This document shows positions 1 to 64,000 of a stretch of 64,000 nt of DNA, piece after piece (the stretch's first letter is position 1; each line of letters begins with the position of its first letter). The notes beneath the pieces are model-generated. The model saw only the letters and a list, made by a program, of their open reading frames with translations, did no database searches and had not been told where the DNA came from. The stretch spans positions 1-64,000 of the forward strand of contig JAFQIY010000037.1 of assembly GCA_017415165.1 (NCBI GenBank), in the 5' to 3' direction. Made by a program: the position numbers and the translations under genes. This DNA comes from Oscillospiraceae bacterium. Lineage in GTDB: Bacteria; Bacillota; Clostridia; Oscillospirales; Ruminococcaceae.

Positions 1-660
1 AAGCAAGGTAAGATAAAATCCTAACATAAATGTCACGTCCTTAAAAATATTAGCTTGTATTAATAATATTTCAAACTTATACAAAAGTCAATTAATTTCA
101 GACTAAACGACTAAAAAACAACATAAACAGAAAATTTCCTCACAACAACGTTACAAAATAACCAGTAACGCTGCTTTTTGTTTATGCACATATCCAAACT
201 TTTTGCAAGTGGGTTTAAAAATGCTCATTCCCATAGATTACTTATGAGAGGTAATATAGTTACACTTTGCAATAATTAGCCTAACTCATTTTATGCAAAA
301 TATAGAAAATTGAAAAAAGTTTTTCAGATTGACCGTAGAAAAACGCATATTTTTCCTTATAGATAGAGGGAGTAATTTTTAAAGCCTGCACTCTGTGAAA
401 AACATCCTAAAGTGCAACCTTGAAAATATGCAATCCTACAAAGTTTTCTCCAAGGGTTATATTTTCCCCCTCCGAGTGACCTAAATATATGAAAGCTGTA
501 ATTTGCATTAAAAACATCGCCGCTTTTTAGGCAAAGCTACAAACTTTCAGAAATTCCCGAAAACAGACTTAAAAAATCGGGCAAATCTGTAGGAACTTAT
601 GGAGGCAGTTATTGCTATCTCAGCTTTTAATGAAAGGAATGATGTGGATGAAATTAGTTT
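1..660. other. AT-rich non-coding flank of the mobilization module
   Basis: I see no gene of convincing length here on either strand. The stretch is AT-rich with several poly-A/poly-T tracts. It lies directly upstream of the mobilization genes and probably belongs to the same mobile element, since no chromosomal gene or attachment repeat appears before position 1. The left boundary of the element is not recognisable and probably lies outside the window. Confidence 0.5.
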
Positions 661-680
661 GGGAGGTGATGGATATTTTT

Positions 681-802
681 GCTTGCGGCTATCATTCGCA
701 AGCATAGAAATCTAATATTACATTTCGGATTTTCGCTCGATTTTTCAGCGGCAATTCCTGCTGCTAAAATCGGGAATAATCAAGGGAACCCTACCCTTGA
801 TT
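681..802. other. Hairpin cluster, candidate oriT
   Basis: Three inverted repeats follow one another. The first has arms GCTTGCG (681-687) and CGCAAGC (697-703). The second has arms CGATTTT (738-744) and AAAATCG (766-772), with inner arms CAGC and GCTG. The third has arms AATCAAGGG (778-786) and CCCTTGATT (794-802) around a 7-nt loop. They sit 46 bp upstream of the first gene of a mobC-relaxase operon. In MOBP systems the origin of transfer is usually an inverted repeat next to these genes, so the last palindrome is the best candidate. No nic sequence was identified, so oriT is inference. Confidence 0.4.
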
Positions 803-847
803 TGCTGATACAGTGAACTAAAATATTTGGAAGAGAGGTAAAATTAA

Positions 848-1150
848 ATGGCAAGAAAGAGAAATAAGGAAACGGTATGCAAGGAATATTCGGCTTGTGA
901 AAGTCGTGAAGCAAGTTTGCTTGCGGAGCTTGAAAAGGTAAAAGCCAAGAAAAAAGCTCTTGCTGATGAGCTTGAAGAAATTGAACTGGCTGAGCGCCGT
1001 GAGAACAATGACAGAATTGGTGAAATGGTATACAGGATTTTTGGTGACAACATTTCTCCTGATGAATTCAAGGAAAAGCTTGACGCTATTCTTACTATTG
1101 ATGAGGTCAAAGAATTTGCTGAGGCTGATATTAAAAAGGAGGCTTGCTGA
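848..1150 (+). CDS. Small coiled-coil protein of mobilization module
   Basis: A 100-residue, highly charged protein with a predicted coiled coil at about residues 22-50 (Glu/Lys/Leu-rich heptads) and a small C-terminal acidic helical region. The start is ATG 848, preceded by AAGAGAGG. It ends next to the MobC start and shares an operon with it and with the relaxase. I do not recognise the family. Similar short coiled-coil proteins often precede mobC in Firmicutes integrative mobilizable elements and may help relaxosome assembly, but nothing in the sequence proves a function. Confidence 0.7.
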   Translation: MARKRNKETVCKEYSACESREASLLAELEKVKAKKKALADELEEIELAERRENNDRIGEMVYRIFGDNISPDEFKEKLDAILTIDEVKEFAEADIKKEAC

Positions 1151-1486
1151 TTGATAAGACAGAACCGCAAATACAAAAATCTTACGTTCACTTTTGAAGA
1201 ATGGGAACGGATTGAGAAATTATCCGCCGAATGCGGAATGAAAACTGCGACATATATCAAGCATATAGCTTTGAACGGAAAGGTTGTTAATCTTGATTTG
1301 CATGGCTGTCACGAGTTCGTTTTTGCTTTGAATAAAATTGGCAGCAACATTAATCAGATTGCAAGGGTTGCCAATGCAAGCGGATATGCAACCGCTGACG
1401 AGCTTCGTCAGCTTGAAAGATTTCGGGAGGAAGTATGCCGTATATCAAGTGCATATCTGTCAGAAATTCAGTTAAAGGCTGCCTGA
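1151..1486 (+). CDS. mobC: MobC-like relaxosome accessory protein
   Basis: A 111-residue protein of the MobC/ribbon-helix-helix relaxosome class. The N-terminal part resembles a ribbon-helix-helix strand-helix unit (FTFEEWERIEKLSAECGM), and the central GSNINQIARVAN is the typical MobC signature. Such proteins bind oriT and help the relaxase open the DNA. The start is TTG 1151, immediately after the upstream stop, with AAGGAGG about 8 nt before it. The 3' end overlaps the relaxase start by 52 nt, which implies translational coupling, the usual arrangement for mobC-relaxase pairs. Confidence 0.85.
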   Translation: MIRQNRKYKNLTFTFEEWERIEKLSAECGMKTATYIKHIALNGKVVNLDLHGCHEFVFALNKIGSNINQIARVANASGYATADELRQLERFREEVCRISSAYLSEIQLKAA

Positions 1487-3165
1487 AATACATTGCCAAT
1501 CCTGATAAAACCGAGGGGCAGTTTTATCTTTCGGGGGTAAACTGCTCCGAGAATATTTCGATTGCTGAAAAGGAATTCTGCTTGACCTATCAGAATTATT
1601 CGCACAAGGATTTTTATGCAACACCAACCGATAATAGTAAATCATCTGTCAAAGCCTTTCACATTATTCAGTCCTTTGCAAAAGATGAATGTGATGCAGG
1701 GGTTGCACATAAAATCGGTTTGGAATGGGTTCAAAAGGCTTTTGGTGATAACTTTCAGGCTGTTGTTGCAACTCATACTGACCGTGACTGCGTTCATAAT
1801 CATATTTGTTTGTGTCCCTATGATTTGGATGGGAAGAAATTTAACAGCAACAAAAGAAGCCTTGAAAATATCCGACGGGTTTCAGATGAGATTTGCCGTG
1901 CGTATGAGATTAACAAAATGGAACGGATTATGGCAGAAGAAAATCACGCCCGTGTTGGAGTAAGCTACGGAGAGTGGATACATCGTAAGCGTGGCACGTC
2001 GTGGAAAGAAATTATCCGAAGCAAAATTAATTTGCTTGTTAAAACTGTTCCTGATTTTGCAAGCCTGCTGGAAGAATTAGAACGGCAGGGCTGTACTGTT
2101 AAGCGTGGGAAATATATTTCTGTGAAACTTCCCGAACAGCAGCGGTTTGTCAGGCTGAAAACCTTGGGTACGGATTACACCGAAGGAAATCTGCGGAGGA
2201 GAATTCGGGAATATATTGAATTATTTCCAAGAGTTAAGACTGTTGCGGAAATTATTGCAGAGGTTATGGGGCAATTTGATTTTCAGACAAGGAAGTTTTC
2301 TTTTGCAAAAAGCGTACAGAATACAACGGCTATGCTTGCAAATCAGCTTAATATTGTTAACGGCGACGGTTTGATCTCCGTTTCTATGGTTAAGGACAAG
2401 CTGTCAGAGGTTGAAAAGCTTGCGGAAGAAACACAGTTACAGCTTGATTATTTGGAGGACAAGAAAAAATCTGCCGAGGAAGTTATTTCTGCGGCAGAAC
2501 GGTATTTCAAAAAGTATGGTATGTTCGAAAAATCAAAGCAATATCCGAAGGCTTCGCAAAAGGCTGACAAGGAATTGCTTGACAGGTTTGGAGTAAAGTC
2601 TGCTGATGATGTCGAAAAGCTTCGGACGGATATTGAAAAATATTCATACGAAATTTCTGTTTTGCAGACTTCTGTTGATGAAATCCGTAATCGGATTGAT
2701 GATTACAAAAGTATTCTTGAAGCTTGTTCGGGTGAGGATTACATATCAAGACTTGTGCGGCTTGCCCGTGAGAAAATGGACGAGCAGGAGAAAATCAAGC
2801 TGAAAAAGCTGGAAAAGGAAACTTATGAAGTGTATTATCCGTGCAGTGGGAAAAGCTTGGTTTATGATGATCTTGAACGTATTCCGAATATTGATGATTA
2901 TTTCAAGGACATCGAGGGCAGCTGGTTTGATGTTGAGGGTGAAAGCGTTGGCGACAAGCTTGAAAATATTTGCAGAAGCCGTTCAAATATTGGGGTTGGT
3001 GCTGTGATTGTTATAAATGGTCAGAAAGCATATTTTGTGGATAGGACTATGTTTAAGGCTGTTCCTGATTTTATGAGGTCACGGGCAGAGCAAATCAGGG
3101 TTGAACAGGAAAAGACAAAACAAAAGGAAAAACGAAGTGCTGTGAGGAAAACTCGAGGAAGATAA
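1435..3165 (+). CDS. Relaxase/mobilization nuclease, MOBP type
   Basis: A 576-residue DNA relaxase that would nick oriT and lead the single strand during conjugative mobilization. The N-terminal nuclease domain (about residues 1-170) carries the metal-binding three-histidine motif, visible as THTDRDCVHNHI near residues 112-123. The early tyrosines (Tyr3, Tyr19) are candidates for the nicking residue. The remainder is long and helical with coiled coil around residues 310-460 and a very basic C-terminus, as in Firmicutes mobilization relaxases. The start is ATG 1435, with GGGAGG just upstream. No type IV secretion genes are present here, so transfer would need a helper conjugative element. Confidence 0.9.
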   Translation: MPYIKCISVRNSVKGCLKYIANPDKTEGQFYLSGVNCSENISIAEKEFCLTYQNYSHKDFYATPTDNSKSSVKAFHIIQSFAKDECDAGVAHKIGLEWVQKAFGDNFQAVVATHTDRDCVHNHICLCPYDLDGKKFNSNKRSLENIRRVSDEICRAYEINKMERIMAEENHARVGVSYGEWIHRKRGTSWKEIIRSKINLLVKTVPDFASLLEELERQGCTVKRGKYISVKLPEQQRFVRLKTLGTDYTEGNLRRRIREYIELFPRVKTVAEIIAEVMGQFDFQTRKFSFAKSVQNTTAMLANQLNIVNGDGLISVSMVKDKLSEVEKLAEETQLQLDYLEDKKKSAEEVISAAERYFKKYGMFEKSKQYPKASQKADKELLDRFGVKSADDVEKLRTDIEKYSYEISVLQTSVDEIRNRIDDYKSILEACSGEDYISRLVRLAREKMDEQEKIKLKKLEKETYEVYYPCSGKSLVYDDLERIPNIDDYFKDIEGSWFDVEGESVGDKLENICRSRSNIGVGAVIVINGQKAYFVDRTMFKAVPDFMRSRAEQIRVEQEKTKQKEKRSAVRKTRGR

Positions 3166-3266
3166 ATTTAGTGCAATTGTAATGAAAAAAGTTGTTTTGC
3201 TTTATTGCTTTACCACGTTGAATTTTAGTTTTAAATATGATATAATAAAAAGGAGGACACCGTTAT

Positions 3267-3491
3267 TTGACATACAAAACTATCAAAATCACAGCGCCGA
3301 GGAGGGCGCTGTATGACCACTATCGCAAGGGCACATCGCTTATTGTAAAAATATCCGCTGTTGACGGTGAGTCGGATTTGCGTGATGAATATGCGCTTGC
3401 GGAGTTGGTTTACACACTTAACAATTCGGGACGAAAGGATGATGCTTGTGAAAATTATCGAACAGATGAAAATGAGGGGCGTTGTGCCTAA
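3267..3491 (+). CDS. Small protein overlapping recombinase start
   Basis: A 74-residue basic protein. The start is probably TTG 3267, preceded by AAGGAGG at about 3251-3257. It ends at TAA 3489-3491, inside the recombinase reading frame, so the two would be translationally coupled. Small ORFs of this kind commonly sit immediately before large serine recombinases in Firmicutes mobile elements. I recognise no domain. An AT-rich gap (3166-3266) separates it from the relaxase. Confidence 0.5.
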   Translation: MTYKTIKITAPRRALYDHYRKGTSLIVKISAVDGESDLRDEYALAELVYTLNNSGRKDDACENYRTDENEGRCA

Positions 3492-5253
3492 GGCGGTTTT
3501 GTACGCACGCTTTTCCTCGGATAATCAGCGTGACGAATCAATTGACGCACAGCTTCGTGCAATGACAAAATTCTGTCAGGACAATGAGGTTGTTATGGTC
3601 GGAGAATATGTTGACCGTGCAAAATCCGCTACGACAGATGACCGTCCTGAATTTCTCAGGATGATTTCTGATGCTGAACAGAAAAATTTCAACATAGTTC
3701 TTGTTCACAAGCTTGACCGCTTTGCAAGAAACCGTTTTGACAGCAGTAATTACAGAAACAAGCTTAAAAAGCAGAATGTTTCTCTTGTAAGTGTACTTGA
3801 AAATCTTGACGATTCGCCTGAAAGCATTATTATGGAATCTCTGCTTGATGGTATGGCAGAATATTACTCGAAAAATCTCGCTCGTGAGGTACGAAAGGGG
3901 CACAATGAAAATGCTTTGCAATGCAAGCACAACGGCGGACGTCCGCCATTCGGCTTCAAGGTTAACCCTGAAACACAGTGCTATGAAATAGATGAAAATG
4001 AAGCTGAAGCGGTACGATATATTTTCAATAGTATAAGTGAGGGCAAAAGCTACAATGCTGTGATTGCTGACCTTAACGCTAAAGGATTTCGGACAAGAAG
4101 CGGAAATTTATTCGGCAAGAATAGCTTATATGATATGCTTCACAATGAGAAATACAAGGGTGTTTACATTTACAACCGCCGTGCCGCAAAGGATGCTGAC
4201 GGAAAATTCAACAGTCGTTTGAACAAGTTTGATGATGAGATAATCCGAATAGAGGGCGGCATGCCGAGAATTATTGATGATGAGCTTTTTGAAAGCGTGA
4301 ATAAGATTATTACATCAAGAAAACGCCTGAAAAGCTATGGCGGCAGTACGCAGAAATATTTACTGACAGGCAGAATTTTCTGCGGCAACTGTGGCAGTGC
4401 ATACTGCGGAGGAATACGATATTCGGGCAAAAAGCACACGCCTTATGTTTCCTACACCTGCTCGTCCAAACAGCGTCAGGCAGGGGTGAAGTGCAGAACA
4501 AAGGAAATCCGAAGGGAATATATCGAAAACTTTGTACTTAATGAAATCCTCAGGGCAATTCTCTCCGACGAGAATATTCCCCGAATTGTTTCATATTATC
4601 AGGATTTCTGCACACGTCAGAACAAGAGTGCAATAAATGAGATGACGCTTCTCAGTGATAAGCTTGATGATTGCGAAGGAAGGATAAAAAATCTTGTTTC
4701 CGTAATTTCCAAATCAGGCAACGTTTCGCTGATTTCCGCACTTGAAGAAGCGGAGGCTGAAAAGGTACAGCTTTTGTCTGACATTGCAAAGACGGAAAAG
4801 AACACAAAAGCCTCGGTACTCACAGAAGATGAAATTACTGAGGCATACAAAAGGGCACGGAAATTATTTGCTGACACAAGCACAGAGCAGAAGCGGCAGC
4901 TTATAAATTTATATCTGGACAAGGTGCTGATTTTTGACGATTATGTGGAAGTGTATGTAAATACACTTCCCATTACTATACGGGAAAGATTGATAAAAAG
5001 CTTTAAAAAGCGTGAACGGATTAAGCTGTTGGCTTGTGAAAAATCCTATGATTTTTACCATACTATTGACCCAAAATCAATTGCGGAATTTTCAAGTCGG
5101 GGCAGGGGTAATAAAAAAGTCCGCAAACAAGCTTTTTTGAAGCCTGTTGCGGATTTTTCTGGTCGAGGTGACGGGATTCGAACCCACGGCCTCTTCGTCC
5201 CGAACGAAGCGCTCTACCAAACTGAGCCACACCTCGATAATTTCAACGGTTAA
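3439..5253 (+). CDS. Large serine recombinase (element integrase)
   Basis: Site-specific recombinase of about 604 residues that would integrate and excise the mobile element. The N-terminal resolvase domain carries the catalytic serine in YARFSSDNQ, followed by the KLDRFARNR helix. The recombinase domain follows (GGRPPFGF onward), then a zinc ribbon with CGNCGSAYCGG and a later Cys pair, and a C-terminal coiled coil. I chose ATG 3439, with ATG 3442 also possible. Upstream sequence is shared with the preceding small ORF. The frame passes its natural end, crosses a terminator and continues antisense through all of tRNA-Pro. The last 35 or so residues (RGDGIRTHG and after) are therefore encoded by tRNA antisense and may be an integration artefact. 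Confidence 0.9.
   Translation: MMLVKIIEQMKMRGVVPKAVLYARFSSDNQRDESIDAQLRAMTKFCQDNEVVMVGEYVDRAKSATTDDRPEFLRMISDAEQKNFNIVLVHKLDRFARNRFDSSNYRNKLKKQNVSLVSVLENLDDSPESIIMESLLDGMAEYYSKNLAREVRKGHNENALQCKHNGGRPPFGFKVNPETQCYEIDENEAEAVRYIFNSISEGKSYNAVIADLNAKGFRTRSGNLFGKNSLYDMLHNEKYKGVYIYNRRAAKDADGKFNSRLNKFDDEIIRIEGGMPRIIDDELFESVNKIITSRKRLKSYGGSTQKYLLTGRIFCGNCGSAYCGGIRYSGKKHTPYVSYTCSSKQRQAGVKCRTKEIRREYIENFVLNEILRAILSDENIPRIVSYYQDFCTRQNKSAINEMTLLSDKLDDCEGRIKNLVSVISKSGNVSLISALEEAEAEKVQLLSDIAKTEKNTKASVLTEDEITEAYKRARKLFADTSTEQKRQLINLYLDKVLIFDDYVEVYVNTLPITIRERLIKSFKKRERIKLLACEKSYDFYHTIDPKSIAEFSSRGRGNKKVRKQAFLKPVADFSGRGDGIRTHGLFVPNEALYQTEPHLDNFNG
5116..5155 (-). terminator. Terminator of tRNA-Pro
   Basis: Read on the minus strand, a hairpin with arms TCCGCAACAGGCTT-like (5140-5153) and AAGCTTGTTTGCGGA-like (5120-5134) is followed by a run of T. 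It lies just after the CCA end of tRNA-Pro and inside the 3' end of the recombinase frame. Confidence 0.75.
5160..5236 (-). tRNA. tRNA-Pro(CGG)
   Basis: A full cloverleaf on the minus strand: acceptor arms CGAGGTG and CACCTCG, D-arm region GCTCAGTTTGGTAGAGC, anticodon arm CTTCG-TTCGGGA-CGAAG with anticodon CGG, T-loop TTCGAAT, and an encoded CCA at 5160-5162. The CGG anticodon reads CCG, hence proline. It abuts the mobile element, and tRNA 3' ends are common integration sites. Confidence 0.95.
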
Positions 5254-5254
5254 C

Positions 5255-5283
5255 ATTATAGCACAGAAAAGTTGATTTGTAAA
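5255..5283 (-). promoter_or_regulatory. Promoter of tRNA-Pro
   Basis: On the minus strand, -35 TTTACA (5278-5283) and -10 TATAAT (5255-5260) are separated by 17 bp. The -10 ends 18 bp before the tRNA 5' end. Confidence 0.7.
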
Positions 5284-5327
5284 GGGGTTTTTGAAAATTT
5301 TGCCGTGTTGTTTTGGGGTGGAATTTG

Positions 5328-5356
5328 TTGACAAGAGGGAAAATTTGGAGTAAAAT
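5328..5356 (+). promoter_or_regulatory. Sigma-A promoter for the 5389 gene
   Basis: TTGACA (5328-5333), 17-bp spacer and TAAAAT (5351-5356), followed by GGAGG and the ATG at 5389. Confidence 0.7.
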
Positions 5357-5388
5357 TATGTCAGACGCTTACACCGGAGGACACATAT

Positions 5389-5973
5389 ATGCGATATCAC
5401 ATTTTCTTTATTGCAACGATAGCAATTATTATTCTGCTTCATATTGTACCATTGATTATTTATTTGAGTTGTTGTCGCAAGGACGTAAAAAAGAAAAGTA
5501 ACGGTCTTGCGGCATTTCTTACTGTAGTATTTACAATAATTGCTGTAGCACCTGTCGTAATATTTGGCGGTATATGGTTGCGTTTTGAGGTCAACAATGA
5601 TAAGGAATACAAGGAAGCACTGGCTTGTAAGGAACGGTTGGTGCAGCTTGTTAACGAAAAATCGAAGGATTTTCACACTATTGCTGAATATGAAGCCTCA
5701 TTTGAATATCCTGATTGCATTTTTTTCGAATGGGGACACGATACAGCACATTTAAAGAATGAACTTGGAGTAACGGTTGACCCATTGATTCCATGCAGGC
5801 TTACGATAAATTCAGCCACGAATAAGGTTGATGAAGTGCTATGGGATTACTATGTAAATGATTACTATAATGTTATAATTGCATATCCTGTCGGTGATTA
5901 TGATATTCCTGAATACTATGAACACATCTGCGGAAATATTTATATTTGCATTGCTCTAAAAGACCATGAATAA
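5389..5973 (+). CDS. Membrane-anchored protein of unknown function
   Basis: A 194-residue protein with two hydrophobic segments near the N-terminus (about residues 3-26 and 39-62), separated by a short Cys-Cys-containing basic loop. A soluble C-terminal domain of about 130 residues follows. The start is ATG 5389 with GGAGG at a good distance. A good promoter and a strong terminator make it a single-gene unit between tRNA-Pro and feoB. I do not recognise the family. No catalytic motif is visible, and an envelope-associated role is only inferred from the membrane segments. Confidence 0.75.
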   Translation: MRYHIFFIATIAIIILLHIVPLIIYLSCCRKDVKKKSNGLAAFLTVVFTIIAVAPVVIFGGIWLRFEVNNDKEYKEALACKERLVQLVNEKSKDFHTIAEYEASFEYPDCIFFEWGHDTAHLKNELGVTVDPLIPCRLTINSATNKVDEVLWDYYVNDYYNVIIAYPVGDYDIPEYYEHICGNIYICIALKDHE

Positions 5974-5980
5974 TATCTTC

Positions 5981-6008
5981 AAGCCCACCCCCGTGGGCTT
6001 TTTCTTTT
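5981..6008 (+). terminator. Rho-independent terminator
   Basis: Perfect arms AAGCCCAC and GTGGGCTT followed by TTTCTTTT, placed 8 nt after the preceding stop codon. Confidence 0.85.
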
Positions 6009-6027
6009 GCCTGTAATTGTCCAACCT

Positions 6028-6055
6028 CTCCTCTGCATAAACTTGCAGAAAGGAG
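6028..6055 (+). promoter_or_regulatory. Hairpin masking the feoB ribosome binding site
   Basis: Arms CTCC+TCTGCA (6028-6037) and TGCAGA+GGAG (6044-6055, with a 2-nt AA bulge) enclose the loop TAAACT. The GGAG of the right arm is the Shine-Dalgarno sequence of feoB, so the fold would hide it. Regulation is inference. Confidence 0.4.
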
Positions 6056-6064
6056 TGATTTTGT

Positions 6065-8161
6065 ATGGGCAACGGTCACGGCGGTGACTTTATTATTGAG
6101 AGGGGCGGCGAAAAGGTTATTGCACTTGCGGGCAACCCCAACGTGGGCAAGTCCACGGTTTTCAATGCCCTTACGGGTATGAAGCAACACACGGGCAACT
6201 GGACGGGCAAGACGGTACAGAATGCCCAGGGACGCTGTTCACGGGGCGGCACAGATTACGTTATTGTTGATATTCCGGGGACGTACTCCCTTATCCCTCA
6301 TTCCGCTGAGGAGGAAGCGGCGAGGGACTTCATCTGCTTCGGCAGACCCGATGCTGTTGCGGTGGTTTGCGATGCGACCTGTCTTGAACGTAATCTCAAT
6401 CTTGCGTTGCAGATTATTGAGGTTACGCCGAAGGTGGTGCTTTGCGTAAACCTTATGGACGAGGCTGAGAAAAAGAAGATACGCATTGACACGGCTAAGC
6501 TGTCCGAAATGCTTGGAGTAGCTGTCTGCACGGCTTCCGCACGTGACGGTGACGGAATTGAACGGCTTATGGAGTTGCTTCCCGAAGCTATGGAAAAACA
6601 GCGTGCTGAAAAACCGTGTGTGACGTACCCCGAAGAAATTGAAAAGGCTTTGGGCAAGGTTACTCCGGTACTGGAAAAGCTTTCGGGGGGCACGCTGCCG
6701 TGCCGCTGGATTGCGCTGAAGCTGTTGGAAAACAACGAGGCTGACGCTTCACAGCTTGCGCTTTTTATGGGACGGGAAATTGCTGAAAATGATGAATTGA
6801 TTGATGCGGTTTCGGCGGCGAGGATTTTCCTTTCGGGGCAGGGTATCAACGAGGAAAAACTGTCAGATATTGTTACGGCGGCTTATGTGCGGCGAGGTGA
6901 GGAAATTGCTGAAAAGTGCGTGACCCTTGAAAAGGAAAATTACTACGAACGCGACAGGCGGATTGACAAGGTGCTGACCCACAGGATTTGGGGCGTGCCG
7001 ATTATGATTTTGCTTCTGCTGGGGATTTTCTGGGTGACGGTTGAGGGGGCAAATTATCCGTCGGCGCTGTTGTCGAAGGGGTTGTTTGCGCTTGGTGACA
7101 GGCTTTCGGAGGGGCTTGTTTATATTGGTGCACCTGAGTGGGTGCGTAGTATGCTTGTTGACGGAGTGTACCGTGTGCTTGCGTGGGTTGTTTCGGTAAT
7201 GCTTCCGCCTATGGCAATTTTCTTTCCGTTGTTCACACTGTTGGAGGACGTGGGCTACCTGCCGAGAATTGCCTTTAACCTTGACAAGGGCTTCAAGTGT
7301 GCAGGTACTTGCGGCAAACAGGCACTTACTATGGCAATGGGGTTTGGGTGCAACGCTGTCGGGGTAACGGGGTGCCGAATTATAGACTCGCCGAGAGAAA
7401 GACTTATTGCAATTCTGACAAATGCGTTTGTGCCCTGTAACGGGAGATTTCCGACGCTTATTGCGATAATAACGATGTTCCTCGCGGCAGGTGGCGGACT
7501 TCTCCAAAGCTTTACGGGGGTTGCAATTCTCACGGGGGTAATCGTGCTGGGTGTGCTGTTGACGTTTGCGGTGTCAAAGTTACTTTCGGTGACGCTGTTA
7601 AAGGGCGTGCCCTCGTCGTTTACGCTGGAGCTGCCGCCCTACCGCAGACCTCAATTCGGCAAGGTTATTGTGCGGTCTATTCTTGACAGGACGGTTTTCG
7701 TGCTGGGGCGTGCGGTTGCAGTTGCGGCACCTGCGGGGCTGCTGATATGGATTTTAGGCACGGTGCAAATCGGCGACACGTCCTTGCTTATGCACTGTGC
7801 AGATTTTCTTGACCCGTTTGCACAGCTTATCGGACTTGACGGGGTAATTCTGCTTGCGTTTATTCTGGGATTTCCTGCGAATGAAATCGTTGTGCCGATA
7901 ATGCTTATGGCGTACACCGCTTCGGGCACGCTTGTGGAGTACGAAAACCTTGCGTCACTGAAGGCAATTCTTGTGGACAACGGCTGGACGGTTTCGACGG
8001 CGGTCTGCACGATGATTTTTATGCTTTGTCACTTTCCTTGTTCAACGACTTGTCTTACAGTGAAAAAGGAAACGGGTTCTGCAAAGTGGACATTTCTTGC
8101 GGCAGCAATTCCGACAGCGGTGGGGATAATCCTTTGTGCGGTTGTAAATGCGGTGGTGTAA
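6065..8161 (+). CDS. feoB: Ferrous iron transporter FeoB
   Basis: A 698-residue ferrous iron permease of the cytoplasmic membrane. The N-terminal G domain shows G1 GNPNVGKST (about residues 24-32), switch I around TGNWTGKTV, G3 DIPGTYS and G4 NLMDEA. It is followed by a helical GDI-like region and a C-terminal polytopic domain with two Gate repeats (conserved Cys/Pro motifs such as GFGCNAVGVTG). The start is ATG 6065, with AAAGGAG upstream. No feoA gene precedes it, although feoA usually accompanies feoB in Clostridia, so FeoA must lie elsewhere or be dispensable. A short N-terminal extension precedes the G domain. Confidence 0.97.
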   Translation: MGNGHGGDFIIERGGEKVIALAGNPNVGKSTVFNALTGMKQHTGNWTGKTVQNAQGRCSRGGTDYVIVDIPGTYSLIPHSAEEEAARDFICFGRPDAVAVVCDATCLERNLNLALQIIEVTPKVVLCVNLMDEAEKKKIRIDTAKLSEMLGVAVCTASARDGDGIERLMELLPEAMEKQRAEKPCVTYPEEIEKALGKVTPVLEKLSGGTLPCRWIALKLLENNEADASQLALFMGREIAENDELIDAVSAARIFLSGQGINEEKLSDIVTAAYVRRGEEIAEKCVTLEKENYYERDRRIDKVLTHRIWGVPIMILLLLGIFWVTVEGANYPSALLSKGLFALGDRLSEGLVYIGAPEWVRSMLVDGVYRVLAWVVSVMLPPMAIFFPLFTLLEDVGYLPRIAFNLDKGFKCAGTCGKQALTMAMGFGCNAVGVTGCRIIDSPRERLIAILTNAFVPCNGRFPTLIAIITMFLAAGGGLLQSFTGVAILTGVIVLGVLLTFAVSKLLSVTLLKGVPSSFTLELPPYRRPQFGKVIVRSILDRTVFVLGRAVAVAAPAGLLIWILGTVQIGDTSLLMHCADFLDPFAQLIGLDGVILLAFILGFPANEIVVPIMLMAYTASGTLVEYENLASLKAILVDNGWTVSTAVCTMIFMLCHFPCSTTCLTVKKETGSAKWTFLAAAIPTAVGIILCAVVNAVV

Positions 8162-8286
8162 ATTATAATTTATCGTTGAGTTAGGAGTTAGGAGAGTGGA
8201 GTGAGGAGTTAAAGAGAACCATAGTTTACACAACAACTCCACACTCCACTCTCAACACTCCTAACTCTATAAATTGTAATTTATCA
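8161..8286. repeat. Long palindromic intergenic repeat, MITE-like
   Basis: A 126-nt imperfect palindrome after feoB. The left arm contains GAGTTAGGAG (8178-8187) and AGAGTGGAGTG-a-GGAGTT (8193-8210). The right arm contains AACTCC-a-CACTCCACTCT (8235-8252) and CTCCTAACTC (8258-8267). Outer AT arms resembling AATTATAATTTAT flank both sides. The loop is 24 nt. The repeated TTAGGAG units suggest a dispersed palindromic element, and it may also end feoB transcription. No second copy occurs in this window. Confidence 0.7.
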
Positions 8287-8305
8287 AAAAAATATTTTTA
8301 CCCCC

Positions 8306-8334
8306 TTGACAAAGTCGGAGATATGTAGTATAAT
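8306..8334 (+). promoter_or_regulatory. Consensus sigma-A promoter for ylxM-ffh
   Basis: TTGACA (8306-8311), 17-bp spacer and TATAAT (8329-8334), 48 bp before the ylxM start. Confidence 0.85.
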
Positions 8335-8381
8335 ATGTAAAGTAATTTCGCTTTACAACGATTTTGGAAAGGGGTAACGTG

Positions 8382-8756
8382 ATGAATACCGAAAAAAATC
8401 TGCGTATTTCCGTCCTGTTGGACTACTATTCCCCGATGCTTACCGATAAGCAGAAAGATGTTATTGACCTCTACTATAATGAGGATTTGTCTTTGTCCGA
8501 AATTGCCGAGCACGAAAATATCACCCGTCAGGGTGTCCGTGACAGCATAAAACGCGGTGAACAGACTCTTTTTGAAATGGAAGAAAAGTTCGGTCTTGCT
8601 GAAAAAAGTGAGAAGTTCTATGCTGTGATGGACGAAATCGCTGAGCTTGCTGCTCAGATTAAGAATGAGTGCGTTTACTGCGGTAACCCTAAGGCTATTG
8701 TGAAGCGTGCCGAATATCTGAAACAGCTTGCTGAGGATAACAAGGAATTATTCTGA
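8382..8756 (+). CDS. ylxM: YlxM/p13-like helix-turn-helix protein
   Basis: A 124-residue cytoplasmic protein of the YlxM (UPF0122) family, resembling sigma-70 region 4. The helix-turn-helix is visible around DKQKDVIDLYYNEDLSLSEI followed by ARQ-like RQGVRDSI. YlxM is encoded next to ffh in most Firmicutes and is linked to signal recognition particle function. Here it also directly precedes ffh, with 38 nt between them. I chose ATG 8382, which has AAAGGGG at proper spacing. An upstream TTG at 8364 in the same frame lacks a good site. The C-terminus has a CVYCGNP motif of unknown role. Confidence 0.9.
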   Translation: MNTEKNLRISVLLDYYSPMLTDKQKDVIDLYYNEDLSLSEIAEHENITRQGVRDSIKRGEQTLFEMEEKFGLAEKSEKFYAVMDEIAELAAQIKNECVYCGNPKAIVKRAEYLKQLAEDNKELF

Positions 8757-8794
8757 TAAGTTAACATAAACAAGATTGCGAAAGGAAGGTTTTT

Positions 8795-10150
8795 ATGGCG
8801 TTTGAAGGTCTTTCCGAAAAATTGAACGGCGTGTTCAAGCGTCTTAAAGGCAGAGGTAAGCTCACCGAGGCGGACGTTAAGGAGGCAATGCGCGAGGTGC
8901 GTATGGCTCTGCTTGAGGCGGACGTAAATTACAAGGTTGTTAAGGACTTTGTTGCAAAGGTTTCCGAACGTGCTGTTGGTGAGGACGTGCTCACGAGCCT
9001 TACTCCGGGACAGCAGGTTATCAAAATCGTAAATGAAGAGTTGATTGCCCTGATGGGCGACAGCAATGCAAGAATCAACTTTCCTTCAAAGCCGCCTTGC
9101 ATTGTTATGATGTGCGGTCTTCAGGGTTCAGGTAAGACTACTCACGCTGCTAAGCTTGCAAAGTTCTTCAAGGAACAGGGCAAGCGTCCGCTGCTGGTTG
9201 CTTGTGACGTTTATCGTCCGGCGGCTATCAATCAGCTTCAGGTTGTGGGTAACAAGGCTGATGTCAAGGTGTTCGAAATGGGACAGATTAATCCTGTTAC
9301 CATTGCAAAGGAAGCTGTAAAGCACGCTAAGGACCACGGCAATGATGTGGTGCTCCTCGATACTGCAGGTCGTCTGCACATTGATGAGGAGCTTATGGAC
9401 GAGCTCAAGGCTATCAAGGCTGAAACATCACCTAACGAAATTATGCTTGTAGTCGATGCTATGACAGGTCAGGATGCGGTCAATGTTGCGAAGTCATTTG
9501 ACGACGCTCTCGGAATTGACAGTGTACTTATGTCAAAGCTCGATTCAGATACAAGAGGCGGTGCGGCGCTGTCCGTTCTCGCTGTTACAGGTAAGCCAAT
9601 CAAGTTTGTGGGTACGGGAGAAAAGCTCGGTGACTTTGAACAGTTCCACCCTGAAAGAATGGCTTCACGTATCCTCGGAATGGGCGATATGCTTACGCTT
9701 ATTGAGCGTGCGCAGTCCACCTTTGACGAGGAAAACACCAAAAAGCTTGCAGGCAGACTCAAGGAAAACAGCTTTGACCTTACAGACCTGCTTGACCAGA
9801 TGAAGCAGATTAAGAAAATGGGTGCTTTAAAGGACATTTTCAAGATGCTTCCGGGTGTTGGCAACAAAATTGACGATATGGATATCGATGACAGACAGCT
9901 TAACCGTGTTGAGGCAATGATTTTGTCAATGACTCCTGCGGAAAGAGCTAAGCCATCCATTATCGACCCTAAGAGAAAACGCAGAATTGCGGCAGGCAGC
10001 GGTAACACTGTTGCTGACGTAAACCGTTTGCTCAGACAGTTTGAGGAAATGCAGAAGATGATGAAGCAGATGGGCGTTATGGGCAAGAATGCAAAGGGCA
10101 AGAAGAACAAGCTTCGTCTTCCGCCCGGTATGATGCCTCCTATGAGATAA
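8795..10150 (+). CDS. ffh: Signal recognition particle protein Ffh
   Basis: A 451-residue SRP54 GTPase that binds signal sequences on ribosomes with SRP RNA and delivers them to FtsY. The domain order is the N helical bundle (about 1-90), the G domain with P-loop GLQGSGKTTHAAKL (about 108-121), DTAGR and TKLD-equivalent SKLDSD, then the methionine-rich M domain (about 300-451). The M domain ends in a run of Met and basic residues typical of the RNA-binding tail. The start is ATG 8795 with AAGGAAGG. It is co-transcribed with ylxM, and rpsP follows after two small membrane genes. Confidence 0.98.
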   Translation: MAFEGLSEKLNGVFKRLKGRGKLTEADVKEAMREVRMALLEADVNYKVVKDFVAKVSERAVGEDVLTSLTPGQQVIKIVNEELIALMGDSNARINFPSKPPCIVMMCGLQGSGKTTHAAKLAKFFKEQGKRPLLVACDVYRPAAINQLQVVGNKADVKVFEMGQINPVTIAKEAVKHAKDHGNDVVLLDTAGRLHIDEELMDELKAIKAETSPNEIMLVVDAMTGQDAVNVAKSFDDALGIDSVLMSKLDSDTRGGAALSVLAVTGKPIKFVGTGEKLGDFEQFHPERMASRILGMGDMLTLIERAQSTFDEENTKKLAGRLKENSFDLTDLLDQMKQIKKMGALKDIFKMLPGVGNKIDDMDIDDRQLNRVEAMILSMTPAERAKPSIIDPKRKRRIAAGSGNTVADVNRLLRQFEEMQKMMKQMGVMGKNAKGKKNKLRLPPGMMPPMR

Positions 10151-10168
10151 AAAACACGGGTGTTTTAT

Positions 10169-10384
10169 ATGGACATCATTTATTTCGTACTTTTTGCCGC
10201 TGTTGGCTTGTTCAACGTGCTGGCGGGGGTGCTGGATTTCAAGTGGTATGTTGATTACTGGGTGATGAGAAATCCTATGAAACAGTCCACGAAGAAACGG
10301 CGCAGGAAGTGGCGTGTGCTGCTGTGCATTGCAGGGGTACTGCTGATTGCTTTCGGTGTTGTGTTCTACACGGGGATAATATGA
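10169..10384 (+). CDS. Small two-helix membrane protein
   Basis: About 71 residues with two transmembrane helices (roughly residues 2-20 and 49-69) joined by a strongly basic loop (KKRRRKWR). ATG 10169 is chosen, and an in-frame GTG at 10160 is an alternative. Neither has a strong ribosome binding site. It sits directly after ffh. The next gene encodes a protein of the same size and layout (MDI start, two helices, charged middle), so the two may be distant paralogues. No family is recognised with confidence. Confidence 0.6.
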   Translation: MDIIYFVLFAAVGLFNVLAGVLDFKWYVDYWVMRNPMKQSTKKRRRKWRVLLCIAGVLLIAFGVVFYTGII

Positions 10385-10393
10385 GGTGACAGT

Positions 10394-10621
10394 ATGGATA
10401 TTTTAACTAACTTTTTTATGATAGCAGGCATCTTAATTCTGTTTGATGTTATAAAATATGTAGTTGCAAAGCGTTACTATGCAAAGCATCCCGAACTTGA
10501 TAAATCAGCAAATTTTGACACATCTGATTTTCTTTATTCCCGAAAGTATGTCAAGATAGTTTATATTGTGCTGGGAATTTTATTCCTTGCGGCAGGTATT
10601 ATAATCAGTTCATTACGTTGA
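10394..10621 (+). CDS. Small two-helix membrane protein
   Basis: A 75-residue protein with an N-terminal hydrophobic helix (about 5-24) and a C-terminal one (about 53-73), separated by a polar loop. The start is ATG 10394 with GAGGTGACAGT before it, 9 nt after the previous gene. The architecture matches the upstream small membrane protein. The function is unknown, and position between ffh and rpsP gives no strong hint. Confidence 0.7.
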   Translation: MDILTNFFMIAGILILFDVIKYVVAKRYYAKHPELDKSANFDTSDFLYSRKYVKIVYIVLGILFLAAGIIISSLR

Positions 10622-10672
10622 AAAACGTTTTGATATAAAGTCAATGAAATTTTAATTCGGAGGTGAATATAA

Positions 10673-10915
10673 ATGGCAGTTAAAATCAGACTCAGAAGAA
10701 TGGGTGCAAAGAAGGCTCCTTTCTACAGAATCGTTGTTGCAGATTCCAGATACCCAAGAGATGGTAGATTTATCGAAGAAATCGGCTACTATGATTCCAC
10801 AACAGAACCTTCCACAGTTAAGATTGACGCTGAAAAGGCTAAGAAGTGGATGGCTAACGGCGCTCAGCCAACAGAAACAGTTAAGAAGCTGTTTGACCAG
10901 AACGGTGTTAAGTAA
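10673..10915 (+). CDS. rpsP: 30S ribosomal protein S16
   Basis: An 80-residue S16, full length. The typical N-terminus [20 protein letters not shown] and the following [18 protein letters not shown] are visible. S16 is needed for early 30S assembly. The start is ATG 10673 with GGAGGTGA. It begins the usual Firmicutes group rpsP-khpA-rimM-trmD, though here interrupted by an extra membrane gene and terminator-like hairpins. Confidence 0.98.
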
Positions 10916-11034
10916 GATACAAAATGTGCACGTTTTGTATGGCATCTGCATTGCAGGTGTTTAGCCGATAAGGGGGACGGACTTTCTGTTCGTTCCCGTT
11001 TAAAACGGCTCTTTAACCCGCATATCAATCCTAT

Positions 11035-11079
11035 GGCAAAGCCGCCGATTTCGTTACTTCGCAAGGCTTTGCTTTTTTA
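11035..11079 (+). terminator. Terminator-like hairpin between rpsP and khpA
   Basis: Arms GGCAAAGCC (11035-11043) and GGCTTTGC (11065-11072) are followed by TTTTTTATT. A second smaller hairpin (about 10972-11000, GGGACGGA with TTCGTTCCC) lies before it. It probably ends or attenuates rpsP transcription. Confidence 0.65.
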
Positions 11080-11115
11080 TTGTATAACGAAAACAGAAAG
11101 GTATTGGTGTTAATT

Positions 11116-11349
11116 ATGAAAGAGTTACTTATCAGCATTGTAAACGGTCTTGTTGAAGACAAAGAAGCTGTAAAGGTTGATATAGACGAGCCTGACGCAG
11201 ACGGAATTATCGTTTATCATCTGCACGTTGCATCTGACGATATGGGCAGAGTAATCGGCAAGCAGGGCAGAATTGCCAAGGCTATCCGTACTGTAATGCG
11301 TGCAGGTGCAGGCAGACAGAACCAGAAGATTATGGTAGAAATTGACTAA
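11116..11349 (+). CDS. khpA: KH-domain RNA-binding protein KhpA
   Basis: A 77-residue single type II KH domain protein (YlqC/KhpA). The GxxG loop is seen in GRVIGKQGRIAKAIRTV (about residues 38-54). KhpA binds RNA, often as a heterodimer with KhpB/Jag, and affects cell division and envelope genes in Firmicutes. ATG 11116 fits the family N-terminus MKELL; GTG 11107, closer to the AAAGG, is possible. It lies in the conserved rpsP-khpA-rimM neighbourhood. Confidence 0.93.
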   Translation: MKELLISIVNGLVEDKEAVKVDIDEPDADGIIVYHLHVASDDMGRVIGKQGRIAKAIRTVMRAGAGRQNQKIMVEID

Positions 11350-11352
11350 AAA

Positions 11353-11412
11353 TCAAAAACAGCAAGCTGTTTTTGACTCCAAGAATTTTGAGCCTTGCTC
11401 AAAATTCTTTTA
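11353..11412 (+). terminator. Two tandem perfect hairpins after khpA
   Basis: The first has arms TCAAAAACAGC and GCTGTTTTTGA (11353-11376). The second has arms AAGAATTTTGAGC and GCTCAAAATTCTT (11381-11409) with a 3-nt loop, then TTT. Both are perfectly paired and directly follow the khpA stop. Confidence 0.7.
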
Positions 11413-11518
11413 CACGGTTAATTTCAACAACTGTTATCTAAATTTTGCTACAAAAATTCAGGGGAATACCCTATGCTTTGCATCGGATATTTCCCTTTTT
11501 CAATCAGGAGGGGACATT

Positions 11519-12391
11519 ATGTATAAAAATTTCAATTATGAAGTGAATGCTCAAAATGCAAAAAGAAAAACCAGTGATATGTGTATTCAATTAAAGCTGA
11601 TGTTTTCGCTGATGGGCGCTATGATAGGAATGATTGCAACCCGTAAGTTCCACGAATATATTTTTATCGGAATATTGATTGGTGCGGTTGTTGGTTTTGT
11701 GGCAGGAATTATTGTTATTGCGATTATAAAATCACGTTCGAGCAAGGTGCTTAAGCTTGAACGCAGTGAAGGATATACCGACGCAACGGTTGCGGCTGTG
11801 TATGAAATGATTGAAAAAAAGCCGAACGTAGCCAGTAAAACTACTGCCGCTGTTATGCACAATTACAGAGGAGAGTTTAATAAAACAATAGCGGTACTTT
11901 CCGACATTAATGAAAGTTGCTTTGACAGTCAGCCTTTCGGTGCGGAACTTTATTACTCCCAGCTTATACTTGCTTATCATATGCTTGGCAATCACGATAA
12001 GGCAAATGAGGTTTATAATCGGGGCAGCTATTTTATGCAAACATATATGAATAGTCCCAACACAGGCGGTTATGTTTCAATGGCGCTGGCTGTGCGTGAG
12101 TATTTTTTACAGCACGCAGACAGTGCGCTTGAATTTATTAACGCTTCCGACAACGCTTTTATGAGCGGTGATATCAAGGAGGAGGACAAGCTTCCGCAAA
12201 GCTGCTGCTGGACGATAAACTGCTACTGGCGTGCTCTTTTTCTTGCGTGCAAGGGTCTTACCGAGGATGCGTTGAAGATAATTGATAATACAAATGGTAT
12301 ATATGTTACAGATTATTACAGAATGGCATTAAACAAACTGCGTAATGATATTAAAAATAAACACGAAACAAATGGAAGTGAAAATATATGA
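11519..12391 (+). CDS. Membrane protein with TPR-like domain
   Basis: A 290-residue protein with two N-terminal transmembrane helices (about residues 26-42 and 48-70; LMGAMIGMIATR and IGAVVGFVAGIIVIAII). A C-terminal helical region of about 215 residues looks like tetratricopeptide-type repeats (alternating helices with Ala/Tyr/Leu at regular positions). I chose ATG 11519, with AGGAGGGG at proper spacing; the open frame extends further upstream but across the hairpins. Its stop overlaps the rimM start (ATGA), implying coupling. It is an unusual insertion in the khpA-rimM-trmD group. I recognise no named family. Confidence 0.8.
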   Translation: MYKNFNYEVNAQNAKRKTSDMCIQLKLMFSLMGAMIGMIATRKFHEYIFIGILIGAVVGFVAGIIVIAIIKSRSSKVLKLERSEGYTDATVAAVYEMIEKKPNVASKTTAAVMHNYRGEFNKTIAVLSDINESCFDSQPFGAELYYSQLILAYHMLGNHDKANEVYNRGSYFMQTYMNSPNTGGYVSMALAVREYFLQHADSALEFINASDNAFMSGDIKEEDKLPQSCCWTINCYWRALFLACKGLTEDALKIIDNTNGIYVTDYYRMALNKLRNDIKNKHETNGSENI

Positions 12392-12897
12392 AGCGTTTTC
12401 TTGAAATAGGAAAAATTGTTGCCGTTCAGGGCTTGAAGGGCGAGGTGCGTGTTGAAGCGTGGTGCGATGAGAAGGAATTCCTCTGCGAGTTCGACGTGCT
12501 CTACTTCGACAAGGGCGATACACCTGTCGAAATCGTCCGTGCGCACCCTCACAAGAACATCGTGCTGATGAAAATCAAGGGCGTGGACACTGTTGAACAG
12601 GCACAAAATCTGAGAAATAAAATATTATATATGGACCGTGAGGATGTTGAGCTTGAGGAGGGCGCATACTTTGTGCAGGACTTAATCGGGCTTGAGGTTG
12701 TTGACAACGACAACGGCACAAGCTACGGCAAGCTTTGCGAGGTAAGCTTCACGGGTGCGAATGATGTGTACCATATCAAGGGCGGGGACGGCAAAATCCG
12801 TCTTATTCCTGCTATACCTGATGTAGTAATTGATACAGATATTACAAATGGTATTATGAAAATCCACGTTCTGGAGGGTCTTTTCGATGAGGATTGA
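12388..12897 (+). CDS. rimM: Ribosome maturation factor RimM
   Basis: A 169-residue RimM that assists 30S head assembly by binding S19 and immature 16S rRNA. The N-terminal domain starts with LEIGKIVAVQGLKGEVRV. The PRC-barrel domain follows with YFVQDLIGLEVVD and ends LIPAIPDVVIDTDI. The start ATG 12388 overlaps the upstream stop by 4 nt, and the end overlaps trmD by 11 nt. This placement beside trmD is conserved in bacteria. Confidence 0.97.
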   Translation: MKRFLEIGKIVAVQGLKGEVRVEAWCDEKEFLCEFDVLYFDKGDTPVEIVRAHPHKNIVLMKIKGVDTVEQAQNLRNKILYMDREDVELEEGAYFVQDLIGLEVVDNDNGTSYGKLCEVSFTGANDVYHIKGGDGKIRLIPAIPDVVIDTDITNGIMKIHVLEGLFDED

Positions 12898-13597
12898 TAT
12901 TGCCACCCTCTTTCCCGATATGTGCGAAACGGTGCTGAATGAGAGCATTGTGGGCAGGGCAAGGAAGGCTGAAAAAATCGAGCTTCACTGTCATCAGATA
13001 AGGGACTACTCCAACGACAAGCACCGCCGTGTTGACGATACGCCTTATGGAGGCGGAATGGGTATGGTTATGCAGGCTGAGCCGATTTACCGCTGTTATC
13101 TTGCGGTTGAGGAGCAGATTGGTGCAAAGCCACACGTTATTTATATGTCCCCTAAGGGTGCGACCTTTACCCAGCAGCGTGCGGTTGAATTGTCGAAAAT
13201 GGATAATATTCTTATTATCTGCGGACACTATGAGGGTGTTGACCAACGTGTGATAGACAAAATCGTTGACGAGGAAATTTCTATCGGGGATTATGTCCTG
13301 ACGGGCGGTGAGCTTCCTGCGCTGGTGGTTACGGACGCTGTTGCAAGAATGTGTGACGGTGTGCTGTCATCGGAGGAGTGTTTCCAGGAGGAAAGCCATT
13401 TTTCAGGTTTGCTGGAGTATCCGCATTACACCCGTCCCGAAGTCTGGGAGGGGGAAAGCGTGCCGCCTGTACTTTTGACGGGACATCACAAAAATATTGC
13501 AGAATTCCGTCATAATGAAGCCGTTAAAATAACCAAAGAACGTCGTCCCGATATGTATGAAAAATATACAGAAAATTCCAATATGAACGGTAAATGA
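12887..13597 (+). CDS. trmD: tRNA (guanine-37-N1)-methyltransferase TrmD
   Basis: A 236-residue SPOUT-family enzyme that methylates G37 of tRNAs using S-adenosylmethionine and prevents frameshifting. The N-terminal DIATLFPDM, DDTPYGGGMGMVMQ, and the knotted cofactor region ICGHYEGVDQRV and IGDYVLTGGELPA are all visible. The start is ATG 12887 inside the end of rimM. rplS, the usual next gene, does not follow; an intergenic region with a new promoter for HPr does. Confidence 0.98.
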   Translation: MRIDIATLFPDMCETVLNESIVGRARKAEKIELHCHQIRDYSNDKHRRVDDTPYGGGMGMVMQAEPIYRCYLAVEEQIGAKPHVIYMSPKGATFTQQRAVELSKMDNILIICGHYEGVDQRVIDKIVDEEISIGDYVLTGGELPALVVTDAVARMCDGVLSSEECFQEESHFSGLLEYPHYTRPEVWEGESVPPVLLTGHHKNIAEFRHNEAVKITKERRPDMYEKYTENSNMNGK

Positions 13598-13774
13598 ACT
13601 TTACTCCGCTAAAATATTAAAAAATTTAGGGTAATATTACTATAAAAGTGTGTTGGAAATTGTTCATAGGTTATAAAATTCGTTATTATTACCAAAATTG
13701 AGAGACGACTTTATCCAACAATTAATTAAAAAGCAGAAATTTCACTTAACAGGCATTTTCGTAACAATTTTGAA

Positions 13775-13803
13775 TTGACTAAAGCCATTTTGCAAGGTAT
13801 AAT
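13775..13803 (+). promoter_or_regulatory. Sigma-A promoter of the HPr gene
   Basis: TTGACT (13775-13780), 17-bp spacer and TATAAT (13798-13803), 65 bp before the start. The rest of the 271-nt gap after trmD is AT-rich with no gene. Confidence 0.8.
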
Positions 13804-13868
13804 AGTAACATAAACACAGAATATACAACTACTTCAATATGTAAAGAAATGAGTTAGGAGAGAGTATT

Positions 13869-14141
13869 ATGTTCGTTAAAGATGTAATGGTTCAGAATCA
13901 GGTTGGTCTTCACGCACGTCCTGCTACATTCTTCATCCAGAAGGCAAATGAGTTCAAGTCCTCTATCTGGATTGAAAAGGAAGAGCGCCGTGTAAACGCT
14001 AAGTCCCTTCTCGGTATCCTTTCACTCGGTATCGTTGGCGGCACACAGATCAGAATTATTGCTGACGGTGCTGACGAAGAAGCTGCAGTAACAGGTCTTA
14101 TCGAACTCGTTGAAAGCGGATTTGCTGAGGAAACAAGATAA
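13869..14141 (+). CDS. ptsH: HPr phosphocarrier protein
   Basis: A 90-residue HPr. The active-site His lies in GLHARPATFF (about residue 16), accepting phosphate from enzyme I. The regulatory serine is present in NAKSLLGILSLGI, the site used by HPr kinase in Firmicutes, so it is HPr rather than a Crh variant lacking the histidine. Cytoplasmic; it works in sugar PTS transport and carbon catabolite control. The gene stands alone with its own promoter and terminator. No ptsI is adjacent. Confidence 0.95.
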   Translation: MFVKDVMVQNQVGLHARPATFFIQKANEFKSSIWIEKEERRVNAKSLLGILSLGIVGGTQIRIIADGADEEAAVTGLIELVESGFAEETR

Positions 14142-14153
14142 GGAATTGATTTT

Positions 14154-14189
14154 GGCACATCGGAGTAAAATCCGGTGTGCTGTTTTTTT
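14154..14189 (+). terminator. Terminator of the HPr gene
   Basis: Arms GCACATCGGA and TCCGGTGTGC followed by TGTTTTTTT. Confidence 0.9.
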
Positions 14190-14222
14190 GTACAGCTTTT
14201 AATTAAAGATTAGTATAAATTA

Positions 14223-14270
14223 CCCTTTCGGTGCATATGATATTACAGCACTACCGAAAGGGGTTTTTTT
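14223..14270 (+). promoter_or_regulatory. Terminator-like hairpin containing the spoIIP RBS
   Basis: Perfect arms CCCTTTCGGT (14223-14232) and ACCGAAAGGG (14253-14262) are followed by seven T, then the spoIIP ATG. The right arm holds AAAGGGG, the ribosome binding site of spoIIP. The element could therefore end transcription or block translation of spoIIP. Confidence 0.6.
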
Positions 14271-15419
14271 ATGAGAGGACGAAAAAAACACGCTGCAACT
14301 TTTGCTGCGGCAGGAATGTTCACGCTTATGATTCCGCTTATGGTCGGGGCAATATCGGTTTTTATGCCGTCTGCGGCAGATGCGGTTTACTTTGCGGCAG
14401 GGGTTTCGGCTAAGCTTACGGCATATGATTTTTCTGCGCAGGAGGAAGAAAAACCTGCCGAAGAAGCAGCAGCGGACAAGCTGCCTGTCCAGCTGGCGTT
14501 TGCCATTGACGACAGTAATATGCTGTCTTTCGGTGAGCCGCGTATGCCTAACAGCAGCAACGAGGAGCTTGTTGTTGATGATGCAGGCTATGACGCAGGT
14601 CCTAAGCCGTACCCCGAAAGCATTGAAAGCAATGACGGCGTGATAAGCGTTATGAGCTACGGTTTTTATGAGGGTGACAGTTACATAAATCTCGACAGCG
14701 GACAGGTGAGGAATATTACCTCGGTAAGCAATGATAAGCTGCTGGAGGAAAGCCTGCTTGCGCCTGATTTTGAGGTTGAGCTTAACGGTGAGCCGCAGGT
14801 GCTGATTATGCACACCCACGCTACGGAAAGCTATGAGCCGTATGAGAGAAGCTTTTTTGACAGCTCCTTCAACTCACGTACAACCGACCCTACGAAGAAT
14901 ATGATTGCGGTGGGAAAGAAAATTGCTGAGGAGCTTGAAGCGGCTGGAATTGGTGTGCTTCAGGACGAAACGCTGCACGATTATCCTTCCTACAACGGAA
15001 GCTATGACAGAAGCCGTGAAACGGTGCTGAGATATCTTGAGGAGTACCCGTCGATAAAGATTGTGCTGGACGTGCACCGTGATGCAATTGAGCGTGACAG
15101 CGGCGAGAGGATTGCTCCCGTTGCTGAAATCAACGGCAGAAATGCGGCGCAGGTTATGATTATAAGCGGCTGTGACGACGGCACGATGGATATGCCTGAT
15201 TATATGAAGAATTTCCGCTTTGCGGCGCTTTTGCAGAGTCAGCTGGAAAGTGACTGGGAGGGGCTGACACGTCCTGTACTGTTTGATTACCGCAAGTACA
15301 ATCAGGATTTAACCACGGGGTCAATTCTCATTGAGGTGGGCGGACACGCAAACAGCATTGACCAGGCTGTTTACAGCGGCGAGCTTATCGGCAAATCTCT
15401 TGTTAAATGTCTTACATAA
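14271..15419 (+). CDS. spoIIP: Stage II sporulation protein P
   Basis: A 382-residue peptidoglycan amidase/endopeptidase used in septal wall thinning and engulfment with SpoIID and SpoIIM. There is an N-terminal basic segment and membrane anchor (about residues 10-42). A linker with a Glu/Ala-rich stretch follows, then the SpoIIP domain from about residue 170, with LIMHTHATESY (zinc-binding His and Glu) and VLDVHRDAI. The start is ATG 14271, 7 nt after AAAGGGG. It indicates that the organism can or once could sporulate. A small membrane protein gene follows. Confidence 0.95.
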   Translation: MRGRKKHAATFAAAGMFTLMIPLMVGAISVFMPSAADAVYFAAGVSAKLTAYDFSAQEEEKPAEEAAADKLPVQLAFAIDDSNMLSFGEPRMPNSSNEELVVDDAGYDAGPKPYPESIESNDGVISVMSYGFYEGDSYINLDSGQVRNITSVSNDKLLEESLLAPDFEVELNGEPQVLIMHTHATESYEPYERSFFDSSFNSRTTDPTKNMIAVGKKIAEELEAAGIGVLQDETLHDYPSYNGSYDRSRETVLRYLEEYPSIKIVLDVHRDAIERDSGERIAPVAEINGRNAAQVMIISGCDDGTMDMPDYMKNFRFAALLQSQLESDWEGLTRPVLFDYRKYNQDLTTGSILIEVGGHANSIDQAVYSGELIGKSLVKCLT

Positions 15420-15436
15420 AACGAAAGGGGATTTGT

Positions 15437-15664
15437 ATGTTCAATTTCAATGTGAGATTAACGCCGAAAGAAAAGTACCGCCGCCTGCTGCTTTACACGG
15501 CAACGGCGACGGTGCTTATGGTACTGTTTACGATTGGTTTTATCACGGTTTACGTCAACTCATACAACATTATTCACGCCGAACCGATGGAGGTTTTAGG
15601 TTTCTACCGCACGGCTGACGGAATAGGCGTGATTTTCTTCAATCACTTCTTTGAGCTTATATAA
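15437..15664 (+). CDS. Small single-pass membrane protein after spoIIP
   Basis: A 75-residue protein with a basic N-terminus and one transmembrane helix at about residues 18-42 (LLYTATATVLMVLFTIGF). The start is ATG 15437 with GAAAGGGG, 17 nt after the spoIIP stop and surely co-transcribed. The outside part ends in a hydrophobic stretch. Family not recognised. Its placement suggests a sporulation or envelope role, but this is only inferred. Confidence 0.65.
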   Translation: MFNFNVRLTPKEKYRRLLLYTATATVLMVLFTIGFITVYVNSYNIIHAEPMEVLGFYRTADGIGVIFFNHFFELI

Positions 15665-15669
15665 AAATA

Positions 15670-15696
15670 AAAATGCCCCGCAATGCGAGGCATTTT
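15670..15696. terminator. Bidirectional terminator between spoIIP and rpsR
   Basis: Arms AAAATGCC and GGCATTTT with inner CGC/GCG pairs. T-rich sequence follows on the plus strand and A-rich sequence precedes it, so it can serve both convergent units. Confidence 0.85.
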
Positions 15697-15708
15697 GTTG
15701 TTTCTTAA

Positions 15709-15957
15709 TTAGTCGGAAACGTAAGGAAGCAGAGCAACATATCTTGCACGCTTGATAGCAACTGTGAGTTCTCTCTGGTGGCAAGCACAAGTACCTGTTA
15801 CACGTCTTGGGAGAATCTTAGCTCTCTCAGTCATACACTTCTTGAGTCTGTTGATATCCTTGTAATCGATCTTCTCCACTCTGTCAGCGCAGAACATACA
15901 AACCTTCTTGCGTGCTCTCTTAGCGCCGCGTGGAGCTCTTTCTCTATCCTTCTCCAT
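15709..15957 (-). CDS. rpsR: 30S ribosomal protein S18
   Basis: An 82-residue S18. The zinc-type cysteines CMFC near residues 20-23 and CACH near 57-60 are retained, with [12 protein letters not shown] and [10 protein letters not shown] typical of the family. The start is ATG 15957 with AGGAGGG. It is the last gene of the conserved rpsF-ssb-rpsR operon. S18 pairs with S6 in the 30S platform. Confidence 0.98.
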
Positions 15958-16001
15958 TATGAAACCCTCCTTATAGAATTTAAATACAGTTTTCAGCGTT
16001 A

Positions 16002-16517
16002 TCAGAATGGCAGGTCGCCATCGCCGATAACTTCTTCAAAATCGCCCAGATCTCCGAAAGAAACTGCAGGTGCAGGAGCACTCTGCTGCGGAGCAAACTG
16101 AGGCTGTGCGCTCTGAACGGGCTGGCTGTACTGAGGCTGTGCAAACTGCTGAGGAGCGTAATTATTACCTCCGCTGTGAGCCTGTGCAGCTGCTTTTGTT
16201 TCACCGAACTGTACGTTGTCTGCCTGAACTTCCATTACATAATGAGTAACATCAGGATAACGTTTGTCTGCGTAGCTTCTTGTTCTGAGGCTGCCTTCGA
16301 CAATAATCATTCTGCCCTTGGCGAAATATCTGCTGACGAATTCAGCTGTCTGACGCCACGAAACAACAGTAATAAAATCCGTCTGACGTTCACCGCTCTG
16401 TGTAGTGTAACCTCTGTCCACAGCAACAGTGAACTGACAAGTAGAAACGCCGTTTGGTGTCTGTCTCAGTTCAGGATCGGCAGTAAGTCTGCCCATCAGG
16501 ATAACCTTGTTCAACAT
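16002..16517 (-). CDS. ssb: Single-stranded DNA-binding protein
   Basis: A 171-residue SSB. The OB fold covers about residues 1-110 ([18 protein letters not shown] start, then FTVAVDR and [12 protein letters not shown]). A Gln/Pro/Ala-rich disordered linker follows, ending in the acidic tip GDGDLPF that recruits repair and replication proteins. I chose ATG 16517, which fits the family N-terminus; an upstream in-frame start adds four residues. It is the middle gene of rpsF-ssb-rpsR. Confidence 0.97.
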
Positions 16518-16558
16518 AAATACTACCAACCTTTCTTAATTAGCCGTTCGTGTTCTGA

Positions 16559-16849
16559 TTACTTTACAGTAGTCATGGAACGCATAACGCCGTCTGTGAT
16601 CTTGAATATACGGTCGAGCTCTGCAGGGAAATCAGGCTTGGATGTGAATGTGTAAAGCACATAGTAGCCTTCTGCTTCGTAGTTGATCTCGTAAGCAAGC
16701 TTTCTCTTACCCCACTCGTTAACGGACTCCATAGTGCCGTTAGCCTCGATGAGAGCAGTGAACTTATCGTTAAGAGCCTTAACGCCTTCCTCACCGTTCT
16801 TCAGGCTGTAAACTGCCATAGTTTCATAAGTTTCGTTTACCTTTGCCAT
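16559..16849 (-). CDS. rpsF: 30S ribosomal protein S6
   Basis: A 96-residue S6. The family core YETMAVYSL, EWGKRKLAYEIN and YYVLYTF is visible. The start is ATG 16849 with GAGGAGG. The open frame extends further upstream but without family similarity. First gene of rpsF-ssb-rpsR. Confidence 0.97.
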   Translation of the reverse strand: MAKVNETYETMAVYSLKNGEEGVKALNDKFTALIEANGTMESVNEWGKRKLAYEINYEAEGYYVLYTFTSKPDFPAELDRIFKITDGVMRSMTTVK

Positions 16850-16907
16850 TAAAAACACCTCCTCTTGGATTACGCCTGCGACGATACGCAGACGAGGATA
16901 CCTTACA

Positions 16908-16936
16908 AGTATATCACTTTCCTGACAGCTTGTCAA
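16908..16936 (-). promoter_or_regulatory. Promoter of rpsF-ssb-rpsR
   Basis: On the minus strand TTGACA (16931-16936), 17-bp spacer and TATACT (16908-16913), about 60 bp upstream of rpsF. Confidence 0.85.
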
Positions 16937-17027
16937 GGACAATTTTTCAATTTTTTCTTTTTCGGCAACTTGGACAAAAAATGTATTTTCGTGCTTTGTC
17001 CGATTGACGGACAGGCGATACAAAACG

Positions 17028-17056
17028 AACTGCACTCTCATTTCGGGAGTGCAGTT
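17028..17056 (-). terminator. Terminator of the rnf operon
   Basis: Perfect arms AACTGCACTC and GAGTGCAGTT with a 9-nt loop, followed on the minus strand by CGTTTTG. It lies 9 nt after rnfB. Confidence 0.75.
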
Positions 17057-17064
17057 CAGCGTGT

Positions 17065-17868
17065 TTAATCATAAATCATATCGCACTTGCGAATTGCCTT
17101 TGTGGGGCACGCATCAGCGCACGCGCCGCAGGCATTGCAAAGGCTGTAGTCAATTCGTGCAAGGTTGTTTTCAACGTGGATTGCGCCCTGCTCACACTTC
17201 TTTTCGCAAAGCTTACAGCCGATACAGCCGCTTGAACAGGTTGAGCGGACAATCTTTCCGATTTCCGTTGAGGAACAGCACACGTCAATTTTCTTGTCAA
17301 TGTCACGAAGCACAATAAGCTGATTGGGACAAGCCTTCACGCACATTCCGCAGCCGATACACTTTGACTTGTCAATTCTTGCAAGACCGTCCCTGATGAT
17401 GATACCGCCCTCGGTACAGACTGCCGCACAGTCGCCGAAGCCGAGACAGCCGTGCGTACAGACTTCGGAGCCGCTGTAGAAACGGTTTGCCGCCTTACAG
17501 GACTGTACACCCTGGAACTCAAATTTGGATTTTGTAGCGTTGCAGTCGCCGTTGCAGAGGACAACCGCAACCTGCGGCATAACCTCGCCGGCTTCCTTGC
17601 CCATAATTGCGGCGATTTTCTTTGCACAGTCGTTGCCGCCGGGCTTACACATATTAAGCTCAGCGCCGCTGTTTACGATTGCGTTTGCATAGTCGGAACA
17701 GCCCGAAAATCCGCAGGCACCGCAGTTTACCTGAGGGAGTGCCTCGCTGATTGCTTCAACACGCTCGTCAACCTTGACCTCGAAAATTTTGGAGCATACC
17801 GTCAGCAGAATTCCTGCCGCAAGACCGATTGCCGCAAATACCAGCATCGGTAAAATGTATGTGGTCAT
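17065..17868 (-). CDS. rnfB: Rnf complex subunit B, iron-sulfur protein
   Basis: A 267-residue electron-entry subunit of the Rnf complex, thought to receive electrons from reduced ferredoxin. An N-terminal membrane helix (about residues 5-26) is followed by the four-Cys motif NCGACGFSGCSDY (about 48-60). Several ferredoxin-like CxxCxxCxxxCP clusters follow, for example CIGCGMCVKACP, CIGCKLCEKKC and CNACGACADACP. Last gene of rnfCDGEAB, after a 24-nt gap from rnfA. Confidence 0.96.
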   Translation of the reverse strand: MTTYILPMLVFAAIGLAAGILLTVCSKIFEVKVDERVEAISEALPQVNCGACGFSGCSDYANAIVNSGAELNMCKPGGNDCAKKIAAIMGKEAGEVMPQVAVVLCNGDCNATKSKFEFQGVQSCKAANRFYSGSEVCTHGCLGFGDCAAVCTEGGIIIRDGLARIDKSKCIGCGMCVKACPNQLIVLRDIDKKIDVCCSSTEIGKIVRSTCSSGCIGCKLCEKKCEQGAIHVENNLARIDYSLCNACGACADACPTKAIRKCDMIYD

Positions 17869-17892
17869 AACAATTCGTTCCTTTCCTTTGGA

Positions 17893-18471
17893 TTAGCCGA
17901 AAAGTCCCGAGAAGCCCATAAAGCTTACCGACACGATTGAAGCGGCGATAAGTGTTGATGGGATACCCTTGAAGGTTTCGGGAATATCGGAGCTGTTCAC
18001 TCTTGAACGTACACCGCTGAAGATTACGAGTGCAATTGTAAAGCCAAGACCTGCGCCGAGAGCGTTTACGATTGACTGGAGCATATTGTAGCTGTTGTCG
18101 ATGTTGAGGATTGTAACACCAAGCACCGCACAGTTTGTTGTAATAAGCGGCAGGTACACGCCCAATGCGTTGTACAGGGACGGAACTTTCTTCTTTAAAA
18201 TCATTTCAACTAGCTGTACAAACAGAGCGATGATAAGGATAAAGGCGATTGTTTTCAGGTATTCAAGTCCCATAGGAACGAGAATGAGCGAGTAGATGAG
18301 GGTTGTGCAGATTGTTGCGCAAATCATTACGAAGGTTACTGCTGCGCCCATACCAACGGCACTGTCAAGCTTTTTCGACACGCCAAGGAACGGGCAGATA
18401 CCCATAAACTTTGACAGCACGAAGTTGTCAACAAGCATTGCACTAAGCAGGATTACAAGTAATTCTTTCAT
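17893..18471 (-). CDS. rnfA: Rnf complex subunit A
   Basis: A 192-residue integral membrane subunit with about six helices, paralogous to RnfE. The first helix includes LLSAMLVDNFVLSKFMGICP, where the conserved Cys is thought to help ligate the membrane iron-sulfur cluster shared with RnfE. The start overlaps the stop of rnfE. Together the two form the antiparallel core of the ion path. Confidence 0.96.
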   Translation of the reverse strand: MKELLVILLSAMLVDNFVLSKFMGICPFLGVSKKLDSAVGMGAAVTFVMICATICTTLIYSLILVPMGLEYLKTIAFILIIALFVQLVEMILKKKVPSLYNALGVYLPLITTNCAVLGVTILNIDNSYNMLQSIVNALGAGLGFTIALVIFSGVRSRVNSSDIPETFKGIPSTLIAASIVSVSFMGFSGLFG

Positions 18472-19160
18472 TATTCGTTAACCTCCTTGTTTGCAAGCTC
18501 TTTATTGAAGGTAGGACAATTCTTTGCGTTGGGGCAAGCCGCACAGCCGATTTCCTGCGGTGGCTTTTTGTTTGCAAGCTTGTTTACAAGAGCAATGATT
18601 ACGCCCAGTGTGAAGAAGCCGCCTGCGGGCATAATGAACAGTGTCATTGTTGACGGCAGGTGCAAATCCAAGCCCATCCACTGACCTGTGCCGAGGATTT
18701 CACGGATGCTGCCCATTGCAAACAGTGCAAGGGTAAAACCAAGACCCATTCCCAGACCGTCAAGCGCTGATTTGAGCACGCCGTTCTTTGAAGCGAAGGC
18801 TTCTGCACGTCCGAGAATGATACAGTTAACCGTGATAAGGGAAAGGAACAGACCTAAGCTGTCGTAAAGTGCAGGAATGTAGCCTTTCAGGATAAATTCG
18901 ATAAGCGTTACAAAGCTTGCGATTACAACGATGAAGCAAGGCAGACGGACAGCCTTTGGAATGATGTTTTTCAGCAGGGAAATAACAATATTTGAGCAGA
19001 TAAGAACAAAGGTTGTTGCAAGTCCCATACCGATACCGTTGGAAGCCATTGTAGTAACGGCAAGTGTCGGACACATACCCAGGAGAGTTACAAGAGTAGG
19101 GTTTTCCTTTATGATGCCCTTGGTAAGCTCATAAAGATTGCCTTTTTTCTGTTCAGCCAT
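18471..19160 (-). CDS. rnfE: Rnf complex subunit E
   Basis: A 229-residue polytopic membrane subunit, paralogue of RnfA, with the conserved NPTLVTLLGMCPTLAVT near the N-terminus and about six helices. The C-terminal tail is rich in Cys (CAACPNAKNCP), an addition that could bind metal. Starts and stops overlap by 1 nt with rnfG and rnfA, as in a tightly coupled operon. Confidence 0.95.
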   Translation of the reverse strand: MAEQKKGNLYELTKGIIKENPTLVTLLGMCPTLAVTTMASNGIGMGLATTFVLICSNIVISLLKNIIPKAVRLPCFIVVIASFVTLIEFILKGYIPALYDSLGLFLSLITVNCIILGRAEAFASKNGVLKSALDGLGMGLGFTLALFAMGSIREILGTGQWMGLDLHLPSTMTLFIMPAGGFFTLGVIIALVNKLANKKPPQEIGCAACPNAKNCPTFNKELANKEVNE

Positions 19161-19807
19161 TACTCAGCACCTCCGTTCATTTCGTTATATGCCGCAAGTG
19201 CGGTTTTTACGGCGTCATACATACCCTCAGATGAGAAGGTTGCGCCTGTTACAGCGTCAAGAGTGAAGCCATCGCCGCTATCGTTTCCGAATGAGTATTT
19301 AATATAAAGGGAATTGATTTCAGCACGGCTGCCCCAGACAGCCTTCGCCTTGACAGGCTCGCTGTTTTCTGAGGAAATGGTATGTTCGTATTTCACACCG
19401 CTGAACTGACCGAGAAAGCCTGCATCCTGAACCTTTGTGCCAAGACCGGGAGTCTCGCCGATTGTCATTATTGACACGCCCTGTACACTGCCTGTTTCGC
19501 TGAGTCCCACAAGGACGTGAAGTCCGCCCTTTGAGTAGCCGTCAGCGGTAACCTCGAAAGCATAGTTTGTTCCATCGGAGAGAATTGAGGTTACACCATC
19601 GTATGTTAAAACTGTTCCGTCATCATTGAGAAGCATTTCAAATCCGTCAGCAGTGCCGTACACCTCAGTAAGACCTGCTGTAAGCTTATCTGTTATAACG
19701 CCTGTGTTGTCAACATAGGTTGCCTCGTAAGCCGCAACAAGAAGTCCGCAGGTAATAAGGCAAATCAATGTAAGCACAAGAGGCGGCTTGATTTTTTCGT
19801 TAAACAT
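19160..19807 (-). CDS. rnfG: Rnf complex subunit G, flavoprotein
   Basis: A 215-residue protein with one N-terminal membrane helix (about 8-28) and an extracytoplasmic FMN-binding domain. The flavinylation motif is seen as DAVTGATFSS near residues 180-189, where the second Thr of TGAT carries covalent FMN in characterised RnfG. ApbE, encoded at the head of this operon, would perform that attachment. Confidence 0.95.
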   Translation of the reverse strand: MFNEKIKPPLVLTLICLITCGLLVAAYEATYVDNTGVITDKLTAGLTEVYGTADGFEMLLNDDGTVLTYDGVTSILSDGTNYAFEVTADGYSKGGLHVLVGLSETGSVQGVSIMTIGETPGLGTKVQDAGFLGQFSGVKYEHTISSENSEPVKAKAVWGSRAEINSLYIKYSFGNDSGDGFTLDAVTGATFSSEGMYDAVKTALAAYNEMNGGAE

Positions 19808-19824
19808 AATACTGCGTCCTTTCT

Positions 19825-20814
19825 TTATTTTTCTTCAGCCTTTTTAACAGGCTTTTTTGCACCGAAAGGTGTTGTAAGAGTAAGCTTGTCGATGTAAGGT
19901 GTAAGCAGATTCATAAGAAGAATTGCAAAGGAAACGCCCTCAGGGTAGCTGCCGAATGTACGGATAATAAACGTCATCAGACCGCAGCCGAGACCGAAAA
20001 TGATTTTGCCCTTTGTCGTAACGGGAGTTGTTGCGTAGTCGGTTGCCATAAAGAATGCACCGATAAGCAGACCGCCTGCAAGCACGCCGTAAAGAGTTTC
20101 AACAGCACTTCCTGTATAAATAAATGTCAGCAGGGCATATGAACCGATGAAAGCAACAGGAGTTGCCGCAGAGATAATTCCTGTCACGATGAGGAATACA
20201 CCGCCTGCAATAAGTGCAATTGCACAGGTTTCACCGATACAGCCGCCTGTTTCACCCCAGAGCATTTCTCCGAGAGTGAAGGGTGCCATTTTATAGGCAA
20301 CGCCGCTTTCGGTGTAGTTAATCCAGCTTGCTGTGAGAGGTGTTGCACCTGTCGTGGTGTCAACTGCTTCTGTGTACCAGTAGGGAACAACCCAGGTTGA
20401 CATACTTTCGGTAAAGGAAAGCATAAGCACAATTCTTGCTACAAGAGCAGGATTTGCGAAGTTCTGACCGATACCGCCGAAAAGCTGTTTTGCAATAACA
20501 ATAGCAATAAAGCTGCCGATTACAGCGATGTAAAGCGGAGTTGTTGCAGGCAAGTTCATACCGAGAAGAAGTCCCGTAACAATTGCCGAAAGGTCGGAAA
20601 CTGTCTGCTCACGCTTCATAATTTTTCTTGAGAGTGCTTCAAACGCAACGCAGGAAATCACGCATACCGCAAGCACAGCTGCAGCTCTTGGACCGAAGAA
20701 CACACAGCCTGCGATTGCTGACGGAAGAAGTGAGAGAATAACCATCAGCATAATTCTCGCCGTTGACATCGTGGTAGCACGGTGCGGTGACGGCGATACA
20801 AATAATCCGTTCAT
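19825..20814 (-). CDS. rnfD: Rnf complex subunit D, flavoprotein
   Basis: A 329-residue polytopic membrane subunit with about nine to ten helices. The covalent FMN site is visible as TTTGATPLTA near residue 155, plus a second conserved stretch FMATDYATTPVT. RnfD is the main candidate for Na+ or H+ translocation. It carries the N-terminal SPHR motif typical of the family. The operon position between rnfC and rnfG is canonical. Confidence 0.95.
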   Translation of the reverse strand: MNGLFVSPSPHRATTMSTARIMLMVILSLLPSAIAGCVFFGPRAAAVLAVCVISCVAFEALSRKIMKREQTVSDLSAIVTGLLLGMNLPATTPLYIAVIGSFIAIVIAKQLFGGIGQNFANPALVARIVLMLSFTESMSTWVVPYWYTEAVDTTTGATPLTASWINYTESGVAYKMAPFTLGEMLWGETGGCIGETCAIALIAGGVFLIVTGIISAATPVAFIGSYALLTFIYTGSAVETLYGVLAGGLLIGAFFMATDYATTPVTTKGKIIFGLGCGLMTFIIRTFGSYPEGVSFAILLMNLLTPYIDKLTLTTPFGAKKPVKKAEEK

Positions 20815-20844
20815 ATAATCAGTTCCTTTATGTAGATTTTTTGG

Positions 20845-22128
20845 TTACTTTCTTGGGATAAGACCCTTTGCAAGCTGATTGATTTCAGCAAGAGGTCTGT
20901 GTGCAGGACACGCATAGGAACAACAGCCGCAGTTCATACAAAGCATAACCTTCAGCTTTTTCAGTTCCTCAACGTCCTTTGCGTTGTATGCCTTTTCAAT
21001 CATAAGCGGCATAAGTCCGAACGGACAGGTTCTCACGCATTTTCCGCAGCGGATACAAGCTGTCGTTTTGGGAAGCTCACCATTGCGGAAAGCAAGGATT
21101 GCGTTTGTTGTCTTTGTAACAGGCTGCTCCGTGTCGTAAAGGCACATACCCATCATCGGACCGCCGTAAAGTATTTTCTTAGCGTCCTCAGCCTTGCCGT
21201 GAGCAAGAAGCTCGGAAACTCTCGTGCCGATTGGTACAAAGTAGTTGCCCTTGTTTTCGGAAACAGCGTCGCCGTCAAAGGTGATACGGCGCTTGACAAG
21301 AGGAATACCGTCCTGAGAGTAGCGGTAGATATGTGAAACGGTTGAAACGTTCATAACCATTACGCCCTGATGTGACGGAAGCTCGCCCTCTGCAACAATT
21401 CTTCCCGTTGCGGAATAAACGATAACCTTTTCCGCACCCTGAGGGTACTCAGAGGGGAGGGTAACAATATCAATTGAGCCGATTTCAGCGGTTTTCTCCT
21501 TCATAAGCTCGATAGCGTCAGGCTTGTTGTTTTCGATACAAAGCTTGCACATCGGAATTCCCATATATTTCTGAACAAGGAGAATACCCTCGATGATGTC
21601 GTTGGAATTCTCCATAAGCTCACGGTAGTCGCTTGTTATGTACGGCTCACACTCAGCGGCGTTGATAACCAGCGTGTCAACAGGAGTCTTTGCAGGGTCA
21701 TAATTCAGCTTTACGTGGGTAGGAAAGCCTGCACCGCCCAAGCCTGTAAGTCCGCAGTCACGGACAGCGGCGATAAGGGATTGCCTGTCATTGATGACAG
21801 GGGGACGCAGGTCGGGACAGACTGTCTGCTGACCGTCCGTTTCAATTACAACCGCCTTGCAGACGGAGCCGTTGGGGAGCAGGTAATCGGTAACGTCCGT
21901 AACCTTACCCGAAACGGAAGAATGGATAGGTGCTGACATAAACGCACCTGAGTCACCGATTTTCTGACCAACAGTAACCTCGTCGCCCTTTTTCACAAGG
22001 CTGTCGCAAGGTGCACCCATATGCTGTGACATAGGGATTATCACGCTTTTCGGAAGCGGAAAATCAATCGTTTCGCACTTTTTGGTACCCTTATTGTGAG
22101 CAAGGTGAATACCGTTAAGCTTGTTCAT
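20845..22128 (-). CDS. rnfC: Rnf complex subunit C
   Basis: A 427-residue peripheral subunit that passes electrons to NAD. The glycine-rich nucleotide/FMN region GLTGLGGAGFPTHVKL lies near residues 128-143. The two CxxCxxCxxxCP clusters near the C-terminus are CIRCGKCVRTCP and CMNCGCCSYACP. The length is typical of the shorter clostridial form. First rnf gene, starting 38 nt after the Gx-transporter gene, so the whole block from apbE appears co-transcribed. Confidence 0.96.
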   Translation of the reverse strand: MNKLNGIHLAHNKGTKKCETIDFPLPKSVIIPMSQHMGAPCDSLVKKGDEVTVGQKIGDSGAFMSAPIHSSVSGKVTDVTDYLLPNGSVCKAVVIETDGQQTVCPDLRPPVINDRQSLIAAVRDCGLTGLGGAGFPTHVKLNYDPAKTPVDTLVINAAECEPYITSDYRELMENSNDIIEGILLVQKYMGIPMCKLCIENNKPDAIELMKEKTAEIGSIDIVTLPSEYPQGAEKVIVYSATGRIVAEGELPSHQGVMVMNVSTVSHIYRYSQDGIPLVKRRITFDGDAVSENKGNYFVPIGTRVSELLAHGKAEDAKKILYGGPMMGMCLYDTEQPVTKTTNAILAFRNGELPKTTACIRCGKCVRTCPFGLMPLMIEKAYNAKDVEELKKLKVMLCMNCGCCSYACPAHRPLAEINQLAKGLIPRK

Positions 22129-22166
22129 TTATAATCCTCCTTGTATAGTTTATGATGAAATATACA

Positions 22167-22700
22167 TCAAGTAATGTTCTTGTTTTTTTTCAATACCCTT
22201 TCAATCTGCGGGAAAACCGCTTTCAGCACGATACCCGTGCAGACGCCTGCCGCAATTGAGCTTACCGCAAGTATGGGAGCGTATGCGAAAATTGCTCCTG
22301 TGCCCAGTATGACCCGTGCCGCAAGAAGCTGACCGAGGGTATGGGCAATTGAACCGAGTACACTTATCAATATGTATGTCGAATTTGTCTTTCGGAACAG
22401 CAAAGCCGTTACTCCAAAGGCAAGTGCGCCGCCGCAAAGGGAAAGCAAACCTGCGGAAAAGCCTCTTGTCAGAAAGACAAAAGTCGCTTTCAGTATAACC
22501 AGCAGTGCCGCCGAGGGTAAATTTATGCTGAGGATTGCCGCCATAATTACTATGTTTGCAAGCCCCACTCTCATTCCCGCAGGCAAAGCCGCCGACAAAA
22601 TGCTTTCTATAAGGTTCAGCGCCGCAGTTGCCGCAAAAAGCATACCCATTACCGCAACATATCTTGCCGCCGAAACCTTTTCGGGTTTTAATCTTATCAT
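22167..22700 (-). CDS. Gx transporter family membrane protein
   Basis: A 177-residue integral membrane protein with about five helices, of the family named heptaprenyl diphosphate synthase component I or Gx transporter. The conserved N-terminal AALNLIESILSAALPAGMRVGLANI pattern is recognisable in parts (ESIL, GMRVGLANI). It is repeatedly found beside apbE and rnf genes, but its substrate is not established. Its start overlaps the upstream stop (ATGA), and rnfC follows. Confidence 0.85.
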   Translation of the reverse strand: MIRLKPEKVSAARYVAVMGMLFAATAALNLIESILSAALPAGMRVGLANIVIMAAILSINLPSAALLVILKATFVFLTRGFSAGLLSLCGGALAFGVTALLFRKTNSTYILISVLGSIAHTLGQLLAARVILGTGAIFAYAPILAVSSIAAGVCTGIVLKAVFPQIERVLKKNKNIT

Positions 22701-23077
22701 TTCAGTACCACGTCTAAATCGCTCTGTTCCTTGCTTTCGATTGTTACCGCCGCCTTATTCGGCACGCACACGATTACCTCTCCGCTTCGGGAGATTGCAC
22801 CCGTCCGTATGCAGGTATGGTCACCGCAGCTGCTTTCGGTAACTGAGATTGCCCCGTCTGCAACGGTGAAAACCATTCCCTCAAATTCGGGAAATGTGTA
22901 GTCGCCGCTTTGGTCAAGCGCAAGCCGTGCAGCTACCTCATCGCCGCATTTCAGCACCGCATAACCGCCCCTGTCCGTAAGCTTCGGAATGAACAGGCAA
23001 GCAAGAGCAGAAATTATTATCAGAACTATTATAATAGTATCACGCTTGTTTATTACTTTTCTTTCTTTATTTTCCAT
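22697..23077 (-). CDS. NusG domain II-containing protein
   Basis: A 126-residue protein with one N-terminal membrane helix (about residues 12-32) and an extracytoplasmic NusG domain II-like beta domain. The family signature SSCGDHTCIRTGAISRSGE is partly visible, with two cysteines, followed by IVCVPNK. These proteins commonly sit with apbE, Gx transporter and rnf genes in Clostridia, and their role is unproven. ATG 23077 is chosen since it starts just inside the end of apbE; the open frame continues upstream inside apbE. Confidence 0.88.
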   Translation of the reverse strand: MENKERKVINKRDTIIIVLIIISALACLFIPKLTDRGGYAVLKCGDEVAARLALDQSGDYTFPEFEGMVFTVADGAISVTESSCGDHTCIRTGAISRSGEVIVCVPNKAAVTIESKEQSDLDVVLK

Positions 23078-24032
23078 AGCTGTAACCGCTGTCCTTATCA
23101 AGTGTAAATCCTTCGCAGTCGGTGTAGACATTACCGTCCCCGTCAGCTGCAATAACTTCAAATTCGTCGTAAGCAAGCCACTTGTCAAGCTGTGAAGTGC
23201 CCTGAATGTAAATCAGCGTCGAGAGAAAGTCGGACATTATTCCTCCGTCAGCCGTTTCAGCAGGAATTACCACTGTAACCGAGGTCAGGTCAGTTTCTAC
23301 AGGATATCCCGTATCCATATCAAGAATATGGCTGTAACGCTTGCCGTCAGCTTCAAAAAATCTTTCGTAGCCGCCGCTTGTGGAAATAAATGCGGCATCC
23401 GTTTCGATTATTCCGAGATACCCCTTGCCATTGTCAGGATTTGTTATCCCTGTACGGAATTTTCCGTTGGGCTTTGCACCATACAAAAGCGATGACGAGC
23501 CGAGAGAAACTGCCGCGTACTCCGTGTCGGTTGTTTTCAGCAGTTCATATGCCTTGTCGCAGGCATATCCTTTTGCGACAGCGCCGAAATCCAGCATTGT
23601 TGTTTCGCTATAGCTGCCGTCACAGGAAATTGATGTAAGTGCTTCCAATATTTCCTTTTCCGTCGGTACTTTCGGAGTATCCGTTGAAATGCCCCACAAA
23701 GCGGTAAGCTCGCCGCAGGTCAGATTGATGTCATCTCCGTATTTGTCGGAGAGTATACGGCATTGGTCAAGACATTCCGTGTACGCTTCGTCATCGGGAA
23801 GAAGCCTTGCGGTTGTTGTGTAACAAAGAGAGAATGCTGTATCAAGCTCGGTGAATTTTTGTGTAAGCGCTTTCATTGTGTTTTCGCAATTACTCCCACA
23901 AGCATTTATGTGGGAGTAGGTGTCAAAAAAGAAGCCTGAAACCTCGGCAGTTCTGTCCGTTACGCCGCAGGAACCCATAACCAGCACAGCTGATGAAGCG
24001 GCAATGATTTTGGTGAAACGGAAACCTGCCAT
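23067..24032 (-). CDS. apbE: FAD:protein FMN transferase ApbE, lipoprotein
   Basis: A 321-residue flavin transferase anchored by a lipobox (VMGSC, Cys about 22) on the outside of the membrane. It moves FMN from FAD to Thr of proteins carrying a (S/D)GAT motif. RnfD and RnfG of this same operon have such motifs, so they are the natural targets. Family features visible: FDTYSHIN near residues 36-43, LDFGAVAKGYACDKAYE in the centre and SGGYERFF plus YSHILDMDTGYPV later. The start is ATG 24032 with GGAAGTGA. First gene of a nine-gene operon. Confidence 0.94.
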   Translation of the reverse strand: MAGFRFTKIIAASSAVLVMGSCGVTDRTAEVSGFFFDTYSHINACGSNCENTMKALTQKFTELDTAFSLCYTTTARLLPDDEAYTECLDQCRILSDKYGDDINLTCGELTALWGISTDTPKVPTEKEILEALTSISCDGSYSETTMLDFGAVAKGYACDKAYELLKTTDTEYAAVSLGSSSLLYGAKPNGKFRTGITNPDNGKGYLGIIETDAAFISTSGGYERFFEADGKRYSHILDMDTGYPVETDLTSVTVVIPAETADGGIMSDFLSTLIYIQGTSQLDKWLAYDEFEVIAADGDGNVYTDCEGFTLDKDSGYSYGK

Positions 24033-24067
24033 ATAAATTCACTTCCTTGATAATATCATTCATATTT

Positions 24068-24096
24068 ATTTTACATTATTCTGACAAAACAGTCAA
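24068..24096 (-). promoter_or_regulatory. Promoter of the apbE-rnf operon
   Basis: On the minus strand TTGACT (24091-24096), 17-bp spacer and TAAAAT (24068-24073), about 35 bp before apbE. Confidence 0.7.
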
Positions 24097-24247
24097 TACA
24101 ACGTTAAAATAATAACAGTAAACCGTCATTTTGACAAAAATGATGTATTTAAATTGTGTATCAAAGCAATACAATTATACCCAAAGTATAATATTCTGAT
24201 GTTATTAATATAACAAAAAATTTTTCAGGAAAAATAAAAATTTATAT

Positions 24248-24274
24248 TAAAGTTTTTTGGGATTATGCCGATAA
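24248..24274 (+). promoter_or_regulatory. Sigma-28 (SigD/FliA) flagellar promoter
   Basis: TAAAGTTT (24248-24255) and GCCGATAA (24267-24274), with 15 bp between TAAA and GCCGATAA. This matches the flagellar sigma consensus essentially perfectly. It lies 76 bp before flgM. The remainder of the 317-nt divergent region (24097-24247) is AT-rich and holds no gene. Confidence 0.92.
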
Positions 24275-24349
24275 AACTAATAGAGGGATTTTTATCGCTG
24301 TTATTATGTCTGTACGCCAATGCAGACACGAAAGGACGGGATTGCTTTT

Positions 24350-24631
24350 ATGGAGATTAAAAATTACAGTTCGGTTATGTCCGCGTATATGAAAAACGCA
24401 TATGAGCCTGCTAAGAAAAAGCTCAGCGCACCTGCGGCAAAGAATACTGACAAGGCTGAATTCTCCGCAGCTTCAGGAGCAGGCGCTCTTACAAACGCAA
24501 AGGCTTCCGCAAAGAAGTCCGTTGAAAGCTTTGCTTCACCTGAAAGAATTGCTGCACTCAAATCAATGATTGCTGACGGTTCTTACAACATCTCTGCTGA
24601 TGATGTTGCTGCTTCAATTTTTGAGGGTTAA
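24350..24631 (+). CDS. flgM: Anti-sigma-28 factor FlgM
   Basis: A 93-residue negative regulator of flagellar sigma factor. The C-terminal FlgM helix region is seen as RIAALKSMIADGSYNI followed by SADDVAASI (about 66-90). The N-terminal half is Ala/Lys-rich and probably disordered. ATG 24350 is chosen; AAAGGA lies about 15 nt upstream, a long spacing. It is the first gene after the sigma-28 promoter, giving the classic feedback loop. Confidence 0.9.
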   Translation: MEIKNYSSVMSAYMKNAYEPAKKKLSAPAAKNTDKAEFSAASGAGALTNAKASAKKSVESFASPERIAALKSMIADGSYNISADDVAASIFEG

Positions 24632-24697
24632 TAGGGATATAATTTGAGTTATACAGATTGTAATATTTTTGTATGATTATACGAAAGGAAAAATATT

Positions 24698-25150
24698 ATG
24701 TCCGATTACAATAAAATAATTGCTTTTTTTGATGAGTATATTGCTCACTACAGAGAGTTTCTGCAGTTCGAATATCTGAAGCTTGATATGCTTAATCATA
24801 ATCAGATTGAACAGCTCAGTGCTTCGCTTTCAAAGGAACAGGCCTTCATTATGAAAACCAATTCCTACGAAACAAAGCGTATGAAGCTGCTTGACGGTGT
24901 CAAGGGCTCAACCTTTGCGGAGATTGCAGAAAATGCTCCTGAGGAATTCCGCGACAGACTCACCGGGCAGCACAAGGAGCTTTCGGAAATTGTTTTCAGA
25001 ATCAAGGAGCTTAACGACGCTGCTAATATAACCGTAACGGAACGTCTGAAGAAAATCGAACGTAAAACAGCGGAACTCGACGTTTACGACGGCAGGGGCA
25101 CAGTCAAGCGTGAACACGCTTCAAGACTTGTGATTTCAAAGAATGTGTAA
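24698..25150 (+). CDS. flgN: FlgN-like flagellar export chaperone
   Basis: A 150-residue helical protein with coiled-coil tendency, in the flgM-flgN-flgK-flgL position. FlgN escorts the hook-associated proteins FlgK and FlgL to the export gate. Sequence similarity within this family is low, so the call rests on size, helical content and gene order. The start is ATG 24698 with GAAAGGA. flgK follows after 16 nt. Confidence 0.82.
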   Translation: MSDYNKIIAFFDEYIAHYREFLQFEYLKLDMLNHNQIEQLSASLSKEQAFIMKTNSYETKRMKLLDGVKGSTFAEIAENAPEEFRDRLTGQHKELSEIVFRIKELNDAANITVTERLKKIERKTAELDVYDGRGTVKREHASRLVISKNV

Positions 25151-25166
25151 GAAAGGATTGATATAA

Positions 25167-26903
25167 ATGGCATCAAGCTTTTTAGGACTTTACGTTCAGC
25201 GTGAGGCTCTCCTCATTTCCCAGAAGGCGCTGGATATTACAGGTAACAATATTTCAAATATAAACACTGAAGGTTATACAAGACAGAGAGTTGACATCTG
25301 CTCCGTTGCTAATGTAAAGGGTACTCTCGGATACAACACCTCCATCACTCTTGCAGGCAAGGGCTCTGAAGCAGTGGGTGTTGCACAGATTAGAGACAGA
25401 CTCCTTGATACAAAGGTAAGAAATTACAGCGGTGACCTCTGCGACGTTGGTACAAAGATGTCTACGCTCGCTGATGTTGAGGACGTTTTCGACGCTATCG
25501 AAACTGATGAACTGGGTGCAAGCTTTGCTTCAATCGTTAACCAGTTCAAGGAGTCCCTCCAGGGCTTTTCTGTAGATAACGCAGACAGAGCAGAAATGGC
25601 TAATATTGCTATGAACAACGCTGAAAGCCTTGTTCAGGCAATTGTAAACTATGATTCCAAGCTTACTGATATTTCTCAGCAGGTTCTCGGTGATACACAG
25701 GCTACTGTTAACAGAACAAACGCTATCCTTGCCGAAATGGGAAGCCTTAACAAGCAGATTAAGGACGCTTACATTTCAATGGGTTACATTGAAAGCGATG
25801 AGGGTAACTACCACGTTATGAACGACTACGGTCCTCTCGAACTGAAGGACCAGTTCCACAGCCTCCTTGATGAGCTTTCACAGTACGGAAATATGCACGT
25901 CAAGGAAGAAAATGACGGTACATTTACAGTTGAGTTTGCAAACCAGCTTGTTGTTTCAAACGATAAGTACGCTCAGATGGCTACCACAAAGGAAAATCCT
26001 GCTCCTACAGAGCTGGCTTACGAAATTACTTCTACCCTTTATAACAAGGATGAGTGGTTTGACCTCAGCACCAAGAACAATACAGGCAGCGACAAGCAGC
26101 TTCTTGTAAGAAGCGGTCTGGCAGGCGCTACAGTAAACATTTCAGGCAAGGACGGCAATGGTGAATACCTGCTCGATACAGGTTCACTCAGAGGCAGCCT
26201 TGATGTTTACAACGGCAGAGGAATTTTTGCTGAAACAGTAGTTGACGCCAAGGGCAATACAGATATCACAAACCCATATCAGGGTATCGAATATTACCGC
26301 GATATGCTTAACTCTTTCGTTAAGACTGTATCCGATGAAATGAACGGAATCTTTTCTTCCGTTGTCAGAAAAGATGACCAGGGAAATGATGTAGTAAGTT
26401 CGTTTAAGATTTTTGAATATGGAGATGATTTCAGAACAGCTGCTCAGAAATTCAGAGTTGCAAAGGACTGGGAGGATTATCCTGAACTTATTTCCAATCC
26501 TACAAAGAGCAATCAGTTTGCTGAACTGGATAACGGCTATATTCAGAAAATGCTCGGTGTTCTCGGCTCACCTCAGAAGTACGGTGATACACGTGTTGAC
26601 GCAAACGGTGCTGATGCATCGGTATATGTTCCTCAGGAATTGACTCCGGAAAAGTTTGTTGCTCACATCTGCGAAAACCTCGGCACACAGGTTGAGTACG
26701 AAACAGGCGTATACAATGCAACAGACATTATGCTCACAAGCGTTGAAACCTCCAGAAGTGAAGTTATGGACGTAAGTATGGACGAAGAGGGTATCAATAT
26801 GATGAACTATCAGAAATGGTACAATGCTATTTCCCGTATGATTACAACCCTCGATGATGCGCTTGACAAGCTTATCAACGGCACAGGACGCGTTGGTCTG
26901 TAA
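25167..26903 (+). CDS. flgK: Flagellar hook-associated protein 1
   Basis: A 578-residue FlgK, the first hook-filament junction protein, exported through the flagellar channel. The N-terminal motif ALDITGNNISNINTEGYTRQR (seen in parts) marks the flagellar rod/hook/HAP family. The C-terminal coiled-coil helix with EGINMMNYQKWYNAISRMI follows the usual pattern. The start is ATG 25167 with GAAAGGA. Confidence 0.96.
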   Translation: MASSFLGLYVQREALLISQKALDITGNNISNINTEGYTRQRVDICSVANVKGTLGYNTSITLAGKGSEAVGVAQIRDRLLDTKVRNYSGDLCDVGTKMSTLADVEDVFDAIETDELGASFASIVNQFKESLQGFSVDNADRAEMANIAMNNAESLVQAIVNYDSKLTDISQQVLGDTQATVNRTNAILAEMGSLNKQIKDAYISMGYIESDEGNYHVMNDYGPLELKDQFHSLLDELSQYGNMHVKEENDGTFTVEFANQLVVSNDKYAQMATTKENPAPTELAYEITSTLYNKDEWFDLSTKNNTGSDKQLLVRSGLAGATVNISGKDGNGEYLLDTGSLRGSLDVYNGRGIFAETVVDAKGNTDITNPYQGIEYYRDMLNSFVKTVSDEMNGIFSSVVRKDDQGNDVVSSFKIFEYGDDFRTAAQKFRVAKDWEDYPELISNPTKSNQFAELDNGYIQKMLGVLGSPQKYGDTRVDANGADASVYVPQELTPEKFVAHICENLGTQVEYETGVYNATDIMLTSVETSRSEVMDVSMDEEGINMMNYQKWYNAISRMITTLDDALDKLINGTGRVGL

Positions 26904-26932
26904 GATGTGAAGTGAGAAAGGACTGAATCTCT

Positions 26933-27991
26933 ATGAGAGTTACCAATAATATTACTACAGGACAGTTTCTGAGAAACAACAGAAGAACTCTTACTTCAAT
27001 GCTCAGAAGCCAGAACAGAATTACTACTCAGCGTAAGTTCAACAGAGTTTCCGAGGATTCCATAAGCGGAAGCAAGGCAATGACAATCCGCCGTCAGCTT
27101 CGTGATTTGGATATCTACGAGGATAACCTCAGCACATCAAAGGAACTTTTTGCTGCAGCTGAATCCAATCTTTATACAATTGCTCACGACGTTTACATCA
27201 ACCTTGAAACAAAGCTGGTTGCTGCTGTAAACTCTACCTATGACGATATGGATTTGGATATCATCGCAACAGAGGTTGAACAGCTTGCTGACCATATGGT
27301 AAATACAATGAATGTTGACTTTGCTGAAAGACAGATTTTCGGCGGAACAAGCAACGGCAAGACTCCTTTTGAAACAGTAAACGCTGAAATAGGTGCGGAT
27401 GGAAAGCCAGTTATCGATGAAAATGGTATACCTAAGGCTGCTGCTGACGGTGCACCCTTCAAGAAGGTTGTTACATATAACGGCAAGGCACTGAATTCAT
27501 TTGACAATCCAAGCCAGTTCCCCGGTTCAAAGCCGATTTATGTTGATATCGGTCTTGGTATCAAGTATGACGAAAATTACGAGGTCGACGGTCAGACAGC
27601 TCTTGATATTGCCCTTAATGGTGCAGAAATTCTCGGCTGCGGTGTGGAAGACGGCTACAGCAAGAACCTTATCCAGCTTACCTATGATGTTGCAGACGCT
27701 CTCAGAAACAACGACAGGGCAACGGTAAATGCTATCATTGACCGTGCAAATACTGCAAACAACCACATCCTTACTCAGATTGCAAAGCTTGGCACAAAGC
27801 AGGCAAGCATTGACTTCCAGCTGAGTAAGACGGAGGACTACAGATTTAACCTCAAGGACAGACAGAATCTTGTTGAGGGTACAGATATGGAAGAAGAAAT
27901 CATCAATTACGAGGCAGTTATGGCGGCTTATGACGCTTCTCTCCAGATTGGCGCACAGCTTCTTCCTAAGAGCATTTTCGATTTCGTTTAA
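26933..27991 (+). CDS. flgL: Flagellar hook-associated protein 3
   Basis: A 352-residue FlgL that joins the FlgK ring to the filament. The flagellin-like N-terminal helix begins MRVTNNITTGQFLRNNRR. The C-terminal helical region ends YEAVMAAYDASLQIGAQLLP. An inserted central domain accounts for the length over the usual 300 residues. The start is ATG 26933 with GAAAGGA. Confidence 0.95.
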   Translation: MRVTNNITTGQFLRNNRRTLTSMLRSQNRITTQRKFNRVSEDSISGSKAMTIRRQLRDLDIYEDNLSTSKELFAAAESNLYTIAHDVYINLETKLVAAVNSTYDDMDLDIIATEVEQLADHMVNTMNVDFAERQIFGGTSNGKTPFETVNAEIGADGKPVIDENGIPKAAADGAPFKKVVTYNGKALNSFDNPSQFPGSKPIYVDIGLGIKYDENYEVDGQTALDIALNGAEILGCGVEDGYSKNLIQLTYDVADALRNNDRATVNAIIDRANTANNHILTQIAKLGTKQASIDFQLSKTEDYRFNLKDRQNLVEGTDMEEEIINYEAVMAAYDASLQIGAQLLPKSIFDFV

Positions 27992-28030
27992 TCGTTAATG
28001 ACAATTTGATAAAGGATTAAAATTTTTATA

Positions 28031-28051
28031 GGGCGGCAGGGATAGCTGCCC
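28031..28051 (+). promoter_or_regulatory. Candidate CsrA-binding hairpin
   Basis: Arms GGGCGGC (28031-28037) and GCTGCCC (28045-28051, one G-U pair) present the loop AGGGATA, so a GGA trinucleotide sits in the loop of a stable hairpin. It lies 18 nt before the DUF6470 start. CsrA recognises GGA in hairpin loops and csrA is in the same operon. Binding is inference. Confidence 0.45.
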
Positions 28052-28069
28052 GTGAAAGGCGGTAATAAT

Positions 28070-28657
28070 ATGGAGCAGTTGTTAAGTATTAAGCACGTTC
28101 CCATAAAGGTTGAGGTAAAGGTTCAGAGAGCCGAGCTCAAGCCTGTAGAAAACAATACAAGCAGTGCACCGTCCGTGCAGGTTTCCGCGAAGCAGGGAGG
28201 CGGCGTAAGGGTTCAGGCTAATCCTTACAGAGTAAATCTTTCAGAAAACAGAAATTACGACTCCTATGTTCCGTCCGCAAACAGTGAAAACAGCTTCTCG
28301 CTTACATATGAGGCTATTGCAAAGATTGCTGAGAACGGAAATGTTCAGGGTGCTGACAACAGTCAGTTTGCTGCACAGAAGTCAAAGAGCATTGAATCTG
28401 TTCTCCAGTCTCTCCCTAAGGGTAAGAATAACGCTGTAAGCTATGCAGACGGCACACTCAGCATCAACTATCAGATGCCTGAAAACCAGTCTGTTGATAT
28501 TACAGCCGATATGGCAGGCTTTGAATTTGTTCCGGGCAGCATTGAATTCGTTGTAACTCAGATGCCTGAAATTGACATTGAGTATCTCGGTGACCCGATT
28601 TATTTTCCGAGAAGTGCAGACCCGAACTACGAAGCTCCTCTTGATGTAAAGGCGTAA
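28070..28657 (+). CDS. DUF6470 (YviE-like) flagellar-operon protein
   Basis: A 195-residue protein in the position of Bacillus yviE, between flgL and fliW. The N-terminal LLSIKHVPIKVEVK and the C-terminal beta-rich part (PEIDIEYLGDPIYFPRSADP) fit that family. The function is unknown; it is always found in this flagellar context. ATG 28070 is chosen, with AAAGGCGG. A possible CsrA-binding hairpin precedes it. Confidence 0.8.
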   Translation: MEQLLSIKHVPIKVEVKVQRAELKPVENNTSSAPSVQVSAKQGGGVRVQANPYRVNLSENRNYDSYVPSANSENSFSLTYEAIAKIAENGNVQGADNSQFAAQKSKSIESVLQSLPKGKNNAVSYADGTLSINYQMPENQSVDITADMAGFEFVPGSIEFVVTQMPEIDIEYLGDPIYFPRSADPNYEAPLDVKA

Positions 28658-28689
28658 GCCGCTGTAAATGGGCAGAAAGGATACATATT

Positions 28690-29124
28690 ATGATTATTAA
28701 AACAAGAGATTTCGGCGAACAGACAATCTCCGAGGAGAAAATCATAACCTTTCCTCACGGAATTTTCGCCTTTGAAGATGAGCACAGATTTATAATGCTT
28801 TCACCTCTTGGCGATGATAAATATCCCGCGTGGCTTCAGAGCGTTGATAACGAAAACCTCTGCTTCATAGTTTATTCACCTGAGCAGATTGTTGAGAATT
28901 ACAAGATAACCGCTGATGCGGAAAGCCTTGAAGCTGCTGAACTGGGAGAAAATGATAAGCCATATTATCTCGTGCTTGCGGTTGTTCCCGAGGAATATAA
29001 GGATACTACTGTAAACCTTAAAAGCCCTATACTTATTAATACGGAAAAAATGCTTGCGGTTCAGACTATTGCCGCAGAAAATTACCCGATAAAATTCCCC
29101 ATCTTTAAAAAGGAGGGAGAATAA
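28690..29124 (+). CDS. fliW: Flagellar assembly factor FliW
   Basis: A 144-residue FliW. It binds flagellin and CsrA in turn, so that CsrA represses flagellin translation only when flagellin builds up. Family features visible: FPHGIFAFEDEHRFIML, YPAWLQSVDNENLCFIV and INTEKMLAVQ. The stop overlaps the csrA start by 1 nt, matching the functional pairing. Confidence 0.95.
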   Translation: MIIKTRDFGEQTISEEKIITFPHGIFAFEDEHRFIMLSPLGDDKYPAWLQSVDNENLCFIVYSPEQIVENYKITADAESLEAAELGENDKPYYLVLAVVPEEYKDTTVNLKSPILINTEKMLAVQTIAAENYPIKFPIFKKEGE

Positions 29125-29354
29125 TGCTGGTTATAACCCGTAAGAACAACGAGGGACTGCGTATAGGCGAAAATATTACCGTAACTGTTGTTGAAACTTC
29201 AAAGGACAGGGTTAAAATCGGTATAGATGCTCCCTCAGATGTAAGAATTATCAGAAATGAGCTTTTCGACACAGAAAGGTTCAACATTCAGGCGGCTGTT
29301 CATAAACCTGCCGCAGACCTGCTTTCACTGCTCCGCAGTCAGCAGGAAGTCTGA
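29124..29354 (+). CDS. csrA: Translational regulator CsrA
   Basis: A 76-residue CsrA. It starts MLVITRKNNEGLRIGENI, followed by VKIGIDAPSDVRIIRNELF. It binds GGA-containing hairpins near ribosome binding sites and blocks translation; FliW antagonises it. Full length. Its own stop codon lies within a perfect hairpin (29349-29370). The flagellin gene that normally follows in Bacillus is missing; fliD comes next. Confidence 0.97.
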   Translation: MLVITRKNNEGLRIGENITVTVVETSKDRVKIGIDAPSDVRIIRNELFDTERFNIQAAVHKPAADLLSLLRSQQEV

Positions 29355-29370
29355 AAATAAATTTTCAGAC
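29349..29370 (+). terminator. Hairpin spanning the csrA stop codon
   Basis: Perfect arms GTCTGAAAAT and ATTTTCAGAC with a 2-nt loop, followed by CCGAGTTTTGTTTTTC. The left arm includes the stop codon TGA. It may be a weak terminator or an RNA stability element. Confidence 0.45.
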
Positions 29371-29462
29371 CCGAGTTTTGTTTTTCTTGCTAAAGTGAGA
29401 AATTTTCTGCGAAAACCACAAAACATCGGAGAATAATCGTATCATAGAAAGGCGGTAATGTT

Positions 29463-31988
29463 ATGTCAACAATCCGTGAAACTAACAGAATGGCGGGACT
29501 TATGTCAGGTCTCGATACTGAAGAACTCGTAAAGGCGATGTCCGCTAATACCAAGGCTCGTCTCAATTCCCAGAAGCAGAAGCTTCAAAAGCTCGAATGG
29601 AAGCAGGAAAGCTACCGTTCTGTAATCTCCAAGGTTTCTGATTTCAAGTCCAAGTATCTTGATATTCTCGGAGAAAAGTCCATCAAGGCTAATTCCGTTA
29701 TGAAGAAGTGCACAGCTACTTCTTCCAATGATAAGGTTATTTCTGCAACAGCTTCTGCAGGTGCTACCGCTGCAAAATATACAATTTCCAAGGCAACAGC
29801 TGCAACAGCTGCAAAATTTGATTCCAACGGTGCAATTTCAGACGGTGCAGTAAAGCTTGATTTCTCCAAGGCTGAGGCAGGAAAGAGCTATACCGTTGAG
29901 CTTAATTTTGACGGCGTAACAAAGAACATTTCCTTTACAGCAGGTGCAGATGTCGAAGCTACAAAGAACAGCTTCCTCAATGCCGCAAACAACGCAGTTG
30001 CTGATATTACGAATTCCTCACAGCGCTTTGAATTCAAGGCGGGTACTTCCACCCTTACATTCAACGGCGGAGGCGACGGTGTATACCACACATTCGGCGT
30101 AGGTGCAGGTGAGTCTGTAGGTCTTGACTTCAGCACTTCCAGCAAGATTACATCTTCCACAAAGCTCAGCGCTATTGATTTCAACGAAACTCTCGTTGCA
30201 GGTGCTGACGGCAAGTATAAGTTTACAATCAACGGTACTGATTTTGAGGTTGACGGCGATACCACAATCAGCGACCTTATCAATAAGGTTAACAGCTCCG
30301 ATGCAGGTGTGAAGCTTTCTTTCAGCACTGTAGCACAGAGCTTCGAAATCGAAACAAAGGACACAGGCGCTGCTGCTGAAATCAATATGTCACAGTCAAG
30401 CGGTAACCTGCTTAACTCCCTTTTCAATATTGATTCTTCTTCCCTTTCTATCACAAACGCTGATAAGGGTACAATTGAATATACAGAAGTAAACAGCGAT
30501 TTCAGCACAGCTATTACTTCCGAAATTGCAAACAAGATTAAGTACGGCTTCAAGGCTGACGATGCTGAGTCTTCCAAGTATTCTATGAATATCAACATCG
30601 ACGGTACAGATTATGAGCTTGAGCTTGACCTGAGTGCTCTCACCAGAAAGGAAGCAAATGAGGACGCTTACACAGATGAAGAAGTTGCAGCAGCTCTCAA
30701 CGATGCTCTTAAGGCTGCTTATCAGGATAAGACAGGCACAGAGCTTACAGGTGTTGAATTCGGCTTTGCTGACAATAAGCTTTCTATCAAGTCCGACTCC
30801 GCTGTAACCCTCGGCGAGAATGACTTCTACATCGCAAGCGGCACAACAAACGTTGAAACAAAGAAGGCTGACGCTTCTTACCTTGCAGCTGCAGGCGTTG
30901 ACTCTATGACATTCAATGTTAACGGCAGCGAAGTTACTGTAAATGCAAGCAGCAGCGAAGGTATAAAGATGCAGGACCTCGTTGATGCAGGTGTCGTTAC
31001 AATCGACAATGCAGGCAACATTACTGCGGCAGCTGACGTTGACGGCGTAAGCGCTGAGGCAAAGACTCTCCTTAACGATATTTTCGGCAAGGATACAGGA
31101 ATTCAGGGTGCTAACGCTACAGATACAATCACAGCTTACGGAACAAACAGCTCCATTACAGTAAGCAGCGACGGCGAAAACTTTGTAACATATACAAGTG
31201 CAACAAATTCCTTCAACTTTGACGGAACAAACATCAATCTTTCCAATGCTGAAAGCTTTGAGGCACTTTCGGAAGATGAATACATCACAATCGACACAGC
31301 AAGAGATACAAGCGGCATCAAGGACGTTATCGTTAAGTTTATTGATGATTACAACAAGCTTCTTGATGACCTCTATGACGAGGTAACAACTTCCAGACCA
31401 AAGTCCAGCGGCTCTTACTATGACCCTCTTACAGAGGAACAGAAGGAAGAAATGTCCGAGGACGAAATCAAGAACTGGAACGAAAATGCCAAGAAGGGTC
31501 TCCTCTACCGTGATACAAGCGTACAGAGATTCCTTTCCGATATCAGAGGTGCAATGGCTTCCGCAGTTGACGGTATGACACTCGGCGCTATGGGTATAAC
31601 TCTGACAGACAGCTGGCAGGACCACGGTAAGCTTGAAATTGATGAAAGCAAGCTCGACAATGCTATTTCCACATACGGAGATAAGATTGCAGACTTCTTT
31701 ACTTCTGCAGACGGTCTTGCTGCAAAGCTTGAAAAAACTGTTGATAATGCCATTTCCACAAAGACAAACAAGTACGGTTACCTTACTTCTCTCGCAGGTA
31801 TGGCAAATACCAAGACAGACAAGGATAACCAGATTTTCAGACAGATGGAGTCCATTCAGGACCTTATCGACAGACTTACAGATAAGTATGAAAGTGAACA
31901 GGACAGCTACTGGAATCGCTTTACTGCTCTTGAGAAGTATATGGCTCAGGCTCAGCAGCAGCAGTCCTACTTTATGCAGGGCTATTAA
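29463..31988 (+). CDS. fliD: Flagellar filament cap protein FliD
   Basis: An 841-residue hook-associated protein 2 forming the cap under which flagellin polymerises. The N-terminal MAGLMSGLDTEELVKAM and the C-terminal coiled-coil region (KDNQIFRQMESIQDLIDRL, ending in a Gln-rich stretch) are the conserved FliD_N and FliD_C domains. The middle of about 500 residues is Ala/Ser/Thr/Asp-rich and repetitive in composition; this part is surface exposed and variable. The total is well above the 450-700 residues common for the family. The start is ATG 29463 with GAAAGGCGG. Confidence 0.94.
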   Translation: MSTIRETNRMAGLMSGLDTEELVKAMSANTKARLNSQKQKLQKLEWKQESYRSVISKVSDFKSKYLDILGEKSIKANSVMKKCTATSSNDKVISATASAGATAAKYTISKATAATAAKFDSNGAISDGAVKLDFSKAEAGKSYTVELNFDGVTKNISFTAGADVEATKNSFLNAANNAVADITNSSQRFEFKAGTSTLTFNGGGDGVYHTFGVGAGESVGLDFSTSSKITSSTKLSAIDFNETLVAGADGKYKFTINGTDFEVDGDTTISDLINKVNSSDAGVKLSFSTVAQSFEIETKDTGAAAEINMSQSSGNLLNSLFNIDSSSLSITNADKGTIEYTEVNSDFSTAITSEIANKIKYGFKADDAESSKYSMNINIDGTDYELELDLSALTRKEANEDAYTDEEVAAALNDALKAAYQDKTGTELTGVEFGFADNKLSIKSDSAVTLGENDFYIASGTTNVETKKADASYLAAAGVDSMTFNVNGSEVTVNASSSEGIKMQDLVDAGVVTIDNAGNITAAADVDGVSAEAKTLLNDIFGKDTGIQGANATDTITAYGTNSSITVSSDGENFVTYTSATNSFNFDGTNINLSNAESFEALSEDEYITIDTARDTSGIKDVIVKFIDDYNKLLDDLYDEVTTSRPKSSGSYYDPLTEEQKEEMSEDEIKNWNENAKKGLLYRDTSVQRFLSDIRGAMASAVDGMTLGAMGITLTDSWQDHGKLEIDESKLDNAISTYGDKIADFFTSADGLAAKLEKTVDNAISTKTNKYGYLTSLAGMANTKTDKDNQIFRQMESIQDLIDRLTDKYESEQDSYWNRFTALEKYMAQAQQQQSYFMQGY

Positions 31989-32015
31989 TAGAATTTTCCC
32001 GAAAGGATTTGTATT

Positions 32016-32387
32016 ATGATTAAGCAAAATCCATACCAGAAGTATATGCAGCAGACAGTTACTACAATGACTCCCGGTCAGATTGTTGTTGCGCTTTATG
32101 ATAAGGCTATAACAGAGCTGAACAAGGCTATATACTTCATTGAAGAGGAACCAAGTATTCCTAAAGCACATAACTCTATAACAAGGGTTGCCGATATTGT
32201 GGATACGCTTGATGCCCATCTTAAAGAAAAGTATGAGATTTCAAAGAACCTTGCAGCAATGTATCAGTATTTTCGTGAAAATCTTATACAGGCAAATGTA
32301 AAAAAGGATGCGGAAATACTTAAAACGCTTCTCCCGTTCTTTCAGGAGCTGAGAGATGCGTTTGCACAGGCTTCCAAGGGCTTCTAA
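32016..32387 (+). CDS. fliS: Flagellin export chaperone FliS
   Basis: A 123-residue helical FliS. The conserved YMQQTVTTMTPGQIVVALYDKAI is seen near the N-terminus in parts, and a four-helix layout fits the family. It binds the flagellin C-terminus and stops premature polymerisation. The start is ATG 32016. It lies between fliD and a FliT-like gene, the usual order. Confidence 0.94.
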   Translation: MIKQNPYQKYMQQTVTTMTPGQIVVALYDKAITELNKAIYFIEEEPSIPKAHNSITRVADIVDTLDAHLKEKYEISKNLAAMYQYFRENLIQANVKKDAEILKTLLPFFQELRDAFAQASKGF

Positions 32388-32399
32388 AAGGAGGTTTAT

Positions 32400-32870
32400 A
32401 TGAGCAACAAGCCTCTTATCAACCTTGTGGACAGAAAAATCCGTGAAATGGAACGCTACAGCGAGATTACAAATCGTATGCTGTATGAGGACGTTGACGG
32501 AGTAGGTGAGCTTATCGAGGAGCGTCAGAGCATAATAACATCAATGGACGGAATTTCAGTTGATATAAAGAAATTTATCAGCGAGCAAACCATTGAACAG
32601 CAGGATACGCTCAACAAGCTTATGAAGTTTGAGGATATAGGCGAGCTGAACGGGGAGCTGTTGGAGTTGCAGGAGAAAATTGCGAAAATAAATCAGCTCA
32701 AGGAGCAGATTATTGAACGGGATTCAGCAGCGATAAACCGTCTCGGTGAAATGCGTGACGAAATGAGAGAGAAGCTTGAACAGTCCGCAAAGGGTAAAAA
32801 AGTAATCAACTATTTTTCCAAAACGAATATAAACGTTAATAAAGGAAAAAGGTTGAATGTTTCTCATTAA
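32400..32870 (+). CDS. FliT-like flagellar chaperone
   Basis: A 156-residue, strongly helical, coiled-coil protein (Glu/Lys/Ile/Leu-rich throughout) immediately after fliS. Its position and make-up suggest the FliD chaperone FliT, although sequence identity in this family is low and it could also be FlgN-like. The start is ATG 32400 with AAAAGGAGG. Last gene of the flagellar operon. The promoter of tRNA-Arg appears to lie inside its last codons. Confidence 0.65.
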   Translation: MSNKPLINLVDRKIREMERYSEITNRMLYEDVDGVGELIEERQSIITSMDGISVDIKKFISEQTIEQQDTLNKLMKFEDIGELNGELLELQEKIAKINQLKEQIIERDSAAINRLGEMRDEMREKLEQSAKGKKVINYFSKTNINVNKGKRLNVSH

Positions 32871-32881
32871 TATGTTATAAT
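32853..32881 (+). promoter_or_regulatory. Probable promoter of tRNA-Arg
   Basis: TTGAAT (32853-32858), 17-bp spacer and TATAAT (32876-32881) overlap the end of the preceding gene. Transcripts would start near 32888, inside the left arm of the following hairpin, so that hairpin would be weakened in tRNA transcripts but intact in flagellar ones. Confidence 0.55.
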
Positions 32882-32883
32882 AT

Positions 32884-32919
32884 AATCTGTCGGGTGTTAT
32901 GCCCGACAGATTAATGTTT
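32884..32919 (+). terminator. Terminator of the flagellar operon
   Basis: Perfect arms AATCTGTCGGG and CCCGACAGATT around a 7-nt loop, then AATGTTTTTTT. Confidence 0.88.
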
Positions 32920-32926
32920 TTTTATA

Positions 32927-33006
<80 letters not shown>

Positions 33007-33019
33007 CGAAAACGGATTG

Positions 33020-33055
33020 ATACGTCATTTGAGTAAAATCAAGTGACGTATTTTT
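33020..33055 (+). terminator. Terminator of tRNA-Arg
   Basis: Arms TACGTCATTTGA and TCAAGTGACGTA (one G-U pair), loop GTAAAA, then TTTTT. Confidence 0.85.
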
Positions 33056-33125
33056 ACTTATGTATTAATTTTAACGGTGGAATACTATAGGTGTGAATAA
33101 ATATTACATATAATACTTATATTGT

Positions 33126-33232
33126 ATTAATCACTTGCACCCCGATTTTGCACATTTTATAGATTAATATATGGTAATAATAAAGCTGCGTAATCTATTG
33201 CAGGTCGGTATTATTATATTCAAGTGATTAAT
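33126..33232. other. Extended stem-loop region, candidate structured RNA
   Basis: Four pairs of complementary blocks are properly nested over 107 nt: ATTAATCACTTG (33126-33137) with CAAGTGATTAAT (33221-33232), CCGA (33142-33145) with TCGG (33205-33208), TGCA (33149-33152) with TGCA (33199-33202), and ATAGATTA (33159-33166) with TAATCTAT (33191-33198). The apical loop is 24 nt. No coding frame is evident. It lies between tRNA-Arg and an XRE regulator gene. Orientation of transcription is unknown. The rest of 33056-33368 is AT-rich without a gene. Confidence 0.5.
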
Positions 33233-33368
33233 GCGCACTTATGCGGTTTATAAGTTTGGAATTTTAACGATATTGTGACAATACGGAACTGCATATTGTG
33301 CTGATTTTTTCAAACATTTATAATTGAAATATATCAATAAAATGTTTGGAAAGGTCAGGTGAATTTGT

Positions 33369-33815
33369 ATGTCAGCAATGCAGATGAAAAACAGGTTAAG
33401 AGAGCTCCGACTTGAAAAGGGTGAGTCACAGGAAGAAGTAGCAAAACTTCTTTCATTAAGCCGAACCTCTTATTGCAAATATGAAACTGGCACATATGAA
33501 CCTGCCATAGAATCGCTTTTGATTCTTGCCAATCACTACAGGGTAACTGTTGACTATTTAGTGGGAAGAACGGATATACCATTTGGCTCGGGAGATTACA
33601 GTGCGGACGAGATTTACCTTGTTGCAGAGTATCGTAAAAGCGGCAAAAAAGATATGATAAAAAATATTATGTCTGAATCGGAGCAGATGTCGAGTCTGTC
33701 TGATGACGAACGGGAGCTTGTAAATAACTATCGTGTTTCAGGTAAGAGCAGCAAACGTTCCTTACTGGATTTTTCCCGTTATTTATCGGATATGAAGAAC
33801 GGCAAAACGCTGTAA
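33369..33815 (+). CDS. XRE-family transcriptional regulator
   Basis: A 148-residue DNA-binding protein. The helix-turn-helix (about residues 9-62) shows LRELRLEKGESQEEVAKLL and SRTSYCKYETGTYEP, ending in the common VTVDYLVGRTD. The C-terminal 80 residues are helical and charged and may mediate dimerisation or ligand response. The start is ATG 33369, downstream of GGAAAGG. It stands alone at the head of the accessory region; its target is unknown, with the adjacent structured region or secreted-protein gene possible. Confidence 0.88.
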   Translation: MSAMQMKNRLRELRLEKGESQEEVAKLLSLSRTSYCKYETGTYEPAIESLLILANHYRVTVDYLVGRTDIPFGSGDYSADEIYLVAEYRKSGKKDMIKNIMSESEQMSSLSDDERELVNNYRVSGKSSKRSLLDFSRYLSDMKNGKTL

Positions 33816-33841
33816 TCGGGATTAGTATAATAAAATTTGTC

Positions 33842-33875
33842 ACAGGTGCGGTATTTTTTGCCGCGCCTGTTCTTA
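33842..33875 (+). terminator. Terminator of the XRE gene
   Basis: Arms ACAGGTGCGG and CCGCGCCTGT (one G-U pair) followed by TCTTAT. Confidence 0.7.
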
Positions 33876-33986
33876 TATTCGGGTATGTGCTGTAAAGTTT
33901 ACATTAGCTGACGCAGATTAACAGCTATATTTTGAGGTGCACATTTACGTATGTTTGGGGTAAATATGAAAAAATACCGAAAAATG

Positions 33987-34015
33987 TTGACTTTGCGTTA
34001 TTTGAGGAGTATAAT
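33987..34015 (+). promoter_or_regulatory. Orphan sigma-A promoter
   Basis: TTGACT (33987-33992), 17-bp spacer and TATAAT (34010-34015). No gene starts within 200 nt. A hairpin with arms GGGTATA and TATACCC lies just downstream (about 34027-34050), followed by GGCGGAGCTATGCC and TTTTT (about 34052-34070). It could drive a small RNA or a long leader for the secreted-protein gene at 34245. Confidence 0.5.
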
Positions 34016-34139
34016 TATTCTGTTAGGGGTATATGCGAAGCCTATACCCTTGGCGGAGCTATGCCTTTTTGTGTGCGTTTTGCGAACATTTGGCGTTAAA
34101 AGCAATTACAGGACTTTGCAAATGATGCTTTTATGATTT

Positions 34140-34166
34140 TGCTTGCATTGACAATCTATCAAAATG
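34140..34166. repeat. Left copy of a 27-bp perfect inverted repeat
   Basis: The sequence at 34140-34166 begins TGCTTGCATTGACAATC. Its exact reverse complement occurs at 35776-35802. The two copies bracket one complete gene, including its upstream region and the hairpin after it. Confidence 0.9.
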
Positions 34167-34210
34167 TATCAAGCGATATGATGTATATACAAAACGTATC
34201 AGAAAATGTA
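34161..34210. repeat. Short direct repeats upstream of the secreted-protein gene
   Basis: AAAATGTATCA (34161-34171), AAAACGTATCA (34191-34201) and AAAATGTA (34203-34210). The first two are exactly 30 bp apart, about three helical turns, which suits a regulator binding one face of the DNA. Regulatory meaning is inference. Confidence 0.4.
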
Positions 34211-34244
34211 TGGAACATCAAATTATATTAAGGAGTGTATAGGA

Positions 34245-35699
34245 TTGAAAGGTAAAAAGATTTTTTCTTCGCTGCTTGCTCTTGTGCTTGCAGTAGGAAC
34301 AGTAACTATTCCGACTGTGATTACAACAGATGGCGGTAATATTGGAATTGTTGCGGAGGCGGCAGATAATGCAGCTCCAAAGAATTTCAAGGCAGAAGCA
34401 GGAAATAAAAGTGTTACTCTCACGTGGGACAAGGTCAGCGGTGCGTCCGAATACGATGTAATGTATTCCCTTGCAGGCAAAAATCACTATGAGTTTTACA
34501 AAACTGTTAAAGATACAACCTGCACTGTAAGCGGTCTGACCAACGGAACAAGCTACGATTTTCTCGTGCAGGTAAAGGGCAGTAATGTATGCTCTATTGC
34601 TGAAAAGATTACTCCCCAAAATTTCACTGTATCCGGCGATTTTGTTACCCTAAAAGATAAGAATGGCTTTGTATATATCACAGAATATACAGGCAAAGGC
34701 GGAGCTGTTGTAATTCCTGACGGATACAGTGTTGTAGGGGGTGTTTTCAAGGGAAATAAGGATATTACAAGCGTTACCTTTGGAAAAGACGCTGTTAGTG
34801 TCGGTAAAGAAGCTTTTAAGGATTGTAATAACCTTAAAAAAGTTGTATTTAACGGTATAGCTTGCGTTGATGAAAGCGCATTTCAGGATTGCACATATTT
34901 AAAAACTGTTGAGTTTAAGAACGGCTTTTATAAAGGCATAGGTCCATATGCTTTCTACCGTTGCCAATCGCTTGAAAAGGTAACTATTAAGCAGACTACG
35001 ACAGAAAAATTTGTAATTAGCGGCAATGCATTTGCATCTTGTTTTTCTCTTAAATCAATTAATATACCAAGCGAATGCACAGATATTTACGGTTGTGCTT
35101 TTTTAAACTGCTTCAGCCTTGAAAAGGTTACAATTCCATCGACAACAAAAATCCATGACGATGACAATAATAGCTGTGCTTTCGGATATTGTTACGGAAC
35201 AAAAACTTATAATGACTCAATTGACCGTAATTTTGTAACAGTTGTAGCTGATGGCAAGACAGCTATCTACTCTCCGTCGCAGATTGAGTTTGACTATATG
35301 AAATACACTCCGAAGAAGCTCACAATGACAGTTACAAAGGGTTCAAGTGCAGAAAAGTATGCGAAGAACAACAAGATAGCTTATAAGTATGCTTCTTCCT
35401 CCAAGACCTCTGATAAGCTTGCTGCACCGGCAGGGTTCAAAGCATCGAAGTCTGCAACTAAAATCACACTCAAGTGGGATGCAGTTGACGGTGCAGACGC
35501 TTACAGAGTTTATATGTACAACAGCAAGACAGGCAAGTATGAAAAGTGCAAGACAGTTAAGAGTGCAAAATGCACAATCAGCGGACTTAAAAAGGGTACA
35601 CAGTACAAGTTCAAGGTTGTTGCGCTTGATACTGTTAACGGCAAGTACAAAGCAGGAAACACATCAAAAAGTGTTGCCGTAACAACAAAGACCAAGTAA
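34245..35699 (+). CDS. Secreted FN3 / BspA-type leucine-rich repeat protein
   Basis: An exported protein of about 484 residues. A signal peptide is at residues 1-40 (KGKKIFSSLLALVLAVGTV, cleavage near AEA-AD). A fibronectin type III-like domain follows (about 42-120, LTWDKVSGASEYDVMYS). The BspA/LRR_5-type repeats (about 145-330) show recurring Phe-x-x-Cys and Leu-Lys/Glu-Lys-Val patterns such as FKDCNNLKKV and FYRCQSLEKV. A second FN3 domain is at the C-terminus (about 395-484). TTG 34245 is chosen because AAGGAG lies 9 nt upstream and it places the signal peptide at the N-terminus; an in-frame ATG 34206 is the alternative. It is a likely surface adhesin or matrix-binding protein, on a segment bounded by inverted repeats. 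Confidence 0.85.
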   Translation: MKGKKIFSSLLALVLAVGTVTIPTVITTDGGNIGIVAEAADNAAPKNFKAEAGNKSVTLTWDKVSGASEYDVMYSLAGKNHYEFYKTVKDTTCTVSGLTNGTSYDFLVQVKGSNVCSIAEKITPQNFTVSGDFVTLKDKNGFVYITEYTGKGGAVVIPDGYSVVGGVFKGNKDITSVTFGKDAVSVGKEAFKDCNNLKKVVFNGIACVDESAFQDCTYLKTVEFKNGFYKGIGPYAFYRCQSLEKVTIKQTTTEKFVISGNAFASCFSLKSINIPSECTDIYGCAFLNCFSLEKVTIPSTTKIHDDDNNSCAFGYCYGTKTYNDSIDRNFVTVVADGKTAIYSPSQIEFDYMKYTPKKLTMTVTKGSSAEKYAKNNKIAYKYASSSKTSDKLAAPAGFKASKSATKITLKWDAVDGADAYRVYMYNSKTGKYEKCKTVKSAKCTISGLKKGTQYKFKVVALDTVNGKYKAGNTSKSVAVTTKTK

Positions 35700-35727
35700 T
35701 TTTGGTATACATCTGATTTAAATAATT

Positions 35728-35771
35728 TGCAGAATACTCACAGTTGTTCATAGCAGTGGGTATTTTGCAAA
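35728..35771 (+). terminator. Hairpin after the secreted-protein gene
   Basis: Arms TTTGCAGAATACTCAC and GTGGGTATTTTGCAAA pair fully if G-U pairs are allowed. No strong T tail, so it is a weaker terminator candidate. It ends just before the right inverted-repeat copy. Confidence 0.55.
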
Positions 35772-35775
35772 AATG

Positions 35776-35802
35776 CATTTTGATAGATTGTCAATGCAAG
35801 CA
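35776..35802. repeat. Right copy of the 27-bp perfect inverted repeat
   Basis: Exact reverse complement of 34140-34166, ending GTCAATGCAAGCA. Spacing between the copies is about 1.6 kb. No target-site duplication is evident next to either copy. Confidence 0.9.
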
Positions 35803-35929
35803 GCAAACGGAGAGGTATAAAATGAAACGGTGCAGTTGAAATAGTTGACGGCTGCACAGGCGAGTGCGAATATCACGTCAGGGGAATTGGAAAGGTATTT
35901 TAAATATAAGGTTTACGGAGGTAAGGAAG

Positions 35930-37435
35930 ATGAAAAAAATCATTTCAATTTTAATGGTTTTGGTAATTACAATAATGACTGCTATGTGCACGGCTGTGCC
36001 TGCATCGGCTGCAGCTGGAAAAGTAAGGGCTAAATTAAACATTATTCCAGGCGGCGTGAGAGTTTACTGTCGGGTTGAAGGAGATAAAGAAGTTGATAAA
36101 TGGTCGGTTATGTACTCAAAAAACAAAGACAGCGGGTATAAGGGATATAAAAACATTTCGGGCTCTCAGGATTATTATGATATTGATAATCTTGAATATG
36201 ACACAAAATATTATTTTTACATAACTGCGGTTATAAACGGAAAAACAGTTAAATCAGAAATAAAAGAGCAAAAGACCGCAAGCTTTAAAAATTTAGAAAT
36301 GATGGTACTGAACGACAATTATCCAGGATTTGTTTATGTATGCTGGAATAAAGGGCTTAAGCCTGACAGTGTATCAATTTTCTATTCAGATAAGAAAAAC
36401 GGAAAATATATTGGCTACAAAAATATCAAAGGAGAGGGCGATTATGGAAACACGTACTCTTTACCGGTGTTTGAATTTGAGAAAACCGTCTATGTAAAGC
36501 TGGTTTTAACGCATAAAGGAAAGAGCTATTCGGCAATACGACAAGTAACGCCCCCGTCAAAGCCTAAAGCGATTTCTAAAAAGAGTCAGGTGACGGATAT
36601 TGTAGCAAAAGCAGTTAAAGAAAAGCGGAACACATTCTATGCACAGGATACATTCTATATTTATTACAAATCAAAGTCAATTGTTATGAATGCTGATGAA
36701 ATGTTTGACAAGTATGGCTGCTTTAGTTCTGTCGATGAGAAGATATACACTCTGAAAGATGGCTCCGCATATGTCAGATACAAAGTAAAGTATAAGAATT
36801 ATCCGAATATTCTTTTTGCCTATGCAACAGGTGAAACCAAGCACCTCAACAAAGAATCAAAGAAAAATTATGATATTCTGAAAAAAATTATTGACTCTGA
36901 AATCTCGGATAATTTCAGCGATGAAGAAAAGGTAAAGGCTATACACGACTATCTTGTAAACAACACGGATTATGACATTGTAAATTACGATAAAGGAACT
37001 ATACCTGACAGAAGCTATCATATAACAGGGCTTCTTCAGTATAACAAGAGTGTTTGTCAAGGATATACGGAAACATTCCAGCTTCTTATGGATATGCTGA
37101 AAATAAATTCGATTCATATAAGCGGTACTGCCAACAATAGCACCAATAGCGGTTATAACGGTCACGCGTGGAACCTTGTTGAGATAGACGGAAAATGGTA
37201 CTACATTGATGTAACCTGGGATGACCCGTCAAATGTTAAAATGCTCAGATATGATTATTATCTTGTGACAGAGGCAGTTCTATCCAAAAATCACAGATGG
37301 GATAAGGAAGGCTTGCCTGTAAGTGACGGCAAAAAGACATATACTGATGAGCAGAATAGAAATTTTATTAAAAAGTTTGCACCTGATTATATTTATTATG
37401 ATACGACTGATTGGTCATATCAGGGTGACTACTGA
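35930..37435 (+). CDS. Secreted transglutaminase-like domain protein
   Basis: A 501-residue exported protein. A signal peptide covers residues 1-27 (KKIISILMVLVITIMTAM, cleavage near ASA). About 180 residues of two FN3-like units come next. A transglutaminase-like (cysteine protease fold) domain occupies the C-terminal half. The triad is visible: Cys376 in SVCQGYTETF, His412 in NGHAWNLVE and Asp427 in YIDVTWDDP. Bacterial members often process or cross-link surface proteins. ATG 35930 is chosen because GGAGGTAAGGAAG precedes it. It begins a run of cell-envelope genes. Confidence 0.88.
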   Translation: MKKIISILMVLVITIMTAMCTAVPASAAAGKVRAKLNIIPGGVRVYCRVEGDKEVDKWSVMYSKNKDSGYKGYKNISGSQDYYDIDNLEYDTKYYFYITAVINGKTVKSEIKEQKTASFKNLEMMVLNDNYPGFVYVCWNKGLKPDSVSIFYSDKKNGKYIGYKNIKGEGDYGNTYSLPVFEFEKTVYVKLVLTHKGKSYSAIRQVTPPSKPKAISKKSQVTDIVAKAVKEKRNTFYAQDTFYIYYKSKSIVMNADEMFDKYGCFSSVDEKIYTLKDGSAYVRYKVKYKNYPNILFAYATGETKHLNKESKKNYDILKKIIDSEISDNFSDEEKVKAIHDYLVNNTDYDIVNYDKGTIPDRSYHITGLLQYNKSVCQGYTETFQLLMDMLKINSIHISGTANNSTNSGYNGHAWNLVEIDGKWYYIDVTWDDPSNVKMLRYDYYLVTEAVLSKNHRWDKEGLPVSDGKKTYTDEQNRNFIKKFAPDYIYYDTTDWSYQGDY

Positions 37436-37523
37436 GTTGAAAATGACAATAAATCCTGATACAGCTTTAACAGGCAGATATAAGCAGGTGTTCTGATTAA
37501 TATATAAGTGAGATGGGTACTTT

Positions 37524-39236
37524 ATGAAAGTTAAAAAAATATATTCGGTTTTGTGTGCTGCGGTATGCGTATGCGGATTTGCAGCCTGCGATAAAAACAC
37601 GTCTGAACAAGCTGAGACAGCTACAGCAGCATCTGTTCACGTCATATCGAGTGGACAGACTACGGTTACAGAAGCTTCAACAAGCGAAAGCGAAACGGAA
37701 CAAACTACAATTGAAACAGAGCCGCTGTCTGTTTATGATGAGAGCTGTTCAGCAAAGATAACACGTTTTGCGATATCTGCGGATAACGAATATATGATTT
37801 CTCCGATTGAATACGAAATAAATCAGGAGAACAAAACAATTGCAGTAAATATAACTTATGAAAATTATGCTGACATACATACGTTACAGAACTGTATTGT
37901 TGATATAGAAATCGAAAACGGGGAATATGCCTTTGATATGACAAATCCCGACGGTACAGCGGATTTGACAAGACTTACCGAAATTGTTGTTACTGATGAA
38001 AATGGCACAAAAAACAAATATGATGTTATTACGGAAAGAACTGTTTTTGATTTACCGATTGTAAATGTTTATCTTGAAAATCTGACAGACCAGAGCAATA
38101 TCGGCAGAGATGAGTATATACCGATGACATTTTTTATTGACAATACAGGCGCAGATGAATACGGAGCAGGTACAGACGTTCTTACGGGTAAAATCCGCGG
38201 GCGAGGTCACTCAACCTGGAAATGGGAAAAGAAGCCTTACAGAATAAAGCTTGATGAAAAGACATCGGTGCTTGGTCTTGGAGAGAATAAGGACTGGGTT
38301 TTGCTGGCGAACTATTCGGATAAAGCAATGCTCAGAAATATTACTGCATACAGTATGAGCCGTTCACTTGACGGTATGGATTGGAACCCTACGCAGTATC
38401 CTGTTGATTTGTTTGTAAACGGAATTTATCGCGGTGTTTACACAATTGGCGAGCATATGGAAGCGGCGGAAAGCAGAGTGAACATTGAAACAGGAAGCTC
38501 CGAAGCTGATACGGGGTATCTTCTTGAAGTGGGCGGAGACGATGAAGGCGATGTTAAGGGAAAGGATTATTTCCACACGGAACAGAAGCTTGCGAAATTC
38601 ATAAAAATCAAATCACCTGACACGGACGAAATGACTGAGTCGCAGATGGAATTTATAGTTGATTACATAAATAAAACAGAAGAAGCTATTGTTTCAGGAA
38701 TTGGGTATGAAGAATATATAGACGTTGACAGCTTCTGCGATTGGATTATCATTCACGAGCTGAGCTACAATTCAGATTGCTGCTTCAGACGAAGCTGTTA
38801 TCTCAATAAAGACAAGGGTGGAAAGCTGAAGCTTGGACCTGTATGGGATTTTGATTTGGCTTTCGGCAACTGCAATAAGGATAATCAGAATTATGATGAT
38901 TGGGTGACGGTCGGAGAAAGCTACAAAGACGCTTATGTGCAGGTGAATTGGTGCAACTATCTTATGGAAAATGAAAGCTTCCGTTCAAGGCTCAGGGAAA
39001 GATGGTTTGAGGTAAGAGATGCGCTTGTTGAAGAAGCAATGAGCTGCATTGATTATTATGGTGCAAAGCTTGAACGTTCGCAGATAAAAAATTATGAAGC
39101 GTGGAATGTCTGGGGTAAAAAAACAGGCTATCAATCGTGGCATAATCTTGAGTTCGATATTACATATAATGACCAGATTCAGTATCTTAAAGATTTCATT
39201 ACAAAGCGTGCTGAATGGATAGATGAAAATATATGA
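37524..39236 (+). CDS. CotH kinase family lipoprotein
   Basis: A 570-residue lipoprotein. The lipobox is CGFAAC (Cys about 22), followed by a Thr/Ser/Glu-rich linker. An N-terminal beta domain (about 65-175) precedes the CotH domain. CotH features: GRGHSTWKWEKKPYRIKL (about 225) and WDFDLAFGN (about 441), the nucleotide/metal-binding motifs of this atypical protein kinase family. CotH proteins phosphorylate spore-coat or surface proteins. The sortase gene downstream starts at or just after its stop. A second CotH gene lies at 42952. Confidence 0.92.
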   Translation: MKVKKIYSVLCAAVCVCGFAACDKNTSEQAETATAASVHVISSGQTTVTEASTSESETEQTTIETEPLSVYDESCSAKITRFAISADNEYMISPIEYEINQENKTIAVNITYENYADIHTLQNCIVDIEIENGEYAFDMTNPDGTADLTRLTEIVVTDENGTKNKYDVITERTVFDLPIVNVYLENLTDQSNIGRDEYIPMTFFIDNTGADEYGAGTDVLTGKIRGRGHSTWKWEKKPYRIKLDEKTSVLGLGENKDWVLLANYSDKAMLRNITAYSMSRSLDGMDWNPTQYPVDLFVNGIYRGVYTIGEHMEAAESRVNIETGSSEADTGYLLEVGGDDEGDVKGKDYFHTEQKLAKFIKIKSPDTDEMTESQMEFIVDYINKTEEAIVSGIGYEEYIDVDSFCDWIIIHELSYNSDCCFRRSCYLNKDKGGKLKLGPVWDFDLAFGNCNKDNQNYDDWVTVGESYKDAYVQVNWCNYLMENESFRSRLRERWFEVRDALVEEAMSCIDYYGAKLERSQIKNYEAWNVWGKKTGYQSWHNLEFDITYNDQIQYLKDFITKRAEWIDENI

Positions 39237-39259
39237 TTGATGAAAGGAATTTACGGCAT

Positions 39260-40165
39260 ATGAATTTTAAAAAAATGCTTTTAGGGCTTGCGGCACTTTC
39301 CACAATTATATCTGTGACAGGCTGTAAAAAAGTAGATGAACCGCCTGCTGAAACAACATTGCCTGTAATAACGCAAATGACTACTGCTGCTGAAACGACA
39401 GCGGTTACAACAGAAAGCACTGCGGCGGAAACGGTTCGTGAGCCGCTTGTTCCTTTGGAAAGATTTGCGGAAACTCTTGAAAAGTACCCCGAAGTTGCAG
39501 GACACATTACTGTCCCGGGAACAAATGTGGATTACGATTTTGTTCAGACAACCGATAACGAATTTTATATGTATCGTGATATGGACGGAAACGATGATAA
39601 GCGGGGAACGATTTTTCTTGATTTTCGCTGCAAATTCAATGATTACAGTGATATGCAGAGTGATAATATTATTTTGCACGGACACAATATGGCTGATTTA
39701 AGTATGTTCGGTTCTTTGAAAAATTATAAGATAAAGCACAGCGATACATCAAATTTCAGCTTTTACCTTGACCACCCTACGTTTACCGTGTCAAACCTAT
39801 ATGAAGAATATACATATAAAATCATTGCCGTATTTGTTATTGAGGTTGAGGAATGGCAGACCCGTGACGGTGTTATATTCGATTATCATAACTATGTTAA
39901 TTTTACAAAAAAGCGTTCATTCAACGATTGGATTGAAAATGTAAATAAAAGAAGTCAGATTATTACAGGTGTTGATGTAAACAAAGACGATAAGTTTATA
40001 ACGCTTAACACCTGCAGCAATGAATTCAATAATTCAAGATTTGTTACAATAGCACGCAGAGTGCGTGACGGCGAAAGCGCGGAGGTTGACACATCAAAGG
40101 CGATGCTTAATGAAGATGCACTGGAGCCGGATTGGAGCTATATTTACGATGTTGCAGGTAATTAA
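39260..40165 (+). CDS. Class B sortase with a lipoprotein signal
   Basis: A 301-residue protein with a sortase domain. Catalytic residues are visible: His142 in ILHGHNM, Cys252 in TLNTC and Arg260 in SRFVTIARR. The N-terminus has a lipobox (SVTGC, Cys about 20) and a Thr/Ala/Glu-rich linker before the enzyme domain, so it would be lipid-anchored on the outer face. Most class B sortases have an uncleaved signal anchor instead. ATG 39260 fits the lipoprotein signal; ATG 39233, overlapping the CotH stop, is also in frame. No substrate with a sorting signal is recognisable nearby. Confidence 0.88.
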   Translation: MNFKKMLLGLAALSTIISVTGCKKVDEPPAETTLPVITQMTTAAETTAVTTESTAAETVREPLVPLERFAETLEKYPEVAGHITVPGTNVDYDFVQTTDNEFYMYRDMDGNDDKRGTIFLDFRCKFNDYSDMQSDNIILHGHNMADLSMFGSLKNYKIKHSDTSNFSFYLDHPTFTVSNLYEEYTYKIIAVFVIEVEEWQTRDGVIFDYHNYVNFTKKRSFNDWIENVNKRSQIITGVDVNKDDKFITLNTCSNEFNNSRFVTIARRVRDGESAEVDTSKAMLNEDALEPDWSYIYDVAGN

Positions 40166-40199
40166 AAAAGCTGAATTTTTCAGCAGGCGGATATTTTGT

Positions 40200-41546
40200 A
40201 TGAGCGGTCGTTTTATTTTAGCGGTCTGGATTTGTTTAAGCTGTGCTTCCTGCGGCACGCAGGGTACGGAGCATATTTCCGAGGATATTACGGAATATAC
40301 TGCTTCGGAATATTCCGAAACAGTGACAACGACTGAAATGACAACTGCGGAAACAACAACTGCGGAGACAACCGTCTGTACAGCAGAAACGGAAATTATT
40401 ACAGCAATAACACAGGCGGCAGCTGAATTTGCTCTTTCGGGAGATGTTACGGATTATGCTGTAAATATCGGTATACCTCTTGAGGAACGTTACTCAAAAG
40501 GAAATATTGCAAGATTTATCCCTGATATAATTGCTTATGACGGAAGAATTTATGTCGGCGGCGGAGATGATGAGGGTAATCAAGGTGCTGTTCCTCTTAT
40601 GGCATATGACGAAGAAGGCAGAGAATGGACTTGTGAATACAAGGAAGTTCCTGAGGAGAAAATACAGCGGTTTTACATTATAAATGATACATTGATGTTC
40701 AGCGGAGCTGACCCTATGGAGGACTGGACTTTTGGAAATTATTATTTTCTGAATGACGGAGAGTGGGTTAAGCGGCGCAATATTCCTGAGTCTGCTCACG
40801 ACTATGGTATGTATTGGTATGATAACAGCTTGTTTATAGGAATAGGCTCTGTACCTAAAATTGACGAAAGTGTTTATCCCGCAGTGAAATCGGTTGACAA
40901 CGGTGAAACCTTTGAACATATCCCGTTTCTAAAGGACGGAGAGCCGCTGAATATTGTAAATATGCCACTGGCAAGGGTATATAATTTCTTTGAATTTGAT
41001 AATGAATTCTATTGCACTCTTTGGGTACGTTCAGAGGACGGAGCGGTTGACTATTTTGAATTATATCGTTATAATGATAATGTCTTTGTATATGCTGAAA
41101 GCCTTGATTATTTTACGGCAGAAAGAAAATATAACCCGAGAAGCTTTGTTTCTGTATATGAAATAAACGGAAGATTGCTTATGGTAAATGAAAACGGACT
41201 TCACGTTACCTATGACCTTAAAAGCTATGAGCCGTTGGATGTATGCGGAACAAATTCCGTAAGTGATTTAAATGTGCATAATGGGACTGTTTATGTGCTT
41301 GCCAATACTGCTGCTGATGATGGGTACATAAATTCTGTATGTGAAAGCATTGACGGTGAAGTATTTACCGAGAAATTTTCTTTCAGGACAGATATTCCTG
41401 CATATTGTTTCACAATCGGTACAGAAGGGTATTATTTTGCACTTGGGGACAGATTTTGCAGCAAAAGTGATTTGTTTGGAACTGTTCTGTTCATACCATT
41501 TGCTGAGGGCACAAGTCAGGCACTTGAAGATATTTTTTATAACTAA
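40200..41546 (+). CDS. Lipoprotein with Thr-rich linker and beta-rich domain
   Basis: A 448-residue lipoprotein with lipobox CLSCASC (Cys about 18). A Thr/Glu-rich linker covers about residues 30-75. A C-terminal region of about 370 residues shows repeated short beta motifs with aromatic and Gly residues, suggesting a beta-propeller-like fold. ATG 40200 is chosen because the signal follows directly; the ribosome binding site is weak. No catalytic motif is seen. Gene order places it in the CotH-sortase unit. Family not recognised. Confidence 0.75.
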   Translation: MSGRFILAVWICLSCASCGTQGTEHISEDITEYTASEYSETVTTTEMTTAETTTAETTVCTAETEIITAITQAAAEFALSGDVTDYAVNIGIPLEERYSKGNIARFIPDIIAYDGRIYVGGGDDEGNQGAVPLMAYDEEGREWTCEYKEVPEEKIQRFYIINDTLMFSGADPMEDWTFGNYYFLNDGEWVKRRNIPESAHDYGMYWYDNSLFIGIGSVPKIDESVYPAVKSVDNGETFEHIPFLKDGEPLNIVNMPLARVYNFFEFDNEFYCTLWVRSEDGAVDYFELYRYNDNVFVYAESLDYFTAERKYNPRSFVSVYEINGRLLMVNENGLHVTYDLKSYEPLDVCGTNSVSDLNVHNGTVYVLANTAADDGYINSVCESIDGEVFTEKFSFRTDIPAYCFTIGTEGYYFALGDRFCSKSDLFGTVLFIPFAEGTSQALEDIFYN

Positions 41547-41558
41547 AGGGTGAATAAA

Positions 41559-42794
41559 ATGAACGCCAGAAAAATAACCGCCGCAGTAATAGCGGTAACA
41601 ATTCTCGCAGGTATGACAGCGTGTTCAGACACAGCAAATGAAACAGCGGAGGTAAGTGAAACAACAACGATTGCTGAAACTACAACGGTTGCTGAAGCGA
41701 CTACAGTTACGGAAGAAACACCAAAAGATGTTCCAACAGTAAGCGAAACAGAAGCGGAGACTGCTGTTGAGAAAGCAACGGAAGTTACCAAAGAATTGTT
41801 ATTGAAGATTATCGACAACACCTGTGCAGAAAATAATATCATAATTTATGACTATGACGGCAATGCAATCGTGGATTTCTTTGATTACAATAATGACGGA
41901 GAGCTTGAAGCTGTTGCGTGTACATATGATGAAGCAAATGATGTTTATTCCTTCTGGTATTTTTCAAAGGACGGCGGAACAAAAATCAAGGACGGTGAGG
42001 TTACACCGCATTTTTCACGAGTTGAGCTGGATGGGGTAATGTTTGCTGTATGTGAATATCCTGCAATAGGTGTTGGCTCTCCGATTGATGGCTGTGTGTT
42101 TATAGACGGCGAATGTGTGCCGCTTAGCACAGACCTTGTTGAGAATAATTATCCGCTTGTAATCGACGCTTTTGAAGACATCATAGGAATTCGTGTCAAT
42201 GGTCAGACAATAGGCAGCAGCTTTGTTATTCCTGTTAAATGGAACGGTGATAAATTTGTTATTGATAATTCTGCTGTCAGCTATGAATACAACGAAGAAG
42301 ATATTTACGGCTATGAGCCTGAATTATCTCCCGAAGATGTCATAGCACAGCTTTACGAAAAAGACGGAGCTGAAACTGTTGAATATTACAAGAGCAAGAT
42401 TGCAGGTTCTTTTGAGTTTAACGGAAACCTCTGCGTGGTTGTTGATGACAATATGATGGTCAGCATTGTAAATTCGGGTACTATGGAGAGCGTGGACATA
42501 AGCAAGAATGCAGAATACGCAGATATAAAAATCGTTGAGGGCAACGGTACATATTATCTGGTTACAAAGTGCGTAAAAGGCTTTGATACAGCATTCAGAA
42601 CGTGGGGCGTGGTAACGGATATTTCCACAGCTGAGGAAGTTGCCTGGTACGAACACGAATATGACGGAGCTTCCTGTACAGACAGCACTCCCGTTGAGGA
42701 GCTGCCTGCATCTGAAGAGTATGACAGCTACGCTGACCTTGCTGTTGTTGAGGATGCAAGTCAGATACTTAAAGATATTTTTACTCAGACCTGA
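41559..42794 (+). CDS. Lipoprotein of unknown function
   Basis: A 411-residue lipoprotein. The lipobox is GMTAC (Cys about 22), then a Thr/Glu/Val-rich linker (to about residue 70). An extracytoplasmic domain follows that contains FDYNNDGELEAVAC, an EF-hand-like/FG-GAP-like Asp-rich calcium-binding pattern. The start is ATG 41559 with TAAAGGG, 12 nt after the previous stop. It is the last gene of the unit that begins with the transglutaminase-like gene. The same linker style ties it to its neighbours. Confidence 0.78.
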   Translation: MNARKITAAVIAVTILAGMTACSDTANETAEVSETTTIAETTTVAEATTVTEETPKDVPTVSETEAETAVEKATEVTKELLLKIIDNTCAENNIIIYDYDGNAIVDFFDYNNDGELEAVACTYDEANDVYSFWYFSKDGGTKIKDGEVTPHFSRVELDGVMFAVCEYPAIGVGSPIDGCVFIDGECVPLSTDLVENNYPLVIDAFEDIIGIRVNGQTIGSSFVIPVKWNGDKFVIDNSAVSYEYNEEDIYGYEPELSPEDVIAQLYEKDGAETVEYYKSKIAGSFEFNGNLCVVVDDNMMVSIVNSGTMESVDISKNAEYADIKIVEGNGTYYLVTKCVKGFDTAFRTWGVVTDISTAEEVAWYEHEYDGASCTDSTPVEELPASEEYDSYADLAVVEDASQILKDIFTQT

Positions 42795-42815
42795 AAATAA
42801 AATCACATACTTGCA

Positions 42816-42855
42816 AGGGCATACCGCTTAGGCAGATTAGCGGTGTGCCTTTTTC
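42816..42855 (+). terminator. Terminator of the lipoprotein unit
   Basis: Arms GGCATACCGCT and AGCGGTGTGCC followed by TTTTT. Confidence 0.88.
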
Positions 42856-42886
42856 AGCTTTCAATTAACCTTTGCGGTTTATTTTA

Positions 42887-42915
42887 TTGACAAACTATGG
42901 TGATACATATATAAT
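42887..42915 (+). promoter_or_regulatory. Promoter of the second CotH gene
   Basis: TTGACA (42887-42892), 17-bp spacer and TATAAT (42910-42915), 36 bp before the start codon. Confidence 0.85.
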
Positions 42916-42951
42916 TAAATCATCTAAAAAATACAAATCGGAGATTTTAAA

Positions 42952-44553
42952 ATGAAAAGATTTATTAAATGGGTACTGCCGCTGGTTATGGTATGTATGC
43001 TTACAGGATGTTCAGACGGCGCAATTTCAGAGGAGACCGCTGCTGCGGGATCTGAGGGCGGTGCGGAAGTGAGTACGGTTACGGCACGGCTTGAAGAGGA
43101 TTATGCCGCGGTTATGCCGATACTTTCGATTGACACGAAAAACGGCAGCACGGATTTTGCAACAAAGCCTGTTTCGGGGCACGTTTCAAAGGAGATTGCA
43201 AGCTGGACCCGCGGCTATAAAATTCCGCCTGAGCCGTATTACGAGGATTGTGTTATTTCCTTGAAGGGTTCTGATGAAAATGTCCTGCTGAGCGGAATTG
43301 AGGCTCAGGTCAAGGTGCACGGCAACTGGACTACTACTTATGACAAAAAGGCTTTTCGTATCAAATTTGCTGAGAAGCAAAATCTGCTTGGTCTGAATGA
43401 TGGTGCGGAGGTGAGAAACTGGCTGCTGTTGGCAGAATACAAGGACGGTTCAATGCTGAGAAACAAGACCGCTTTTGCGATAGGTCGTGAGCTTCTTGAA
43501 GCGGACGGACTTTATTCCTCGGATGCTGAACTTGTGGAGGTTTATATTGACGGAGAATACTGGGGTGTGTATCTGCTTGCTGAACAGCAGCAGATTAACG
43601 AGGAACGTGTTGCGATAACGGAAGCTGAGGAAGGGTACACAGGCACGGATATCGGTTATTTTCTTGAATTTGACGGGTATTTTGTCAACGAGGACGAGCT
43701 TCAGCAGTTTCACGTTGATTATGCTGACAATGCGCCCCTTGTTCCTTATGACGGAAACGGCGGCAGCGGCAGGACGATAACCTGTTTATCAAAGGGAAAA
43801 TGGGATTACAAAAAGGACATCGGCTTTACGATAAAGAGCGATATTTATTCTGAGGAGCAGCGTGACTTCATTGCGGATTTTGTAGACGGTGCATATAGGA
43901 TTATGTACGAGGCGGCTTACAATGACAAGGCTTATGAATTCAACGCTGATTATACGGAGCTTGTTGAGTCGACGCTCACTCCGAGAGAGGCTGTGGAAAA
44001 TGTTGTGGACGTGCAGTCACTGGTTGATATGTATATCATAAGCGAGCTTACCTGTGACGCTGATATTTACTGGTCAAGCTTCTTTATGAGCGCTGATTTC
44101 GGTGCGGACGGCAACAAGAAGCTTACCTTCACTGCGCCGTGGGATTTCGACTCGGCACTCGGCAATAAGGAGCGCTGTGCTGACGGTCAGGGCTTCTACG
44201 CTTCAAACATTGTTCCCGATGTTAATTTTCAGTACGAAACAGCAAACCCGTGGCTGGTTGTGCTTGCGTATGAGGACTGGTATCAGGATATGATTAAGGA
44301 GAAGTGGACAAGCGCTTATGACGGCGGTGTATTTGACCGTGCTTATGAAATGATTGAGAGAGACAAGACGGTGCACAGCGATGCTTTTGACAGAAACTAT
44401 GACAGGTGGAATAACCTTGTTGACAATGATTCGTTTGCAGGGGAGCTTTCCCGAAATGCGGCAAAATGCAGGACTCACGCTGAGGCTGCGGATTATCTTG
44501 CTGAATGGCTCAGAAGCAGGGTTGAATTTCTTAACGGACAATGGCACAAATAA
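42952..44553 (+). CDS. CotH kinase family lipoprotein
   Basis: A 533-residue lipoprotein (lipobox MLTGC, Cys about 20). It lacks the long N-terminal domain of the first CotH protein. CotH motifs: VHGNWTTTYDKKAFRIKF (about 122) and WDFDSALGN (about 397), plus EYKDGSMLRNKTAFAIGREL. Expected to be a surface-anchored kinase of the CotH type. It has its own promoter and is followed by a long palindrome. GC content is higher than in the neighbouring lipoprotein genes, so it may have a different history. Confidence 0.92.
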   Translation: MKRFIKWVLPLVMVCMLTGCSDGAISEETAAAGSEGGAEVSTVTARLEEDYAAVMPILSIDTKNGSTDFATKPVSGHVSKEIASWTRGYKIPPEPYYEDCVISLKGSDENVLLSGIEAQVKVHGNWTTTYDKKAFRIKFAEKQNLLGLNDGAEVRNWLLLAEYKDGSMLRNKTAFAIGRELLEADGLYSSDAELVEVYIDGEYWGVYLLAEQQQINEERVAITEAEEGYTGTDIGYFLEFDGYFVNEDELQQFHVDYADNAPLVPYDGNGGSGRTITCLSKGKWDYKKDIGFTIKSDIYSEEQRDFIADFVDGAYRIMYEAAYNDKAYEFNADYTELVESTLTPREAVENVVDVQSLVDMYIISELTCDADIYWSSFFMSADFGADGNKKLTFTAPWDFDSALGNKERCADGQGFYASNIVPDVNFQYETANPWLVVLAYEDWYQDMIKEKWTSAYDGGVFDRAYEMIERDKTVHSDAFDRNYDRWNNLVDNDSFAGELSRNAAKCRTHAEAADYLAEWLRSRVEFLNGQWHK

Positions 44554-44614
44554 TTGAACGGTATCGGATTTTGACACAAGTCCGGTAAAAACGGACAATA
44601 AAAAACAGCCCCTA

Positions 44615-44690
44615 TGGTATAATATTAAGCAACATACTGACTTCGCAATTCAAACGGAGTCAGTATGTTGCTTAAAATTTTATATTATAC
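44615..44690. repeat. 76-nt intergenic palindrome
   Basis: Outer arms GGTATAATAT (44615-44624) and ATATTATACC (44681-44690), with inner arms AAGCAACATACTGACTTCG (44626-44644) and its complement at 44654-44672 with one mismatch. The loop is 9 nt. It lies between convergent genes, so it may act as a bidirectional terminator, but no T-run follows. The precise ends also suit a small non-autonomous insertion. Confidence 0.7.
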
Positions 44691-44760
44691 CTTAGATGCT
44701 GTTTTTGTGCTGTCTGTACAATTTGGGGCAGTGCTTTTTTTCGGCACTCTTTATTCGTAT

Positions 44761-46224
44761 TCAGCTTACTTTGTCATATCTTGTGCTGTAGATTATGTTG
44801 TCCATTACGCTTTCGGGGGAGATTTCGCCGTCCTTTACCATATCGAAAATTGCGGGAGAAAAGCCTGAAACAAGTGCAGCGCCCGTATCGGAAAAGCTGA
44901 CGGGAACGTTTTTCTGACGGCTGTTGACGTTCCAGAAAATCACATCGGGAAGTCTGTAGCCGAAGCGTGCGTACTTGCGCTTCATAAGCTCAAACAGGGT
45001 CTGATTGTTGCCGCCCTCAATGCACCAGTCAAATTCCATATCTGAAATGATGTAGAGCTTGGAGGGAAGCTCGCTTTGGGACACCTTGTTTCTTACTGCG
45101 GCGGAGAGGATAAGCTCAAACACTGCTTCAAGGTTGGTATTTGCAACCTCATTGAAGCGGCTGCAGTAGCTTACCTTTCCTACGATGTCATCGCCCTTTA
45201 TTTCCACAAGCTGAGGACGCTCGGAGAAGGTGATGAAGTGATTTGCAAATGTGCCCTTGTTGTGTTCAGCAAAGTAAATGCCAAGCGAAAGTGCAGCGTC
45301 AATGGGTCTTACATCGCAGCCGCAGGTCATTGAGCCTGAGCCGTCAATAACAGCAATGGCGTTGCAGTTTTCCTCGCCGCTTCCGTAGCTGTCAAGGCTT
45401 CTCCAAGCCGCATCAAGGGACGCTCTGTCAGCATCTGTTGTACAGGCAAAAGCCTGTCTTACGATTTCGTAAGGGAAAAGAGCGGAAGCGTGAAGCTTTT
45501 CCTCGCCGCTGATAACACGGCTTACAAATTCGTTGTAGCGTTTGCCGTCGTTGCGGATGAATGCCTTGCGGTACTTGAACATAGCCTTTGAAGGCTGCTT
45601 CGAGTAGTCAAAGGTGTAGTCATACTCACGGAGACGATTTTCAATGATGTCTATGTAGCTTCTCAGAGAAGCAAGCGTGCGGCGGTAGTCCTTCTCACGC
45701 ATACCAAGCATTCTGCAAAGCTTTTTAGCCATAGCAACGGTTTTGGCGGAGGACGCATTTACTGAGGGAAGCCATTTTGCAAGGAGAGAAACGTTTTCTT
45801 TGTTTGCCATAGCTTCAAGGTCGGCGTCAAGAATACGGCTGATTTCCTTGACGGCTTCATCAGCACAAGGCGTGTCGAGAAGCACGCAGAGGTCATCGTA
45901 TCTGCCGTACTCCGCAACAAGGGGAATGTTTCTTTTTACAGCCTCGGGCGCTACCTTTGCAAGGATTTCCATAGCTGTGCGGAAGAAACGTCTTTCGCCG
46001 AGTCCGCCCCTTACGTCACGGGCAAAAAAGATTATCTTCATTGTCTTTTCGGGGTTTTCGCTGTACGCCTTTATAACAGCGTCCTCTATCTGTTCATTGG
46101 TCTGATTACGCATTGCTCCTGCTGTGAAAAACAGGTCAACGCAGTGTGACATTGATGAACGGTTTGTAAGCGCACCGTTTTCGGTGCACGCAATATTATT
46201 TTCAGCTTTAAGCAGGTTAAGCAT
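44761..46224 (-). CDS. rsr: TROVE/VWA protein, bacterial Ro60 (Rsr-like)
   Basis: A 487-residue Ro60-type protein. The N-terminal TROVE region consists of helical HEAT-like repeats (about 1-275), with MRNQTNEQIEDAVIKAYSENPEKTM near the start in parts and FFARDVRGGLGERRFF, typical of the family. The C-terminal von Willebrand A domain has the metal-ion-dependent adhesion motif DGSGSM near residue 293. Ro60 binds Y RNA and the ends of misfolded RNAs and helps exonucleases or RNA quality control. The start is ATG 46224 with GAAAGGAAG. It follows rtcB, with a noncoding RNA-like segment between them, the arrangement of bacterial RNA-repair loci. Confidence 0.9.
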   Translation of the reverse strand: MLNLLKAENNIACTENGALTNRSSMSHCVDLFFTAGAMRNQTNEQIEDAVIKAYSENPEKTMKIIFFARDVRGGLGERRFFRTAMEILAKVAPEAVKRNIPLVAEYGRYDDLCVLLDTPCADEAVKEISRILDADLEAMANKENVSLLAKWLPSVNASSAKTVAMAKKLCRMLGMREKDYRRTLASLRSYIDIIENRLREYDYTFDYSKQPSKAMFKYRKAFIRNDGKRYNEFVSRVISGEEKLHASALFPYEIVRQAFACTTDADRASLDAAWRSLDSYGSGEENCNAIAVIDGSGSMTCGCDVRPIDAALSLGIYFAEHNKGTFANHFITFSERPQLVEIKGDDIVGKVSYCSRFNEVANTNLEAVFELILSAAVRNKVSQSELPSKLYIISDMEFDWCIEGGNNQTLFELMKRKYARFGYRLPDVIFWNVNSRQKNVPVSFSDTGAALVSGFSPAIFDMVKDGEISPESVMDNIIYSTRYDKVS

Positions 46225-46255
46225 TGTAATCTTCCTTTCTTTCTCAAATAAATAC

Positions 46256-46732
46256 AAGGCGGAGTTTATATGTTACCCAAAAACATCTTCAATTGCTGTA
46301 ACCGCCTTAAAAAATGTGCACGGTGCAATTTAAGTCGGGATTTGAACCCGAGACATCTACGGAATAACCCGTAAATGCGATATGCCTCATCACATAAACA
46401 TTGCTGTTTGCACCATTCTTCTTTTTCGGAACAAGTCGCTCATTCACTGAATTTTTCGATGTTAAAGAGTGTGAAGGATTGCTGTATGCGGCTTTTGCGT
46501 CCGATAGGTTTTCAAGCGTGTTTTCTTTGACATTCTCACGGTCATACGCATTTCAGCGTTCTGAAACAATACAAGATTGCCCTGACTTGTGATATATGAG
46601 AACCTGCAAATTGAATTGCTGTCTCTGAAAACCGTTTTATCCAATCCTCACAGACGTTCCGAAATTTGTTTTTATCACGGCTTTGTATTTTTACGATTGA
46701 CAGTCGTTGATAAATATTGCTGTGAAAGCCGT
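46256..46732 (-). ncRNA. Tandem Y-RNA-like stem-loop array between rtcB and rsr
   Basis: On the strand that carries rtcB and rsr, five stem-loop modules follow one another without overlap. Closing stems: 46725-46732 with 46677-46684 (8 bp); 46626-46633 with 46507-46514 (8 bp); 46488-46494 with 46433-46439 (7, one mismatch); 46408-46414 with 46322-46328 (7 bp); 46302-46308 with 46256-46262 (7 bp). Each has ACAGCAAT 0-4 nt inside the 5' arm (plus-strand ATTGCTGT at 46716, 46615, 46478, 46400 and 46292). The fourth is tRNA-like. The association with a Ro60-like protein points to Y RNAs, which Ro60 binds. Number, processing and expression are inferred. Confidence 0.7.
46322..46414 (-). ncRNA. tRNA-like cloverleaf module, YrlA-type Y RNA candidate
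   Basis: A 93-nt module. Terminal stem GGTGCAA with TTGCACC. Then ACAGCAATGTTT, and a D-arm-like hairpin ATGTGAT-GAGGCAT-ATCGCAT (GG in the loop). After 1 nt, a short anticodon-like hairpin TACGG-GTTATT-CCGTA, a 6-nt variable segment, the T-arm TCGGG-TTCAAAT-CCCGA, then CTTAAA before the closing strand. The T-loop TTCAAAT is canonical. Extra unpaired segments between terminal stem and core, and the absence of a 3' CCA, show it is not an ordinary tRNA. Known bacterial YrlA RNAs contain just such a tRNA mimic joined to a Ro-binding stem. Confidence 0.75.
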
Positions 46733-46745
46733 TGTATATTCCACG

Positions 46746-47975
46746 TCAGCCTTTTACAACGCCGACAGTGAAAAGCGTTTTGATTGGTTCAACAAGGTCA
46801 CGCTGATTAGCCATAACCTGTGTGATATCCTTGTATGCGAAGCGTGCCTCCTCGGCAACGTCCGCCTTGTTGTGCTTTGCAAGGATAACGTTCTTTTCTT
46901 TAAGGTCACACATAACCTGTTCGGTAGAAAAATTATCCAGCGCAGCTGTACGGGAGTAAAGTCTTCCTGCACCGTGAGATGAGGACATAAAGCTTTCGGG
47001 ATTACCCTTGCCCTTTACAATGTAGCTGTATGAACCCATTGCTCCGGGGATAATTCCAAGCTCGCCGTCACCTGCGTGTACTGCACCCTTTCTGTGCACC
47101 CACACGTTTTTGCCGTAGTGATTTTCAAGTGCGGCATAGTTGTGGTGACAGTTTATTTCAGTGGAATATGTTGGCTCTGTGCCTGTGTATTTTACAACAT
47201 AGCGTGTGAAAATCTCCTTGATTTTGCAGAGCATTGCCGCTCTGTTTTCGTAGGCGAAGTCCATAGCCAGCTGCATATAGTTAAGGTAGCGTCTGCCCTC
47301 GTCTGAGTCGGCTGGCAGGAATGGAAGCTTCCATTCTGTCGGCACGGAGGAATACCACTTCTCATTCAGCTTATAGGCAAGCTTGTTGAAGTGCTGTCCA
47401 ACGATGTTGCCGAAATGACGGCTGCCCGAATGAAGCATTATACAGCACATTCCGTCCTCGTCCTGCTGAAGCTCAATGAAGTGATTTCCGCCGCCGAGAG
47501 TACCAATCTGAAAGTAGCCCTCATCAATCTGCGGAAGAAGCTCAGCGTCAGCTTCATACTTTGAAAGCTCAGCCTTTGCCCTGTCAAGCACAGCGGATTC
47601 CTGCGGCTTTTTGTAATGGTTGAAGCCTGTGGGAATGTTGCGGAGGATATCTCCGCATATCGCCTGCACAAGATTTCCGCTGCCTGTTATGGTTTCACGG
47701 AGAACTGAAACGGGGACATCCGTCTGTATGAAAGCCATTCCGCAGCCGATGTCAACCCCTACGGCATTTGGAATTACCACACCGTCGCAGGCGATTACGC
47801 CGCCGATTGGCATACCCTTTCCTGCGTGAGCGTCGGGCATAAGCGCAACCCACTTATGTATAAAGGGGAGGCGTGAAAGGTTTTCAACCTGTTCAATACA
47901 TTTTTGCTCAAGTGCCTCAACAGAGGTGTTCCATATTTTAATCGGCATAGCACCGTCATTGTTTACAACAAACAT
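46746..47975 (-). CDS. rtcB: RNA-splicing ligase RtcB
   Basis: A 409-residue RtcB that joins RNA 3'-phosphate or 2',3'-cyclic phosphate ends to 5'-OH ends using GTP and manganese. Motifs visible: VGVDIGCGM, GTLGGGNHFIE, CHHNYA, HRKGAVHAG and MSSSHGAGR, whose His334 is the residue that becomes guanylylated. I chose ATG 47975, 9 nt after AAGGAG; TTG 47984 lies directly on the ribosome binding site. No archease or RtcA gene is adjacent. It heads the unit rtcB - stem-loop array - rsr. Confidence 0.96.
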   Translation of the reverse strand: MFVVNNDGAMPIKIWNTSVEALEQKCIEQVENLSRLPFIHKWVALMPDAHAGKGMPIGGVIACDGVVIPNAVGVDIGCGMAFIQTDVPVSVLRETITGSGNLVQAICGDILRNIPTGFNHYKKPQESAVLDRAKAELSKYEADAELLPQIDEGYFQIGTLGGGNHFIELQQDEDGMCCIMLHSGSRHFGNIVGQHFNKLAYKLNEKWYSSVPTEWKLPFLPADSDEGRRYLNYMQLAMDFAYENRAAMLCKIKEIFTRYVVKYTGTEPTYSTEINCHHNYAALENHYGKNVWVHRKGAVHAGDGELGIIPGAMGSYSYIVKGKGNPESFMSSSHGAGRLYSRTAALDNFSTEQVMCDLKEKNVILAKHNKADVAEEARFAYKDITQVMANQRDLVEPIKTLFTVGVVKG

Positions 47976-48021
47976 TTCTGACAACTCCTTTTTGATGTTT
48001 CGTGTTTTGCGGTATGTTCAG

Positions 48022-48030
48022 AGTATATCA
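48022..48030 (-). promoter_or_regulatory. Extended -10 promoter of rtcB
   Basis: On the minus strand TGATATACT (extended -10 element TGn plus TATACT), 47 bp before the start. No good -35 hexamer is seen at 16-18 bp, so an activator may be needed. The divergent WYL genes are candidates. Confidence 0.5.
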
Positions 48031-48143
48031 CCCTGCAAGGAAAAAATCATTTAAAAAAATCTGCGAACATTTCCAAAGGTATTGCCATTGAAATTTTTTT
48101 CTGCTATTATAATTGTATTGAAAAAAGAAGGGAAGTGAATATC

Positions 48144-49397
48144 GTGGCAGGCTTTTCCGAGCTGATAAAAAGCTTTGACAAGACAAGGGATTACGTCCGT
48201 GATTTCTTTATTTACGGCTGTAAGGTGAGAAATGATTTTCAGGCAAAAAGCAGCCGTACCTATGACGATGAAAAGCGTCGTGTGGAAAGCTGGCTGGGGG
48301 ACTATATACACACCGACAATTCTCAGCGCGGCAAAAAGGTTTGTATATCCGTTGACAGCGGACATATCAGCGAAAATCCGCTTTACAAGGCATATTACTC
48401 AAAAAGCTTTACCGACAACGATATAAAGCTTCATTTCCTTTTGACAGACATTCTTGCTGACGGCGAGAGCCTGACCCTGAAAGAGCTTGTCAACCGTCTT
48501 GCTGACGATTACGGCGAGCTTTTCGATGAGCAGACCGTCCGCAACAAGCTTAAAGAATACGCCGATGAGGGTGTGTTTGTCAAGGAAAAACAGGGCAAAA
48601 CCGATTATTTCAGGCTCTCCGAGGATACCGCGGAAAGCTTTTTTAATGAGTACGCAGGACTGGACAACGCTGTGAAATTTGCGTCCGAGGCAGGAAATTT
48701 CGGCGTTGTGGGCAACAGTCTGCTTAAATCGGCAGGACTGAAAAACGATATCATTCTGAACAAGCACAATTATATTGTACATACCCTTGAGGACGAGGTT
48801 ATGCTTGATATTGTTTCGGCAATTGATGAAAAACGCTTTATAACCTTCGAAAGCTTCGGTAAAAACCGTGAGGGAAAGACGTTTGAATACAGCGGTGTGC
48901 CGTTCAGAATTCTTTCCTCAATGCAGACGGGCAGACGTTATCTTACAATGTACAACTACGAATACCGCCGCTACAATTCGGTGCGTCTTGACAGCATAAA
49001 GTCCGTAAAGCAGGGTGAGATTTGTCCCGATTATGATGAAATGCTTGCCCTGTATCTGAAAAATGAGCAGAAATGCTTCGGTGTGTCATTCGGAAGAAGA
49101 ACCGAGCTTGGGCACGTTGAGCCGATAAAGCTTACGATATTTGCTGACGAAAAAACGGAGGACTACATCATCAACCGTCTTGAACGCGAAAAGCGGTGCG
49201 GCACGGTGGAGCACGTTTCCGAAAACACCTTCGTATTCAGTGCTGACGTTTTTGACCCGAATGAAATTATGCAGTGGGCGAAAAGCTTTATAGGGCGGAT
49301 AATTTCCGTTGAGGGCGGCAGTGAGGAAATCCGTAATAAATTTTACAATGACATAGAAAGAATGAACAGGATGTATTGCGATGAAAAGGAAGATTAA
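48144..49397 (+). CDS. WYL-domain transcriptional regulator
   Basis: A 417-residue protein with an N-terminal helical/winged-helix region (about 75-160; LTLKELVNRLADDYGELFDE and VRNKLKEYADEGVFV resemble a winged helix). The WYL ligand-binding domain is at about 215-300 (ISVFESFG-like and VPFRILSSMQTGRRYLTMYNYEYRRY). A C-terminal WCX-like domain follows. WYL proteins sense nucleic-acid or nucleotide ligands and regulate defence and repair genes. GTG 48144 is chosen, 8 nt after GAAGGGAAG; GTG 48135 is in frame but lies on the binding site. It is divergent from rtcB and overlaps the next WYL gene by 17 nt. Confidence 0.85.
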   Translation: MAGFSELIKSFDKTRDYVRDFFIYGCKVRNDFQAKSSRTYDDEKRRVESWLGDYIHTDNSQRGKKVCISVDSGHISENPLYKAYYSKSFTDNDIKLHFLLTDILADGESLTLKELVNRLADDYGELFDEQTVRNKLKEYADEGVFVKEKQGKTDYFRLSEDTAESFFNEYAGLDNAVKFASEAGNFGVVGNSLLKSAGLKNDIILNKHNYIVHTLEDEVMLDIVSAIDEKRFITFESFGKNREGKTFEYSGVPFRILSSMQTGRRYLTMYNYEYRRYNSVRLDSIKSVKQGEICPDYDEMLALYLKNEQKCFGVSFGRRTELGHVEPIKLTIFADEKTEDYIINRLEREKRCGTVEHVSENTFVFSADVFDPNEIMQWAKSFIGRIISVEGGSEEIRNKFYNDIERMNRMYCDEKED

Positions 49398-50370
49398 TAT
49401 TTTCAGCGAGCTGTACGGTGCATATTACCGCACGGCGGCGAAAATTCTTGCAGAAGATGAAATAACCGAAAGCGGTATCTACAGTATAATTTCAGAGGAG
49501 GCATTTGCCGACTCGGCTTTGTTCATACCGCAGAAGCTTATTCCCAAAAACGGTGTTTCCGATTGGGGACTTATCAAGGCTTGCGACGGAAAAAGCTTTG
49601 CTTCTGTATTGAAGCACAAGCCCCGCAGCGCTGCGACGGAGCTTCATAAACGTTGGCTGAGAGCTCAGCTTGCCGACCCGAAATTCAGGCTTTTTCTTGA
49701 TGATGAGGTTTGTGCAAGGCTGGAGAAACGGCTTGAAGGTGTAAAGCCGCTGTATAAAAGCGAAATTTTCAGAAGTGCAGACGTTTTCAGCGACGGCGAC
49801 CCTTACACAGATGAAAATTACATAAAGAATTTCCGCAGGATTGTGTCTGCGATTACTTCAAGGGAAGTGCTGGACATTGAATTTCTTTCGGGGAAAAATG
49901 AACGGAAGCGTGGGCATTTTCTTCCCTTGCGGCTTGAATATTCACGAAAGAATGACAAGTTCAGGGTGTATTGTGCGGCGTATCGTGACCGTCATTGGAG
50001 CAACGGGCTGATTAATCTGGGCAGGGTTATTTCCGCAGCAGGTACTGAATATAAGTCCGTATATGAAGCGGATATGGAGCAGTATTTTTCACAGCGCAGG
50101 TGCGTTGAGCCTGTTACTGTGGAGGTTACTCCTGAGCGAAACGGCGTGGAGCGTTTTATGATGGAGTTTGCAACCTATGAGAAATACACGGAACGTGATT
50201 TGGAAACAGGCGTGTGCACGGTCAAGCTGTGGTATGACAGGGCTGACGAAACGGAGCTGCTTATCAGACTGCTCAGCTTCGGACCTGTGATTGAGATAAA
50301 ATCACCGCAAAGCTTCCGCAGACTTGCGGCAGAGCGTGTAAAAAGACAGAATGAGCTGCTCAGGCTGTAA
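49381..50370 (+). CDS. WYL-domain protein, second of a pair
   Basis: A 329-residue WYL-type protein. The central domain includes LDIEFLSGKNERKRGHFLPLRLEYSRKNDKFRVYCAAYRD (WYL core, seen in parts). The C-terminal WCX-like part is VEVTPERNGVERFMMEFATYEK. The N-terminal region (1-140) is helical and shows no clear helix-turn-helix, so it may function with the upstream protein. Start ATG 49381, overlapping the preceding gene by 17 nt, implies coupled translation. Together they are probable regulators of the divergent rtcB-rsr unit. Confidence 0.82.
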   Translation: MKRKINIFSELYGAYYRTAAKILAEDEITESGIYSIISEEAFADSALFIPQKLIPKNGVSDWGLIKACDGKSFASVLKHKPRSAATELHKRWLRAQLADPKFRLFLDDEVCARLEKRLEGVKPLYKSEIFRSADVFSDGDPYTDENYIKNFRRIVSAITSREVLDIEFLSGKNERKRGHFLPLRLEYSRKNDKFRVYCAAYRDRHWSNGLINLGRVISAAGTEYKSVYEADMEQYFSQRRCVEPVTVEVTPERNGVERFMMEFATYEKYTERDLETGVCTVKLWYDRADETELLIRLLSFGPVIEIKSPQSFRRLAAERVKRQNELLRL

Positions 50371-50449
50371 ACGGCTGAGCGGCTTTGTTGACTTTTGGGG
50401 TAATATGTGCTAATATTTTTATTAGAAATATTTTTTTCAGAGGTGCTAT

Positions 50450-51811
50450 ATGCAAAGAAAAAAAGCTGTGAGCTTTTCCACAACACATATTATTATGCTG
50501 AGCTTTTTGCTGGTTATAGCAATAGGCACACTTTTGCTTTGGCTTCCGATAAGCCATTCTCAGGGACAGCAGGTTTCCTTTTTGGACGCATTGTTTATGG
50601 CGACAACCTCCGTGTGCGTTACGGGGCTGGTTACGCTTACAACAGCTTCCGCCTGGAGTGTTTTCGGTCAGATTGTTATTCTGCTGCTGATACAGATAGG
50701 CGGTCTTGGATTTATCACAATTGCTTCGGGCATAGTCATTTCCCTGCATAAAAGAATGAATATGAAAAGCCGTATGCTTATTCAGGACGCATTCAATCTC
50801 AACAGCCTTTCGGGAATTGTCAGGTTTACAAAAAATGTTATCAGGGGCACGGCTGTTGTTGAGGGCATAGGTGCACTGCTTTATATGCTTGTATTTGTTC
50901 CGCAGTTCGGTGCAAGGGGCATATGGATTTCGGTGTTTACCGCAGTATCCGCTTTCTGCAACGCAGGTATAGATATTATAGGAAGTGACAGCCTTTGCAG
51001 TTATGCAACAAATCCGATAGTTAATTTTACAACCTGTTTTCTGATTATTGCAGGCGGTATCGGCTTTATTGTATGGTGGGATGTGATAAATGCGGTCAGA
51101 AAGATAAGGCAAAAGGGTCTGAACGCTTTTCGTGAGTTTACCCTTCACACCAAGCTTGCCCTTTCGGCAACAGCGGTGTTTATCCTGTCGGGATGGTTGC
51201 TGTTCTTTATTTTCGAGTTTGGCAATCCGCTTACAATAGGGGATTTTTCCTTGGGCGATAAGCTTATGGCATCGCTGTTTCAATCGGTAACAACAAGAAC
51301 GGCAGGCTTTGCAACCGTGCCGCAGGAAAATCTTACAAATGCTTCTGCGGGAGTTTCATTGCTGCTGATGTTTATAGGCGGTTCACCTGCGGGTACGGCA
51401 GGCGGTATAAAGACAGTTACGATTGCTGTTGTTTTTGCTTCTGCACTTGCTACAATACGTCATCGTAAGGATGTTATACTTTTCGGAAGAACAGTTACCA
51501 AGGAAGCTGCCGGAAAGGCGGCTGCGGTAATGTGTATGTCCTTTGTGATAATGTTTATTTCAACAATTTTACTGGCAGCAGTTACGGAAGCGGATATGCT
51601 GGCAATTGTGTACGAAACGGTAAGTGCAACAGCTACTGTGGGACTTACAAGGAACCTCACGGGCAGCCTTGATGTCTGGGGCAAGCTGATTATAATTGCC
51701 ACGATGTATCTCGGAAGAGTAGGTCCGATTTCATTGGCGATTGCATTCAGCACACAAAAGGAAAAGCAGAATATTATCAAATGTCCGTCAGAGGATATAA
51801 GTGTCGGATAA
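50450..51811 (+). CDS. TrkH/KtrB-type potassium transporter
   Basis: A 453-residue polytopic membrane protein of the Trk/Ktr/HKT family. It has four M1-pore-M2 units with filter-like stretches, for example TSVCVTGLV, FCNAGID, TTRTAGF and TATVGLT, each with the conserved Gly. It moves K+ with Na+ or H+ as the driving force. The start is ATG 50450 with AGAGGTG. Its regulatory subunit is encoded 20 nt downstream. Length and filter pattern favour KtrB-like rather than the longer TrkH. Confidence 0.95.
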   Translation: MQRKKAVSFSTTHIIMLSFLLVIAIGTLLLWLPISHSQGQQVSFLDALFMATTSVCVTGLVTLTTASAWSVFGQIVILLLIQIGGLGFITIASGIVISLHKRMNMKSRMLIQDAFNLNSLSGIVRFTKNVIRGTAVVEGIGALLYMLVFVPQFGARGIWISVFTAVSAFCNAGIDIIGSDSLCSYATNPIVNFTTCFLIIAGGIGFIVWWDVINAVRKIRQKGLNAFREFTLHTKLALSATAVFILSGWLLFFIFEFGNPLTIGDFSLGDKLMASLFQSVTTRTAGFATVPQENLTNASAGVSLLLMFIGGSPAGTAGGIKTVTIAVVFASALATIRHRKDVILFGRTVTKEAAGKAAAVMCMSFVIMFISTILLAAVTEADMLAIVYETVSATATVGLTRNLTGSLDVWGKLIIIATMYLGRVGPISLAIAFSTQKEKQNIIKCPSEDISVG

Positions 51812-51831
51812 AACAGATTGGAGATTAAAGT

Positions 51832-52476
51832 ATGAAAAAATCTTATGCGGTATTTGGTCTTGGAAGATACGGTCACGCTGTTGCAAAGGAGCTTATCAGC
51901 TATGGTGCTGAGGTAATTGCGGTTGATATGGACGAGGAAATCGTCAATGACGCAGTAGGGGAAATTCCTTTCTGCAAGTGTGCGGATATTACAGACCCTG
52001 ATGTAATCAAGCAGCTTGGCATTTCAAACGTAGATGTGGTAATTGTTGCAATGGCTTCAAACCTTGAAGCAAGCGTTATGGCAACAATGCTTTGCAAGGA
52101 AGCAGGTGTGGGCACTGTAATTGTAAAGTGTGCAAATGAAATGAATTGCCGAATTCTTGAAAAAATAGGTGCGGATAAGGTAGTTTTTCCTGAGAGAGAG
52201 TCAGGAACACGTCTTGCAAAAAATCTTGTAAGCTCAGGCTTTATGGATATTATGGAGCTTTCTGAGGATATTTCTATGATTGAGCTTAATGTCCGTGATG
52301 AATGGCAGGGCAAGACTCCTATCGAGCTTAATCTGAGAAGAAAATACGGAATAAATATTGTTGCTATTTACAGGGGGGAAAGGGTTACGATTGAAATTGA
52401 CCCGTCAAAGCCTCTTGAAAATGATATGAAGCTTATTGTCATTGCCAATGTAAATAAGCTTGAAAAATTGAGATGA
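51832..52476 (+). CDS. TrkA/KtrA-type potassium channel regulatory protein
   Basis: A 214-residue cytoplasmic gating subunit. The Rossmann RCK/TrkA-N domain starts with YAVFGLGRYGHAVAKEL (GxGxxG-type nucleotide site) followed by VIAVDMDEE. The C-terminal TrkA-C domain covers about residues 135-214. KtrA-type rings bind ATP/ADP or NAD and control the membrane subunit encoded upstream. The start is ATG 51832 with GGAGATTAAAG. Confidence 0.95.
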   Translation: MKKSYAVFGLGRYGHAVAKELISYGAEVIAVDMDEEIVNDAVGEIPFCKCADITDPDVIKQLGISNVDVVIVAMASNLEASVMATMLCKEAGVGTVIVKCANEMNCRILEKIGADKVVFPERESGTRLAKNLVSSGFMDIMELSEDISMIELNVRDEWQGKTPIELNLRRKYGINIVAIYRGERVTIEIDPSKPLENDMKLIVIANVNKLEKLR

Positions 52477-52482
52477 TGAAAA

Positions 52483-52520
52483 CGCTGTGCAGGGAAATCT
52501 GTACAGCGATTTTATTTTTG
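52483..52520 (+). terminator. Terminator of the potassium transport unit
   Basis: Arms CGCTGTGCAG and CTGTACAGCG followed by ATTTTATTTTT. Confidence 0.85.
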
Positions 52521-52528
52521 GAAAACTA

Positions 52529-52558
52529 TTGACAAATCAGATAAATGTATGATATACT
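52529..52558 (+). promoter_or_regulatory. Promoter of the DUF2325 gene
   Basis: TTGACA (52529-52534), 18-bp spacer and TATACT (52553-52558). A palindromic operator begins 2 bp after the -10. Confidence 0.75.
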
Positions 52559-52559
52559 A

Positions 52560-52579
52560 TAGTTAGCAAAAGCTAACTA
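52560..52579. promoter_or_regulatory. DtxR/IdeR-like palindromic operator, copy 1
   Basis: TAGTTAGC-AAAA-GCTAACTA, a perfect palindrome covering the transcription start of the DUF2325 gene. It resembles the TTAGGTTAGSCTAACCTAA iron-repressor box of the DtxR family. A related site lies before the DUF3793 gene. Confidence 0.6.
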
Positions 52580-52606
52580 AGATTTCTTTTCGAAAGGATT
52601 GATAAT

Positions 52607-52888
52607 ATGAGCGTTGTTGTGGTTGGAGGTAACGACCGTATGGCAACACGATACAAGGATATCTGCAAGGAATACAACTGCAAGGCAAAGGTTTTCACGC
52701 AAATGCCCTCTGATTTTGAGAACAAGCTTGGCACGCCCGACCTGATGGTGGTTTTCACAAATACCTGTTCTCACAAGATGGTCAACAGCGTCAATCAGCG
52801 TTCACAGAAGTATGATATTCCCGTTGCGAGAATTCACAGCGCAAGCGCTACAGCACTGAAAAGTGTCCTTGAGCAGTATTGTATATGA
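52607..52888 (+). CDS. DUF2325 family protein
   Basis: A 93-residue protein of the DUF2325 family. The N-terminal strand SVVVVGGNDRM is typical, with a C-terminal IHSASATALKSVL segment. Cytoplasmic, probably a single Rossmann-like alpha/beta unit. The biochemical role is unknown. It is often found near iron-uptake genes and DUF3793 in Clostridia, and the iron-repressor-like palindrome over its promoter agrees with that. The start is ATG 52607 with GAAAGGA. Confidence 0.85.
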   Translation: MSVVVVGGNDRMATRYKDICKEYNCKAKVFTQMPSDFENKLGTPDLMVVFTNTCSHKMVNSVNQRSQKYDIPVARIHSASATALKSVLEQYCI

Positions 52889-52930
52889 TTTTAATGTGCA
52901 ATTCAGATTGCGCTGATTTTTAAAGCAGAG

Positions 52931-52950
52931 GGTTAGCGCCAACTAACTGG
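52931..52950. promoter_or_regulatory. DtxR/IdeR-like palindromic operator, copy 2
   Basis: GGTTAGCGCCAACTAACTGG contains GTTAG and CTAAC arms around 6 nt, related to copy 1 at 52560. It lies 14 bp before the DUF3793 start, overlapping its leader. Confidence 0.5.
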
Positions 52951-52963
52951 ATGAGGTGAGTTT

Positions 52964-53563
52964 ATGTCAGATAAATGCAACAATTTCGTATGTAAGAACT
53001 GTGAGTGCGAGAAATTCGGTCAGAAGCTTGCGTTCCATACAGCGCCTACGCTGCTTGGAATAAAGTGCGGAAGCCTTATTTCCCTGACAACGGCGGAGTT
53101 TACACTTGATGAGCAGTCTGAACTGTTCAACAGCAAGGCGGCGGCAAAGGGACTTGTAACGAAAATACTTTGCAGCTGTGGAAACCGCACGCTGTTGTTC
53201 GTGTACAACGAAAAGCTGATGAAAAGACGGCTTGCCGACCCGCAGGTTCAAGAGGTGCTTAAACAGTACGGCTACCCTGAAAATGTTGGAATTGATGAAT
53301 GTCTTGCGCACCTTTCAAGCCGCATACGCAGCAGCGAGGAATTCCCGCACGAAATCGGCGTGTTCCTCGGATATCCGCTGGAGGACGTTGTAGGCTTTAT
53401 TGAGAACAAGGGGGAAAACTTCAAGTTCTGCGGATGCTGGAAGGTATACGGCAGCGAGGAAAATGCAAAGCGTACATTTGCAAACTATGAGAAATGCCGC
53501 AAATTTCTCTGCGGCAGGCTGAACGAGGGTGCTGACATTTATCAGGCACTTAAAATATCGTAA
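52964..53563 (+). CDS. DUF3793 family protein
   Basis: A 199-residue protein of the DUF3793 family, seen in the motifs LAFHTAPTLLGIKCGSLISL, EFPHEIGVFLGYPLEDVVGFI and CGCWKVYG. Several cysteines (an N-terminal CKNCEC and central CSCGN) could bind metal. In Clostridia these proteins occur beside FeoB, flavodoxin and DUF2325 genes, which suggests a role in iron or redox response; no activity is established. The start is ATG 52964 with GAGGTGAG. Confidence 0.87.
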   Translation: MSDKCNNFVCKNCECEKFGQKLAFHTAPTLLGIKCGSLISLTTAEFTLDEQSELFNSKAAAKGLVTKILCSCGNRTLLFVYNEKLMKRRLADPQVQEVLKQYGYPENVGIDECLAHLSSRIRSSEEFPHEIGVFLGYPLEDVVGFIENKGENFKFCGCWKVYGSEENAKRTFANYEKCRKFLCGRLNEGADIYQALKIS

Positions 53564-53574
53564 ATAAACAGAAA

Positions 53575-53603
53575 ACCGCTCCGATAACTCGGAGCGGTAA
53601 TTT

Positions 53604-53605
<2 letters not shown>
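53575..53605. terminator. Bidirectional terminator between DUF3793 and guaB
   Basis: Perfect arms ACCGCTCCGA and TCGGAGCGGT with loop TAAC, followed by AATTTTT on the plus strand and by GTTTTC on the minus strand. Confidence 0.9.
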
Positions 53606-55112
<1,507 letters not shown>

Positions 55113-55131
55113 TCATAAATATATTTCTATT

Positions 55132-55160
55132 AGAATATCACTTTACCGCCCTTTAGTCAA
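55132..55160 (-). promoter_or_regulatory. Promoter of guaB
   Basis: On the minus strand TTGACT (55155-55160), 17-bp spacer and TATTCT (55132-55137), 46 bp before the start. No purine riboswitch is evident in the short leader. Confidence 0.75.
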
Positions 55161-55228
55161 GTAATAATTAATGAACAGGCAGTTAGAAAAATATCAAGTT
55201 TTGCGGTGTAATTTTGTGCATTTCTTCA

Positions 55229-56389
55229 CTACCCGATTTTACCGCTTTCCTTCAGCAGGTTATACAGTGTAGGTTCAAAGGAAAATTCCTTCATCAGGTT
55301 CTCGGCTTCTTCAAGATACTGCTCACGTCCGCGGGGATTTCCGCTTCGTTTCACGGCACGGATAAGGATATTTTTCGGAGTATGCTCAAAGTCCACGAAT
55401 TCCAGCAGCTGAGTTTTGTAGCCGCAGTATTCCAGCAGATTTGCACGGATAGCGTCCGTACAAAGTGCCGCAGTACGCTCCTTGATTATGCCGTAGCGTG
55501 TCAGAAGTGAAAGCTTGTCCGACTTCATCTGTGAGTTAAGCTCGTGCTGACAGCAGGGGACGGAAAAAATCATATCAGCGTTGCGCATTATTGCATTGTG
55601 CAAAGCGTAGTCCGTAGCCGTGTCGCAGGCGTGAAGCGTAACAACCATATCAACCTTGCCCTGTACGGAAGCGCCGCTGATGTCACCCATCTCAAAACGC
55701 AGATTTTTGTATCCGTATCTTTCGGCAGCAGCATTGCACTTTTCGATTACATCGGCTTTCAGGTCAAGACCCAGCATATCAACCTCCGTGCCGAGAATTT
55801 CAGTGAAATAGTGGTACAGCACAAAGGTAAGATAGGATTTTCCACAGCCGAAATCCACGATTTTCAGCTTTTTTCCCGACAGACCCTTTTCACGCACAGC
55901 ATCGTCAATAATCTCCGTGAAGCGGTTAATCTGACGGAACTTGTCATACATAGGCTTTGCAACCTTGCCGTCCTTTGTGAAAACGCCCATATCCACAAGC
56001 GCAGGGAATGGCTTGTCCTCAGGGATAATATAGTTTTTCTTACGGTTATGGGTCTGTTCCGCAGGTACATCGACAGCAGCTGTTTTCTTCTTGTTGAAAA
56101 GCACCTTACCCTTTTTTGTAACGGAAAGTGCATATTCGTAATTTTCACCCCAGCCATTCAGCTGACCATAGCCGTCATTGAAGAAGTCCACGCACTTTTC
56201 AGACGCCTCCTCAGCTGTAAGGTTTTCGTGGAACACCTGCTTTTCGGTGTATTTTTCAAGCTGATAGCCGCTGTTCTTTTTCAGTATGCATAGCTTGCGG
56301 TACTCAGCATTTTTCGGCGGCTTGCTTATAATTATTCTTGTGGGATTATCCCCGAAAACAGTATCAAGAAATGTGTTTATTTCGCTCAT
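55229..56389 (-). CDS. SAM-dependent methyltransferase, Methyltransf_32-like
   Basis: A 386-residue class I methyltransferase. The N-terminal 150 residues form a separate domain. The SAM-binding motif I is IVDFGCGKSYLTFVLYHY (about 200), then MLGLDLK, MGDIS and the VTLHACDTATDYAL motif with SVPCCQHEL. This arrangement matches a family often annotated as RNA-methyltransferase-like (DxxxxxHxCD type), but the substrate is not known. ATG 56389 has CTGGAGAAA upstream; the open frame continues further without good signals. Confidence 0.88.
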   Translation of the reverse strand: MSEINTFLDTVFGDNPTRIIISKPPKNAEYRKLCILKKNSGYQLEKYTEKQVFHENLTAEEASEKCVDFFNDGYGQLNGWGENYEYALSVTKKGKVLFNKKKTAAVDVPAEQTHNRKKNYIIPEDKPFPALVDMGVFTKDGKVAKPMYDKFRQINRFTEIIDDAVREKGLSGKKLKIVDFGCGKSYLTFVLYHYFTEILGTEVDMLGLDLKADVIEKCNAAAERYGYKNLRFEMGDISGASVQGKVDMVVTLHACDTATDYALHNAIMRNADMIFSVPCCQHELNSQMKSDKLSLLTRYGIIKERTAALCTDAIRANLLEYCGYKTQLLEFVDFEHTPKNILIRAVKRSGNPRGREQYLEEAENLMKEFSFEPTLYNLLKESGKIG

Positions 56390-56458
56390 AATTTTTCTCC
56401 AGAGTTTTTTAAAATTATACCACGGCACTGCCGCAAACGTCAAGTGCATAGGAAACAA

Positions 56459-56489
56459 AAAGCCACCCCTGAATTCAGGAATGGCTTTG
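56459..56489 (-). terminator. Terminator of the M23 peptidase gene
   Basis: On the minus strand arms AAAGCCAttCCTGA and TCAGGggTGGCTTT followed by TTG. It lies 9 nt after the stop codon. Confidence 0.85.
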
Positions 56490-56497
56490 ATGTGCTA

Positions 56498-58333
56498 TTA
56501 ATACTGTGAAACGTAGTCCAATGGGTCTTCATATGAACCGTAAGCGTTTCTGATTTCGAAGTGGAGGTGGTTACCTGTGGAGTCACCTGTGCTTCCGACG
56601 TAACCGATAAGCTGTCCCTTTACAACGTAATCGCCGTAGGAAATTTCTGCAAGTGAGCTCATATGAGCGTACATTGCAACCTCACCATTGTCGTGCTTGA
56701 TTCTTACACAAGTACCGTAACCGCCGTTCCAGCCTGTTTCAGCCTGTGTGATAGTACCTGCTTCTGTAGCATAGATAGGTGTTCCGTAAGGAGCAGCGAT
56801 ATCAATACCCTTATGACCTCTGCCATCGCCCATATAAGCGGAAATATAACCGCCGTCAACAGGCCAGAAGTAAACACCTGAACCGCCTGAGCCTTCACTT
56901 ACAGGAGTAATTGTTTCTCTTGTGCCGACTCTTCTGTATTCAGTAATCGGTTCGGAAATAATTTCCTCACTGATAATTTCTGTTGCAACAGGAGTATCGC
57001 CCTTGTATGTAACCTTTGCAAATACTCGCTTTTCGCCTTCAACGCCCTCTACATCGACTTCATAGTCGCCCTTGTAGATGTCATCGTCCTCGGTCTTTAC
57101 GATTTCGTAGTCAATTTCTTCTGTGTACTCAACTTCACGGGTAGTCATTACCTGAAGGTAAGGAACTTCTTCACTAAGCTGAATTACAGCACCAATCGGG
57201 AAAAATTCCGTAATATCCTCAATTTCTTCGCCCTTGTAGGAAGCAAAACATTCATTGAGTTCGTCCATAGTCATACCGTTGTCAATTGCAACGTCCCAAG
57301 GGTTATCGCCCTTTACAACCTCGTAATAAACAGGCTCTGTAACGAGAGAGTCGAGCTTTTCAATAATATCAATCTGCTCAACGACCTGGTCAGGCATTAC
57401 ATAATTTTCGTATGTATACTCAACGTTTTTATCGAAGGAAACCTCGATAACGCCTTCACCTGCATACTCGGTTTTCTTGGTTTCAAGGAAGTTTTCAATT
57501 GCTGTATTATCTGTAACAGCTCCGATAAACTCGCCGTCAACTGTGATAACGTAAGCTCTTTCCTTATCGACAGTGCTTTCAATCATATCAACAGGTTCTT
57601 CAGCTTCTACAGGGATTTCTTCAACAGGTTCAGCTTCAACAATCTGAGTATCAATCTGTTCCTGAATAGCGTCAGCAAGCATCTGCTCGTCGATTACCTT
57701 ATCCTGAGCACCGAGAGGCTTCAGGGAAAGCATAGCTGTGATATATGTTTCACTTTCTGTATCGAAGTAAGTTGCTCTGTCAGCAACAACCTGCTGAGCC
57801 TGATTGATAACGGATTCTTCGGAAACCACGCCGATTTCCTGACCGTTATATTCAACGGAAACACCGTAGTCAGCGGAAGTTTTTTCCGCAACAACACCGA
57901 TGAGTAACGCAATACCAAGCACCGGAACAGTATGGTTTATAACCGTTTTGGTAAAATTCTTATTGTTCTTTATAGCCGCACCAATATCGGAAAGCTGGAG
58001 GATAAGAGCCTTACCGAAGCCTACCTCAGCCATTCTTTCGGCGAATTTTCCGTTTATTGCAGAAATATTCTCGGCAAACCTTACGAAGCCTCTTCCGAAA
58101 TTCTTCATTTTGATTAATGAAGCGTCTGCAATTTCTTTTCCCAAAGGAACAAGACTGTGATTAATCTTTTTTACGGCACTGCCTGCAAGAGAGAGAGTTC
58201 TCTTAACGGCAGCGGAACAAATATATGTAACGAGTGTACCGATGTCCACCATAGCTGACTCAAAATTTATCTTTTTCTTATTAAGTTCAGCGGCATTCTC
58301 CGCTTGCTTTTCAGCATTTGGATGAAGGCTCAT
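56498..58333 (-). CDS. M23 peptidase with LysM and G5 domains
   Basis: A 611-residue cell-wall protein. The N-terminal cytoplasmic part (about 1-135) precedes a membrane helix near residues 137-155 (PVLGIALLIGVVAEK). Then follow beta modules, a LysM domain (about 340-405, YYEVVKGDNPWDVAIDNG), a G5 domain (about 405-485) and the LytM peptidase (about 495-611). Zinc ligands and active residues are visible in GHKGIDI, MYAHMS and HLHFEI, so it should be an active glycyl-type endopeptidase. The start is ATG 58333 with AAAGGAG. It probably works in cell separation or wall turnover. WalR-like boxes lie upstream. Confidence 0.93.
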   Translation of the reverse strand: MSLHPNAEKQAENAAELNKKKINFESAMVDIGTLVTYICSAAVKRTLSLAGSAVKKINHSLVPLGKEIADASLIKMKNFGRGFVRFAENISAINGKFAERMAEVGFGKALILQLSDIGAAIKNNKNFTKTVINHTVPVLGIALLIGVVAEKTSADYGVSVEYNGQEIGVVSEESVINQAQQVVADRATYFDTESETYITAMLSLKPLGAQDKVIDEQMLADAIQEQIDTQIVEAEPVEEIPVEAEEPVDMIESTVDKERAYVITVDGEFIGAVTDNTAIENFLETKKTEYAGEGVIEVSFDKNVEYTYENYVMPDQVVEQIDIIEKLDSLVTEPVYYEVVKGDNPWDVAIDNGMTMDELNECFASYKGEEIEDITEFFPIGAVIQLSEEVPYLQVMTTREVEYTEEIDYEIVKTEDDDIYKGDYEVDVEGVEGEKRVFAKVTYKGDTPVATEIISEEIISEPITEYRRVGTRETITPVSEGSGGSGVYFWPVDGGYISAYMGDGRGHKGIDIAAPYGTPIYATEAGTITQAETGWNGGYGTCVRIKHDNGEVAMYAHMSSLAEISYGDYVVKGQLIGYVGSTGDSTGNHLHFEIRNAYGSYEDPLDYVSQY

Positions 58334-58402
58334 TACAACAACTCCTTTCCGTATTTTTCACACATATTATTTATCATATAAAAATTGTCTGCAAATCAAA
58401 CA

Positions 58403-58419
58403 GTTACAAAACAGTAACA
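58403..58419 (-). promoter_or_regulatory. WalR-like box upstream of the M23 gene
   Basis: On the minus strand TGTTAC-TGTTT-TGTAAC matches TGTWAH-N5-TGTWAH. It sits 2 bp upstream of the TTTGAT -35 candidate, the usual place for activation. WalR controls cell-wall hydrolases in Firmicutes. Confidence 0.55.
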
Positions 58420-58687
58420 TTACTACTATTATACCCTTTTTGCCTGAAAAATCAACCATTAATCGTTTTAAGTCACAATTTCTTCATCTTTTTTGGACGT
58501 TATTACAAATTGTTTGCGAATTTTTAGTTGTTATGCCTATAAATTTTATTGTATTCTTTGTCATAATCTTTGCTTTTTTGTTGCATCACGCTAAAATTAA
58601 CAATTTATTACAGTTACAATCTGTAACTTTTTTAAAGTCACTTTTAAAATAAATGACGTAAAACAGCCATTTCAGCCAATTCAAATT

Positions 58688-58704
58688 ATTACAAAACGGT
58701 AACA
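58688..58704 (-). promoter_or_regulatory. Second WalR-like box
   Basis: On the minus strand TGTTAC-CGTTT-TGTAAT also fits TGTWAH-N5-TGTWAH. It lies about 370 bp from the M23 start and next to the end of the RluA gene, so its relevance is less certain. Confidence 0.4.
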
Positions 58705-58717
58705 AAGAGTTACAATC

Positions 58718-59617
58718 CTACATCTCAGAAAATAACGTTGCCATATCCTCTCTCAGCGGACAGCTTACCACAATTTCTCTGCCGTCGGACAACGGAAAAC
58801 TCATTTCGCCGCAGTGAAGTGCCTGAACCTTGCAGTGTTCAAGGCTTCCACCGTAAAAATCGTCCCCTGCAAGAGGGTGACCCACAGAAGAAAAATGCAC
58901 CCTTATCTGATGAGTACGGCCTGTTTCAAGCAAGACCCTGACCAGACTGTGAAATGCATTGCTTTTTATAATAGTATAGTTTGTCACGGCACGCTGACCG
59001 TCGCTTCTTACCTCACGGCGGATTATTGATTCTCCAGCCCTTCCGATTGGTGCGTCAATTCTGTACCCCTCCGATGTTTCCGTCCATTCAATTCCCTCAC
59101 AGCAGCCTGACGGAACAGGCTTGCCCTCGGTTACGGCGTAGTAAACCTTATTGATTTTTCCACCGTAAATATTTGCAGCGTGTGCATTTTTTGCAGCAGC
59201 GCAAAGTCCCGATGTGTCCTTGTCAAGCCTGTTTATAGGACGAAAGGTCAGCTGAGGATACATTGCCGAAAAGCAGTTGCCAAGCGTATCGCCCTGATGC
59301 TTTATGGACGGATGCACAGGCATTCCTGCGGGCTTGTTGAAGATGACAAGATTTTCGTCCTCATATGCAACGGGCACAGTAAGGTCTGAGTTTGGTTCAA
59401 GCAGGCTTTCGTCAAGGTTTTTCAGCACCACGACATCGCCGTCGCTGACGATATCAACCGTTCTCAGCAATTCGCCTCGTCGGGTTATTCCCATATTGAC
59501 ACGTTTAAGCTTTGTCACAAGCCGTCTTGATACACCGCACTGCCTGAGAAAATCGCCGCAGGTTATACCGCCGTTTTCTACCGTAAATTCAATTGTTCCA
59601 GCTTTATCTTGAAGCAA
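58718..59617 (-). CDS. RluA-family RNA pseudouridine synthase
   Basis: A 299-residue enzyme that changes uridine to pseudouridine in rRNA or tRNA. The N-terminal S4-like region is about 1-70. The catalytic motif INRLDKDTSGLCAAAK has Asp near residue 132. A later part reads LVRVLLETGRTHQIRVHFSSVGHPLAGDDFYGG (typical of the family, seen in parts). TTG 59617 is chosen; it lies inside the end of the upstream gene with GGAGAG just before it. Which position is modified cannot be told from sequence. Confidence 0.93.
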   Translation of the reverse strand: MLQDKAGTIEFTVENGGITCGDFLRQCGVSRRLVTKLKRVNMGITRRGELLRTVDIVSDGDVVVLKNLDESLLEPNSDLTVPVAYEDENLVIFNKPAGMPVHPSIKHQGDTLGNCFSAMYPQLTFRPINRLDKDTSGLCAAAKNAHAANIYGGKINKVYYAVTEGKPVPSGCCEGIEWTETSEGYRIDAPIGRAGESIIRREVRSDGQRAVTNYTIIKSNAFHSLVRVLLETGRTHQIRVHFSSVGHPLAGDDFYGGSLEHCKVQALHCGEMSFPLSDGREIVVSCPLREDMATLFSEM

Positions 59618-60425
59618 ATTTTTCTCTCCGTTCCATATTTACAAGTTTGTCCTTTTCAAAACCGTCCTCAATTATTTCATTTATTGCCGCCGTGTAAATC
59701 ATCATCATTTTCGGAATTACAAAAATCATTGGGAAAACAACTATACAGGGAATCAGCATTATTGCACAGCTTCTGAGCACCTCTATCATATAACCCTGTT
59801 TGCCTTTCATAAACTGTACGCTTTCGTTTATTATTTCGCCTGCAGGTCTGTCGTGACCGAGAGCGTAAAGATATGGTGCAGCCGCATATTTTATATTGAT
59901 GATGTTATATGCCAGATATGTCAGGGCGGAAAGCATAAGGAGTGCCACGACCACCAGATTATATCCGAGACCGCCGCCGATAGTGTTGAATTTGATTATG
60001 AGGTATATTCCTGCACTGAGCAGAATTGAAAAGGGAATCAGCAGGAAGATTTTTTTCAGAAACAGCATAGCACTCAGCTTATAAACCTGAAGCAGACGCT
60101 TGGCTGAAAAATAACAGCTGAATATGCTCTTTGCGTGGACGGAATGTCCTCTGACCTGCTGAAGTCTGTACCATCTTAAACCGTAATTATAGGGAACAGT
60201 AATCACCAGCATAAAAAGAGCAAGAATGGCGGTTACTGTAAGCATAATTTTGTCTGCTGCATTTTCAATTATGCCCATAGAAACAAGCGTATTCATTATG
60301 ATATACCAGGCAAAAACAGCAGCACAAAGTCCGCCTGCCGAAATGATAAACGCTGCACAACTTTCTCCCCAGCATTTTCTCATACGGGGAGCAATACTCT
60401 GTTTAAGTTCCTTTACATTTTTCAA
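59604..60425 (-). CDS. DUF975-like polytopic membrane protein
   Basis: A 273-residue integral membrane protein with about six transmembrane helices and a conserved-looking PAGEIINESVQFMKGKQGYM segment before the last helices. The pattern resembles DUF975 proteins. Function unknown. TTG 60425 is chosen as start, with GGAGG 8 nt upstream. It is 15 nt after the histidine phosphatase gene, and its 3' end overlaps RluA, so the three share an operon. Confidence 0.78.
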   Translation of the reverse strand: MKNVKELKQSIAPRMRKCWGESCAAFIISAGGLCAAVFAWYIIMNTLVSMGIIENAADKIMLTVTAILALFMLVITVPYNYGLRWYRLQQVRGHSVHAKSIFSCYFSAKRLLQVYKLSAMLFLKKIFLLIPFSILLSAGIYLIIKFNTIGGGLGYNLVVVALLMLSALTYLAYNIINIKYAAAPYLYALGHDRPAGEIINESVQFMKGKQGYMIEVLRSCAIMLIPCIVVFPMIFVIPKMMMIYTAAINEIIEDGFEKDKLVNMERREKFASR

Positions 60426-60440
60426 AATGTGTTCCTCCGA

Positions 60441-61058
60441 TTAATCTTTTCCCGGAATTTTACCAAGAATTTCAAAGGTGTTGCCATTCTGCCACATCAT
60501 TGCGCTGACAAGAATTTCGTACCCCTCGCCGGGGTCGCAGGCAAATTCCATTGGCTTCATTTTCGGCAGACCGAAGCAGGACATCATATTCATCAGAATT
60601 CCCGAATGGGTTACCACGCCTGTATGTGTGTAGCCGTTTTTCATCATATCCATTATAATCAGATTAAGGGCGGAATAGCATCTCATCATCATACTGCGGA
60701 GAGTCTCTCCGTTCGGCGGAGGGTTGTCAAGTCCGCCCTTGAGCCATTTCTTATAGCTGTCAAGCTGAATAAGTTCTTCGGCAGGAAGTCCCTCGAACAC
60801 GCCGAAGTCCATTTCTCTCAGGTCATCGACAATGACAATTTCACGTTCAGGGAAAAGAATTTCCGCAGACTGAACTGCTCTTTCAAGAGGGCTTGAATAT
60901 ACTCTCTGTACTTTCGGATATTCATACTGGTCGTATTTATCCTCCAGCGCTTCTCTGCCTGTTTCAGAAAGCGGCAGGTCAGTCTTGCCGATATAAATTC
61001 CGTTCTCATTAGCCTCGGTAAGACCGTGGCGAAGTATGCTTATGCGGTATCCTTTCAT
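60441..61058 (-). CDS. Histidine phosphatase family protein
   Basis: A 205-residue protein of the phosphoglycerate mutase/alpha-ribazole phosphatase superfamily. The phosphorylated His is in LRHGLTEANENGIYIG (about residue 9). The following SSPLERAVQSAEILFP and the second His in VVTHSGILMNMMS complete the active site. The substrate is not evident. ATG 61058 is chosen, with GAGAGGAG before it. First gene of the unit with the DUF975-like and RluA genes. Confidence 0.9.
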   Translation of the reverse strand: MKGYRISILRHGLTEANENGIYIGKTDLPLSETGREALEDKYDQYEYPKVQRVYSSPLERAVQSAEILFPEREIVIVDDLREMDFGVFEGLPAEELIQLDSYKKWLKGGLDNPPPNGETLRSMMMRCYSALNLIIMDMMKNGYTHTGVVTHSGILMNMMSCFGLPKMKPMEFACDPGEGYEILVSAMMWQNGNTFEILGKIPGKD

Positions 61059-61164
61059 TGGAATTGCTCCTCTCATTTCTATTTAATGGTAAAAATAAAG
61101 TGTTTTTTATACAAATATACAAAAAAAATTCTCAACATTTATCGACTTTTTTTGCCTAAACCTA

Positions 61165-61193
61165 TTTACAAATTGTACGTTATAAGTTATAAT
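61165..61193 (+). promoter_or_regulatory. Promoter of the second XRE gene
   Basis: TTTACA (61165-61170), 17-bp spacer and TATAAT (61188-61193), 36 bp before the start. Confidence 0.7.
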
Positions 61194-61229
61194 TTACAGT
61201 ATGTAAAGAATTTTTCAGGAGGTGACGTG

Positions 61230-61937
61230 ATGAATTCGGACTTTCCAAGAATTATAACCCTGCTCAGGAAAGAACGCGGCATCAGTCAGAAAAAAGCAGC
61301 TGCCGACCTCGGCATTTCGCAGGCTCTCCTTTCACATTATGAAAAGGGTATCAGAGAATGCGGTCTTGAATTTCTCGTTAAAACAGCAGATTATTATAAC
61401 GTTTCCTGCGATTATCTTCTTGGTCGTTCCCCCGAACCTGCGGGAAAAACGCTCTCATATGAGGATATCCCCGAGCACGACCCCAACAGCAGGGAAAAGA
61501 TTGCAGCAGGCGGTGTAATGGCATCATTCAATAAAAAGCTTGTCATCAATGCGGTTACTGTCCTGTTTTCACTTGTTCAGAAAACAAAAAGTGCTGCAAT
61601 TTTAAAGGAAGTTTCCAACTACCTTATGCTTTCTGTGTATAAGATGTTCCGCATCGTGTATTCGGCTAACCCGAAGAATGACCAGCATTTCTTCACAATT
61701 CCCGAAATTATCGCATCAGGCTCAGCTTCGGCAGCGATGTCCGTGTGTGAGGCTAATGCTTCCGCAGCAGCAAAGGGTGTTGCGGTAAACGGCAATGATG
61801 TTGCCGCAGAAACGGATGACACGCTTATTACAGCAAATTCCCTCGCTGAGGAATATGCAGGTTCAGCGTCCTCGCTTCTTAATGTTATCAAGAACAGCGA
61901 AGCCCGTATGCAGATGATAAACAATTCTGACAAATAA
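61230..61937 (+). CDS. XRE-family regulator with helical C-terminal domain
   Basis: A 235-residue protein. The helix-turn-helix covers residues about 6-60 (ITLLRKERGISQKKAAADL and SQALLSHYEKGIRECGLEF, then YYNVSCDYLLGRS). The C-terminal 170 residues are Ala-rich and helical, without a recognised domain. Start ATG 61230 with AGGAGGTGACG; the open frame upstream is AT-rich and non-coding in character. It is the same subclass as the regulator at 33369 (DYLxGR after the HTH), but longer. Confidence 0.88.
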   Translation: MNSDFPRIITLLRKERGISQKKAAADLGISQALLSHYEKGIRECGLEFLVKTADYYNVSCDYLLGRSPEPAGKTLSYEDIPEHDPNSREKIAAGGVMASFNKKLVINAVTVLFSLVQKTKSAAILKEVSNYLMLSVYKMFRIVYSANPKNDQHFFTIPEIIASGSASAAMSVCEANASAAAKGVAVNGNDVAAETDDTLITANSLAEEYAGSASSLLNVIKNSEARMQMINNSDK

Positions 61938-61985
61938 TATTCTAACATACTTTTCGTCTTTTTTCAATAGCCAATAAACAAGTAT

Positions 61986-62020
61986 AACCTGAGAAGAACA
62001 GATTTCTTCTCAGGTTATTT
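61986..62020. terminator. Bidirectional terminator
   Basis: Arms ATAACCTGAGAAGAA and TTCTTCTCAGGTTAT around a 6-nt centre, followed by TTTTTTG on the plus strand. It serves the XRE gene and the convergent DUF1385 gene. Confidence 0.9.
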
Positions 62021-62026
62021 TTTGTT

Positions 62027-62977
62027 TTACCACTTATCTTCTTCGCCCTCTTTTGGCAGGCAGGGAGTAAGTGCCGCAATTGCGCACTCAATCTGCTTGT
62101 CAGTCGGCTCTTTTGTTGTAATTCTCTGAAGCCACAGACCGGGGGCGGAAATTATTTTTGTTATGATGTTGTCGTACTTGCCTGCAAGCTTGATAAGCTC
62201 ATATGCAATTGAGGCTTCGGGGATAAGACAAAGCATCTGCACGCCGAAACGAAGCCACATATTTGTCCTCGGCAGGAAGATACCAACGATAAGACTGAGC
62301 AGGAGTACGATAAGTATAAAGCTTGTTCCGCAGCGTGGGTGGAAACGGGTATGCTTGCGGACATTTTCCACTGTAAGTTCTTCCTGTGCCTCGTAGCAGG
62401 CAATGGTTTTGTGCTCAGCACCGTGGTACATAAAGGTTGTTTTGATACTTCCCATAAAGGAAATAGCGTACATATATCCCACAAGCAGCACAAGTCTTGC
62501 CAGACCCTCGATAATAGGTCTTGCTGTTTCAGCCGCACCCAGCTTTACGAAGATATTGCCCACGAGGATAGGACCGCCCTTGAATACTATAAGGGAAAAA
62601 GCAAGTGCGATAACAACGGAAATAATCATTATCACGTTAACAAGCTTGTCACCGAATTTGTCGGTAAGCCACTGCTCGAATTTGCTTAATTCTTCTTCCT
62701 CATCGTCCTCGGTAATCTGCTTTTCGGCAGATTTCATCGTGCATCGGATACCCTCTGCCATACTTGATACAAAGTTTATACAGCCTCTTATAAACGGTGC
62801 TTTTTTGTACCAAGGTGCATCCTTGCCGTTTTTAACAGCCCACTGTTCAACGTCAATCGTGCCGTCAGGGAGTCTGCAAGCCATTGCGGCAGTTGTGATA
62901 CCTCTCATATAAACGCCCTCAATCAGCGCCTGTCCGCCGATTTTGGACTTGAAACATTCTTTTTTGCAATCACTCAT
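62027..62977 (-). CDS. DUF1385 (YqhQ-like) membrane protein
   Basis: A 316-residue protein of the DUF1385 family. The N-terminal GGQALIEGVYMRG is the family signature. Then VKNGKDAPWYKKAPFIRGCINFVSSM, and several membrane helices with YHGAEHKTIACYE and FHPRCGTSF, conserved His/Cys motifs suggestive of a metal site. The function is unknown. The start is ATG 62977 with GAAAGGA. It is separated from the histidine kinase gene by 26 nt. Confidence 0.93.
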   Translation of the reverse strand: MSDCKKECFKSKIGGQALIEGVYMRGITTAAMACRLPDGTIDVEQWAVKNGKDAPWYKKAPFIRGCINFVSSMAEGIRCTMKSAEKQITEDDEEEELSKFEQWLTDKFGDKLVNVIMIISVVIALAFSLIVFKGGPILVGNIFVKLGAAETARPIIEGLARLVLLVGYMYAISFMGSIKTTFMYHGAEHKTIACYEAQEELTVENVRKHTRFHPRCGTSFILIVLLLSLIVGIFLPRTNMWLRFGVQMLCLIPEASIAYELIKLAGKYDNIITKIISAPGLWLQRITTKEPTDKQIECAIAALTPCLPKEGEEDKW

Positions 62978-63003
62978 TTTTTGGTGTATCCTTTCTTTTG
63001 GGG

Positions 63004-64000
63004 TTAAGATTTCTGCACGGGCAGGATAATCGTTACCGTTGTGCCCACATTCTGTTCGCTTGTAATATCAAGCCGTCCTCCGTGCATTGCGATAATTTCA
63101 TCTGCAACGGCAAGTCCGATACCGCTTCCTCGGCGGGTGTGGTTTGCCTTGTAGAATTTCGTCTTTATCTTAGGCAGGTCGTGCTTGCTTATTCCGCAGC
63201 CTGTGTCGGACACATCAATCCTGATATGGTCGCTGTCCTCCATAAGTGCCTGAATTGAAACAAGACCGCCCTTGTCGGAATATTTTATAGCGTTGTCGAT
63301 GACGTTGATGAAAACCTGTCTGATACGGTTTTTGTCGCCGCAGATAAACGGCAGCATATCAGGCTCGTCATAGACAACGGAAATGCCCTCTTTTTTCGCC
63401 TTTTCGGTATAAATCAGCACCGCGTCCCCAAGCTCGGCAAGAACGTCCATAGTTGCCTTGTTGAGGGAGAAGCGTCCGTTCTGCATACGGGAGAAATCCA
63501 GCAATTCTTCAACCATTTCCGAAAGACGTTCACTTTCGGAAGTTATAACACGCATACCCTTTGCAACGGTTTCAGCGTCGTCAGGCATAGTGCCTATGGT
63601 TTCTGCCCAGCCCTTGATAGCAGTAAGAGGTGTACGCAGCTCGTGGGAAACGCTTGAAATGAACTCGTTCTTCATCTGCTCCGAAAGAGCAAGCTCGCTT
63701 GCCATATGGTTTACAGTGTCGCACAGGTCACCGATTTCGTCGTCGTTCTTTTTGGTAATACGGACGGAAAAGTCACCCATTGCGTACCGCCTTGCAGTTG
63801 AACCGATTTGCCGTACAGGGATAACAATTGACTTGACAAAGTAAAGTCCCGAGAAGAACATCAGTGCAAGAATTGTAAGGCAGATTGCCGAAAGCATAAA
63901 GGTTATGCTGTAGATATGTGTGTTTACTGCATCGAGGGAGGAAACCATTCTTATTGCGGAGTATCCTGCATCATTTTTCGGAAGCATTATGCATACCGCC
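63004..64000 (-). CDS. Sensor histidine kinase, N-terminus beyond window
   Basis: The visible 332 codons hold a membrane helix (FMLSAICLTILALMFFSGLYF), a HAMP domain (IVIPVRQIGSTARRYAMGDFSVRI, in parts) and the dimerisation/phosphoacceptor region FISSVSHELRTPLTAIKGWAE with the phosphorylated His. ATPase boxes N (QVFINVIDNAIKYS), G1 (DVSDTGCGI), F and G2 (GSGIGLAVADEI) follow. The frame stays open to the window end, so the gene begins outside. The partner response regulator is probably beyond the end too. The signal sensed is unknown. Confidence 0.93.
   Translation of the reverse strand, partial: AVCIMLPKNDAGYSAIRMVSSLDAVNTHIYSITFMLSAICLTILALMFFSGLYFVKSIVIPVRQIGSTARRYAMGDFSVRITKKNDDEIGDLCDTVNHMASELALSEQMKNEFISSVSHELRTPLTAIKGWAETIGTMPDDAETVAKGMRVITSESERLSEMVEELLDFSRMQNGRFSLNKATMDVLAELGDAVLIYTEKAKKEGISVVYDEPDMLPFICGDKNRIRQVFINVIDNAIKYSDKGGLVSIQALMEDSDHIRIDVSDTGCGISKHDLPKIKTKFYKANHTRRGSGIGLAVADEIIAMHGGRLDITSEQNVGTTVTIILPVQKS

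What the first reader, a model, noticed from the sequence alone, without database searches (positions are those of the whole stretch)
46256..46732. Five tandem stem-loop RNA modules with a shared ACAGCAAT box between rtcB and a Ro60 gene
The 521-nt gap between rtcB and rsr is far longer than a normal intergenic space. The octamer ACAGCAAT occurs five times in the transcribed sense (plus-strand ATTGCTGT at 46292, 46400, 46478, 46615 and 46716). Each copy lies 0-4 nt inside the 5' arm of its own closing stem of 7-8 bp, and the five stem-loops are consecutive and do not overlap. Their inner parts differ: simple hairpins, a multibranched fold, and a tRNA-like cloverleaf. Known: bacterial Ro60 partners bind Y RNAs, usually one or a few genes nearby. 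Inferred: this is an array of Y-RNA-like modules on one transcript, perhaps cut apart, with ACAGCAAT as a shared protein or RNA contact. I know of no described array of this form.
Basis: partly seen in the sequence, partly recalled or inferred. Interest (0 to 1): 0.9.

Follow-up and report, generated by a model that had tools for sequence, protein, structure and literature searches.

The report
Y-RNA-like arrays beside Ro-like gene
A string of small folded RNAs sharing one seven-letter signature sits beside a Ro-like RNA-binding gene in gut bacteria and many phages, and it closely resembles an unexplained RNA class thought to be unique to social amoebae.

Summary
In 80 bacterial loci encoding relatives of the "Ro60" gene, strict modules (A-stem-[0-3 nt]-ACAGCA-variable interior-stem-UG) occur 264 times on the sense strand, in 77 loci, against 3 antisense. 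All eight stem pairs of 87 aligned modules covary. The neighbour is not Ro60/TROVE but DUF2828-DUF7788, a distant Ro-like relative. The same modules lie beside DUF2828 genes of phages of many hosts; a model built from bacterial modules missed 9 of 9 TROVE-match loci. Interiors are hairpins, longer folds, tRNA domains or YrlA-like permuted tRNAs; in some phages the stem replaces a tRNA's anticodon arm, as a circular permutant. Rfam has no such prokaryotic family, but Dictyostelium Class I RNA (RF01414) shares the anatomy: 16 of its 18 best hits (E<=0.0303) in 69 searched records lie within 520 nt of DUF2828. Best reading: tandem Y-RNA-like partners of a Ro-like protein in RNA repair. Binding, processing and function are inferred; whether Chen et al. 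2014 (recalled, not held) covered these RNAs is unchecked.

The parts
46674..46735 (-). Module 1: stem ACGGCTTT/AAAGCCGT+G, box at 46716-46723, simple hairpin interior
   Evidence: R1 37.9 bits (this unit was among those that built R1); conserved in L001 and L002
46527..46638 (-). Module 2: box at 46615-46622, multibranched interior, weak stem ACGGU/ACCGU+G; the least certain module
   Evidence: fold; box reads GCAGCAAT in both relatives; no R1 hit
46430..46497 (-). Module 3: stem AAGCCGC/GCGACTT+G with one C.A mismatch, box at 46478-46485
   Evidence: R1 27.3 bits; kept in L001 and L002
46317..46419 (-). Module 4: stem ATGGTGCAA/TTGCACCGT+G, box at 46400-46407, tRNA-like interior with T-arm CGGGTTCAAATCCCG
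   Evidence: R1 22.0 bits; ARAGORN 46327-46399; fold z -4.3
46252..46312 (-). Module 5, nearest the gene: stem TAAGGCGG/CCGCCTTG, box at 46292-46299
   Evidence: R1 45.6 bits (this unit was among those that built R1)
44761..46224 (-). DUF2828-DUF7788 (Ro-like, vWA-containing) gene, 487 aa
   Evidence: Pfam E 1.7e-34 and 4.5e-44; hhalign to TROVE probability 91.7
46746..47984 (-). rtcB RNA ligase gene, upstream on the same strand
   Evidence: Pfam RtcB E 2e-110
48135..50370 (+). Two divergent genes (420 and 329 aa); the second is WYL/WCX-like below Pfam cut-offs, perhaps a regulator pair

Best explanation
The gap is a tandem array of small noncoding RNAs, each a Y-RNA-like partner of the Ro-like DUF2828 protein encoded next to it. 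Every unit has the same protein-binding end: a 6-8 bp stem of free sequence flanked by A...UG, followed by ACAGCA(A) on the 5' side. On this sits an interchangeable effector end: a plain hairpin, a longer fold, a tRNA domain, or a YrlA-like permuted tRNA. Shown by sequence: the shared anatomy, its conservation, its covariation, its location by DUF2828 genes, and circular permutants in tRNA bodies. Inferred: the DUF2828 protein binds the stem and box; the array is cut into single RNAs; the effector ends recruit or block tRNA-handling enzymes (RtcB, modification or cleavage enzymes) during repair or quality control of damaged RNA, as the Ro60-Y RNA pair tethers PNPase in Deinococcus. In phages, next to tRNA clusters, it would protect or process phage tRNAs. 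Tandem arrays also offer an easy origin for the permutants: the 3' arm, linker and next 5' arm of two neighbours are already a permuted unit.
For: Bacterial gaps (76 of 80 loci; 4 had under 60 nt): ACAGCAA 201 forward against 1 reverse, shuffle mean 5.9. 185 of 206 boxes have a 7-bp stem, against 20.9 (shuffled), 52.4 (swapped) and 46.5 (random anchors in the same gaps) on average. Stems chosen by pairing alone: 172 of 189 have an A-U pair followed by G within the outer five pairs. Covariation on 8 of 8 pairs, 94.0% of cells paired, 0 of 500 shuffles reach the covariation score (rows chosen to have stems). Strict modules 264 sense to 3 antisense in bacteria, 171 to 2 in viral loci. Of 76 bacterial loci with more than 300 nt upstream, 70 have at least one module, 61 at least two, 47 at least three, maximum 7. 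Held-out test: given the loci, R1 hits 7 of 7 DUF2828 genomes of a 398-genome phylum sample and 0 of 9 TROVE-match loci; six of the seven did not build it and are 64-69% identical in DNA to their nearest training locus. Genome-wide with stricter filters it hits 3 of 398, all among those 7. The 182 listed R1 matches (E<=1) in 80 viral loci all lie on the DUF2828 strand. RtcB lies in 35 of the 80 bacterial stretches. PNPase tethering and rsr/Y RNA/rtcBA operons: passages of PMC7790460.
Against: No transcript, binding or processing data. Two of the window's five modules are imperfect. Modules beside the gene lie on its strand, so a cis role is not excluded. DUF2828 is only distantly related to TROVE (18% identity in hhalign; no PDB chain at E<=10) and no structure could be predicted. 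Six of 76 bacterial loci lack strict modules, as do 30 of 98 viral, phage and plasmid loci. The genus scan (R1 in 3 of 21 genomes, those with a gene 87-100% identical) is not independent: units of all three genomes built R1 (L001 and L002 are identical to G003 and G005). There G015 (49% identical DUF2828) had no R1 match at E<=0.1, though two modules with long interiors are found by the strict detector; G013 holds only a truncated gene. One marginal R1 match (G003:C58, E 0.06) is not at the locus.
Confidence: 0.68

Rival explanations
1. Cis-acting control: the modules are binding sites in the leader of the DUF2828 mRNA, so the protein regulates its own synthesis or the rtcB-DUF2828 operon; the interiors are spacers.
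For: 244 of 264 bacterial modules are upstream of the gene on its strand; the 182 viral R1 hits are on its strand.
Against: In some phages modules are downstream of the gene (L201, L196, L208, L198) or far away: in a Lak phage one lies in a tRNA cluster 71 kb from the gene. Spacers would not be tRNA or permuted-tRNA domains. The look-alike Class I RNAs are separate, abundant RNAs (PMC7919456).
Confidence: 0.15
2. Transcript-processing signals: the stem with ACAGCA is a cutting site that separates rtcB, tRNA and DUF2828 transcripts.
For: Modules abut with short linkers (median 17.5 nt of the 168 non-overlapping ones) and interleave with phage tRNAs.
Against: Does not explain variable effector interiors, the anticodon-arm permutants, or the tie to DUF2828 rather than to tRNA clusters in general.
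Confidence: 0.07
3. Ordinary canonical Y RNAs of the YrlA family beside an ordinary Ro60 gene.
For: Same operon type (rtcB) and a YrlA-like permuted tRNA inside some phage modules.
Against: No YrlA hit at the window even at E<=10, nor at gathering score in 33 DUF2828 loci; the protein is not TROVE; YrlA's stem lacks ACAGCA. In a genus-mate, G005, a TROVE gene with a YrlA match and, by eye, repeated UACUUCG units sits on another contig.
Confidence: 0.05

Closest known systems
Dictyostelid Class I RNA (Rfam RF01414)
   Same: Stem joining the ends with compensatory changes, A residues before and UGU after the stem, ACAGCAA just inside the 5' arm, variable interior, 42-65 nt. RF01414 finds phage modules next to DUF2828: 16 of 18 hits at E<=0.0303 within 520 nt of the gene on its strand.
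   Different: Eukaryotic single genes with the DUSE promoter; no match in the 69 bacterial and phage records reaches the gathering score (best 28.1 against 41.5 bits); RF01414 does not find the window's own array. Known binder is the RRM protein Rnp1A. No tRNA domains or arrays are described in the passages read.
Bacterial Y RNA, YrlA (Rfam RF02553), with Rsr/Ro60 (TROVE)
   Same: Protein-binding stem plus effector domain beside a Ro-like gene and rtcB; a permuted tRNA (T-arm, capped acceptor, D-arm) as effector in some modules.
   Different: Different recognition element (CGAA/CUUG in the YrlA consensus, ACAGCA here), different protein family, long tandem arrays, and a reverse-topology form inside tRNA.
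Phage 'Ro-like RNA binding protein' (DUF2828) genes
   Same: Same protein family; annotators of mycobacteriophages already use the name.
   Different: No noncoding RNA other than tRNAs is listed beside these genes in the 14 named phage regions read (one of them, Lak-B6, has no annotation).

Membership tests
Ro60/Rsr (TROVE, PF05731) | TROVE domain match | tested here: not met
   Pfam gives DUF2828 and DUF7788 in 30 of 30 relatives and TROVE is not among the families shown; one of 30 has a weak vWA_Ro60 match, E 0.015
Ro60/Rsr (TROVE, PF05731) | helical-repeat ring plus vWA fold | tested here: inconclusive
   hhalign to TROVE probability 91.7 over 370 columns; VWA_2 matches in 22 of 30 at E<=1; structure prediction switched off
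YrlA (RF02553) | covariance model match at the locus | tested here: not met
   none at the window with E<=10; for comparison, sub-threshold hits (28-40 bits, gathering 69) at 6 of 7 TROVE loci
YrlA (RF02553) | permuted tRNA-like effector domain | tested here: inconclusive
   not in the window (module 4 is tRNA-like in normal order); present in some phage modules (L183, L174, L192, L208). YrlA also rings in 9 of 14 control genomes at E<=0.01, so the count of 21 of 38 records is weak
Class I RNA (RF01414) | terminal stem with compensatory changes | tested here: met
Class I RNA (RF01414) | 11-nt motif beside the 5' arm | tested here: inconclusive
   positions 5-10 invariant by choice of rows, position 11 A in 67 of 87, positions 3-4 not conserved
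Class I RNA (RF01414) | A residues before and UGU after the stem | tested here: met
   stems chosen by pairing alone (189 of 206 boxes): outermost pair A-U 144, next 3' base G 148, base before A 140. In the 87 hand-picked rows: A 58, A 86 / U 85, G 87, U 55; there the choice favoured a 3' G and rows that fitted less well were dropped
Class I RNA (RF01414) | model score above gathering cut-off | tested here: not met
   0 of 69 records
Class I RNA (RF01414) | expression as a separate small RNA | not testable with these tools
   no expression data

The most novel reading that the evidence does not exclude
Dictyostelid Class I RNAs, reported as unique to social amoebae and of unknown mechanism, and the ACAGCA modules of bacteria and phages are one RNA family: the Y-RNA counterpart of DUF2828 Ro-like proteins. 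It forms tandem arrays, carries interchangeable effectors, and includes tRNAs whose anticodon arm is the protein-binding stem in circularly permuted form.
Probability: 0.5. Interest if true: 0.95.

Novelty: new variant of a known kind. Interest (0 to 1): 0.85.

Why it matters
It would give hundreds of phages and many gut bacteria an unrecognised noncoding RNA partner for a gene annotated only as DUF2828, RNA-binding or Ro-like, define a second Ro-like/Y-like pair beside Ro60-YrlA, and offer a directly testable partner class (DUF2828) for Class I RNAs, whose mechanism is still open. It also documents natural circular permutants of an RNA element and of tRNA bodies.

Tried and rejected
Mobile repeat (REP/MITE-like): rejected, because only stem register, box and flanks are shared; 5' arms mostly differ within a locus (identical in 16 of 390 pairs, about the rate between loci) and the bacterial model finds such units only at DUF2828 loci in the genomes scanned, apart from one marginal match.

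Chance motif in AT-rich gaps: rejected by strand asymmetry and by the shuffle, swap and random-anchor controls.

tRNA splicing or introns: phage 'tRNAs' with 40-50 nt inserts looked like intron-bearing genes beside an RNA ligase; the insert is the ACAGCA stem in reverse order (3' arm, loop, 5' arm, box) in place of the anticodon arm. Lone-sequence folds do not show the element cleanly in every case. In viral loci the detector finds 29 such hairpins against 0 antisense, 15 of them between a D-like and a T-like arm, in 13 loci; L124/L126 and L134/L135/L136 appear to be the same sites, so about 12 sites in 10 loci. In bacterial loci it finds 3 against 3 antisense, that is nothing.

Class I RNA link as chance: 28 of 41 hits at E<=0.23 lie within 2.5 kb of DUF2828, all 28 on its strand, 5.5 expected under uniform placement. 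Against: 13 of 41 are elsewhere, RF01414 rings in 5 of 14 control genomes at E<=1, and none is at the window's locus. One search left out the weaker hits (E 0.23 to 1).

Rows dropped: of 109 short units I aligned 87; the 22 left out were near-copies or units whose stem fitted the register less well, picked by hand.

Literature: Chen et al. 2014 on widespread bacterial Y RNAs is recalled, not held; Avesson 2011 and two reviews on bacterial Y RNAs are not held. Searches with DUF2828 (4 papers, all on plants by title), Ro-like RNA binding protein, ACAGCAA with phage/ncRNA terms and Class I RNA with Ro60/Y RNA/TROVE (8 of 24 listed) showed no paper joining these in the listings. PMC7824862 and PMC7765460 (passages) mention Ro60/TROVE-type proteins in jumbo phages. 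That Dictyostelium and other eukaryotes encode DUF2828 is recalled, not tested, apart from plant papers that use the name.

Full report
What is there. The window's minus strand reads rtcB (46746-47984), a 521-nt gap, then a 487-aa gene (44764-46224). The gap holds ACAGCAAT five times in the sense of the genes. Three of the five boxes sit 0-2 nt inside a clean 8-9 bp stem; one stem has a conserved C.A mismatch; one (46615) is loose. Module 4 holds a tRNA-like domain. Two genomes of the same genus with 90% and 87% identical genes keep all five units, with GCAGCAAT in unit 2.

The neighbour. The gene is DUF2828-DUF7788, not TROVE (30 of 30 relatives). A profile comparison with seven TROVE proteins gives probability 91.7 over 370 columns, so Ro-like is fair and Ro60 is not exact. 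A PDB search by sequence found nothing at E<=10.

Conservation. One search fetched 80 bacterial loci (90% down to 36% identity). In the 76 upstream gaps of at least 60 nt ACAGCAA occurs 201 times forward and once reversed, with a shuffle mean of 5.9; 70 of 76 gaps have it, 60 have two or more. Of 206 boxes (201 plus the window's 5), 185 have a 7-bp partner within 200 nt; controls average 20.9 to 52.4. Aligning 87 of the 109 short units (22 dropped by hand as near-copies or as fitting less well) gives a fixed register: A-A-N-G-R-N-N-C-N-N-ACAGCA...G-N-N-Y-C-N-U-G-U, with changes on both sides at 8 of 8 pairs. These rows were chosen for having stems, so the control-based figures are the fairer test: with stems chosen by pairing alone, 172 of 189 show an A-U pair followed by G near the outer end. 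The strict detector finds 264 units in 77 of 80 loci against 3 antisense. Of 76 loci with more than 300 nt upstream, 70 have units, 61 two or more, up to 7, with linkers of median 17.5 nt.

Specificity. Covariance model R1 hits all seven DUF2828 genomes of a 398-genome phylum sample at their loci (E 0.002 or better at the best unit) and none of nine TROVE-match loci, seven of which hold full-length genes. Six of those seven genomes were not used to build it; their loci are 64-69% identical in DNA to the nearest training locus. Genome-wide with stricter filters R1 hits 3 of 398, all within the seven. In the genus it hits 3 of 21, those with a gene 87-100% identical to the window's, but all three contributed units to R1; G015, with a 49% identical gene, is missed by the model and has two units with about 180-nt interiors.

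Phages. Relatives of the protein occur in 682 of 50,697 phage records and 4 of 72,556 plasmids (tblastn). In 80 IMG/VR loci R1 has 182 matches (E<=1), all on the gene's strand. Of 14 named phages read with 6-kb flanks, R1 has matches at E<=1 in 9 (Listeria A511, Mycobacterium Wilder and Wamburgrxpress, Campylobacter CP30A, Escherichia finno, Staphylococcus S-CoN_Ph11, Rhizobium RHph_I1_18, Vibrio MS02, and weakly, E 0.18, Synechococcus B23). By eye Fusobacterium Fnu1 and Lak-B6 (25% identical protein) also have a unit, while Munch, K566 and AsFcp_4 show no clear one beside the gene. The strict detector finds 171 units in 68 of 98 viral, phage and plasmid loci, against 2 antisense.

Effector ends. 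Interiors differ: short hairpins (114 of 264 bacterial, 88 of 171 viral), longer interiors without a T-loop motif (94 and 50), T-loop motif only (43 and 22), and D- and T-like arms in normal order (6 and 6) or permuted order (7 and 5) by a crude pattern. Whole tRNA domains inside closing stems include L040, L048 and L057. The permuted ones (T-arm, capped acceptor, D-arm) match the order of Rfam YrlA, whose own binding stem is different. In a further form the tRNA body is normal but its anticodon arm is replaced by the binding stem in reverse order, 3' arm, loop, 5' arm, ACAGCA. That is a circular permutant of the array unit, and a tandem array contains exactly such a joint between neighbours (inference).

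Class I RNA. Rfam RF01414 models Class I RNA from Dictyostelium. Its consensus has a terminal stem, CUU-ACAGCAA and a 3' UG. Over 69 records it gives 18 hits at E<=0.0303, 16 of them within 520 nt of DUF2828 on its strand; the other two are a Lak-phage unit in a tRNA cluster and one in G616. None reaches the gathering score, and the window's array is not hit. Kjellin et al. 2021 (PMC7919456; abstract, passages and sections 10 and 14 read) describe Class I RNAs as 42-65 nt in D. discoideum, with stem, 11-nt motif, AAG...CUGU ends and compensatory stem changes, and found none outside Dictyostelia; section 14 names amoebae, Archaeplastida, Opisthokonta and Myxococcus xanthus as the genomes searched. 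Shared descent or a shared binding protein would both explain the likeness; chance is unlikely. Whether dictyostelids encode DUF2828 was not tested here.

How it may work. Shown: anatomy, conservation, covariation, co-location with DUF2828 and, in 35 of 80 bacterial stretches, with an RtcB relative (21 upstream at 70% identity or more, 14 at 26-33% downstream). Inferred: the protein binds stem and box; units are separated; effector ends bring tRNA-handling enzymes to the Ro-like protein or act as decoys. PMC7790460 (passages) reports that Deinococcus Rsr is tethered by Y RNA to PNPase, that rsr, Y RNAs and rtcBA share an operon in Salmonella, and suggests YrlA's tRNA-like domain might inhibit an anticodon nuclease. 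I hold the scaffold reading at 0.68, cis control at 0.15.

Novelty. Rfam 15 has no matching prokaryotic family at the window or, at gathering score, in 33 other DUF2828 loci scanned, apart from tRNA and one ROOL. Bacterial Y RNAs with tRNA-like domains are known, and Chen et al. 2014 (recalled, not held) reported them near Ro60 in many bacteria and phages; I could not check whether DUF2828 loci were among them. I therefore rate it a new variant of a known kind, with the Class I link as its boldest part.

Noticed in passing
L213 (G005:C57:31000-39500): A genus-mate's contig with phage-like genes carries a canonical TROVE gene (open frame of 381 aa followed by an overlapping 129-aa frame) with a YrlA match and, by eye, three units with UACUUCG in the gene's sense, so both Ro-like systems occur in one genome.
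   Followed up: partly
L130 557-1184: A ROOL RNA (363 bits) in a viral contig is followed 12 nt later by an ACAGCA module, near tRNA genes and DUF2828.
   Followed up: no
window 46571-46590 (minus strand): A possibly decayed box (CAAGTCAGGGCAAT) where relative L002 has ACAGCAAT, suggesting a lost unit or turnover inside module 2.
   Followed up: partly
window 48135-50370 (+): Divergent gene pair beside rtcB, the second with weak WCX/WYL matches; open frames of about 410 and 330 aa lie divergently upstream of the array in several relatives such as L006, L008 and L015.
   Followed up: partly
L084 (G015), reverse strand: Two units with the same stem and about 180-nt interiors in tandem beside a DUF2828 gene 49% identical to the window's, much longer than usual.
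   Followed up: no
L215 (Lak-B6 126500-129500): An ACAGCA unit inside a tRNA cluster 71 kb from the phage's DUF2828 gene, showing that units are not always beside the gene.
   Followed up: partly
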